Source: Candidatus Scalindua sp.
Lineage (GTDB): Bacteria > Planctomycetota > Brocadiia > Brocadiales > Scalinduaceae
Length of the DNA: 39,686 bases
NCBI GenBank assembly: GCA_021777035.1
Contig: JAIQZR010000023.1
Span: 1 to 39,686 of the forward strand
Direction of reading: 5' to 3'
Shown here: piece by piece, positions 1-39,686 of the stretch
Numbering within the stretch: the stretch's first letter is position 1
Layout of the letters: each line of letters opens with the position of its first letter
Made by a program: the position numbers and the translations under genes
The notes under the pieces: generated by a model
Seen by the model: only the letters and a program-made list of their open reading frames with translations
Databases searched by the model: none
What the model was told of the DNA's origin: nothing

Positions 1-75
1 CTCCTGTACTCCTTGGAGTGGAAAAACTACAATCCTCTTTTCGTGTACCCTGGCTTAATGGAAAATCAATAGAAA

Positions 76-510
76 TTATTTGGACTGCATGATCAGGGGC
101 TCATTATGATGATTTAAACACCTGTGAAAATCGGTGTTAAAGACAATTTCAGTCTGTTCGGTGAGTTTTTCATCCACTATGACCTGCATTTCATAAAGAT
201 TTCCGAATGGAGGGATAGCACCAATATGACACCCAGGAAACAGGTCTGTGAATTCATGTTCGCTGGCAAGTTCAACGTTACTCGCTCCGGCAGCTTTTGT
301 TAAAAGAGTAAAATCTACCTTGTCGGATGCAGACAAAACGGCCATAGCCATCTTACCATCTATTTTAACCATAACGGTTTTAGCTATTTTTCTTCCCGGT
401 ATGTGAGCGGAAGCTGCAACTTCTTGTGCGGTGTATGCGTTCGAATGAAAAGATGATATATACTTAATGTTATTATTATTAAGAAACTCCTTTAATCTGT
501 TGACAGCCAT
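76..510 (-). CDS. YbaK/ProX-type aminoacyl-tRNA deacylase
   Basis: A 144-residue single-domain protein of the YbaK/YeaK/ProXp superfamily, which hydrolyses mischarged aminoacyl-tRNAs in trans. Visible family marks are the lysine in KIAKTVMV (K44, the usual catalytic lysine) and the GAIPPFG loop near residues 97-103. Length is normal for a free-standing member. The ATG at 510 is preceded by an AGGAG Shine-Dalgarno at good spacing. It stands alone, downstream of nothing obvious, with about 110 bp to the ABC-F gene that runs in the same direction. Which amino acid is cleared cannot be told from sequence alone. Confidence 0.85.
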   Translation of the reverse strand: MAVNRLKEFLNNNNIKYISSFHSNAYTAQEVAASAHIPGRKIAKTVMVKIDGKMAMAVLSASDKVDFTLLTKAAGASNVELASEHEFTDLFPGCHIGAIPPFGNLYEMQVIVDEKLTEQTEIVFNTDFHRCLNHHNEPLIMQSK

Positions 511-618
511 GACAATCTCCTTATTAAGTTATAATAGAAATTATTTTTCTGATAGCATCGAATGGTCTATATAATTGAGTAGAGATTATAGCTGTTTTAC
601 TACATACAAGAACAGGTG

Positions 619-2265
619 TTAAATAGATATAGTGTTCCCCCTATCGCGCACATTCTCATACATCTCTTCACGCTGTTTATTAACGTCAGGATTTTCCAGA
701 TATTCATCAAAGCTCATCTTTTTATCTATAACACCATAAGGAGTTATCTCAATTATTCTGTTTGCTATTGTCTGCAGGAACTGGTGGTCGTGAGAGACAA
801 ACATAACAACACCCTTAAACTCAATCAACCCGTTGTTTAACGAGGTGATTGCTTCAAGATCCAGATGATTAGTGGGTTCATCTAAAAGCAGTACATTGGC
901 ACCACTTAACATCATCTTTGCCTGCATAATTCGTACTTTTTCACCACCGGATAGTATATTGGCCTTTTTTAATGACTCTTCACCAGTGAAAAGCATTCTA
1001 CCCAGAAAACCTCTTATAAAATTGTTTTCCTTCTCTTTTGAGTATTGACGAAGCCAGTCAATCAAAGTAACATCATCATTAAAAAAATCTGAATTGTCTT
1101 TTTGCAAGTATGACCGAATCGCTGTTGCACCCCATGTATAATCACCACTATCCGCTTTATCCTCTTCCATTAATATTTCAAAGAGTGCAGTTGTTGCCAA
1201 ATTATGTGAGCCAACAAAGGCGATCTTATCATCGCTGTTAATGGTTAAAGTTATATCATTAAAGGCAACTTCTCCATCCGCTTTTTTTGAAAGATTATTT
1301 ATTGAGAGTACATTATTTCCTATTGGTCTTTCGGGTGTAAAACGGATAAAAGGCAGCTTTCTTGATGAAGGTTTAATCTGCTCAATAACCATCTTTTCAA
1401 GCGTTTTTTTCCTGGAAGTGGCCTGCTTTGATTTGGAAGCATTTGCACTGAACCGAGCGACAAACGTCTCAAGTTCTTTTCGCTTAGCCTCTGTTTTCTT
1501 GTTCTTGTCTCTTGTCTGCTGCAAAGCTAACTGACTGGACTCAAGCCAAAAATCGTAATTACCTGTGTAGATGGCAACCTTACCGTAATCTATATCTGCC
1601 ATATGAGTACATACGTTATTAAGAAAATGTCTGTCGTGTGAAACGACGATTACCGTATTCTTAAATTTAGTAAGAAATTCTTCAAGCCAGTTTATGGATA
1701 AAATATCCAGATGATTTGTAGGTTCATCAAGTAATAAAATGTCAGGACTACCGAAAAGGGCCTGAGCCAGCAGGACTTTTACCTTCTCATTGCCTGAAAG
1801 TTCAGACATTTTTTTATCATGCAATTCGTCTGCAATGCCAAGCCCACTTAAGAGAGTAGAAACCTCACTTTCAGCCTCCCACCCATTAAGCTCAGCAAAC
1901 TCATCTTCAAGGACGGATACTCTCATCCCATCTTCATTGCTGAAATCACTCTTCGCATAAATGGCGTCTTTTTCGGCCATAATTTTGAAAAGCCTTTTAT
2001 GCCCCATTAATACGGTTTCACGCACTTCAAATTCGTCAAACTCATACTGATCCTGTTTTAAAACCGCTATTCTTTTGCCGGGCGAAACACTTATATTTCC
2101 GGAAGATGGTTCAATCTCCCCTGACAAAACCTTAAGAAGTGTCGATTTGCCTGCACCATTGGCACCAATGACTCCATAGCAATTGCCAGGACTGAATTTT
2201 GTAGTCACATCTTCAAATAGTATCCGTTTCCCGAATCGTAAACTTATATCATGTGTATTTAGCAT
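619..2265 (-). CDS. ABC-F family ATPase (YbiT-like), degenerate second Walker A
   Basis: A soluble protein of 548 residues with two ATP-binding cassettes and no membrane segments, as in ABC-F translation factors that act at the ribosomal E site; size and architecture resemble YbiT. The first cassette has Walker A GANGAGKS (K40) and Walker B LLLDEPTNHLD, with signature LSGNEK. A charged linker (roughly 235-300) joins the two domains. The second cassette has signature LSGGEK and Walker B LLLDEPTNHLD, but its P-loop reads GSHNLATTA, so the lysine of GKT is a threonine. The start at 2265 has an AGAAGG ribosome site. Family assignment is firm; the exact function is not. Confidence 0.9.
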   Translation of the reverse strand: MLNTHDISLRFGKRILFEDVTTKFSPGNCYGVIGANGAGKSTLLKVLSGEIEPSSGNISVSPGKRIAVLKQDQYEFDEFEVRETVLMGHKRLFKIMAEKDAIYAKSDFSNEDGMRVSVLEDEFAELNGWEAESEVSTLLSGLGIADELHDKKMSELSGNEKVKVLLAQALFGSPDILLLDEPTNHLDILSINWLEEFLTKFKNTVIVVSHDRHFLNNVCTHMADIDYGKVAIYTGNYDFWLESSQLALQQTRDKNKKTEAKRKELETFVARFSANASKSKQATSRKKTLEKMVIEQIKPSSRKLPFIRFTPERPIGNNVLSINNLSKKADGEVAFNDITLTINSDDKIAFVGSHNLATTALFEILMEEDKADSGDYTWGATAIRSYLQKDNSDFFNDDVTLIDWLRQYSKEKENNFIRGFLGRMLFTGEESLKKANILSGGEKVRIMQAKMMLSGANVLLLDEPTNHLDLEAITSLNNGLIEFKGVVMFVSHDHQFLQTIANRIIEITPYGVIDKKMSFDEYLENPDVNKQREEMYENVRDRGNTISI

Positions 2266-2580
2266 AACCTTCTCTTTTCGTAAAATATGTAATCTGTTTA
2301 AATGTTAAAATCTGTATTCTTTAGCGACAGGAGCTTTAGTATATGATGATTCCGCAGAGTGCAACGTGGTCAAAGTGATCTGTAACAGCTGTCTATTGTC
2401 TATAGCTGGTTCATTATAGGTGAGTTAGAATATTTTGCAAGGCAAAAAATATTCACCGCTGAGTAGAGAACAGACGCATAGCAAATAATATGGCCGAGTA
2501 CTTTGCAATAAGTCGCCCAGAACTGCATTTAATTCACCTTTATTGGAGTAGTAAAAGAAGCGTTCATGTTTTTCGGTTTT
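2266..2580. other. Intergenic stretch without a gene
   Basis: No coding frame is supported here. It contains the promoter/leader of the ABC-F gene at its left edge and a 9-bp inverted repeat (arms 2428-2436 and 2446-2454, GAATATTTT/AAAATATTC). The right edge runs into the 9-bp repeat array. Confidence 0.6.
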
Positions 2581-2670
2581 AACTGTTTTAACTGTTTTAA
2601 CTGTTTAAGCTGTTTAAGCTGTTTAAGCTGTTTAAGCCGTTTAAGCCGTTTAAGTCGGTTAAACCGTTAG
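2581..2670. repeat. Tandem 9-bp repeat array A, ten units
   Basis: Ten consecutive 9-mers drift gradually from AACTGTTTT through AGCTGTTTA and AGCCGTTTA to AACCGTTAG. The array ends 6 bp beyond the stop codon of the four-helix-bundle gene, so it lies in the 3' flank of that gene. The same unit recurs at 3194-3265 and 9798-9842. Confidence 0.9.
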
Positions 2671-2676
2671 ATAAAG

Positions 2677-3141
2677 TTACTCTTCCTTATTACTCTTTGC
2701 TTTTATCTGTTTCAGCATTTCATCCAGTTTTTCTTTTGAGCTTTTCTGTTTTGGCATCTTGTATTTTGTACCTTTGTATCCGCTGGTTTTCAGGTATTCC
2801 ATGAAGTTGTTAATCATGATAGAGAGCTTCTTACATTTGTCTATAATCTGGTCACACTTTATTTTGTCAATATAGCATTGATCCATGGCGACATACAACT
2901 GTGACCGTACTTCGCCACATGACGCTTTTGCAATTGATAGAAACTGTATAAATTCCTGATTGCCGCCTCTCTCATACCCCTCTGCAATGTTAGACATGAT
3001 TGAAACGGCTGCCCTTCTTATTTGATCACGCAGTCCGTAATCTTTTGCAAATCTACCGTCGTTACTTACATTGTAGACTTTATTAGCTAGTTCCCTTGAA
3101 AGCTTCCATACCTCTAAATCTTCAAAATATTTTGCACTCAT
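2677..3141 (-). CDS. Four-helix-bundle protein (23S rRNA intervening-sequence family)
   Basis: A 154-residue, almost wholly helical protein. The segments [39 protein letters not shown] and the following E-rich helix match the S23/IVS-type four-helix-bundle family first found in 23S rRNA intervening sequences and now known as free-standing genes. The C-terminal lysine-rich tail (after about residue 120) is extra. A GGAGGT ribosome site precedes the ATG at 3141. The gene is bracketed by two arrays of the same 9-bp repeat (2581-2670 and 3194-3265), which suggests gene and repeats may have moved together. The biochemical role of the family is unknown. Confidence 0.85.
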
Positions 3142-3193
3142 TGCCTTACCTCCATGTAATAAAGAACCGTTTTAAACTTATATAATAAAAGTA

Positions 3194-3265
3194 CTGTTCA
3201 AGCTGTTTAAGCTGTTTAAGCCGTTTAAGCCGTTTGAACAGTTTAAGCTGTTTAAACCGATTGAG
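3194..3265. repeat. Tandem 9-bp repeat array B, eight units
   Basis: Eight 9-mers of the type CTGTTTAAG, CCGTTTAAG, CCGTTTGAA, CAGTTTAAG. Because units occur in both senses, part of the array (CCGTTTGAACAG...CTGTTTAAACCG) can fold into an imperfect hairpin. It lies between the nuoN stop codon and the start of the four-helix-bundle gene and could act as a transcription end or processing site for the nuo transcript. Confidence 0.88.
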
Positions 3266-3297
3266 CCATTAAAATATGAGGACTACAATTGATATGT

Positions 3298-4749
3298 TTA
3301 ATACAAAACAGCAGATTGCTGGGCAAACGCAATTATCTTTGAAGGGAATATACCAAAATAGATAGTGCCGCAGATCGTAATTATAATGGCAAAAATGATC
3401 AGTGGCGAAATGGAAAGTGGTGTAAATTTACGTATCGGCTTTTTCATGTATATAACAACCGTTACTCTCAAGTAGTAATAAACTGATATTACACTGTTCA
3501 TCATACCAATAATGGCCAGTATGATAAATCCGGATTTGATAGCAGCACTGAAGATATAGAATTTTCCTATAAAGCCTATCAGTGGTGGTATACCCGCAAG
3601 TGAAAACATAAATATGCACATCGCGACTGCCAACAAAGGATGTTTATATCCAAGGCCGCTGAAGTCCTCAATATTGGCATTTTCTTCTCCTTTTCTGCCA
3701 AGTACGATAACTACCGCAAACGCGCCTAGATTCATAAATGTATACGCTAGCATGTAGAAGAGTAAACTCGCTATTCCAAATTCTCCTCCAACTATAATAG
3801 CTACAAGTGCGTATCCGGCATGCGCTATACTTGAATAGGCCAACATCCTTTTTATGTTTGTCTGCGAAATCGCCACAAGATTTCCAACTGTCATTGTAAG
3901 GACGGCTAGAACCCACAAGATTATCGACCATTTCTGCTCCAAGCCAGGCAAGGCCACTAAAAACACTCTCAGGAAGACGGCAAAAGCGGCCGCCTTTGGC
4001 CCTACTGACATAAAAGCCGTAACCGGCGTTGGAGAGCCTTCATAAACGTCAGGAGACCATTTATGGAATGGCACACATGCAATCTTAAACCCAAACCCAA
4101 CAATAAGCAGAGATGCACCAGCGATAATCATTGGATTTGTTAGTCCGGAATTATTAGCAATAAATGCGGCAATTCCCTTCAAGTTGGTTGTTCCGGTCGC
4201 TCCGTATAACAAGGCGATACCATAAAGAAGAAAACCGGTTACAAACGCACCAAGCAAGAAATATTTCAATGATGCCTCATTTGCACGCACCTTATCCCTC
4301 GTGAAGCCAGCCAACACATAAAGGGAAATGGACATTATCTCAAGGCCGAGGAAGACCGTGAGCAGATCAGCACCGCCCGCCATCAACATCATACCCACCG
4401 TGGCAAACAGTATCAGTGTGTAGTATTCGCCATAGTTCACACCCTCCTGTTTAATATAGTTATCGGACATAAGTATTACAATAGCCGTACTAAGCAGGAA
4501 TACCAGATTGAAGAAGACCGAAAAATTATCTACGACAAACATGTCACTGAATGAGTAGACGTTTTGGCCTATTTGAGCATAAGCAATTACTCCAGTAGCA
4601 ATAACAACGAGAAAACTTATGTATCCCATACTATTCTTGAATGTCTTCCTGCAGAATACATCAAGAAGCAGTATGAATATTGCCGCAACGGAGACACTCA
4701 CAATAGGCGCTATACTCTTTAAGTCAAATGGTGGAATAACTATTTCCAT
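3298..4749 (-). CDS. nuoN: NADH-quinone oxidoreductase subunit N
   Basis: Antiporter-like membrane subunit of complex I, 483 residues, about 14 hydrophobic helices. Typical family strings are visible: DLLTVFLGLEIMSISLYVL, KYFLLGAFVTGFLLYG, FKIACVPFHKWSPDVYEGSPTP and the lysine-bearing half-channel helices, including KRMLAYSSIAHAGY. It lies 3 bp from nuoM and is the last gene of the operon; the next gene downstream is the four-helix-bundle protein beyond a repeat array. Length matches the family. Confidence 0.97.
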   Translation of the reverse strand: MEIVIPPFDLKSIAPIVSVSVAAIFILLLDVFCRKTFKNSMGYISFLVVIATGVIAYAQIGQNVYSFSDMFVVDNFSVFFNLVFLLSTAIVILMSDNYIKQEGVNYGEYYTLILFATVGMMLMAGGADLLTVFLGLEIMSISLYVLAGFTRDKVRANEASLKYFLLGAFVTGFLLYGIALLYGATGTTNLKGIAAFIANNSGLTNPMIIAGASLLIVGFGFKIACVPFHKWSPDVYEGSPTPVTAFMSVGPKAAAFAVFLRVFLVALPGLEQKWSIILWVLAVLTMTVGNLVAISQTNIKRMLAYSSIAHAGYALVAIIVGGEFGIASLLFYMLAYTFMNLGAFAVVIVLGRKGEENANIEDFSGLGYKHPLLAVAMCIFMFSLAGIPPLIGFIGKFYIFSAAIKSGFIILAIIGMMNSVISVYYYLRVTVVIYMKKPIRKFTPLSISPLIIFAIIITICGTIYFGIFPSKIIAFAQQSAVLY

Positions 4750-4752
4750 AGT

Positions 4753-6369
4753 TTAATCAATCTCTTTAGGGTTATGTGAAGGCATGTTCATCACTCCTTC
4801 ACTTTCTATGTATTCTGCACTGTTGCTATCACTAACGACAAGTACTTCTTCATTTCTTCCAAGCGTATTCAATGTCGTCTTATATTTTTGATCCACCTGT
4901 GTCAGGAGGTGGTTTACTGATACATCCATCCTGGATAATATGGGTTTGGGGTAGATACCAATCCAGAAGACAAGTATAGTTATCGGCAGCAACAATGCCA
5001 ATTCACGCTTGTTAATATCCTTCAGTTTTTCATTCTCAGGGTTTGTAATCTTATTAAACATAACTCTCTGAAACATCCAGAGCATGTAGCATGCTGAAAG
5101 AATAACGCCGGACGTAGCAATGACGGCAATTAATACGTTAGACTTAAATGTCCCCAGCAATACCAGGAATTCACCTACAAACCCATTCAAGCCGGGCAGC
5201 CCGATTGAAGACAGAGTCATAACCATAAAGAATATCGCAAGTATCGGCATCTTTTTCGTCACGCCTCCATAATCAGCAATCATCCTTGTGTGCCTTCTTT
5301 CATACAGCATTCCAACAATCAGGAACAGCGCGCCGGTACTCAATCCATGATTTATCATCTGAAGGATCCCCCCCTGCATTCCCTGGACATTAAAAACAAA
5401 GATGCCAAGTATTACAAAACCAAGATGACTTACACTTGAGTACGCGACCAGCTTCTTCAGGTCTTCCTGTACCATTGCTACAAGCGCTCCGTAGATGATA
5501 CCAGCTACAGCCAACCATGTAATTAATGGTACAAATTGGTGACTGGCGTAAGGAAACAGAGGTAAGCTGAAACGTACAAATCCATAGGTTCCCATTTTTA
5601 AGAGCACCCCTGCCAGTATAACACTGCCGGCTGTTGGGGCCTCCACATGGGCATCCGGCAACCATGTATGAAACGGAAACATTGGTACCTTTATTGCGAA
5701 CGCAAAAAAGAATGCAAGGAAGAGCCAGAATTGGGCCCCCATGGGAATGTCCAGGTTGTATATCTTCAACAGGTCAAATGTGTACTCTCCTGTTGCGTTG
5801 TAATTCATAAAATAGAGAAATAGTATGGCAATCAGCATCAATACACTTCCTGCCATTGTGTATACGAAAAACTTTATCGTTGCATATATCCTTCTAGGCC
5901 CTCCCCATACACCAATTATCAGGTACATCGGGATCAGCATGAGCTCCCAGAACATGTAAAAGAGGAAGAGGTCAAGAGAGATAAACACGCCCAGCATTCC
6001 GGTCTGCAGGATGAGCATAGAAATCATATACTCTTTAATCCTGTCCTTTATGTTCCACGATGCCAAAATGCAGATGAGCGAAAGGAAACTTGTTAACAGG
6101 AAAAGAAAAAGGCTTATGCCGTCTATACCAACATGGTAACTTATTCCAAATTCCTTTATCCACGGGATGTTTTGTTCAAATTGGAATTCAGATGTATCTA
6201 ATTTAAACAGAATAAACAGGGGTAATGAGATTATGAAATCTATAACAGCAATAGCAAGGGCAACACGTTTAATCCTCTCCTGTTTTTCTCCATTTATGAA
6301 TAGAAGCACTATCGCCCCGAATAGAGGTAGAAACGTAACTATAGTAAGTATCGGACAATCACAACTCAT
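4753..6369 (-). CDS. nuoM: NADH-quinone oxidoreductase subunit M
   Basis: Second antiporter-like subunit, 538 residues. Recognised by [21 protein letters not shown] with the conserved glutamate, [20 protein letters not shown], and [17 protein letters not shown] with the channel lysines. About 14 membrane helices, followed by a hydrophilic tail of roughly 50 residues that is longer than usual. It precedes nuoN by 3 bp. A 156-bp gap rich in small palindromes separates it from nuoL. Confidence 0.97.
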
Positions 6370-6416
6370 TTATTTAAATTAGTTCCTTTCAGTTGCCAAT
6401 TTATGAATCTAGGAAT

Positions 6417-6507
6417 GTCGGGTAACCTGCCCGACTTCGCTATTCAGGCGGGGAAACCCGACCTACGTATAAAACATCATGCTTTTGTAGGGCGCGTTTC
6501 TTGCCCT
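6417..6507. repeat. Palindrome cluster in the nuoL-nuoM gap
   Basis: Three small inverted repeats are stacked here: GTCGGG/CCCGAC (6417-6422 with 6430-6435), an outer pairing of the same left arm with ACCCGAC at 6456-6462, and AGGGC/GCCCT (6489-6493 with 6503-6507). They resemble the GC-rich palindromic repeats scattered between genes elsewhere in this window. No T-run follows, so they are more likely dispersed repeats or RNA-processing stems than terminators. Confidence 0.6.
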
Positions 6508-6525
6508 CTGAAATTTAATGTACGT

Positions 6526-8469
6526 TTACAAAAATAATATAGAACAGATAATGATAATAATTCCACCCAACATTATAGATAATGCATAGTTGCGCACAAA
6601 ACCTGTCTGACAGAGTTTTAGTACCTCTCCTTTAAGTATGGTGAGCCTTCCAACTGCATTTACAAAACCATCTATAATTTTAACATCTACGACCTTCCAT
6701 AATATATGTGAAGTACCGAGAGTCGGTTTGACAAAAGTTTTATCGTATATTTCGTCAACATAGTATTTGTTTAATATGATACTGTAAATCCATTTAAATT
6801 TCTTAGCTATCGTGCCTGGCAGGTCAGGTTTCGAAATATACATCACGTAAGCCAGCACAATCCCAACAATGGCTATACCTGTTGATATCCCCATCATAGA
6901 AAACATCAAGTTGGAAGAGACATGATGCGATTCACCACCATGAGCCAACCCGTGATGTCCGACCCCTATAACCGGAGCAAGAAATTCGTTTATTACACTT
7001 AATGTCGGAAAGCCCAGGAAACCACCGACTATGGAAAGAATAGCAAGCACTATTAATGGAAAAAGGATGCTCTTTGGTGATTCATGAACATGCTCTTCAA
7101 CATGCCTGGTCATTTTAGATTTCCCATGAAATGTCATGAAAAGCAGTCTGAACATATAAAAGGCTGTTAAAAGTGCTGCAAGAGCACCCAGGCCCCAGAA
7201 GAACAGGTTCCCCTTGGTATAAGCCTCCAATAATATTTCGTCCTTACTGAAGAACCCGGCAAACGGCGGGATACCCGCAATTGCAAGAGTACCGATAAAA
7301 AACGTTATATAAGTTATCGGCATGTACTTCTTTAAAGCGCCCATCTTTCTCATATCTTGCTCACCTCCCAGGCCATGAATCACGCTTCCTGAGCCAAGGA
7401 ATAGTAGTGCTTTGAAAAAAGCGTGTGTAACCAGATGGAATACACCGGTAATGTATCCTCCCAAGCCACAAGCAAGGAACATATAGCCGATCTGGCTTAC
7501 CGTAGAATACGCAAGAACCCTCTTAATATCATTCTGCACAAGACCAATAGTCGCTGCAAATAGAGCAGTAACACCCCCTATCACCGCTACAACTGTCATT
7601 GTGAATGGAGACAAGGTATATAATACGTTACACCTTACGACCATGTATACACCGGCCGTAACCATTGTTGCCGCATGTATCAATGCGCTGACCGGAGTGG
7701 GACCCTCCATGGCATCAGGAAGCCATACATAGAGTGGAATTTGTGCAGATTTACCAACAGCGCCTACGAATAGTAAGAGTGTTATAATCGCGGCAACGGT
7801 ACTACCTATTTGCAGATGTTCCGGAGCAGCGTGAAATACTTCAGTAAAGTCTATGGTATGAAAAGTTACAAATATCAAAAGGATGGCAAGAATAAAGCCA
7901 AAGTCCCCTACACGGTTTACAATAAATGCCTTCATTCCTGCGGTTGATGCCGATTTCTTCTCAAACCAGAAACCGATTAAAAGATATGAACAGAGTCCAA
8001 CACCTTCCCACCCTATAAACATGAGAAGGAAATTATTAGCCAGAACAAGAAGTAACATTGAAAAGGTAAATAAATTCAAATATGTAAAGTATCTGTAGAA
8101 ACTTTCATCTTCATGCATATAGCCTATAGAATACACATGGATAAGAAACCCTACGCCGGTAACTACCAGTATCATCACAACCGAAAGCGGATCTACCTGC
8201 AAACCGGCAATCGCCTTGAATGCACCAGAGCCGATCCAGGTAAAATAATCTTTTTCAAACACCCGGTGTTCAGGTGAAAGCTTCAGCAGATCAAGGAGTA
8301 CAAATACTGCAACAACAAACGATAAACCTATCGCAGCGCATCCTACAAAACCGACTATAGATTTGTTAAGCCTCTTTCCCAGGAAACCATTGATTATAGT
8401 CCCTGCAAGTGGAAATAAGAGTACTAAACAGATTAAGTCTAAAAAAGAGTTCCCAAATGGGTTTGACAT
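6526..8469 (-). CDS. nuoL: NADH-quinone oxidoreductase subunit L
   Basis: The largest antiporter-like subunit, 647 residues, with about 16 helices including the C-terminal lateral helix and anchoring segment. Diagnostic stretches are FIGWEGVGLCSYLLIGFW, KSAQIPLYVWLPDAMEGPTPV and DIKRVLAYSTVSQIGYMF. A histidine-rich loop (GHHGLAHGGESHHV) lies near residue 510. It starts 13 bp after nuoK and sits distally in the complex I membrane arm as one of the proton-pumping subunits. Confidence 0.97.
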   Translation of the reverse strand: MSNPFGNSFLDLICLVLLFPLAGTIINGFLGKRLNKSIVGFVGCAAIGLSFVVAVFVLLDLLKLSPEHRVFEKDYFTWIGSGAFKAIAGLQVDPLSVVMILVVTGVGFLIHVYSIGYMHEDESFYRYFTYLNLFTFSMLLLVLANNFLLMFIGWEGVGLCSYLLIGFWFEKKSASTAGMKAFIVNRVGDFGFILAILLIFVTFHTIDFTEVFHAAPEHLQIGSTVAAIITLLLFVGAVGKSAQIPLYVWLPDAMEGPTPVSALIHAATMVTAGVYMVVRCNVLYTLSPFTMTVVAVIGGVTALFAATIGLVQNDIKRVLAYSTVSQIGYMFLACGLGGYITGVFHLVTHAFFKALLFLGSGSVIHGLGGEQDMRKMGALKKYMPITYITFFIGTLAIAGIPPFAGFFSKDEILLEAYTKGNLFFWGLGALAALLTAFYMFRLLFMTFHGKSKMTRHVEEHVHESPKSILFPLIVLAILSIVGGFLGFPTLSVINEFLAPVIGVGHHGLAHGGESHHVSSNLMFSMMGISTGIAIVGIVLAYVMYISKPDLPGTIAKKFKWIYSIILNKYYVDEIYDKTFVKPTLGTSHILWKVVDVKIIDGFVNAVGRLTILKGEVLKLCQTGFVRNYALSIMLGGIIIIICSILFL

Positions 8470-8482
8470 TATATTTATCCTT

Positions 8483-8788
8483 TTACCACTTCATTATGTT
8501 TATGTCGTCTACATTAACAGTAGCTTTGTTTCTAAACAGGGCAATTATTATTGCCAGACCAACAACCGCCTCCGCCGCTGCCACAGTCATTATAAAAAAA
8601 ACAAAAATCTGGCCATCCATAGAATTCTGTTGACGCGAAAATGTAACAAATGCGAGATTTACCGCATTCAACATCAATTCAATACACATGAAAATAACGA
8701 GAGCGTTTCTTTTAATTAAAACGCCCACTGCCCCTATCGTAAATAGGATGCCGGAAAGTATTAAATACCAGGTCAACGGGACGGTCAT
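8483..8788 (-). CDS. nuoK: NADH-quinone oxidoreductase subunit K
   Basis: Small membrane subunit of 101 residues with three helices. The [16 protein letters not shown] helix carries the conserved membrane glutamate used in proton transfer, and a second glutamate lies in [12 protein letters not shown]. Its start overlaps the nuoJ stop by four bases (ATGA), indicating translational coupling. Confidence 0.97.
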
Positions 8789-9321
8789 AACTCTTCTTCC
8801 TTAATAATTTGTTTTTTTGCTAAAACTATGGCCCCTACAATAGCAGCAAATAGCAGTATAGATGCAATTTCAAAAGGTAAAACGTATTTTGTAAACAACA
8901 TTTTACCGACAAGCTGTGTGTTACCTATCTGATCCATGACCTCCGGAGTATACTCACCTTCTGCGCCTTGAAAAATGGTTCTCGCCATTATAATACCTAT
9001 CATGACAACAAGAACCAAACCGAGAATGATGGCAGCAGGTTTCTGCATCGGCAACTTGTTCCTGTCTTTTTCCAATTCATCTTTATTTAGATTAAGCAAC
9101 ATGATAACAAAAACAAAAATCACCATTATGGCGCCGGCATATACCATGATCTGTACAGCAGCAACAAACTGAGCATGCAACAGTACATACAAGACAGCAA
9201 GAGAAACCATTGTTTGGATAAGAAATACTGCGCTGTAAATCGGGTTCTTTTGACAAACTACGCCAATAGCACAGGAAACCGTAATCAAACTCATTATTAT
9301 GAACAGTAAACTTTCTAACAT
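8785..9321 (-). CDS. nuoJ: NADH-quinone oxidoreductase subunit J
   Basis: Membrane subunit of 178 residues with five predicted helices. The [19 protein letters not shown] segment is the conserved third helix, whose pi-bulge is important in coupling. Overlaps nuoK by four bases and follows nuoI by 11 bp. Length and position are canonical. Confidence 0.97.
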
Positions 9322-9332
9322 GTGATTAGACC

Positions 9333-9779
9333 TTATTTAGATTTATTCCTGGGTTTTTTCTTAACTTTTTTCTTAATTGGTACTAACAGTTTTTCTTTAT
9401 TAAAAATACGATCATTCGCGTTTCCTGTAGCCAGCTCATAGTCCTGCCGTAAGAATATAGCCTCCTCCGGACATACCTCCTCACAATACCCACAGAAAAT
9501 GCAACGGAACATATCAATTTCATAAGTCTCCGCATACCGGTTGCCATTTTTATCTTCGGCACCTTCAAGCTTAATACATTCAGAAGGACAAACTGTAGAA
9601 CAGAGCCCACAAGCGACACACTTCTCTTTGCCATCTTCGTCCCTCTGCAACTCATGCAAACCCCTGAAACGCGGATAAGGTGTCCACTTCTCATCAGGGT
9701 ATTGCATTGTAATCACTTTAGATGGGCTAAGAAAATGCTTTAATGTAAGCGCCAAACCTTGTAATAATGGTTTTATCAT
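9333..9779 (-). CDS. nuoI: NADH-quinone oxidoreductase subunit I (2 x [4Fe-4S])
   Basis: Peripheral ferredoxin-like subunit of 148 residues that carries clusters N6a and N6b. Both cysteine motifs are visible: CVACGLCSTVCP and CIFCGYCEEVCP. The lysine-rich C-terminus (KKKVKKKPRNKSK) is a local extension. A 61-bp gap containing a 22-bp inverted repeat separates it from nuoH. Confidence 0.97.
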   Translation of the reverse strand: MIKPLLQGLALTLKHFLSPSKVITMQYPDEKWTPYPRFRGLHELQRDEDGKEKCVACGLCSTVCPSECIKLEGAEDKNGNRYAETYEIDMFRCIFCGYCEEVCPEEAIFLRQDYELATGNANDRIFNKEKLLVPIKKKVKKKPRNKSK

Positions 9780-9797
9780 ATTTTAAGTTTTCTCAAG

Positions 9798-9842
9798 AAA
9801 CCGTTTGAACAGTTTAAGCGGCTTAAACTGTTTAAACGGTTT
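9798..9842. repeat. 22-bp inverted repeat built from the 9-bp unit, nuoH/nuoI junction
   Basis: Left arm 9798-9819 and right arm 9821-9842 are complementary with one mismatch and one base between them. Each arm is made of the same 9-mers as arrays A and B (CCGTTTGAA, CAGTTTAAG, CTGTTTAAA). The right arm touches the nuoH stop codon at 9841, so in mRNA a long stem would form directly after nuoH and before nuoI. No T-run follows on the minus strand, so attenuation or RNA processing is more plausible than full termination. Confidence 0.8.
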
Positions 9843-10830
9843 ATAAAAAAGTCATTACAACCCCTGTTATCAAAACATTTACTACCGCCACAGGAAGTAA
9901 AACCTTCCATGCAAACTGCATAAGTTGATCAATTCTGAACCTTGGGAAAGTGGATCTCAGCCATACGAAAAAGAATATGCACAGAGCCATTTTAATCAAG
10001 AACCAGACAACTGGCGGCAGGAACGGACCTCTCCAGCCACCAAAAAAGAACGTAACGCCAACTGCCGATACGGTAATAATATTTGCATATTCTGCCATGA
10101 AGAATAGCGCAAACTTCATGCTGCTATATTCTGTATGGAATCCTGAAACCAGTTCAGTCTCTGCTTCCGGTAAATCAAAAGGACATCTATTGGTCTCCGC
10201 TATGGCACTTATCGCGAACACGATAAAAGCTACAGGCTGCAACACAACAAACCACAAATGAGTTTGAGCATTAACCGTATCTACAAGGCTTAATGATTCC
10301 GTCATCATAATAACCCCTATCAAAGACAATCCCATTGAGAGTTCATAACTAATCATCTGAGCGGATGATCTCAACCCTCCCAGTAGTGAATACTTATTGT
10401 TAGATGACCAACCACCTAATAGGATACCATAAACACCAACAGAAGAAACGGCAAGGATAAACAGAATTCCTATGTTTACGTCTGCTATAACCATATCAAT
10501 ACTTACACCCATAATAGTGATAGTATCCCCAAAAGGAATAACTGCGACGGTTAACAGAGCAGGAATCATCGCTATTGCAGGCGATAATATAAACAAGATT
10601 TTACTGGCATTTGCCGGAATTATATCTTCTTTCAATATTAACTTAAGTCCATCCGCAATAGGCTGAAGCAAACCATGCCATCCCACTCTCATAGGCCCCA
10701 ACCGAATCTGCATATGGGCCATAACTTTCCTTTCAACCCAGATAAGATAGGCGATGACCAGCAACAGCACACCGATGACTATCCCTATCTTAATTGTCGA
10801 GAGTATGGCAAAAATAATTACATTTGACAT
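9841..10830 (-). CDS. nuoH: NADH-quinone oxidoreductase subunit H
   Basis: Membrane subunit of 329 residues that joins the two arms of complex I and forms much of the quinone chamber. Signature segments are RLGPMRVGWHGLLQPIADG, the acidic loop AISAIAETNRCPFDLPEAE, and FGGWRGPFLPP. About eight helices. The stop codon overlaps the inverted repeat at 9798-9842; upstream, a 104-bp gap to nuoG also carries repeat sequence. Confidence 0.97.
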   Translation of the reverse strand: MSNVIIFAILSTIKIGIVIGVLLLVIAYLIWVERKVMAHMQIRLGPMRVGWHGLLQPIADGLKLILKEDIIPANASKILFILSPAIAMIPALLTVAVIPFGDTITIMGVSIDMVIADVNIGILFILAVSSVGVYGILLGGWSSNNKYSLLGGLRSSAQMISYELSMGLSLIGVIMMTESLSLVDTVNAQTHLWFVVLQPVAFIVFAISAIAETNRCPFDLPEAETELVSGFHTEYSSMKFALFFMAEYANIITVSAVGVTFFFGGWRGPFLPPVVWFLIKMALCIFFFVWLRSTFPRFRIDQLMQFAWKVLLPVAVVNVLITGVVMTFL

Positions 10831-10850
10831 TTATTTTATTCCTTCAGTGT

Positions 10851-10917
10851 CGGGTCTCATACCCGTCAGCAATATTACGGATGCGGATTGAACTATTTGA
10901 GCGTTAAACAGTTTAAA
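10851..10917. repeat. Hairpin and 9-bp-unit remnant in the nuoG-nuoH gap
   Basis: A short perfect stem CGGGT-CTCAT-ACCCG (10851-10865) is followed by a single unit of the 9-bp repeat family in the form TTAAACAGTTTAAA (10904-10917), itself nearly self-complementary. Confidence 0.55.
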
Positions 10918-10934
10918 TCATTGTCATTTCAATA

Positions 10935-13568
10935 CTATTTACTCTTAGATATTTTTACATTTGTGTATCCATCACCGCGCAGGTTATTAACAGGCACCCA
11001 CTCGTAATTCTCAGAGACAAAAACAGCTCCTTCAGGCACCCTGCCTGTAGTTTTTACTTTGAGTTTTATATTACCGTGAACTGATTCAATTTTCACATTA
11101 TCACCGTCCGCAATATTCGCTTTCTTTGCATCTTCCCTGTTAATCTCCACAAAACATTCTGAAGCGAGAGCGACAAGTGACTCTGAATTTCTGGAATATG
11201 TCCCCTGATGTCTTAAACTTGAACCTGTTAATAATATCAATGGATATTTTTTATTACTCTTAATTCCACTGTCTTTATTTCCAGTAACCTCAAATCGGTA
11301 CATCTCTGCTTTAGTTTTATAGTATAACGAAAGTATCCAATGAAAACCTTTTCTCCGCAATCTGTTAACTTCAATTCCTTCATATGTAGGAACACTCTTT
11401 CCTATTTCGTCTACAATATCTTTGGATGTCGTATACTCAAATGCATGACCCATTTTTTCTGCCAGGGCACATATAATCTGCCAATCCGGTTTAGACTCTC
11501 CAACCTGCGGTATGGCTTTGTGTAACCGTTGCACAGTCATCACCATATTTGTAAATGTTCCGCCCTTCTCAACAAATGTTGACGAAGGAAGAACCACATC
11601 TGCCAGCTGTGCAGTTTCTGTCAGAAAGCTATCCTGAACAACTACAAATTCGGCTTTTTTAAATGCATCTTTTACCTTCTTGCCGTTCGGATAGTTAACT
11701 ATAGGATTCTCTCCCATGACATAGAGTGCTTTTATTTTTTTCTTCACGGCTAGATCAAAAATATCACCGGAACTATTTTTCGAAAGCCCAGCAGATAGTT
11801 TCGCACCCCACGCGCTTTCAACAGCTTCCCTGTTTTCCTGATCGTTTATATCCAGATAACCCGGAAGAAAATCCGGTACAACACCCATATCATTTACACC
11901 TTGAGAATTATTATTCTCCCTTGAAAATACAATTGAAACTTTATCGGTATCACCTTTATTTACTAACGCACAAAGATTCATTAATGCCTCTATTGTCTCC
12001 TCACCTGATGGATCTTCCTCTATATCCTTTCCACAGATGACATAACAATTCCCAGCTTTTGCTATTGAAGAAGCAGCAGCCCTGATACTATCCTCCGGAA
12101 TATTTGTTGCTTTGGACACCTTATTGATTTCCAGCTCTGATGCCTTTAACGATGAACTTAATTCTTTGAAATTATCTGTCTTTTCAGCAGCCTTTTCCAA
12201 ATTAACAAGCTTTTCATCAACAATAACTTTCATCATTGCGTTTATCAATGTTGTTTGTGTCCCCGGCTTGTAATTTAAACGAAGAAGGTTTCTTGTCTCG
12301 CATCCAAATTCAACTTTTCGCGCATTAGCTATTATAACTTTTGTCTTGTTTACTCTTATTGCCTTTCTCACCATACTCCCGACAACGGGATGTGCTTCGC
12401 TTACATCCGCACCAACGAAGAATACCGTATCAGCATTTTCTATTCCTTCCAATGATGTTGACGCCATCCCATATGCGACAGAATTGTTTATCAAGCGGTT
12501 AAGCGAAGGAGATTTCATATTAGCAATATTATCTATGTTATTTGTTCCGATAACAGTCCTGCAAAACTTCTGGAACAGATAATTATCCTCATTAGTACAT
12601 TTCTCAGAACCAATACCACCAATGGCATTACCTCCACTGTTTTTTATTATCTCACTGAATCTATTTGACACGTGATCAAGAGCATCTTCCCATGAAGCCG
12701 GACGTAATTTACCACCTTTTTTTATCAAAGGTGTTTTAATTCGCTTGTCTGAATTAATAAACTCGTGACCGAATTTCCCCTTTACACACAGATTACCTTC
12801 ATTTACCCCCAACGACAGGTTTTCTTCCGCAGTTATCCTCATTACTTCGTTATTTTTAGTATTTACTACCAGAGAACACCCAACTGCGCAATACGTACAA
12901 ACCGATGGAGTCTTCTTTAATTCCCAGGGTCTGGCCTTAAATTTGAGAGTCCGATCCTGCCACGAACCTGTTGGACATACTGATACACAGCCACCACAGA
13001 AACTACAATCCAATGGTTTATCAAAAGCTGTACCGATAACGGTCTTAAATCCCCTGTTTTGATAATCAATTGCACCAACACCCGCAATTTCCTTACACAC
13101 TTTAACGCACCTGCTACAGAGAATACATCTGTTAGAATTATACTCTAAGAGAGGATTGTCCCGCCTCATCTGATCGTCCAGCCTTGCACTCTTAAATCTA
13201 CCCGGTTTTAATTTGAGATCATGCGTGATCTCCTGTAAACCACATTCTCCGGACTTATCACAAGTCGGACAATCAAGAGGGTGATGTGCCAGGAGATACT
13301 CCATAACAGACTTGGTATACTTCTCAGTCTCAGGGGTTTTAGTCTTTACTATCATCCCTTCAGCAACCGGCTGCGCACATGAAAATCTATGCCTCGACCT
13401 TCCCCGTTCAGTAACTTCAACCATGCAGAGCCTGCAGCCTCCATATTGGGTCAGCTTTGGATGATAACATAATCCCGGTATATAGATCCCGTTGTCCTTA
13501 GCGGCCTTAAATATATTCGTGCCTGCCGGAACACTGACATCCTTATTATCAATCGTAATATTTATCAT
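10935..13568 (-). CDS. nuoG: NADH-quinone oxidoreductase subunit G, formate-dehydrogenase-like, no Mo/W ligand
   Basis: Iron-sulfur subunit of 877 residues. N-terminal [2Fe-2S] domain (C34, C45, C48, C64), N5 motif H96-C100-C103-C109, two [4Fe-4S] motifs (C148/151/154/158 and C188/191/194/198), then the N7-type CTYCAVGC...C261 motif and a long molybdopterin-oxidoreductase-type domain. It resembles formate dehydrogenase alpha chains (KCTNEDNYLFQKFCRTVIGTNN). The position of the catalytic Cys/Sec-His reads ANMKSPS (Met351-Lys352), so the metal ligand is absent and formate oxidation is not expected. It starts 2 bp after nuoF. Confidence 0.96.
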   Translation of the reverse strand: MINITIDNKDVSVPAGTNIFKAAKDNGIYIPGLCYHPKLTQYGGCRLCMVEVTERGRSRHRFSCAQPVAEGMIVKTKTPETEKYTKSVMEYLLAHHPLDCPTCDKSGECGLQEITHDLKLKPGRFKSARLDDQMRRDNPLLEYNSNRCILCSRCVKVCKEIAGVGAIDYQNRGFKTVIGTAFDKPLDCSFCGGCVSVCPTGSWQDRTLKFKARPWELKKTPSVCTYCAVGCSLVVNTKNNEVMRITAEENLSLGVNEGNLCVKGKFGHEFINSDKRIKTPLIKKGGKLRPASWEDALDHVSNRFSEIIKNSGGNAIGGIGSEKCTNEDNYLFQKFCRTVIGTNNIDNIANMKSPSLNRLINNSVAYGMASTSLEGIENADTVFFVGADVSEAHPVVGSMVRKAIRVNKTKVIIANARKVEFGCETRNLLRLNYKPGTQTTLINAMMKVIVDEKLVNLEKAAEKTDNFKELSSSLKASELEINKVSKATNIPEDSIRAAASSIAKAGNCYVICGKDIEEDPSGEETIEALMNLCALVNKGDTDKVSIVFSRENNNSQGVNDMGVVPDFLPGYLDINDQENREAVESAWGAKLSAGLSKNSSGDIFDLAVKKKIKALYVMGENPIVNYPNGKKVKDAFKKAEFVVVQDSFLTETAQLADVVLPSSTFVEKGGTFTNMVMTVQRLHKAIPQVGESKPDWQIICALAEKMGHAFEYTTSKDIVDEIGKSVPTYEGIEVNRLRRKGFHWILSLYYKTKAEMYRFEVTGNKDSGIKSNKKYPLILLTGSSLRHQGTYSRNSESLVALASECFVEINREDAKKANIADGDNVKIESVHGNIKLKVKTTGRVPEGAVFVSENYEWVPVNNLRGDGYTNVKISKSK

Positions 13569-13570
13569 AA

Positions 13571-15424
13571 TTACTTAATTGCCATAAAATTGCATTTGTC
13601 ATAACACAAATTACATTTAATACACTTCTCTCTGTCTATAAATGCAACTTCCTCACGTGATCCGGATATTGCATCCACAGGGCAATTCCTTATACAAAGC
13701 GTACATTTTGTACATTTATCGGGAATAACCGTATATTTATGAAGCGCAACACATGTTGCAGTCGGACATTCCTTATCCCGAATATGGACGAGGTATTCAT
13801 CACGAAAATATCTGAGTGTAGACTTAACAGGATTCGGCGCAGACTGACCTAATCCACAAAGCGACATAGTCCTGACCTCATCACACATTTTCTCCAATAC
13901 ATCAATGTCTTCCTCTTTACCATCCCCCTGAGTAATTCTGTTAAGAATATCCAGCATAAGAACGGTCCCTATTCTGCATGGAGGGCATTTACCACAAGAT
14001 TCATTTGTACAAAAATCGAGAAAAAATCGCGCCATGTCTACCATGCAAGTAGTTTCATCTACCACAACAAGGCTTCCGGATCCCATCATGGCTCCAGCAC
14101 TTTTCAGTGATTCGTAGTCAATGGGAGACTCAAGATATGATTCCGGCAAACAACCACCTGATGGCCCTCCAATCTGCACCGCCTTGAATTTCTTCTTCCT
14201 GGGAACCCCTCCCCCAATATCAAACACAACCTCCCTGACCGTTATTCCCATCGGCACCTCGATCAAACCGGTATTCTTTATGTTACCTGTAAGTGCAAAT
14301 ATTTTTGTCCCCTTACTCTTTTCTGTACCAATTTTCGAATACCAGGCAGCGCCGTGCTTAAAAATAATGGGAATATTAGCAAACGTTTCAACATTATTTA
14401 AACATGTTGGTTTGTCCCACAAACCAGCTTCCACTGACTGAGGCGGCCTGGTCCTTGGCATACCGCGTTTACCTTCTATTGAAAACTGTAGTGCAGTCGA
14501 CTCTCCACAGACAAAAGCACCCGCACCCTGTTTGATAATCATATCAAGACTATAATCACTATTTAGAATATTTTCGCCTAAATACCCTCTCTCCTTTGCC
14601 TGTTGAATAGCAGTTTCCAATCGTTCAATCGCCAGTGGATACTCCGCACGAATATAAATATAGCCACTCGTGGCGCCAATTGCGTACCCCCCTATCACCA
14701 TGCCTTCCAGCAGGGCGTGAGGATCTCCCTCCATCAGACTCCTATCCATAAATGCGCCAGGATCACCTTCATCGGCGTTGCAGATTATATATTTTTTATC
14801 AGCAACATATTTAGCAGTCGATTCCCATTTCCACCCTGTATCAAAACCACCGCCGCCACGGCCCCTAAGACCGGATCTGCCGACCTCATTAATTACATCC
14901 TGTGGTGTCATATCGGATAGTATCTTTTCTAATGCTTTGTATCCACCTTGTGAAATGTATTCATCAATGCTATTCGGATCGATCATCCCGCAGTTCCTGG
15001 TTACGAGCTTCAACTGATTTTTATTTTGTTCAAGATCATCAAAAGACGGTAAATCTTTATATTTTTTAGTCTCTGGCTCATCAAAACTCATTTGTGCCAT
15101 AGCATATTTCTTTACTATATTGCCTTTTCCTACGTGTTCTTCTATTATTTGCGGTACTATATCCGGTTTTACTTTCGCGTAAGTAACACGGGAGTATCCG
15201 GGCATGATCACATCCACAAGAACCTCATGTGAACACATTCCAATACAGCCGGTACGCACTACATCAACCGGGCGATTTTGTTTTTTCAACTCGTTTTCTA
15301 TACTTTCCAAAACAACCCTGGCACCAGCCCCCAAGCCACATGTACCCATACCAATTATTATCTTAGGCCTTTTCGGTGCTGTGTTTTTCTTTACCGTTGA
15401 TATTCTTTTCTTCACCATCTTCAT
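13571..15424 (-). CDS. nuoF: NADH-quinone oxidoreductase subunit F, long HndC/HymB-like form
   Basis: FMN and NADH-binding subunit, 617 residues against about 430-450 in standard NuoF. Order of domains: N-terminal thioredoxin-like [2Fe-2S]-type domain (about 20-100, with C29, C60 and C64 only), the NADH/FMN core with GRSGLRGRGGGGFDTGWKW (182-200), the N3 site ESCGKCPPC...C, and a C-terminal two-cluster ferredoxin (C571/574/577/581 and C601/604/607/611). This layout is known from HndC/HymB-type flavoprotein subunits of hydrogenases and some bacterial complex I. The extra clusters could take electrons from, or give them to, ferredoxin. Overlaps nuoE by four bases. Confidence 0.95.
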   Translation of the reverse strand: MKMVKKRISTVKKNTAPKRPKIIIGMGTCGLGAGARVVLESIENELKKQNRPVDVVRTGCIGMCSHEVLVDVIMPGYSRVTYAKVKPDIVPQIIEEHVGKGNIVKKYAMAQMSFDEPETKKYKDLPSFDDLEQNKNQLKLVTRNCGMIDPNSIDEYISQGGYKALEKILSDMTPQDVINEVGRSGLRGRGGGGFDTGWKWESTAKYVADKKYIICNADEGDPGAFMDRSLMEGDPHALLEGMVIGGYAIGATSGYIYIRAEYPLAIERLETAIQQAKERGYLGENILNSDYSLDMIIKQGAGAFVCGESTALQFSIEGKRGMPRTRPPQSVEAGLWDKPTCLNNVETFANIPIIFKHGAAWYSKIGTEKSKGTKIFALTGNIKNTGLIEVPMGITVREVVFDIGGGVPRKKKFKAVQIGGPSGGCLPESYLESPIDYESLKSAGAMMGSGSLVVVDETTCMVDMARFFLDFCTNESCGKCPPCRIGTVLMLDILNRITQGDGKEEDIDVLEKMCDEVRTMSLCGLGQSAPNPVKSTLRYFRDEYLVHIRDKECPTATCVALHKYTVIPDKCTKCTLCIRNCPVDAISGSREEVAFIDREKCIKCNLCYDKCNFMAIK

Positions 15425-15945
15425 TTTTGTTTTCCGTGTTTCCCGGTACTCTGGATTATACCGCCAACACTGTCAGGAACAAGATTGCCATGAACATCTC
15501 CATCTAACGTCACAATAGGGGCCAGAGAACAAGCACCCAGACAAGCAACTTCTTCAAGGGTAAACATCCTGTCTTCAGTTGTAGAACCCACCGCAACATT
15601 CAGCTTTTTGGAAAATTCACTTGTTATTTTAGTAGCCCCTTTAACATGGCAAGCCGTCCCACAACATACTTTAATCATATGCACACCTATCGGTTCTAAG
15701 CGAAACTGCGAATAAAACGTTGCAACCCCTATAATTTCACTGGGGCTGATATTCATCCTTTCAGAGACAAGGTTGACTGTAGCTTCTTGTATGTAACCAT
15801 ATTCATTCTGTATCTTTTGCAAAACAGGGATTAAAGCGCCATCTACACCTTCATAACTATTTATTATTTCTTCCGCTTTAGATAAATCTATGGTTTCTTT
15901 TTTTATTATTTGTTTTTTTCTTTTACCCATTCTCTTTAATCTCAA
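15421..15945 (-). CDS. nuoE: NADH-quinone oxidoreductase subunit E ([2Fe-2S])
   Basis: Thioredoxin-like subunit of 174 residues carrying cluster N1a. The four ligands are in VCCGTACHVKGA and ACLGACSLAP. The N-terminal helical part (YGYIQEATVNLVSERMNIS) is typical. The first methionine gives MRLKRMGKRKK; the second one, five residues later, is an equally possible start. Coupled to nuoF by an ATGA overlap. Confidence 0.97.
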   Translation of the reverse strand: MRLKRMGKRKKQIIKKETIDLSKAEEIINSYEGVDGALIPVLQKIQNEYGYIQEATVNLVSERMNISPSEIIGVATFYSQFRLEPIGVHMIKVCCGTACHVKGATKITSEFSKKLNVAVGSTTEDRMFTLEEVACLGACSLAPIVTLDGDVHGNLVPDSVGGIIQSTGKHGKQK

Positions 15946-15950
15946 GAACC

Positions 15951-17126
15951 CTAACGGTCAATTTCACCTAAGACAATATCCAAACTTCCGATCACAGCAA
16001 CGACATCAGCAAGCAGGCCACCTACCACCATCTTTTCAAGCACCTCTAAATTAACAAATGAAGGAGGCCTGATTTTAATTCTATAGGGATTCTTCGTTCC
16101 GTCACTGACTATGTAATATCCAAGTTCACCTTTTGGAGCTTCTACACAGGCATATACTTCACCAACCGGAGGACAAATACCACCGGTTACCACTTTAAAA
16201 TGGTGAATGAGAGACTCCATACTTTGCTTGAGATTCTCTTTTTTTGGTAAAGCAACGTCAGGTATGTCTGCAATATATTCACCATCAGGAAGATCATCCA
16301 TGGCCTGGCGCACAATCTCATTGCTCTGACGCATCTCTTCCAGTCTTACCAGATAACGATCGTATACGTCACCGTTTTTACCGACAGGTACAATAAAATC
16401 CATCTCATCATATGACGAATATGGTTCAGATTTTCTAACATCCCACTTGACCCCGGAACCCCTTATACACGGCCCGCTCAATCCATAATTTATTGCATCT
16501 TCCGCAGAAACCACTCCAACCCCTTTCGTCCTCATTAACCATATTTTATTCTTTGTCAGAAGGGTTTCATAATCCTTTAACCTGGCCATGAAAGTGTTAA
16601 CAAAATCTCTTGTCTTTTCAATAAAACCATCAGGCAAATCCCTCGCAACACCCCCTATCCTGATGTATGAAAGGTTCATTCGTGCACCTGCAACCATTTC
16701 AAAAAGATCATTGAGTGCTTCCCTCTCCCGGAAGCAATAGAAAAAAACAGTCATTGCGCCTATATCAAGTGCATGGGTTGCCAGCCATAAAAGATGTGAC
16801 GATATCCTGGTGAGTTCACACATAATGACTCTTATATATTGTGATCTTTTAGGGACTTCAATATCCAGCAACTTCTCTACCGCAAGAGCATATCCCATAT
16901 TGTTAGACATTGGCGCCAGATAGTCCAGACGATCTGTAAGGGGAATAAACTGATGGTATGTTTTATGTTCTGCAAGCTTTTCTATACCGCGATGAAGATA
17001 CCCGATATCAGGTGTGACCTTAACTACAGTCTCGCCGTCCAGTTCCAGCAATAGCCGCAAAACACCATGCGTACTAGGATGCTGCGGGCCCATATTAATA
17101 GTCATTACCTGTTCTGTAGACGTCAT
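15951..17126 (-). CDS. nuoD: NADH-quinone oxidoreductase subunit D
   Basis: The 49-kDa homologue, 391 residues, which forms the quinone-binding cavity together with NuoB. Start TINMGPQHPSTHGVLRL and the motifs PDIGYLHRGIEKLAE, LDYLAPMSNNMGYALAVE and GVKWDVRKSEPYSSYDEMDF are diagnostic. It is a separate gene from nuoC (not a CD fusion), joined to it by a one-base TAATG overlap. Confidence 0.98.
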   Translation of the reverse strand: MTSTEQVMTINMGPQHPSTHGVLRLLLELDGETVVKVTPDIGYLHRGIEKLAEHKTYHQFIPLTDRLDYLAPMSNNMGYALAVEKLLDIEVPKRSQYIRVIMCELTRISSHLLWLATHALDIGAMTVFFYCFREREALNDLFEMVAGARMNLSYIRIGGVARDLPDGFIEKTRDFVNTFMARLKDYETLLTKNKIWLMRTKGVGVVSAEDAINYGLSGPCIRGSGVKWDVRKSEPYSSYDEMDFIVPVGKNGDVYDRYLVRLEEMRQSNEIVRQAMDDLPDGEYIADIPDVALPKKENLKQSMESLIHHFKVVTGGICPPVGEVYACVEAPKGELGYYIVSDGTKNPYRIKIRPPSFVNLEVLEKMVVGGLLADVVAVIGSLDIVLGEIDR

Positions 17127-17632
17127 TATTTTTTTTCTCTGTAAATACCCTTAAGAGACGCTGGCTGTCTGCCTTTAAGTGGATAATCTTTTCTCAAAGG
17201 GTGTCCCTCAAATCCTTCCGGAGTTAGAATTCTCTGTAAATTTGGGTGGCCCTTAAAAATTATACCAAACATATCGTAAGCTTCTCTTTCATGCCAATCT
17301 GCCGTCTTCCAGATATTTGTAACAGTATCTATCCTGGGATTCGAAGCAGGTATTTTCACTTTAAGCCGCACTCTATGATTCAATTTTATAGAATATAAAT
17401 GATAAACAACTTCAAAGTTATTTCTGCTGCCCAAACGGGTCAAATCAACACCGCATAGATCCGAAAGATAATCAAATGCAGTCTCACTGTCCTCACATAG
17501 AAATCCAGCAACCCTTTGGATAAAATCCTTATGGATGTTTATAGTTAATTCACCTCTGAATGTTTTCCCATCTATTACGGCCTCCGGATACCTGGCCTTT
17601 AGTTTTTTTCCTATTGCAATATCTTCAGTCAT
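17126..17632 (-). CDS. nuoC: NADH-quinone oxidoreductase subunit C
   Basis: The 30-kDa homologue, 168 residues. WHEREAYDMFGIIFKGHPNLQRIL and GHPLRKDYPLKG are the family signature. It lies between nuoB (37 bp) and nuoD (one-base overlap). Confidence 0.98.
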   Translation of the reverse strand: MTEDIAIGKKLKARYPEAVIDGKTFRGELTINIHKDFIQRVAGFLCEDSETAFDYLSDLCGVDLTRLGSRNNFEVVYHLYSIKLNHRVRLKVKIPASNPRIDTVTNIWKTADWHEREAYDMFGIIFKGHPNLQRILTPEGFEGHPLRKDYPLKGRQPASLKGIYREKK

Positions 17633-17669
17633 GGCTTTAATTTATTGTAGAATAAGTTAACTCAATTAG

Positions 17670-18155
17670 TTACTTATCTTCGTTATCCAGAACAGATTCA
17701 CCTTTTATCTTCTCTTGTAATTCCATTATTGCATGTATTAATGCCTCCGGCCTTGGTGGACATCCCGGTAAATAGATATCAACAGGAACAATCTCATCCA
17801 CGCCTTGAACGGTAGCATATGTATCAAAAATACCGCCGGAAGACGCACATGCACCCATTGCGATTACCCACTTAGGTTCCGGCATCTGGTCGTAAATCTT
17901 TCTCGTCACAGCAGCCATTTTATATGTAACGGTACCCGCAACAATCATCAAGTCAGACTGCCGCGGTGAAAATCTAAATACTTCAGCCCCAAACCGGGCG
18001 AGATCATACCTTGGTGCCACTGAAGACATCATTTCGATAGCACAACACGCTAGACCAAAAGGCATAGGCCAAAGTGAATTTTTCCTGGCCCAATTAACCA
18101 CCTTATCAATGTTTGTAGTAAGTATATTATCTCCAAAAACTGTCTCTATTCCCAT
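17670..18155 (-). CDS. nuoB: NADH-quinone oxidoreductase subunit B (N2 cluster)
   Basis: The PSST homologue, 161 residues, which binds the terminal cluster N2 next to quinone. Ligand motifs GLACCAIEM (tandem cysteines), [10 protein letters not shown] and PGCPPRPE are all present. Its start lies inside the end of nuoA (10-bp overlap). Confidence 0.98.
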
Positions 18156-18502
18156 TCAAGACCACCTCGTTTCCAGATATAAACATAGCAAAGCAGCAAA
18201 ATCACAATGAATATTGCCATCTCAATTAAACCAAATATTTTTAATGACTTAAATGCAACCGCCCATGGATAAAGAAAAACCACCTCGATATCAAATACAA
18301 CAAACATCATTGCAATTAGATAAAATTTTACAGAGAATCTCTCTCTCGCAGTACCTGTTGGTTCTACACCACATTCGTACGGGGAAAGCTTTTCGGCAGA
18401 CGGCTTCTGGCGACCGACAGAAGCGGACAATATGAGGTTAGAAACGGCAAAACCCATTACTACTAAAAGCAGAATCAGAATTGGAAGGTAACTCACTAAC
18501 AT
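18146..18502 (-). CDS. nuoA: NADH-quinone oxidoreductase subunit A
   Basis: First gene of the complex I operon, 118 residues, three membrane helices. [22 protein letters not shown] followed by [14 protein letters not shown] is the family mark. Upstream lies a 139-bp AT-rich gap to parA, which runs in the same direction. I see no convincing terminator in that gap and no unambiguous -35/-10 pair, so nuo could be read partly from the parA side. Confidence 0.97.
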
Positions 18503-18641
18503 AAGTAGTTATTATTTCAATATTTATAATTAAAATTACTGTTTTTTGGATGACGAATACATCATTTTTTTAAGCAAGAAGCATATCATAAATAACAAAT
18601 TAGTAAACAAAATATTTTACCTGCCACTCTGACAATATGCA

Positions 18642-19508
18642 TTAAACATTTACCTCCTCTTTGCCATCGTTATAATGGCTGACTACCTGCCGCTTCCCTT
18701 CTGTCGTATATCCGCTTATATGAATCTCTCCTGTGGATCCAATCACTTCCCTGGCCAAATCCATATAATCCTGTGTACCACGGCTATCAGGAGCGTACAA
18801 TGTAATCGGCTGTCCTGAGATAGGGCATTCCGCAAGCTGGGTGTTCTCCCTGATAATAGACTTGAATAATTTATCATGAAACTTATCGCTGATCGTCTCC
18901 ACCACCTTATTGCTCAGATTTGTTCTTTTATCAAACATACAGGCAATAATGCCTGTAACTTCAAGAAGAGGATTTAGTGTGTCCTTGACTAGATTTACCG
19001 TATTAATCAAAGTAACCAGGCCATTAAGAGCCATTACCTTTGTTTCCAACGGTATAAAAACTTCTCTCACCGCTGATAACGCATTAACGGTAAGTAATCC
19101 AAGCGAGGGAGGGCAATCCAGAATGATGTATTCAGCACAGCAATTACTATACAGATAATGATCCTTTAAAAGATCAATACTTTTTTTCAATATAGTATCA
19201 TTTTCCAGCTTGTTTGCTAATGTTCGTTCAATTGAGGCCAGGGTGACGTTTGCCGGGGCAATCCACATATCTTTTACACAGGTGTCGTGTAAAATCTCAC
19301 TTATGGGCATTTCATCATTGAATACATTAATCATTGATTTGTGCAGATTATAAATATCTATACCCAACCATGAGCTTGAATTGCCCTGTGGATCGAGATC
19401 TATTAAGACTACCCTTTTGCCAAGCTTTGCCAGACAGGCGCTTAAATTAACGGCTGTCGTTGTTTTGCCGACACCCCCCTTTTGATTTATTAACGCTATA
19501 GTCCTCAA
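18642..19508 (-). CDS. ParA/Soj-family ATPase, orphan
   Basis: A deviant-Walker ATPase of 288 residues: KGGVGKTTTAVNLSACL near the N-terminus, VVLIDLDPQGNSSSWLG (Walker A' partner region) and YIILDCPPSLG (Walker B). These proteins position chromosomes, plasmids or protein complexes. No parB, parS or divIVA/min partner is next to it; it follows trkA by 14 bp. Placement between a K+ uptake system and nuo does not reveal the cargo. The C-terminal 40 residues (YTTEGKRQVVSHYNDG) are hydrophilic and not conserved to my eye. Confidence 0.85.
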   Translation of the reverse strand: MRTIALINQKGGVGKTTTAVNLSACLAKLGKRVVLIDLDPQGNSSSWLGIDIYNLHKSMINVFNDEMPISEILHDTCVKDMWIAPANVTLASIERTLANKLENDTILKKSIDLLKDHYLYSNCCAEYIILDCPPSLGLLTVNALSAVREVFIPLETKVMALNGLVTLINTVNLVKDTLNPLLEVTGIIACMFDKRTNLSNKVVETISDKFHDKLFKSIIRENTQLAECPISGQPITLYAPDSRGTQDYMDLAREVIGSTGEIHISGYTTEGKRQVVSHYNDGKEEVNV

Positions 19509-19522
19509 CTAAACTCCCTTTA

Positions 19523-20215
19523 CTATTTGATAAGTTTCTCCAGATCTTCTATATCCTTACTATCGCCAACAACAACCAGAATATCTTTTTCCACCAACAC
19601 ATAATCGGGGGTCGGTAAATCCTTAACCTCCTTTTCAACAAATTCCCCTTTATCACCAACCTTCTCTTTTATCTTTTTCATGATCATAATTACATTAATG
19701 CCGTATTTAGATTTAAGGTGGAGTTCCCTAATGGATTTTCCGATAAAATCGCCCTTTACCACTATCTCCGCCAGATTATAGTCCGCGCCTAAATCAATAT
19801 AATCTAATACTCCGGGAGCAAAAATACTGTTAGCAACCCGAAGCCCCATATCCTCTTCAGGAAATACGACTCTCGTAGCGCCCACTTCCTTCAGTATCTG
19901 CGCATGTAATCGGGTACAAGCCTTGGCAATTATTTCATTAATACCAAGATTCTTCAATATAGCGGTCGTTAATATACTGGACTGAACATCCTCTCCTATA
20001 CATACAACGGCAACGTCAACATTTTCGATACCACTTTCCTTTAACGCTTCTTCATCAGTACTATCCAACTGTAATGCATCGGTAACAATATCTCTTATCT
20101 TTTCCACCAGTGTGATATCCTTATCTATCGCAATGACCTGCACTCCCTTGGCCCCCAGAACCTCAGCAACCTTAAACCCAAACCGCCCTAAACCGATTAC
20201 GGCAAACTGTCTCAT
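19523..20215 (-). CDS. trkA: K+ uptake regulatory subunit TrkA/KtrA
   Basis: Cytoplasmic gating ring subunit of 230 residues. RCK_N Rossmann fold with GLGRFGFKVAEVL and the acidic strand end VIAIDKD, then a TrkA_C domain from about residue 140. Short single-RCK form, as in KtrA. It forms a pair with the pore gene upstream (20293-21657) across a 77-bp gap that contains a perfect 13-bp hairpin. Confidence 0.93.
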   Translation of the reverse strand: MRQFAVIGLGRFGFKVAEVLGAKGVQVIAIDKDITLVEKIRDIVTDALQLDSTDEEALKESGIENVDVAVVCIGEDVQSSILTTAILKNLGINEIIAKACTRLHAQILKEVGATRVVFPEEDMGLRVANSIFAPGVLDYIDLGADYNLAEIVVKGDFIGKSIRELHLKSKYGINVIMIMKKIKEKVGDKGEFVEKEVKDLPTPDYVLVEKDILVVVGDSKDIEDLEKLIK

Positions 20216-20247
20216 ACTTATACCTGAATCCTTATATTTAACGCCTT

Positions 20248-20276
20248 ACTGTTCGACAGTCCTACTGTCGAACAGT
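20248..20276. other. Perfect 13-bp stem-loop between trkH and trkA
   Basis: ACTGTTCGACAGT, a 3-base loop, and its exact complement ACTGTCGAACAGT. No T-run follows on the minus strand, so it is not a standard terminator. It may set different levels of pore and ring subunit by RNA processing, or be a dispersed palindrome. Confidence 0.7.
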
Positions 20277-20292
20277 CGTTAGATTTAAACTA

Positions 20293-21657
20293 TCAGCCCA
20301 CAACTATACTCTCTTCCGGAAAACGGATTTTGCTTTTGGCAATCTCTTTACCGAGGACTAACGCCAGGGTCAATGGCCCTATTCTGCCGACAAACATTAA
20401 TATGCTTACTATAACCTTTCCGATAGCGGATAAATCAGCACTTAATCCCGCACTGAGACCAACAGTTCCAAACGCCGAAAACGCTTCAAAGATAACCGTA
20501 TGAAAAGGTGCCTCCTCTGTATATAGCAAAATTAAACAAAACAGTAATGTTGTTAATAAAGAAAGTGTTGCGATAGAGACAGCTTTTTGTACTGTTCGTC
20601 TGTGAATTGTACGATCAAAAATCTCTACCTCTTCCCGACCTCGAAACATGCTGTATACCACTGCTAGAATAAGAAAAAAAGTACCTACTTTAATCCCCCC
20701 GGCAGCGGAACCTGATGCGCCGCCTATAAACATGAAAAAAATAAAATATAAATAAGTAGGCGCTGCGAGACTGCTGATATCAACCATCGTAAATCCAGCA
20801 GTTCTGGTTGTTATGGATTGAAAAAAAGAGACAAATATCTTATCCCTAGTTGAAAACAGGTCTAAGGTATTATTAGACTCAAACAGGTAGTAAAGAATTG
20901 CCCCCACTATAATTAAAATCCCCGTCACCGTCAACACTATCTTGGTATGTAAATTTATCTTCTCTTTTTTGCCTTTTTTTAAAAAAAATAAAAAATAACC
21001 AGAAAGGTTGGACAAAACGATAAATCCCAGCCCGCCTGATACAATAAGAAGTCCAATAGTTACGTTAACAACTAAATCATTGCTGTAACCAATCAAACTA
21101 TTGCTGAAAAGTGAAAAACCCGCATTGCAGAATGCGCTGATTGAATGAAATATAGAAAAGAATATATAATCATCGAACGTTTCATGAGACCAATGAAACG
21201 CCAGCACAGTAGCCCCGATAGCCTCAAGAACAAATGCAGATACTATTATAAAGAAGATTGTTTTCCTTATTTCACCATTCCCTGTATTGAGTACACCCTT
21301 CATGGTAACCTCTTGAGAAATTAGCAGTTTCTTGCCAATTGCCATACTGAAAAAGGCATAAGAAGTCATGATACCCAATCCACCAAGCTGCATGAGAACC
21401 ATGATGACAACATGACCAAATCGTGAAAAATAGAGAGATGTGTCCCGGACTACAAGCCCGGTAACACAAAGCGCTGACGTGGAAGTAAAAAAGGCGTCTA
21501 TAGATGGCGTTCCCTTTCCATCGACAGTTGACACAGGAAGCATAAGCAAAATAGTGCCTATCATAATCAAAATGAAAAAACTCGCACTGATAGCGACTCC
21601 AGGTTTTGTACTGAAACGCTTAAATACTTTCCCTGCCATTATTACATACCTCAACAA
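20293..21657 (-). CDS. trkH: K+ transporter pore subunit TrkH/KtrB family
   Basis: Membrane protein of 454 residues with the fourfold M1-P-M2 pattern of the SKT superfamily. Selectivity-filter regions are visible as SALCVTGLVVRDT, SAFCNAGFSLFS, TTRTAGFTMVD and SAFGTVGLSAGL. Length is closer to KtrB than to long TrkH. Start at 21657; a later start at MAGKVFKRF is possible. Works with the RCK subunit downstream for K+ uptake. Confidence 0.93.
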   Translation of the reverse strand: MLRYVIMAGKVFKRFSTKPGVAISASFFILIMIGTILLMLPVSTVDGKGTPSIDAFFTSTSALCVTGLVVRDTSLYFSRFGHVVIMVLMQLGGLGIMTSYAFFSMAIGKKLLISQEVTMKGVLNTGNGEIRKTIFFIIVSAFVLEAIGATVLAFHWSHETFDDYIFFSIFHSISAFCNAGFSLFSNSLIGYSNDLVVNVTIGLLIVSGGLGFIVLSNLSGYFLFFLKKGKKEKINLHTKIVLTVTGILIIVGAILYYLFESNNTLDLFSTRDKIFVSFFQSITTRTAGFTMVDISSLAAPTYLYFIFFMFIGGASGSAAGGIKVGTFFLILAVVYSMFRGREEVEIFDRTIHRRTVQKAVSIATLSLLTTLLFCLILLYTEEAPFHTVIFEAFSAFGTVGLSAGLSADLSAIGKVIVSILMFVGRIGPLTLALVLGKEIAKSKIRFPEESIVVG

Positions 21658-21742
21658 TTATCACAAAAACATCAGGATTGATGCATTCAATACTTTTTGG
21701 CCCGAAAACTGTTTATGGTAAGTGTTACAACAATTATTGAGT

Positions 21743-22309
21743 TTAGATGATTTTTGACGCGGTAAATATACCCTCTCTCAAAACAGCAATATAAGGCAAG
21801 TTTCTATACCTGTTGTCAAAATCCAGACCGTAGCCAACTACAAATTTATCCTCAATCTCGAAACAACAATAGTCCGGCGCTATCGCTATCTCCCTCCTTG
21901 CCATTTTATTAAGGAGTACACACACCTTTATTGACAACGGACTATATTTTGTAATCATCTGTACTATTTCGGAAAGAGTTTTTCCAGTATCTAGTATATC
22001 ATCTACTATTAGAACATGTTCGTCCTTAACGTTTATATTAATACTATGAATAATTTCTGTTTTTCCCTTTGGAAAAGTAGAGGCGCCTACATATGTGCTG
22101 GCCTTGATAGTGTCTATTTTGACAGCGAAAGGTATCTCCCGGATTAAGTCAGAAAGGAAAATGAGGCTACCATTTAAAATCCCGATTATAGTGAGATTTT
22201 TATGCACATAGTCATCGGCAAGTTTTTGTGCAAGCCCACTAACTCTATTTTTGATTTCAACTGTAGAGAACAAGACCTCTCTAATATCATTCTTCATAAC
22301 TGCTCGCAA
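21743..22309 (-). CDS. hpt: Hypoxanthine phosphoribosyltransferase
   Basis: Purine salvage enzyme of 188 residues that converts hypoxanthine or guanine plus PRPP to the nucleotide. The PRPP loop VLIVDDILDTGKTLSEIV is intact, and the C-terminal FVVGYGLDFDNRYRNLPYI is the base-binding region of the family. The first methionine (MRAVMKND) or the fifth residue could be the start. It is 85 bp upstream of trkH in the same direction. Confidence 0.95.
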   Translation of the reverse strand: MRAVMKNDIREVLFSTVEIKNRVSGLAQKLADDYVHKNLTIIGILNGSLIFLSDLIREIPFAVKIDTIKASTYVGASTFPKGKTEIIHSININVKDEHVLIVDDILDTGKTLSEIVQMITKYSPLSIKVCVLLNKMARREIAIAPDYCCFEIEDKFVVGYGLDFDNRYRNLPYIAVLREGIFTASKII

Positions 22310-22474
22310 AGAATTTCTATGAAAAGAATTATACGATAAATGGTGTTTACTAAGTCTCTTTAGTACTAAGAAACGATATCAAATTTCAAAATATAACAGT
22401 GATACGCGTTATGTGTCAAACGATTTATTAGAAGATAAGTATCCGGCGCTTTCAGATTTTGTTAAATAAATAGG

Positions 22475-22502
22475 TTGATAGGATACAAATAAAGAATAGA
22501 AT
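22475..22502 (+). promoter_or_regulatory. Possible sigma-70 promoter upstream of the ferritin gene
   Basis: TTGATA (22475-22480), a 16-bp spacer, TAGAAT (22497-22502); each hexamer differs from consensus at one position. It points to the ferritin gene 260 bp away, with a 135-bp palindromic element lying in the presumed leader. Confidence 0.4.
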
Positions 22503-22574
22503 ATATGCTTATAAAACAGAATATATAACTCAGGTATTATTCATTAAATTTATGCATAGGAAGTTCAATGTTTT

Positions 22575-22709
22575 GGTAGGAGCCGTCTCCTGACGGCGAT
22601 CGTAAGCGTTCAAGTGCGATAATTCGGTCGCCAACCCGCCCCCGCCAGAATGATTGTCGGGCTGGCGAACGTACTGTTCGGTACGGGCGGGCGGGAGTTG
22701 GCTCCTACC
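22575..22709. repeat. 135-bp palindromic element with 10-bp terminal inverted repeats
   Basis: Ends GGTAGGAGCC and GGCTCCTACC are exact complements. The interior is GC-rich, unlike its surroundings, with inner stems (GTCTCCTGACGGC; the GAACGTACTGTTCGGTAC segment followed by GGGCGGGCGGG). It encodes nothing. It shares the GTTCGGTACGGGCGGG block with the element at 36114-36146. It lies in the hpt/ferritin intergenic space; the rest of the 22310-22762 gap holds only the promoter noted above. Confidence 0.7.
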
Positions 22710-22762
22710 TGCGTATTTATGCCGAAGGCTTAACTTGAAGAATCATAACATAGGAGGTTTCC

Positions 22763-23272
22763 ATGTACGAGAAAAGTATTAAACCGCTAAATCAAGCAGT
22801 AGCGGAGGAGTTAAGTGGAGTGCATCAATATATGTATTTCCATTTTCATTGTAATGATCAAGGATTTGATCTGTTGGCTAATCTTTTCAGAAAAATAGCG
22901 ATAGAAGAGATGATACATATCGAACGTCTTGCGGAAAGGATTTTATTCCTGAAAGGCGATGTTGAGATGCGGCCATCAACCAAGTCAGAAAAAATTAGTA
23001 ATGTTAAAGATATGCTGTTAGCTGCGAGATCAATGGAAGAGGATAGCATTAAACTCTATAACGAACTCGCAATGGAATGTGGCTCTAGTGCAGATTCTGT
23101 TTCACGAAAACTTTTCGAGGAACTTGTCATTGATGAAGAACGCCACTATGGAGAATTCGACACAGAATTACAAAATTTAAATAGATTTGGCGAACAATAC
23201 CTTGCCTTACAATCTATTGAGAGAAGTAAAATAGTGTCAACGCAAACAGAAGTAAATCTGACAAATCTGTAA
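22763..23272 (+). CDS. bfr: Bacterioferritin-like ferritin
   Basis: A four-helix ferritin of 169 residues. Diiron ligands of the bacterioferritin type are visible: E16, E49 with H52 (EEMIH), a glutamate at 92/93, and E125 with H128 (EERHY). Met50 occupies the position of the haem-binding methionine of bacterioferritin. A strong AGGAGGT ribosome site precedes the ATG. The protein stores iron and detoxifies Fe(II) with O2 or peroxide. It lies alone between hpt and cysK; a GC-rich palindromic element precedes it. Confidence 0.88.
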   Translation: MYEKSIKPLNQAVAEELSGVHQYMYFHFHCNDQGFDLLANLFRKIAIEEMIHIERLAERILFLKGDVEMRPSTKSEKISNVKDMLLAARSMEEDSIKLYNELAMECGSSADSVSRKLFEELVIDEERHYGEFDTELQNLNRFGEQYLALQSIERSKIVSTQTEVNLTNL

Positions 23273-23304
23273 ACATAAGCATAAGAAATTCAATGTTGAT
23301 AACA

Positions 23305-23348
23305 CTTCGACTCCGCTCAGTGTGACGTCATCCTGAGCGGAGTCGAAG
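23305..23348. repeat. 16-bp inverted repeat upstream of cysK
   Basis: CTTCGACTCCGCTCAG and its exact complement CTGAGCGGAGTCGAAG surround 12 bases. This type of CTTCGACTCCGCTCAG palindrome is a well-known dispersed repeat in many bacterial genomes. In RNA it would form a strong stem between the ferritin and cysK genes; no T-run follows. Confidence 0.85.
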
Positions 23349-23429
23349 GATCGTTTTTGTACCAGTTGCGACAAACTTGCAATATTACTGGTTAAAATTG
23401 TAGTTAACTAATTTTCTCTGGAGGGAAAA

Positions 23430-24362
23430 ATGCCTATATATGATGATATCCTTGCGACCATTGGAAGAACACCCGTTGTCAAAATAAACAAAATACCTGA
23501 CGGGAAGTGTGCAAACCTTTTTGCCAAATTGGAAATGTTTAATCCTGCCGGTAGTGTTAAAGACCGTATTGGCCTGGCAATGATAGAGGACGCAGAAAAA
23601 AAGGGTTTGTTAAAACCCGGAGATACAATAGTAGAACCCACATCCGGCAATACAGGAATCGCACTGGCAATGGTCGCTACAGTCAAAGGGTACAAAGCGG
23701 TCTTTACCATGCCTGAAACTATGAGCCTGGAGAGACGTGCACTTCTCAGATATTTCGGGGCTGAAATTGTCCTGACAGAAGGCCCTAAAGGTATGAAGGG
23801 GGCCATAGAAAAGGCAGCAGAACTGGTAAAAGAAAAAGGTTACTTTCAGCCTCAACAATTTGATAATCCTGCAAATACGCAAGTCCACAGGGAAACGACA
23901 GGGCCTGAAATAGTTGAGGATTTCGAGGGTAAAGAGCTTCATTGTTTTGTTGTCGGGGTCGGCACAGGCGGTACAATATCCGGCACAGGAGAGGTGTTGA
24001 AGAAGCATTTTAGTAATATAAAGAATATAGTTGTTGAACCTGCAGAATCTCCGGTTCTGTCCGGAGGACAACCGGGGCCACATAAAATCCAGGGAATTGG
24101 TGCCGGTTTTGTGCCAAGCATTTATAATAATGAGGTAGTTGATGAAGTTCGTCAGGTTAGCAATGAAGAAGCGTTCAGCATGGCGATACGCCTTGCGAAA
24201 GAGGAAGGTATCTTCTGCGGAATCTCTTCCGGTGCGAATATGCACGTTGCGTTACAAGTTGCCAGAGAGGTGGGGCCCGATAATAATGTTCTGGTAATTT
24301 TACCTGATACTGGAGAACGTTATATCTCTACTGATCTATTTAAAGCAGTAGAAAAGGACTAA
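23430..24362 (+). CDS. cysK: Cysteine synthase A (O-acetylserine sulfhydrylase)
   Basis: A PLP enzyme of 310 residues that makes cysteine from O-acetylserine and sulfide. The PLP lysine is K44 in NPAGSVKDR; the substrate loop is [11 protein letters not shown] and the phosphate cup [11 protein letters not shown]. Near-consensus GGAGGG ribosome site. Separated by one base from the serine acetyltransferase gene, so the two consecutive steps of cysteine synthesis are encoded together. Confidence 0.97.
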
Positions 24363-24363
24363 A

Positions 24364-25329
24364 ATGTACAACTCTATAAACAGTGATAAAAATGCACCCC
24401 GTCTAAGTTATATTACCAAAGCACTCAGTGACTCATATGAAAGGCACGGTGGTATTAATCATCTGGAGGGGCCTAATCTTCCATCAAAGTTAGAAGTTGA
24501 AAAGCTGGTAAGACTGCTCTCTACAATCATGTTTCCAGGTTTTTATGAGGAAGTAACAGGTAATAAAGACCATCTGGATACGTACCTTATGACACAATGC
24601 TCCAGTGCGCTGGAATGCCTGTCTGATCTAATACAGAAGAGCTTGAGGCATGAATGTAAAGAGGGACTTAATTGTGTCCGTACAGAAGGAGAGTGTTGGG
24701 ATTGTGCAATGGAGATTTCATACCTTTTACTTGAAAACATCCCTGAGATTAGAGAGATCGTAAACCAGGATATTCATGCAGCATATAGAGGAGATCCTGC
24801 CGCAGCAAGCTATTTTGAGGTTGTATTAAGCTATCCATCAGTAAGGGCGATATCTGTTCATCGCCTGGCCCATTTCCTGGAATTGAGGAAAGTACCTTAT
24901 ATACCCAGAATGATGAGCGAATACATTCATGAAAAAACAGGGATCGATATTAATCCTGGGGCAAAAATAGGACCGGGATTCTTTATTGACCATGGGACTG
25001 GCGTCGTTATTGGAAGTACAGCTGTTATTGGCAGAAACGTAAAGTTTTATCAACATGTCACATTAGGGGCCTTCAGCCTGACGGACGTTGATAAAATCAG
25101 GAAAGAAAACAAAAAAAGACACCCTACTATAGAGGATGATGTAACCATCTACGCAGGATCTACAATCCTTGGTGGAAATACTGTAATCAAAAAAGGTTCT
25201 ATCATCGGAGGTAATGTCTGGCTGACACGATCCGTCCCTCCATATACGACGGTAACCGTTGATTCACCTTATCTAATATTCAAACACAAAGATAAGGTAG
25301 AAAAATATGAAGTGGACTATCAGATTTAA
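24364..25329 (+). CDS. cysE: Serine O-acetyltransferase
   Basis: Makes O-acetylserine for cysK. 321 residues: a long helical N-terminal region (about 1-190) and a left-handed beta-helix with hexapeptide repeats, containing the family motif KIGPGFFIDHGTGVVIGSTA and the loop VTLGAF. It has the architecture of EpsC-type long serine acetyltransferases rather than short CysE. It ends four bases from the end of a convergent integrase remnant, which marks the boundary of the accessory island. Confidence 0.93.
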   Translation: MYNSINSDKNAPRLSYITKALSDSYERHGGINHLEGPNLPSKLEVEKLVRLLSTIMFPGFYEEVTGNKDHLDTYLMTQCSSALECLSDLIQKSLRHECKEGLNCVRTEGECWDCAMEISYLLLENIPEIREIVNQDIHAAYRGDPAAASYFEVVLSYPSVRAISVHRLAHFLELRKVPYIPRMMSEYIHEKTGIDINPGAKIGPGFFIDHGTGVVIGSTAVIGRNVKFYQHVTLGAFSLTDVDKIRKENKKRHPTIEDDVTIYAGSTILGGNTVIKKGSIIGGNVWLTRSVPPYTTVTVDSPYLIFKHKDKVEKYEVDYQI

Positions 25330-25333
25330 GACT

Positions 25334-25909
25334 TCATTCATTCAACTTATTATTATGTGTCAGGTTATCCGGCGGACTTACTACCACAGAGAAATCCTTA
25401 TCCATCACATGGGTATAAATTTCAGTGGTCTTGACATCGGCATGACCCATGAGTTCCTGAACGATTCGAATATTAACTCCGTTTTCCAGCATATGAGTTG
25501 CAAATGAGTGTCGAAACGTATGGCAGCTGACACGTTTCGTAATCATAGCACGGTCTACCGCCATCTTTACCGCTTTCTGTAGTCCTGATTCCAGAACATG
25601 ATGTCTCCGCTTTACCTTTGAACGGGGATCGATACTCAAATTTTTTGAAGGAAAAAGATATTTCCAGCGAAATTCCCTGGAAGCATTGGGATATTTTCTT
25701 GATAAAGACTCCGGAAGATAAACCTCACCAAAACCATGCGCCAAATCCTGCTCATGAACCTTCCTCACTCTTTCTACCTGTTGGCATAATGGTGATATTG
25801 TAATACCCGTCAGACCTGATCCATAAGTTTTAAACCTTGTGCAGGCCTGAATTTCCACTTGTTTTTCATAATATAATCTATTAGCATACCGACATGGAAA
25901 ATTTTCCAT
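25334..25909 (-). pseudogene. Truncated integron-integrase (IntI-type tyrosine recombinase)
   Basis: C-terminal half of a tyrosine recombinase, 191 residues against about 320-340 for full Int[13 protein letters not shown] (H130, R133), [10 protein letters not shown] (H156) and the nucleophile Y165 in IYTHV are present. Residues 68-104 ([10 protein letters not shown]...[14 protein letters not shown]) match the extra domain found only in integron integrases. The N-terminal arm-binding domain is missing. The box I region reads [13 protein letters not shown]: the catalytic GLR arginine and the following 30 or so residues seem deleted. It is therefore unlikely to be active. It runs divergently from the cassette array, the normal integron arrangement. 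Confidence 0.88.
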
Positions 25910-25927
25910 ATATTCACAATGTTAGGT
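25894..25927 (+). other. Probable attI/first-cassette junction
   Basis: GTTAGGT at 25921-25927 fits the R' core GTTRRRY and lies exactly between the integrase 5' end and the first cassette gene. Just left of it is a perfect 16-bp palindrome (ATGGAAAATTTTCCAT, 25894-25909) that includes the integrase start codon. Confidence 0.5.
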
Positions 25928-25947
25928 AAATAGAACTAAAATTCATC

Positions 25948-26367
25948 ATGAAAGAAAAAGTATATCTTGACTCCACCTTTCCACGTTACTACTTCGAGCA
26001 AAGGGAATCGTTAGCATCCTTCATTGAAGTAACAAGAAAGTGGTGGTCAGAAATGTCTGGCAACTATGATATTTTCATCTCGGATTCCGTTCTACAGGAA
26101 TTGAATGCTGGAAGTTATCCGCAAAAAGAAAAAATTATTGGATTCGTTTCAACAATTCCATTGCTCCCAATCGCAGATGGCCTTGAGCAAATTATAAAAT
26201 TTTACATTGACAATTATGTCATGCCGAAAACTCTTGTAGGTGATGCAATTCATCTTGCATATGCTAGTTATTATGACATCGATTATCTTCTTACATGGAA
26301 TTGCAATCATCTCGCTAATGCAAACAAAAGAAAGCATATACAAATCATCAATGGTCGCCTTGGCTAA
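25948..26367 (+). CDS. PIN-domain protein, probable VapC-type ribonuclease
   Basis: First cassette gene, 139 residues. PIN-domain acidic residues are D8 (VYLDST), E51 (LQELN) and D99 (GDAIHLA). The fourth region, LLTWNCNHLAN, has asparagine where many PIN proteins carry an aspartate; this WN motif is common in one VapC subgroup. Expected to cleave RNA and act as a toxin. No ribosome site or promoter of its own is evident; the start is 21 bp after the core site. The following 65-residue gene may encode its partner. Confidence 0.8.
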   Translation: MKEKVYLDSTFPRYYFEQRESLASFIEVTRKWWSEMSGNYDIFISDSVLQELNAGSYPQKEKIIGFVSTIPLLPIADGLEQIIKFYIDNYVMPKTLVGDAIHLAYASYYDIDYLLTWNCNHLANANKRKHIQIINGRLG

Positions 26368-26420
26368 TCAACACCTCAAATCATTACACCGCTTGAACTA
26401 TTTTCAGAGGAGGTCGAAAA

Positions 26421-26618
26421 ATGATCCAATCAGAATTGCTTAAAGAAAAATACAGAATCCAGAAACTCCTTTCTGAGGAAAGTGCCTCAATTCATGAATA
26501 CTTACAGCACTCTCAACTTGCTGCCAAAGCGATCGCAGATTCATACGGATTCCCTCTCCGTTACGTTGAAATGCCTAACAAGCGCATGAAGCCAACCACC
26601 AATAACCATGCGATTTAA
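26421..26618 (+). CDS. Small hypothetical protein, possible PIN-partner antitoxin
   Basis: 65 residues, charged and helical (ELLKEKYRIQKLLSEE), with a very good GAGGAGG ribosome site, 53 bp after the PIN gene. Some PIN genes of this subgroup are followed by a similarly placed short E/K-rich protein, which suggests an antitoxin. The last 15 residues (PNKRMKPTTNNHAI) are encoded by the left arm of the attC-like site, so the natural C-terminus has been replaced by read-through into the recombination site. Identification is tentative. Confidence 0.5.
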   Translation: MIQSELLKEKYRIQKLLSEESASIHEYLQHSQLAAKAIADSYGFPLRYVEMPNKRMKPTTNNHAI

Positions 26619-26763
26619 TATTTTTCGAGGCTGCCTCACCTGGTCTTTGGAGTCAAACCTTGATTTGTGATTAGTGTCATAAATCTGTATTTATTGTTGA
26701 CAGTCGCTAAGATAGAATGTTTTACTTGTAAATGGTAAAATATATTTGCGCAAGTTGTTATAA
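26573..26763 (+). other. attC-like site 1 (degenerate or enlarged)
   Basis: R'' GCCTAAC at 26573-26579, L'' GAAGCCAACC at 26589-26598, and a middle part (ACCATGCGATTTAATATTTT) resembling the centre of sites 2, 5 and 6. A possible R' is TTGTTA at 26756-26761, pairing with TAACAA; TGCGC just before it pairs with GCGCA of the left arm. At about 190 bp it is long, so an insertion or a lost right arm is also possible. Confidence 0.5.
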
Positions 26764-26779
26764 ATCAAGTAAATGATGA

Positions 26780-27243
<464 letters not shown>

Positions 27244-27260
<17 letters not shown>

Positions 27261-27370
27261 AGCCAACCCCTCAGCCATTTGCGATTCGATTGTTTTTAGG
27301 CTCTTTGTTTATCTTATTCTTATCTATTATTTTATTTGCCATACGGGGTTGCTCACTTCTAGCGTTGGCC
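27244..27370 (+). other. attC site 2
   Basis: R'' GCCTAAC (27244-27250), L'' AGAGCCAACCCC (27259-27270), L' GGGGTTGCTCACT (27345-27357), R' GTTGGCC (27364-27370). L'' pairs with L' except for one extra C in GAGCCAACCCC against GAGCAACCCC, the single extrahelical base typical of attC bottom-strand folding. 127 bp long, similar in size to Vibrio-type sites. Confidence 0.82.
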
Positions 27371-27440
27371 AAAAAAAAATTGACGAATCAGCATCGATCA
27401 TGGTATCGTATTACAAATATATTATCGATGGAGGATTGTC

Positions 27441-27647
27441 ATGCAAACAGTAACAGTGTCGCCCAAATTTCAGGTCGTTATACCGAAATCAGTCCGAGAA
27501 ACTTTACATCTTAAGCCTGGTCAAAAAATGCAGGTTGTGGAATATGAAGGCCGGATTGAATTAATTCCTGATAGGGATATAAAAGAACTCCGAGGTTTTT
27601 TGAAAGGCATCAATACAAAATTCCAAAGGGAGGATGACAGGGTATGA
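27441..27647 (+). CDS. vapB: AbrB/MazE-fold antitoxin (VapB)
   Basis: A swapped-hairpin DNA-binding protein of 68 residues: VSPKFQVVIPKSVRETLHLKPGQKMQVV is the SpoVT/AbrB signature. It neutralises the PIN toxin encoded next and usually autoregulates the operon. GGAGG ribosome site. A possible promoter is TTGACG (27380-27385) with TATCGT 18 bp on. Overlaps vapC by four bases (ATGA). Confidence 0.9.
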   Translation: MQTVTVSPKFQVVIPKSVRETLHLKPGQKMQVVEYEGRIELIPDRDIKELRGFLKGINTKFQREDDRV

Positions 27648-28018
27648 ATGTTGTCGATTCTTCCGGTTGGCTTGCGTATTTTGCCGATGAACCACATGCG
27701 AAACATTTCCATAAGCAGCTCAACACGCCTTCCACCTTGGTGATCCCCACGGTATCGCTTTATGAAGTTTTCAAGGTAGTATTGCGGGAATCAACAGAAA
27801 ATGAAGCCCTACAAGTTGCCGCCGCAATGCAAAAAGGCAAGGTTGTCGAGCTCTCCACTTCACTCGCAATGGCTGCCTCAAAACTTAGCCTGAAACATAA
27901 CTTGCCAATGGCTGACAGCATTATACTTGCAACAGCAAGAGAGTATGAAGCTGTTCTTTGGACGCTGGATTCAGATTTCAAGAATATAAAAGGTGTTAAA
28001 TATTTCTCAAAAAAATAA
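27644..28018 (+). CDS. vapC: VapC PIN-domain ribonuclease toxin
   Basis: 124 residues with the full PIN acidic set: D5 (VVDSSGW), E41 (SLYEVF), D91 (MADSIIL) and D109/D111 (TLDSDF). As the toxin of a VapBC pair it is expected to cut tRNA or rRNA when the antitoxin is degraded. Translationally coupled to vapB. Ends 7 bp before attC site 3. Confidence 0.92.
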   Translation: MNVVDSSGWLAYFADEPHAKHFHKQLNTPSTLVIPTVSLYEVFKVVLRESTENEALQVAAAMQKGKVVELSTSLAMAASKLSLKHNLPMADSIILATAREYEAVLWTLDSDFKNIKGVKYFSKK

Positions 28019-28025
28019 AAAAAAT

Positions 28026-28114
28026 GGCCAACAAAAAAATTAAGGCGGACAGGAAGAAGCGTTGCGTTTTTTCCTGTAAGGATTTTGGCCTGCCGCTTAT
28101 TTAGGTCGTTATCA
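28026..28114 (+). other. attC site 3, different family from site 2
   Basis: R'' GGCCAAC (28026-28032), L'' AAGGCGGACAGG (28042-28053), L' CCTGCCGCTT (28089-28098), R' GTTATCA (28108-28114). L'' pairs with L' with two bases left out on one side. 89 bp; no sequence likeness to sites 2, 5 and 6 beyond the core. Confidence 0.7.
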
Positions 28115-28141
28115 AATTAAATGGCCTCTCACAACATATCA

Positions 28142-28169
28142 TTGACAATGTATATACATTAGATATACT
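28142..28169 (+). promoter_or_regulatory. Promoter with palindromic operator, BrnT-like module
   Basis: TTGACA (28142-28147), 16-bp spacer, TATACT (28164-28169). The spacer contains a perfect 14-bp palindrome AATGTATATACATT (28147-28160), the expected place for antitoxin binding. The start codon at 28176 is only 6 bases past the -10, so the mRNA would begin at or next to ATG. Confidence 0.7.
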
Positions 28170-28175
28170 GATATT

Positions 28176-28442
28176 ATGGTTATTTGGGATGAAAGGAAGA
28201 ACATAAAACTAAAGCTAGAGAGAAATATTTCGTTCGAAACAGTTTCTGACATTATATTAAATAAACAGTACTTGGATATCTTAGATAACCCTTCGAGAGC
28301 AGACCAAAATGTATTTGTCATTGAACTTAACAAATACATCTATGCAGTTCCTTTTATAATCGACAAAGAATCAAACATAGTTCTTAAAACTATTTTCCCA
28401 AGCAGGAAATTAAATAAAAAATACGGAGGAAAGAATGATTAA
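28176..28442 (+). CDS. BrnT-like toxin
   Basis: 88 residues with the BrnT pattern in shortened form: VIWDERKNIKLKLERNISFE at the start and IVLKTIFPSRKLNKKY at the end. Similar short proteins are annotated as toxins next to ribbon-helix-helix partners. It overlaps the next gene by 8 bases. No ribosome site is present, in line with a leaderless transcript from the promoter at 28142. Confidence 0.75.
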   Translation: MVIWDERKNIKLKLERNISFETVSDIILNKQYLDILDNPSRADQNVFVIELNKYIYAVPFIIDKESNIVLKTIFPSRKLNKKYGGKND

Positions 28443-28749
28443 CAATAAATTAGATGATTTTGAAAAAAATATTGAAAAAAATATTTCAAATTTCAAAAAA
28501 GTGTCCTCAAGAAAACTCAAAAAAATTGAAGATATTATTCAAAAAGCTAACGAAAAGAAAAATATTAGTCTCAGGGTAAATAGCCAGGATTTAGAACAAA
28601 TAAAACTAAAAGCCGAACGTGAAGGAATTCCCTATCAAACCCTAATTTCAAGTGTTTTGCATAAGTTTGTAACTGATCAACTTATCGATCAAAAAAATAT
28701 TATTAAAAGCATTCAGTTGTTAAATAAACAAAAATTGATAACAAAATAA
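28435..28749 (+). CDS. Ribbon-helix-helix antitoxin, partner of the BrnT-like toxin
   Basis: 104 residues. A lysine-rich helical N-terminus (about 1-40) is followed by ISLRVNSQDLEQIKLKAEREGIPYQTLISSVLHKFV, a CopG-type ribbon-helix-helix. The GGAGGAAAG ribosome site lies inside the toxin gene. The stop codon lies in the left arm of attC site 4. Confidence 0.8.
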   Translation: MINNKLDDFEKNIEKNISNFKKVSSRKLKKIEDIIQKANEKKNISLRVNSQDLEQIKLKAEREGIPYQTLISSVLHKFVTDQLIDQKNIIKSIQLLNKQKLITK

Positions 28750-28795
28750 TTCAGGTGACGCTAAAAAAGCAGCGCACCTGATTATTCCGTTATTG
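28736..28795 (+). other. attC site 4, short 60-bp form
   Basis: R'' TGATAAC (28736-28742) and R' GTTATTG (28789-28795) flank a long stem: left AATAAT-T-CAGGTG-A-CGCT (28745-28762), right AGCGCACCTGATTATT (28771-28786), loop of 8. The only unpaired stem bases are a T and an A, both on the left arm, exactly the attC pattern of one-sided extrahelical bases. A terminator is the alternative reading, but no T-run follows. Confidence 0.75.
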
Positions 28796-28823
28796 CTTTT
28801 AGCTTAATGGATTCAAATATAAC

Positions 28824-28852
28824 TTGACAACAAGTATCCACTTGGATACATT
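28824..28852 (+). promoter_or_regulatory. Promoter with operator, HigBA-like module
   Basis: TTGACA (28824-28829), 17-bp spacer, TACATT (28847-28852). An inverted repeat GTATCC-ACTT-GGATAC (28834-28849) fills the spacer and touches the -10. The start codon at 28859 coincides with the expected +1. Confidence 0.68.
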
Positions 28853-28858
28853 CGATGA

Positions 28859-29158
28859 ATGAATACTATATTACGCACAAAGGTCTTTGATGTATGGCTT
28901 TTAAAACTCAAGGATGCTCGTGGTAAAGCTCGTATTATCGAAAGAATTCGTTCTGCTGAGAGAGGTAATTTCGGGGATTGTGAATCTATCGGTAACGGTG
29001 TTTCTGAAATGCGTATTCACTTTGGTCCGGGGTATCGGGTGTATTTAGCACGTAGAGGTGAAGTTGTCTTTGTGCTACTTTGTGGAGGATCAAAACGAGG
29101 TCAACAACGTGATATTACTAAGGCTAAGGAAATGATCAAGATAATAAGAGAGGAGTAA
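28859..29158 (+). CDS. RelE/HigB-type toxin (addiction-module killer)
   Basis: 99 residues of the phage-Gp49-like/RelE superfamily: FDVWLLKLKDARGKARIIERI, then GVSEMRIHFGPGYRVYLARRG and the C-terminal CGGSKRGQQRDITKAKEM. This is the standard killer protein paired with an HTH antidote encoded downstream. Toxin-first order is normal for this group. No ribosome site is visible, consistent with a leaderless mRNA. Confidence 0.9.
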   Translation: MNTILRTKVFDVWLLKLKDARGKARIIERIRSAERGNFGDCESIGNGVSEMRIHFGPGYRVYLARRGEVVFVLLCGGSKRGQQRDITKAKEMIKIIREE

Positions 29159-29161
29159 AAC

Positions 29162-29470
29162 GTGAAAGATATTAATGAATTGGGCCTTGCGGCGTTCGAT
29201 GCTAGCGATTATTTAGATAGTGAGGAAACTATTGCTGAATACTTAACTGTTGCATTGCAAAACCCAGATCCAGATGTTTTTTTGGTTGCAGTACGTGATG
29301 TCGCAAAGGCTCAAGGTATATCTAAAGTGGCCACATGCACAGGACTTGGACGAGAAAGCTTATATAAAACACTTAAACCAGGCTCACATCCACGCTTTGA
29401 TACTGTACGTCGCTTACTTAATGGCTTGGGGGTAAGACTTGATGTCACACCTTCACATACTCATGTCTGA
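29162..29470 (+). CDS. HigA-type antitoxin (addiction-module antidote, HTH)
   Basis: 102 residues starting with GTG. The N-terminal FDASDYLDSEETIAEYLTVAL and the HTH KAQGISKVATCTGLGRESLYKTL are characteristic of the antidote family; the usual DNA target would be the inverted repeat at 28834-28849. It follows the toxin by 3 bp. Confidence 0.9.
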   Translation: MKDINELGLAAFDASDYLDSEETIAEYLTVALQNPDPDVFLVAVRDVAKAQGISKVATCTGLGRESLYKTLKPGSHPRFDTVRRLLNGLGVRLDVTPSHTHV

Positions 29471-29488
29471 TAAATTGAATTTGTAATT

Positions 29489-29772
29489 ATGGAGGCCTAC
29501 GGATTTGCTGATAAAAAATTAGGGAATGAAGTGTTTGAACAATTTTTCAAATTCATCGAGCGAGAAGCTGATGATGACCGGCTATATGTTAAGAAAGCCG
29601 TAAATTGGGCGCTTCTAAATATCGGTAAGAGAAATATTGACTTACATAAAAGTGCCGGTCGAATTAGCCAGCCATATATGACTCTGTTGAATCCAGTTCA
29701 GCAAAATGGATTGCTAAAAATGCACTTAGTGAACTTAAAAAATCTGGCGTCAATATTTTGGATTATCCCAGG
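29489..29772 (+). pseudogene. DNA alkylation repair (AlkD-like) C-terminal remnant, two frameshifts
   Basis: The first frame gives FFKFIEREADDDRLYVKKAVNWALLNIGKRNIDLHK, the HEAT-repeat core of AlkD-like glycosylases. Near 29657 the meaningful frame moves to VELASHI and near 29677 to YDSVESSSAKWIAKNALSELKKSGVNILDYPR, which completes the family C-terminus. The N-terminal two thirds are missing. The cassette gene is therefore broken by deletion and at least two small indels. Confidence 0.75.
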
Positions 29773-29957
29773 TATATATACAGGCCAATGGCGAACTACC
29801 TAATAATCCTGATTTTAGTTCATATTGTATTGATATAATTGCATGTTTAATAATAGGATTTATTTTTGGTATATTGAATTGGAATAGAAATGAAAAAGAA
29901 TACTTATTAAGGAAAGACGAATTAACAAGGTCAGAAGATGATCTGAATAAGCAATAG
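29772..29957 (+). pseudogene. Fragment of an unknown small membrane protein
   Basis: An open stretch without a start codon reads ANGELPNNPDFSSYCIDIIACLIIGFIFGILNW followed by a charged tail and a TAG at 29955. It has one clear membrane helix. It is joined directly to the AlkD-like remnant with no attC between them, which points to a deletion. No family recognised. Confidence 0.35.
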
Positions 29958-29999
29958 AAGCAAGAAGAATGTAGATTTTAATCTTGATTTTTAATTTTT

Positions 30000-30125
30000 T
30001 TCTAACAAGTCACTTGAGCCAACCCCTCTGTCATTTGAGATTCTATTATTCTCAGGTTCTTTGCTTATTTTATTTTTATTCATTGTTTTATACGCCATAC
30101 GGCGCCCCTCACTTTGACGTTAGCT
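30000..30125 (+). other. attC site 5
   Basis: R'' TTCTAAC (30000-30006), L'' GAGCCAACCCC, and R' GTTAGCT (30119-30125). The left arm and centre closely match sites 2 and 6. The L' arm (GGCGCCCCTCAC) has diverged and pairs poorly with L''. Confidence 0.72.
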
Positions 30126-30135
30126 GAAAAATATC

Positions 30136-30167
30136 TTGCTTAATCCTGAGTGATATTATAGTATCAC
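30136..30167 (+). promoter_or_regulatory. Promoter with operator, Phd/RelE module
   Basis: TTGCTT (30136-30141), 17-bp spacer, TAGTAT (30159-30164). The inverted repeat GTGATA-TTATAG-TATCAC (30150-30167) covers the -10. ATG at 30172 is 7 bases past the -10, again close to the expected +1. It begins 10 bp after the attC R' core. Confidence 0.55.
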
Positions 30168-30171
30168 TTTC

Positions 30172-30429
30172 ATGAAGATTGAACTTGTCACAACACTAAA
30201 ACGTCAAGCGACAAAAATACTGGCCGAACTACATGAGTCGAAAGAACCAGTTCTAATTACAGAACACGGTAAACCATCAGCATACCTTGTTGATGTTGAA
30301 GACTTTGAGTTTATGCAACGCCGAATGCATATTCTTGAAGGTTTAGCTAGAGGTGAAACAGCTATTTTAGAAAATCGCATTTATAGTCAAGCAGAAGCCA
30401 AAGAGAAAATGAGCAAATGGATCAAGTAA
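30172..30429 (+). CDS. Phd/YefM-type antitoxin
   Basis: 85 residues: TTLKRQATKILAELHESKEPVLITEHGKPSAYLVDVEDFE is the standard Phd/YefM fold, followed by an acidic toxin-binding tail. Represses its own operon together with the toxin. Overlaps the toxin gene by 13 bases. Confidence 0.92.
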   Translation: MKIELVTTLKRQATKILAELHESKEPVLITEHGKPSAYLVDVEDFEFMQRRMHILEGLARGETAILENRIYSQAEAKEKMSKWIK

Positions 30430-30734
30430 TCTGGACTGAGCCTGCTTTATGTGACCTTGATGAAATTGCAGAGTATATTGCGCTTGATAAAGTTGGCGCT
30501 GCACAACGTCTAGTCCAAAATGTGTTTGATAGCGTAGAACGCCTTGAGACGTTTCCAGAATCTGGACGTATACCTCCAGAATTGGAAAGTTCGTTGTATC
30601 GTGAAATTATTGTTGGCCCATGCCGTATCTTTTATCGTTGTACTCAGCAAAAGGTTTACGTATTACATGTTATGCGTGGTGAGAGGCAACTACGAAAATA
30701 TTTACTTAATGAACGATCACAAGAAAATAGCTAA
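30417..30734 (+). CDS. RelE/ParE-type toxin
   Basis: 105 residues. VIWTEPALCDLDEIAEYIALDK, the ERLETFPESGR turn and YREIIVGPCRIFYRC are typical of ParE/RelE toxins. Whether it poisons gyrase (ParE) or ribosome-bound mRNA (RelE) cannot be decided from sequence. The stop codon TAA is supplied by the attC R'' core CTAAC. Confidence 0.92.
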   Translation: MDQVIWTEPALCDLDEIAEYIALDKVGAAQRLVQNVFDSVERLETFPESGRIPPELESSLYREIIVGPCRIFYRCTQQKVYVLHVMRGERQLRKYLLNERSQENS

Positions 30735-30805
30735 CAAACCAGTAGAGCCAACCCCTCTGTCATCTGCGATTCGATTATTTCCAGACTCTTTGCTTATATT
30801 ATTTT
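30729..30805 (+). other. attC site 6, left half only
   Basis: R'' AGCTAAC (30729-30735) and L'' AGAGCCAACCCC, then the centre matches site 5 as far as TTGCTTATATTATTTTTCATTG. After about 30808 the expected L' and R' are missing and coding sequence of a methyltransferase remnant begins, so a deletion joined the two. A lone GTTATAA at 31020-31026 might be the surviving R'. Confidence 0.7.
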
Positions 30806-30806
30806 T

Positions 30807-31017
30807 CATTGCCTCCCAGGCAAATTATCAGAGAAACTAGTCGTATTAGATAATGTGAATCATTTATTGTCAGAAACCGGTATTATATTCGGAGCTACAA
30901 TATTATCACATGGAGTAAATAAATAAAGGACTCATGGCCACTAAGTTGGCGTCGATTTATAATAAGAAAGGTATATTTAGTAATTCCTTTATAATAATAA
31001 CTATGCTGCTTACATAA
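30807..31017 (+). pseudogene. SAM-dependent methyltransferase remnant, 5' deleted and frameshifted
   Basis: From 30807 one frame reads HCLPGKLSEKLVVLDN and then LSETGIIFGATILSHGVNK to a stop at 30924. This fits the post-motif region of class I methyltransferases (HCLPG ... GVLFGATIL). A shifted frame from 30934 to the stop at 31015 reads MATKLASIYNKKGIFSN, which continues the same family. The start of the gene is lost at the junction with the attC half site. Confidence 0.6.
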
Positions 31018-31059
31018 ACGTTATAAGCCTTGTTCCGGTGTTTATTGTATAATTCATGA

Positions 31060-31081
31060 CTAAGGGTTCGCGAACCCTTAG
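31060..31081. other. Perfect 22-bp palindrome over the mgtE stop codon
   Basis: CTAAGGGTTCGCGAACCCTTAG is its own complement and contains the mgtE stop (31078-31080). As RNA it would form a strong stem at the end of mgtE. No T-run follows on the minus strand. Confidence 0.6.
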
Positions 31082-32388
31082 ATGATGTGTTTCTGAAAAA
31101 TCACTGCAAAGCTCAGAAACGCGAAAAATCCTACTACATCAGTAATTGTGGTTAAAATAATGCTTGATGATTGGGCGGGATCTGCTCCAAGTTTTTTCAT
31201 CACAATGGGAATAGCCGCACCGGCTATTCCTGCGGCAATCAGATTTACAATCATTCCTAAGCCAACTACGATTCCCAGAAACGGATTTGCCTGCCATAGC
31301 CAGGCAATCACGGCGGTTATCAGACCAATAATTACTCCATTAAGCGTACCCAAGATGGCTTCTTTCATGAGCAAACTTTTAAATCTGCCCCTCGGAATTT
31401 CCCGCATTACCAAGCCTCTCATAACAACAGCAAGGGTCTGTGCTCCCGCATTACCTCCCTGTCCGGCAACCACCGGCAAAAAGATTGCCAGCGCCGTTAT
31501 CTGGTGAATGAGATCCTCAAAGATGGCAATGACACCAGCGGCAGCAAATGCGGTTGCCAGATTGATATGAAGCCATGGCAAACGTCTGCTAAGAGAAAAC
31601 CATATAGACGAAAATGTGCGTTCCTCAGGCGCCACTCCTACCATCATCTGGATATCCTGGGCAACGTCTTCCTGTGCTTCCATGATCAACTTTTCTGCCC
31701 GTACAATACCGAGAAGGTGATTCTGGGCATCCACAACAGGAGCAGCAGAGTATTTTTGCACTTTTAAATCGTTGGCAACATCCTCTCTACAGGAAAAGCT
31801 ATCTATAGCATAAACATCCTCTTTCATAATTGATCTCAAGGTAACATCTCTTGACGCTGCAATCAGGTCAAACATCCGCAATACCCCGACCAGCCGGTTG
31901 TCGCTATCTACTACATAGGCATAAGAAAATGACGTTTTTCTTCGTGCCATAGCCTTAATTTTATTAATAGCATCCTTTACTCTTATACCCACATGAAATG
32001 CCAGATAATCTCTACTCATAATTCGTCCGGCGCTATCTTCCGGAAATGTAAGCAACTCTCTGATAAGTTTCTTTTTGTTTTTTGGCGTTCTCTCAAGCAG
32101 ATCACTTCTCAGCTCCTCAGGCAGGCTCAGGATGATATCACTGATTCTTTGAGGATCGAAATCGCCAATAATTTTTTCAAGAAATTCCGGTGGTAACTGT
32201 ATTAAAATGGCCGCTACAAGATTTGGCGGCAGAGCAGAGATCACTTTTGCAGATAGAGCATGAGGAAGGACTTTCAGAATATCCAATATTTCAGCTTCAT
32301 CCAGTCCCTCCATTATCAGGGCTAGTTTTTCATAATCGTCCTCGACCATCTTCCTGACGATTGATAATAATAATTCACTATCCGGCAT
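31078..32388 (-). CDS. mgtE: Mg2+ channel/transporter MgtE
   Basis: 436 residues in the usual order: helical MgtE N domain (about 1-125), two CBS domains (about 130-255, with RIMSRDYLAFHVG and SIMKEDVYAID), a connecting helix and five membrane helices. The pore-forming motifs LPVVAGQGGNAGAQTLAVVMRG and GAAIPIVMKKLGADPAQSS are intact. Mg2+ binding to the cytosolic domains closes the channel. AAGGGT ribosome site. Separated from the mechanosensitive channel gene by 123 bp in which I see no Mg2+ riboswitch. Confidence 0.96.
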   Translation of the reverse strand: MPDSELLLSIVRKMVEDDYEKLALIMEGLDEAEILDILKVLPHALSAKVISALPPNLVAAILIQLPPEFLEKIIGDFDPQRISDIILSLPEELRSDLLERTPKNKKKLIRELLTFPEDSAGRIMSRDYLAFHVGIRVKDAINKIKAMARRKTSFSYAYVVDSDNRLVGVLRMFDLIAASRDVTLRSIMKEDVYAIDSFSCREDVANDLKVQKYSAAPVVDAQNHLLGIVRAEKLIMEAQEDVAQDIQMMVGVAPEERTFSSIWFSLSRRLPWLHINLATAFAAAGVIAIFEDLIHQITALAIFLPVVAGQGGNAGAQTLAVVMRGLVMREIPRGRFKSLLMKEAILGTLNGVIIGLITAVIAWLWQANPFLGIVVGLGMIVNLIAAGIAGAAIPIVMKKLGADPAQSSSIILTTITDVVGFFAFLSFAVIFQKHII

Positions 32389-32511
32389 TTTCTACCCTTT
32401 TCATTTTTAAATCTAAAATACCACAAATAAGGAATAAAAATTAAACGCGTTATGTTTTCACCGTATATAACCTTTTAATCTTTTTGCTTTATATCCTCAT
32501 GTTTCTATTAT

Positions 32512-35500
32512 TTATTTTCCGCTGAATTGTTGCTCTTCAGATTCATTTGCAACGTTATCAGCATTTCTTACATGAATATCACGTTGAGGGAATGCGATTT
32601 CGATACCAGCCTCTTTAAATCGACTATGAACAGCAGATTGAATTTCATGAATTGTCGCAAGGCGTTTATCAAGGTTGGGCAGATAGCAACGTAATGCCAT
32701 GTGTAGTGTACTGTCCTCAAATTTCTGAAACATTGCAAAAGGAGCAGGATCTTTCAAGACCTCAGGGTGTTCGTTCGCAATCTGCAAAAGCAGTTCTCGT
32801 GCGTGATCCACGTCAGATCCATAGGCGATGCCCACATCAACGGTGAATCTATTCGTGCTGTTAGAGAGAGTCCAGTTAAGAATACGTCCGGTGATGAATT
32901 CCTTGTTAGGCACTACGTATTCCTGACGATCCCAATTGGTGATTGTTGTGGCTCGAATCTGGATTTTAGTAACCGTCCCTGACACATCTGAAACGGTTAC
33001 GATATCGCCCACACGTATAGGACGTTCCAGAAACAGCACAATACCACACACAAAGTTTGCCACTATTTCCTGTAAACCAAATCCGATACCAACGCTGAGG
33101 GCCGCAAACAACCAACCGAACTGCGCCCAGTTCACTCCCATAATTTTAGTGATAGAGATTAAGCCTATTGTGATGAAAATGTACCGGCTGATAGATGTAA
33201 TTGCGTAGCGACTTCCCGTCTGAATCGGCAGGTTCTGGAGAATTGCGATTTCGAGAACGCCAGGAAGGTTTTTCGCTACGACAGTCATAATCACTCCAAC
33301 AACCAGACAGAGCATTAAATGAAACAGGGTAACCCATTGTAGCGTCGGACTACCATCAATTACTACGGTGTGTGACCAGAGATTTATTTTATAGAGGACA
33401 TTAAGTGCTGGCAATACCGTCGCCCAGATTGCCCAGATTCCAATGGTCACGGAAATCCCGATAAAAGACCTGAGCAAATTTCTCGTCTGTTCTTTTACTG
33501 CTGAAAGGTCAACGACAGGTTCTTCAAATTGCAGCAAGGTGACTTCTGTTGTTTCGATTGTCTCTTCTGCTGCGCTCTTTGCGGCGGCGGCAGCAGCGGC
33601 TTTTCGTCTTTCCAACGCCTGTTCTAATGCAAATTTTCTCTCTTTTATGTAAAACCATCTGATACCTATATAATAAGCAATGACTGCCCCAAATAATATC
33701 CACAGGGTTTGCAGTAACTTAAGGCCTAACTGATACGCGACATAGTAATAGCCAAAAGCCGCCAATCCCGCCAGTGAGACAGGCAGTAGTATCGCGGCTG
33801 GATACCAGAGCCACGTCATGCGTGACAGCCATCCATTAGGATTTCCAGAGATTAAGTTTCCAAAAATACCTTTTTTAGGCTGAATTATCCTTTTTATGAA
33901 AACTGTAAAGGCCGCCATCCCAGTTATAAAGCCTAATCTTCCCAGACTGTCACGGAAATTATTATTGCTCTGGTATTCTACCAGGGCAGTGAAGAAACTC
34001 GCTATGGAAACAATCATAAGCAGCCAGAACAGATTATTACGAAGGATTTTTAACGTGGGTTTTTTCCACTTGAAGTGAGTTTCACCAAGGCCTTTTCTGT
34101 AGCAGACGGCTCTAAAAAACTGAAAACTCAGCATTAACCAGCTGGTGAAAAACAGCCCAAATCCACATGCCTTGACAAATTCTACAGATCCTTCCATCTT
34201 CAATAGCTGCCAGGAGATAAAGCCCAATACAAACGGAAAAGGTATGGCGGATAAAATGGTTATTAATAAGGCAAGAAGTGTATGTTTAAAATGATCTGTA
34301 GATATTTTCCCTATGTTATTAGATATCGCTTCCAGCTTTTTCTTGAGCTTGATTCTTATGGAAAAGAGCCAGAATGTCACTAATATGGCTATCCCGGATA
34401 ACACCGGAGCATTTGTAAAGATGCTCAAACTGGCAATACCCAGGTCTTTCCAATTATACGGGGAAAACAACCAGTTAAATGAACTGATAAGCTTATGCCA
34501 TGTTAACTTGCTAAAGGGAGGTGAACTGGGTACCCACATTAATTGCTCGTCCATAAAAGAGGCATAAACCTGAACATTTTTTATGTATTGATTCAACTCG
34601 GAATGAAATTCTCCCAGTGATTTAAGCAGGGTTCCATAGGCGATATCTAATTTGTTGAGAAGTTCACTTTTCTTAGTTAAGAGGACGGTAATTTCATTCT
34701 CAATATCCTTCCCGTTTGCAGAAGGAACAGGTTTTTGTACTTTTTCGCTCATAGTACGAGCTACTTCCTGAGGAATATTGCTCATCGGTCTGATTTGTTC
34801 ATCTAGCCGGAATCGTCTCAATCTTGTCGCAATAACTTTCTTTCTTATTTCCTCATTGATTTTTCTCTTGCCGTTTAAATCCGGCAATCTTCTTCGTTGA
34901 TCAAGCATGATCTGAACCAGGGCTTCATCCACGTTACCTGCAATTTCGATCTGTTTTTTTGCGTTTTCGTAATCAAGTTTGAGTTGCTTGAGATGATCGC
35001 TGAGTGATGTCCGTTGTGGAGTAATTTTACTGATGTACTGGGCTACATCCGTTAATTCGGCAGTATACTCCGCGTTTTCTCCGGCAAGTTCTTTTACCGC
35101 AGGATGTTTGTCTATGGCTTCGTGCTTAGCCGCTTCTGCAGCCAAGCTGGCTTGTTTAACTTCTTTCTCACGAAATTGGTTTACCATATCTCCAATGGCT
35201 TTTATAAGGCGCTCTGTGTATGATACCTTTATATTGAAAATATCGCGTGTGACAAGCAGTAATTCTCTTTTCACATCGAGGCTCAGTAGTTCTTGCTCTA
35301 GCTTGTTGATTTCATCTAAAGCTGAGCGTTGTCTGGCTTGCAGCAGTACTATTCGTGCGTTCGACTCCGTCGGGTTCTCTGCATTAAGTGGATCGACTTT
35401 GAGAGTTTGAGTATATTCGTCAAGCCTCTGTTTTGCCCCAACCAATTCACTTTGAATATTATCCGGACGCAGCTGGAGTTGCTGTATTTTCACTTCAATG

Positions 35501-35982
35501 CCGGACAGTTTGTTCCTCAGGGCTGTCAGGTCAGCTTGTTCTTTAGCAAGTCGTAGATCCAATTCCCTGGATGTGGTGTACTCAGCTATGTCAGCAGGTA
35601 ATGGTTTATTTTGAATATCAGATTTTTGAGCCTCCTGTAGCTGTTCCCGGATTTTTCTGGTCTCTTCCGGAGTGACCTCAATATAACGTTTTAAATTTTC
35701 TGCTTCATTTTTGTGTCGTTGAGATAATGCCAGTTGATACAATGCGGCGCGATACTGTTCAAGCAATTTTGTGCGAAGGGCCTCATCAAATTCCGTTTTG
35801 CCTTCGGTTTCAGTAATCAGGGTTTTGACTTTATGAATATTCAGTACTTCAGTGGTGTATGAGGAAGCAATATCAAAGGATCCAGGAGATGGACTTAGCT
35901 GTTGGGCAGACAAATTCACGCTCCACAGACTCCATACCAGGATGAACACCGCCAAAATATTTTGTCGATACATAATTTTCAT
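32512..35982 (-). CDS. Large mechanosensitive channel, MscK/MscM type
   Basis: About 1156 residues from the ATG at 35982. A TTG start 12 codons earlier (36018) is possible, but MKIMYRQNILAVFILVWSLW begins a clear signal peptide ending at LSAQ. Next come a long coiled-coil periplasmic domain (about 30-480), a group of membrane helices, an alanine-rich cytoplasmic loop (KAAAAAAAKSAAEE), and a C-terminal MscS core with GFGLQEIVANFVCGIVLF and FLERPIRVGDIVTV. Opens under membrane tension to release solutes on osmotic downshift; it may work with the nearby K+ system. The C-terminus ends in a Q/E-rich tail. Confidence 0.92.
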   Translation of the reverse strand: MKIMYRQNILAVFILVWSLWSVNLSAQQLSPSPGSFDIASSYTTEVLNIHKVKTLITETEGKTEFDEALRTKLLEQYRAALYQLALSQRHKNEAENLKRYIEVTPEETRKIREQLQEAQKSDIQNKPLPADIAEYTTSRELDLRLAKEQADLTALRNKLSGIEVKIQQLQLRPDNIQSELVGAKQRLDEYTQTLKVDPLNAENPTESNARIVLLQARQRSALDEINKLEQELLSLDVKRELLLVTRDIFNIKVSYTERLIKAIGDMVNQFREKEVKQASLAAEAAKHEAIDKHPAVKELAGENAEYTAELTDVAQYISKITPQRTSLSDHLKQLKLDYENAKKQIEIAGNVDEALVQIMLDQRRRLPDLNGKRKINEEIRKKVIATRLRRFRLDEQIRPMSNIPQEVARTMSEKVQKPVPSANGKDIENEITVLLTKKSELLNKLDIAYGTLLKSLGEFHSELNQYIKNVQVYASFMDEQLMWVPSSPPFSKLTWHKLISSFNWLFSPYNWKDLGIASLSIFTNAPVLSGIAILVTFWLFSIRIKLKKKLEAISNNIGKISTDHFKHTLLALLITILSAIPFPFVLGFISWQLLKMEGSVEFVKACGFGLFFTSWLMLSFQFFRAVCYRKGLGETHFKWKKPTLKILRNNLFWLLMIVSIASFFTALVEYQSNNNFRDSLGRLGFITGMAAFTVFIKRIIQPKKGIFGNLISGNPNGWLSRMTWLWYPAAILLPVSLAGLAAFGYYYVAYQLGLKLLQTLWILFGAVIAYYIGIRWFYIKERKFALEQALERRKAAAAAAAKSAAEETIETTEVTLLQFEEPVVDLSAVKEQTRNLLRSFIGISVTIGIWAIWATVLPALNVLYKINLWSHTVVIDGSPTLQWVTLFHLMLCLVVGVIMTVVAKNLPGVLEIAILQNLPIQTGSRYAITSISRYIFITIGLISITKIMGVNWAQFGWLFAALSVGIGFGLQEIVANFVCGIVLFLERPIRVGDIVTVSDVSGTVTKIQIRATTITNWDRQEYVVPNKEFITGRILNWTLSNSTNRFTVDVGIAYGSDVDHARELLLQIANEHPEVLKDPAPFAMFQKFEDSTLHMALRCYLPNLDKRLATIHEIQSAVHSRFKEAGIEIAFPQRDIHVRNADNVANESEEQQFSGK

Positions 35983-36053
35983 TGATTTATTAACGATTGA
36001 TGTTAAATGATGAATCAAAAGTTGACGTGAATTTTATTATAAATCTGTAAACT

Positions 36054-36263
36054 CTGATAAATAGCCATTATCATCCGGTTTGGTTTTTGCGTGTAACACG
36101 TATGGCAATCCTTCCCGCCCGTACCGAACTGGCACGTTCGGGCGGGTAGGTTTGCTTTTGTGCATAAATGCAAGGCTAAAGCCTCGCCCTACGTCTCTGC
36201 TGACGATTCGGGTATAAAAAACCGTACTCGCAAAAACCTAACCGGATGCTACTGATAAATAGC
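36054..36263. repeat. MITE-like palindromic element with 12-bp flanking direct repeats
   Basis: Terminal inverted repeats of 20 bp (36072-36091 and 36229-36248, one mismatch; CATCCGGTTTGG... pairs with ...CTAACCGGATG) enclose 177 bp. CTGATAAATAGC occurs on both sides (36054-36065 and 36252-36263). Inside lie a CCCGCCCG...CGGGCGGG stem (36114-36146) and AGGCT-AA-AGCCT. It codes for nothing. The rest of the 36019-36453 gap holds only a short stem-loop. Confidence 0.7.
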
Positions 36264-36325
36264 AGGAATGCTATTTGCGATATCAGATGAAAAACATTTA
36301 TTTCTTAACATTCTACTAAAGAAGC

Positions 36326-36346
36326 AACAACCTGCAAGTTGTTTTT
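36326..36346. terminator. Possible weak terminator, downstream of the PAS gene
   Basis: AACAAC-CTGCAA-GTTGTT stem followed by TTT on the plus strand. On the minus strand it lies about 110 bp past the end of the PAS gene, with only a poor T-rich stretch after it. Confidence 0.3.
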
Positions 36347-36453
36347 GCATGCATTATGAAAAAATTCAATTACATGTTCTTCTACAATTCTATATTCTTA
36401 CTTGCTGTCTCTCGTATTTTTATTCAGAAGGTTTAGACGATGTGTAGGTTATA

Positions 36454-37224
36454 TCATTCATCACTCTCTTCATCATTCTCTTCATCACTCTCTTCATCAC
36501 TCTCTTCATCACTCTCTTCATCACTCTCTTCATCACTCTGCATTAAATATTTGCTATTACATTCAGGGCATACACCATGAGTAAAATCTGCTTTTGTATG
36601 TTTGTGAATATACTCTTCTACCCGATACCAATATCCTTTATCATCACGAATGTTTTTGCACCACGCACATATCGGGATAAGACCTTGAAGTTTTTTAATT
36701 TTATTATTAGCTTTTTGAAGATTGACTACAAGTTTTTCTCTTTTTGCTTCAATTACTTTTCTTTTGGTTATATTGATAAATGAGGCCATCATTCCAACTA
36801 CTAAACCTTTGTGGTTTCTAATACACGATGAAGATACTTCAACAAAAAATTTAGTGCCATCTTTGTGAAGAGCAATAAACTCTTCAGTTTCTCCATCAAC
36901 TGCGTCAATGATTGAATGGATATCAGAAAATGTTTTAATTTCTTTTGAAGCAAAAAGATTAGATGCGTTATGTCCCAAGACTTCATTTTTATCAATAAAT
37001 TCAAACATTCTCAAAAAAGATGTATTAACATACTTAATAATCCCTTCACGGTCAGTAATAATAATTCCACTTATATTAGATTCAATCGCATCAAAAACAA
37101 TATTGAAAACATCATTGGTAGAATCAACATCAACGATATTTTCAACCAACACGTTTATATCTTGAGTGAACCGGGTTTGTGCTGTACCAAATCCTTGATT
37201 AATATGTTTCTTTAACTTTGCCAT
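36454..37224 (-). CDS. PAS-domain sensor with four-cysteine ribbon and acidic repeat tail
   Basis: 256 residues. An N-terminal helical part (1-40), one PAS domain (about 45-155: SGIIITDREGIIKYVN, FIALHKDGTKFFVEVS, ASFINITKRK), a coiled coil (about 155-180), then LQGLIPICAWCKNIRDDKGYW...GVCPEC with C186, C189, C219 and C222, a probable zinc-binding module seen at the end of many PAS and response-regulator proteins. There is no kinase, GGDEF or HTH output domain. The last 27 residues are SDEE repeats encoded by a minisatellite. Function as a signalling adaptor is an inference. Confidence 0.8.
   Translation of the reverse strand: MAKLKKHINQGFGTAQTRFTQDINVLVENIVDVDSTNDVFNIVFDAIESNISGIIITDREGIIKYVNTSFLRMFEFIDKNEVLGHNASNLFASKEIKTFSDIHSIIDAVDGETEEFIALHKDGTKFFVEVSSSCIRNHKGLVVGMMASFINITKRKVIEAKREKLVVNLQKANNKIKKLQGLIPICAWCKNIRDDKGYWYRVEEYIHKHTKADFTHGVCPECNSKYLMQSDEESDEESDEESDEESDEENDEESDE
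36462..36540. repeat. 12-bp minisatellite coding for the SDEE tail
   Basis: Six full units of CACTCTCTTCAT (one with CATT) and a partial seventh. Being a multiple of three, changes in copy number would lengthen or shorten the acidic tail of the PAS protein without a frameshift. Confidence 0.92.
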
Positions 37225-37238
37225 TCTGCTTATTAGAA

Positions 37239-38099
37239 TTAATTCAGATTTATCTTATCTATGCTCTTTACAACAAGAACAGAACAATTACTATGTGTAA
37301 TTATCTTTCGTGCAACACTACCGAGGAGAAATCTCTTCTTTCCCGTAAGACCTTTTGATCCTATAATTACAAGCTTGATTTTTCTTCGATAAGCAGTGTC
37401 AGTAACCATTTCCGCCGGATCGCCCTCAACACATAAAGCATTTGACATAAACGCTACCTTATGCATTTCTTGAAGGTGTGTTTTCCCTATGGCTTCAAAA
37501 GAAAATTCCGGTATGTTGATGGGATAGTCCCAAACATTAAGAAAAGTGATACTTATTTCTTTTGTCAGAAAATGAGATTTTAGAAATGTTGCTGCCGCTT
37601 TGGAATAGACGGAACCGTCTGTTGCTATAAGAATTCTCTTTAAGGTACGTATTTTTTTCTTTACAACAAGAACTGAACATGGAGCGTATGTCGCCACTTT
37701 TTGAGAAACTCCACCTAAAAAGAAAGATCTTGAGCTACTGAGACCTCGTGAACCAAGAATAATCAAATCAGTCTTAAATTCCTTTGCCTTTTCTATAATC
37801 TTATCCGATACATGTCCTTTTTCAATTACAGACGCCACGTCATCCCATCTGCTTTTAAGTTTTTCCACAATACGAGTGTTTTGCTTTTCAGCAGAAACAA
37901 TATCTATGTCAATTTTTTCCTGCATTGCATCTTTAAATAGCTTATGATATACAGCGTCCAAAAACGGAGTAATATGTTTCCTGAGTGGCACTACATGTAA
38001 CACTTTAATTTGTGGCATTTCTGCCAATGGAATCTTCAGAAGGAAATCTACTGCCCATTCTGAATTCTTAGAACCGTCTACAGCTAATATGATATTCAT
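37239..38099 (-). CDS. Universal stress protein, tandem UspA domains
   Basis: 286 residues made of two Usp folds (about 1-147 and 150-280). Both carry the ATP-binding motif: LGSRGLSSSRSFFLGGVSQKV with CSVLVVK, and IGSKGLTGKKRFLLGSVARKI with CSVLVVK. ATP-binding type, probably acting as an internal dimer. It precedes the PAS gene by 14 bp in the same direction, so the two are likely one transcript. Confidence 0.93.
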   Translation of the reverse strand: MNIILAVDGSKNSEWAVDFLLKIPLAEMPQIKVLHVVPLRKHITPFLDAVYHKLFKDAMQEKIDIDIVSAEKQNTRIVEKLKSRWDDVASVIEKGHVSDKIIEKAKEFKTDLIILGSRGLSSSRSFFLGGVSQKVATYAPCSVLVVKKKIRTLKRILIATDGSVYSKAAATFLKSHFLTKEISITFLNVWDYPINIPEFSFEAIGKTHLQEMHKVAFMSNALCVEGDPAEMVTDTAYRRKIKLVIIGSKGLTGKKRFLLGSVARKIITHSNCSVLVVKSIDKINLN

Positions 38100-38215
38100 A
38101 TGTTATGTAATCTCCAAGTAATCAATGTGAAACACTCCCCCAACTGCGGTCAGCAGAACAGCGCCACTTCGTTTCCCGGAACGACTTCGAGAGAGAGGAA
38201 AATGTCATCTTCTTG

Positions 38216-38773
38216 TTAATCAAAGAACATATCCAAAGGGAAAGTGTATGAGATGCCACCCAGTAAATCTCCATGTTTATTGTGCGGATGGCAAATAGTA
38301 CAACCATCAGTAACTATAGAGACACTTGTAGCCGCTTGAAAATAATACTTACCGTCAACTTTTTCTACCTTTTCATAGAATGATTTCCCGTTAATAAATG
38401 CTCCGATTGCATCTCTTTCAAATTTAGTCCTCGGAGTATTCTCAGGATTATGCGGTTCACCGGTTGCGTCAAGCAATCTTGCCTTATACAATTCCTTCGT
38501 ACCCATCTTCTCAAAAACTTTTTTTGATACAGTTAAAGCAGAAAACATGGTCTCATCTTTCACATACTCATCTGTGATAAGCACAATAAAAGCCTTATAC
38601 ATCTCGTCCAGCATTTCTACCGTCTGCCTTGCCCTCTTAGCGGCCTTTTCTATTCCAATATTTTCCACCTTAATATAGCGGTCATGTTTTATCTCTTTGG
38701 CTAACAAATCGAGACAAGATGAATTAAATACAATTGTACAGATAAAACATATTTCTAGAAACCATCTTAGCAT
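38216..38773 (-). CDS. Monohaem Tll0287-like (DUF3365) exported protein
   Basis: 185 residues. An N-terminal hydrophobic signal (about 4-25, a cut after LLAKE region plausible), then a helical sensor-like domain with the DUF3365 pattern FERDAIGAFINGKSFYEKVEKVDGKYYFQAAT and a single c-type haem site CTICH (C158, C161, H162) near the end. Proteins of this type bind one haem in a PAS-like or four-helix fold outside the membrane and are thought to sense redox state or gases. It is 116 bp upstream of the stress-protein gene. Confidence 0.8.
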   Translation of the reverse strand: MLRWFLEICFICTIVFNSSCLDLLAKEIKHDRYIKVENIGIEKAAKRARQTVEMLDEMYKAFIVLITDEYVKDETMFSALTVSKKVFEKMGTKELYKARLLDATGEPHNPENTPRTKFERDAIGAFINGKSFYEKVEKVDGKYYFQAATSVSIVTDGCTICHPHNKHGDLLGGISYTFPLDMFFD

Positions 38774-38988
38774 AAAAACCTTTCTTTATGTATATAGAGT
38801 TAAAAGAAAGAATAAAAAATCTAAATCACTAACAACTTTGCTTAATGGAATACATTCTTCAGCTCTTGCATAATTAGTATCACATTTGTTAAATCACCAA
38901 CGACACAAACTCTCTTTACATCAGAGCCAACTCCCTCCGGTAGCCTAAATATTACTCTGTTGAATTTATTGATTACAATTTCTTTTAC

Positions 38989-39686
38989 CTACTGACCCCC
39001 TACACTATCCAAAAACCCTTCCAGCTTTCTAGTTCTCATAGGATGCTGCAATTTTTTCATCGCTGTTACCTCAATTTGCCTTACTCTTTCGCGGGTTACC
39101 ATAAATCTCTTACCAACTTCTTCAAGCGTATATGCATAACCTCCTATACCGTAACGAAGCTTAATTATTTCCCTTTCGCGATAAGTAAGTGTTTCCAGTA
39201 CGCTTTCTATCTTCTCTTTAAGCATTTTCTGGGAGACAGCTAGAAAAGGAGATTCCATCTTATCATCTTCTATAAAATCTCCAAAAGCACTATCCTCGCT
39301 TTCTCCTACTGCACAATCAAGAGAAATTTGATGTCTTGAAATTTTTAACACCCTTCTGGCTTCAGGCACAGAAATCTTTATCTCCATTGCCATCTCCTCA
39401 ATACTAGGTTCTCTGCCGTTCTCTTGAAGTAATTTCTTTGAACCATTTCTTATTCTACTCATTGCCTCAAACATATGTACCGGTATTCGGATAGTTCTTG
39501 CTTGATCAGCAATCGAGCGAGTTATGGCCTGTCTTATCCACCAGATAGCGTAAGTACTGAATTTAAAACCTCTTCTATATTCATACTTATCAACTGCTCT
39601 CATTAATCCAGTATTTCCTTCCTGTATGAGATCCAGAAAACTTAGACCACGATTCCGGTATTTTTTCGCAATGCTTACTACCAATC
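38989..39686 (-). CDS. rpoD: Primary-type sigma-70 factor, N-terminal part outside the window
   Basis: About 232 visible residues, open to the window edge. Region 2 ([35 protein letters not shown] with the [19 protein letters not shown] core-binding and -10 recognition helix), region 3 ([16 protein letters not shown]) and region 4 ([37 protein letters not shown]) are complete. RpoD/SigA or RpoS-like group; region 1.1 is not visible, so primary or group 2 status is open. The 215-bp gap before the haem-protein gene holds nothing recognisable. Confidence 0.9.

Follow-up and report, generated by a model that had tools for sequence, protein, structure and literature searches.

Proteins of the PF05635 family are very widespread and of unknown function, and they are annotated as "23S rRNA-intervening sequence protein", "S23 ribosomal protein" or "four helix bundle protein". 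The closest described setting of such a gene is the intervening sequence (IVS) in the 23S rRNA of Coxiella. According to the accessible part of PMC4990558, two to three tandem heptamers (GACAGAT) are located just upstream of the S23p ORF in this IVS, which has 28-bp complementary ends and undergoes cleavage by RNase III. The same part of that text cites old proposals that intervening sequences are transposition remnants or are mobile, and describes an S23p family protein as a homopentamer. Eighteen such genes have also been recorded in cas loci of several types (PMC3936711, accessible part). A search of the open-access literature found arrays beside PF05635 genes described only for the Coxiella IVS.

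Here we analyze a PF05635 gene within a stretch of 39,686 nucleotides from Candidatus Scalindua sp. (contig JAIQZR010000023.1), referred to below as the window. We consider it likely that positions 2576-3267 are one copy of a compact mobile cassette, in which a PF05635 four-helix-bundle gene is accompanied by short tandem arrays acting as the element ends. This reading is drawn from the association of gene and arrays, from the matched units private to each copy, from junctions that are filled, decayed, array-only or empty, and from the IS66-type ends and target duplications in the genome of one relative, G015. The bracketing by arrays, the private matched units, the tie between unit and protein subfamily, the presence/absence polymorphism and the multicopy spread in one genome are all observed in this work. 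Should the majority of PF05635 genes belong to mobile, array-ended cassettes, the family would gain a biology, and its presence in unrelated operons, for example between cas10/cmr2 and cmr3, would be explained. Cassette insertion would in the same way explain the 18 genes in cas loci, and an origin would be given for some orphan heptamer arrays.

Gene, Arrays and Neighbors at the Window Locus

The features of the locus are as follows.

2494-2528, minus strand: broken gene start (MQFWATYCKVLG...), directly downstream of the cassette; longer in relatives (L196/L197 comparison)
2576-2665: downstream array, ten 9-bp units GTTTTAACT/GTTTAAGCT/GTTTAAGCC; tandem score reached by 0 of 200 dinucleotide shuffles
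2677-3141, minus strand: four-helix-bundle (S23/IVP) gene, 154 aa, pI 9.2; PF05635 E 1.9e-37, TIGR02436 E 2.9e-35
3196-3267: upstream array, eight 9-bp units; tandem score reached by 0 of 200 dinucleotide shuffles
3298-4749, minus strand: nuoN-like gene (PF00361), just upstream of the cassette
9799-9843: solo 9-mer array, five units, in the nuo operon with nuoH on one side and a 4Fe-4S ORF on the other

About 30 bp separate the upstream array, at its outer edge, from the stop codon of nuoN. On the downstream side, the broken small gene and a gene for an ABC-F ATPase are on the same strand as the cassette gene and the nuoN-like gene. The initial annotation had counted ten units after the gene and eight before it, and both counts hold when the units are read out and compared to shuffles; as it also stated, there is no 9-mer array within the gene body 2677-3141. 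The further occurrence of the unit inside the nuo operon was likewise recovered, as the five units at 9799-9843.

On the plus strand, GTTTAAGCY is present in both arms, which makes the two arms mainly direct repeats (score of 94 direct and 38 inverted, with 0 of 200 shuffles reaching either value). The arms are also able to pair with each other, as had been claimed, because the 9-bp unit is near-palindromic. The inverted score and the RNA duplex exceed those of all shuffles, the duplex having an energy of -47.3 kcal/mol compared to -33.2 ± 4.4 kcal/mol for shuffled arms (0 of 100 as strong). An Rfam scan found no match to rRNA or any other Rfam family within the window. The copy thus lies outside rRNA and is therefore not classed as a 23S IVS.

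Two other features of the window are noted. A 12-bp repeat, TTCATCACTCTC, is present seven times at 36457-36539, at the 3' end of a PAS-domain ORF. The run of small ORFs at 28176-30840 is a toxin-antitoxin island that includes a CopG-type antitoxin, an HI1420-type antidote and a ParE-type toxin.

The 9-mer in Its Own Genome

Searching the genome for a 26-base pattern of three units, with up to 3 mismatches allowed, yielded 57 + 74 matches on the two strands versus 0 + 1 for the reversed-pattern control. Such a genome search had been suggested in the initial annotation. The matches listed are distributed over seven contigs (C120, which is the window, C126, C148, C154, C157, C66 and C190); among these listed matches, a PF05635 gene is present only on the window contig. 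The other PF05635 copies of the genome have an 8-mer array (L008) or 7-mer arrays (L006, L007, L009, L012 and L013). The proposed link between the 9-mer and four-helix-bundle genes stands for the subfamily of the window protein, in which the period is 9 in six of six loci, but not for the other copies, which use other units, and the 9-mer also occurs solo. Since the unit varies from copy to copy, the 9-mer was rejected as a universal partner of PF05635 genes. The architecture, and not the 9-mer, is the rule.

A long solo array of the window 9-mer, with about 28 units, was found on contig C126 of the same genome (L046, 15015-15263). It begins right after a stop codon, and the contig has no PF05635 gene.

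Association of Arrays with PF05635 Genes

Loci were collected from three sources, namely the own genome together with relatives (family present in 19 of 20 genomes), 84,980 species genomes scanned across phyla (574 confirmed loci, of which the best 80 were kept) and 149 genomes within the phylum (family present in 77). It should be mentioned that the cross-phylum loci were drawn with a pair of short peptide patterns, with a bias toward one subfamily. After removal of near-duplicates and cut loci, the usable set consisted of 131 PF05635 loci, which are non-redundant and represent many phyla. Those dropped were L011 (a partial copy close to the end of a contig), L069 (truncated by a contig end), L080 (identical in sequence to L055) and 8 near-duplicates; the contig-end fragments L014 and L015 never entered. 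L139 and L183 have less than 100 bp of one flank in this test.

Arrays with a period of 6-10 bp (p ≤ 0.01 versus shuffles) were found upstream of the gene in 97 of the 131 loci and downstream in 88; at least one side has such an array in 108 loci, and both sides have one in 77. An inverted match between the arms was significant in 83 of 131 (p ≤ 0.01), and 19 of 131 passed neither the array test nor the inverted-arm test. Period 7 is dominant (101 flanks), followed by period 8 (28) and period 9 (16). The arrays are concentrated at the gene: 100-bp segments at 0-100 bp from it contain an array in 80/132 cases upstream and 73/132 downstream, those at 100-200 bp in 16/129 and 12/130, and those from 200 bp to 4.7 kb in 0-6%. 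Inside the gene body, the proportion is 0.7% of 408 segments.

One alternative is that the arrays are ordinary slippage-prone intergenic repeats, with the gene as a harmless operon passenger that lies beside them by chance. Solo arrays without the gene do exist, in the own genome as well, and heptamer arrays without a gene have been published (PMC4679880, accessible part). In a gap-based test (p ≤ 0.02), 90 of 124 gaps touching the gene passed, and so did 68 of 209 gaps not touching it. This gap-based control is contaminated or weak and is given here as contrary evidence; arrays are split by the simple ORF caller used, and there are also solo arrays, both of which may contribute to the figure. 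The distance profile and a ParE control were carried out instead. The steep fall of array density with distance from the gene is at odds with a chance neighborhood. So is the comparison to ParE (PF05016) genes, for which 30 loci from the same 149-genome draw gave 0/30 upstream, 1/30 downstream and 1/30 with inverted arms, against 19/24, 16/25 and 22/24 for PF05635. Sixty further PF05635 copies, picked from the loci listed and favoring multicopy genomes, gave 36/60, 36/60 and 44/60 in these three tests. With the match between the two arms of a copy and the tie of the unit to the protein subfamily, both described below, also counting against it, the chance-passenger explanation appears highly improbable.

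The same architecture is present in isolates and complete plasmids, namely plasmid C of Trichormus variabilis ATCC 29413 and Picosynechococcus sp. PCC 7003, and is therefore no assembly artefact. The copy in the latter (L401, 1495-1851; NZ_CP016476.1) is a PF05635 cassette with 8-mer arrays, located in a type III-B operon with cas10/cmr2 on one side and cmr3 on the other. Searches with P0001 found no relative in viral contigs and no match in phage records.

It is noted that a group of array-less PF05635 genes in Acidobacteria (L100, L120, L125, L127, L128, L133 and L156) has an upstream ORF in antisense orientation, at most about 500 aa long, for which the L120 copy gave no Pfam or NCBIfam match. 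This unit has a fixed right end, GGGATATCAAGGGCGAAGCCCTTGCCTAGTTAG, with flanks that diverge immediately beyond it, and is possibly a new transposon type. An insertion in rRNA was rejected for this group after 4 of its 7 loci were scanned and gave no Rfam match, and the group is regarded as a separate unit.

Matched Arms and Private Units

The inverted arm match is stronger than the direct one in 96 of the 131 loci and weaker in 30. When both arms were above threshold (62 loci), the period was common to the two arms in 58. The similarity of the units between the arms of these loci is 0.83 in inverted orientation versus 0.50 in direct orientation, with 49 loci closer inverted and 6 closer direct. 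Compared to the downstream arms of all 131 loci, the own downstream arm is the best partner in 47 and ranks third or better in 72. When only copies of one genome are compared, the own arm is the best in 9/10 copies of G030, 10/10 of G031, 6/6 of G138 and 4/5 of G106, and in only 4/20 copies of G015, where recent copies share units. The own arm being the best match in most copies, the unit is therefore private to each copy. That two separated arms keep an identical private repeat in each copy is a new puzzle.

The similarity of units rises with the identity of the proteins (rho 0.33, 0/499 permutations), and the correlation is retained after removal of 42 locus pairs that share a neighbor protein (rho 0.32, 0/499 permutations). 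In the window subfamily, which has a longer C-terminus, the six loci compared, all with period 9, are L005, L056, L057, L073, L165 and L178. They come from more than one genus and from different junctions, a long flank being common only to L005 and L073. In this subfamily, direct arm matches are stronger than inverted ones and the unit is near-palindromic.

Presence and Absence at Orthologous Junctions

Orthologous junctions were compared within one genus, with orientations and empty sites read by eye from the printed sequence. The nuoN junction is filled in G000, the own genome, and in G004; it has only a short array in G007 and other contents elsewhere. The L007 junction is filled in G000, G010 retains a remnant of the 3'-end of the gene and the right array, and the cassette is absent in the other readable genomes. 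The L006 junction is filled in G000 and G009, has remnants of the right arm in G004 and G011, and is empty in G005 and G002.

The L008 junction displays the widest range of states. In G000 it holds an 8-mer cassette; in G008, G009 and G001, the gene present encodes a different protein and the arrays are 7-mers. G003 has a pair of 8-mer arrays with no gene, and short array remnants are left in G002 and G011. The junction is empty in G010 and G007, and other inserts are found in G004 and G012. This junction took two unrelated cassettes in different species.

At the nuoH junction, the solo 9-mer array of the window corresponds to a long 9-mer array in G010, to inverted 8-mer arms with no gene between them in G004 and G012, to other inserts in G002 and G005, and to a bare gap of 27-36 bp in G003, G001, G009 and G011. 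With at least three unrelated short inserts as well as bare gaps in ten genomes of the genus, this junction (window 9779-9841; L217-L226) is an insertion hot spot.

A separate observation concerns G004, in which a small gene flanked by inverted CCCCTCCTTaAGAAGGAGGGG repeats (L356) occupies the junction of the L006 cassette, upstream of the gene that follows this cassette. The small gene presumably resembles DUF559 nucleases. L356 is possibly a second kind of cassette made of a gene with inverted repeats.

IS66-Type Ends and Target Duplications in G015

IS66 elements typically start with GTAA and duplicate 8 bp of target. The genome G015 has two cassette families at different sites, and the homology among copies stops just outside the arrays, beside the gene. 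The eight cassettes of family 1 have the ends GTAACTATTCAGnRTA on both sides, except that the eighth copy, L257, has no right end. Among the seven two-ended copies, an exact 8-bp target duplication is present in five (L250, L261, L263, L264 and L269), the duplication of L253 matches at 7 of 8 bp, and none is visible for L262. These duplications were read by eye, and those of L263 and L264 were also found independently in a scan of 183 loci. G015 further contains a 1.7-kb element with family-1 ends and a PF03050 IS66 transposase, together with gene-less elements of 194 bp and more that consist of family-1 ends and heptamers. The end pattern has 78 + 85 matches in this genome versus 26 + 21 for the reversed control.

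These findings have to be weighed against the possibility that all cassettes are non-autonomous passengers of known insertion-sequence families, moved by DDE transposases and with ends too worn to be seen. The ends shared with the IS66 transposon, the 8-bp target duplications and the gene-less MITEs of G015 are what such passengers would leave. Outside G015, however, neither a target duplication nor a fixed terminal motif was detected: in the 183-locus scan, duplications of 8 bp occur at 7 loci versus 4.9 expected, and G015-type fixed ends were not found beyond this genome. Array ends with a different unit in each copy are at odds with a sequence-specific transposase, and the IS66 transposon of G015 has no heptamers beside its own ends when inspected by eye. 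We therefore regard this explanation as unlikely for the cassettes as a whole. As to the 183-locus scan, its excess of 6-bp duplications was rejected as target duplication, the signal coming from palindromes inside the array units.

Possible Pairing of the Arms in the Operon Transcript

A third explanation takes the arrays as an RNA device like that of 23S rRNA intervening sequences, in which the arms would pair in the operon transcript, RNase III would excise the cassette, and selection would favor insertion without harm. The inverted arms are in line with this, as is a duplex with z ≤ -4 in 42 of the 131 loci, and the Coxiella IVS is indeed cut by RNase III (PMC4990558, accessible part). Among array-bearing loci, both neighbors are co-directional with the cassette gene in 67, both are opposed in 5 and the orientation is mixed in 17. 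The excess of sense insertions also fits such a device, but ordinary operon genes are likewise co-directional. Across 88 loci, 157 G-U and 170 A-C arm mismatches were counted; the two are equally common, so that selection acting on the sense RNA is not apparent, and G-U asymmetry was set aside as evidence for an RNA stem. The sense duplex is not clearly stronger than the antisense duplex either (34 versus 20 of 54 strong loci, p 0.13). We consider it doubtful that the arrays are in essence an RNA device.

Proposed Explanation

We favor the mobile cassette. The initial annotation had suggested that the gene plus repeats may be a small selfish unit, and this idea is now supported well beyond the window by the association, the matched arms, the presence and absence at junctions and the spread in G015. 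Counting against it are the mainly direct arms of the window, the arrays that lack the gene, the gap-based comparison, the 19 loci that passed neither test, and the negative results for a general target duplication and for a sense-RNA signature. In the reading we favor, each copy carries its own 7-9-bp unit, nearly equal in both arms, usually inverted and mainly direct in the palindromic 9-mer subfamily. The cassette fills the gap between co-directional genes, beginning at the upstream stop codon; the distance from the outer edge of the upstream array to this codon has a median of 2 bp and is ≤20 bp in 55 of 69 loci. From this position, the host operon would read through the cassette with its genes unbroken. 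Decay of the cassette leaves gene-less array pairs and solo arrays.

The protein is basic (pI 9.2) and probably pentameric, given that pentamers are seen in the crystal structure 2GSC of the family. It most likely binds its own arrays as the element ends, and could thereby hold the two ends together; the main support for this predicted binding is the tie between unit and protein subfamily. The enzymes of recombination and movement would come from the host or from other elements, as may be the case with the IS66-type ends in G015, so that movement is probably carried out in trans. An RNA stage is possible, in which paired arms in the transcript of the operon would be cleaved in the manner of 23S rRNA intervening sequences.

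Comparison with Known Systems

The TAACTGA heptamer repeats of Beggiatoaceae, Cyanobacteria and Bacteroidetes (PMC4679880, accessible part) are similar to the arrays described here in being intergenic tandem heptamers that adjoin start codons, and TAACTGA-like units are found beside the PF05635 gene at L070. However, the terms four helix, S23 and 23S are absent from that text. The BrickBuilt minisatellite MITE of Porphyromonas (PMC4596501, accessible part) also has tandem repeats within an intergenic MITE, but its unit is 23 bp, and four helix and S23 do not appear in that part of the text.

MITEs and non-autonomous IS66-type elements share with the cassettes a short length, an intergenic location, inverted ends, multiple copies and gene-less derivatives, and the 8-bp duplications and IS66 ends of G015 add to the likeness. 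In contrast to them, the cassettes carry a conserved gene and generally have no fixed terminal repeat or target duplication.

Avd of diversity-generating retroelements belongs to the same fold family, and some PF05635 copies match the Avd model NF033474 weakly (31.6 and 35.8 bits; cut-off 80). The window protein has no match to this NCBIfam model at E ≤ 1, and no reverse transcriptase is present among the five window proteins that were profile-scanned.

The closest relative is the 23S rRNA IVS with an S23p ORF, as in Coxiella and Leptospira, which resembles the cassettes in its protein family, sporadic distribution and size of about 430 bp, and whose complementary ends correspond to the inverted arms of most other loci, the window arms being mainly direct but able to pair. 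It differs in that the window cassette is placed between protein genes (nuoN and the ABC-F ATPase), with arrays on both sides and a unit of its own in each copy. The complementary ends of the Coxiella IVS and the heptamers before its ORF support a common origin with the cassettes. We put forward, as a tentative view, that the cassettes are a distinct class of bacterial mobile elements, whose ends would be private tandem arrays instead of fixed sequences, kept matched by and recognized through their own four-helix-bundle protein, and of which the 23S rRNA intervening sequences, and possibly Avd of diversity-generating retroelements, would be specialized offshoots. Should the mobile-cassette reading hold for most PF05635 copies, the nature of 23S rRNA intervening sequences, a thirty-year-old question, becomes directly testable.
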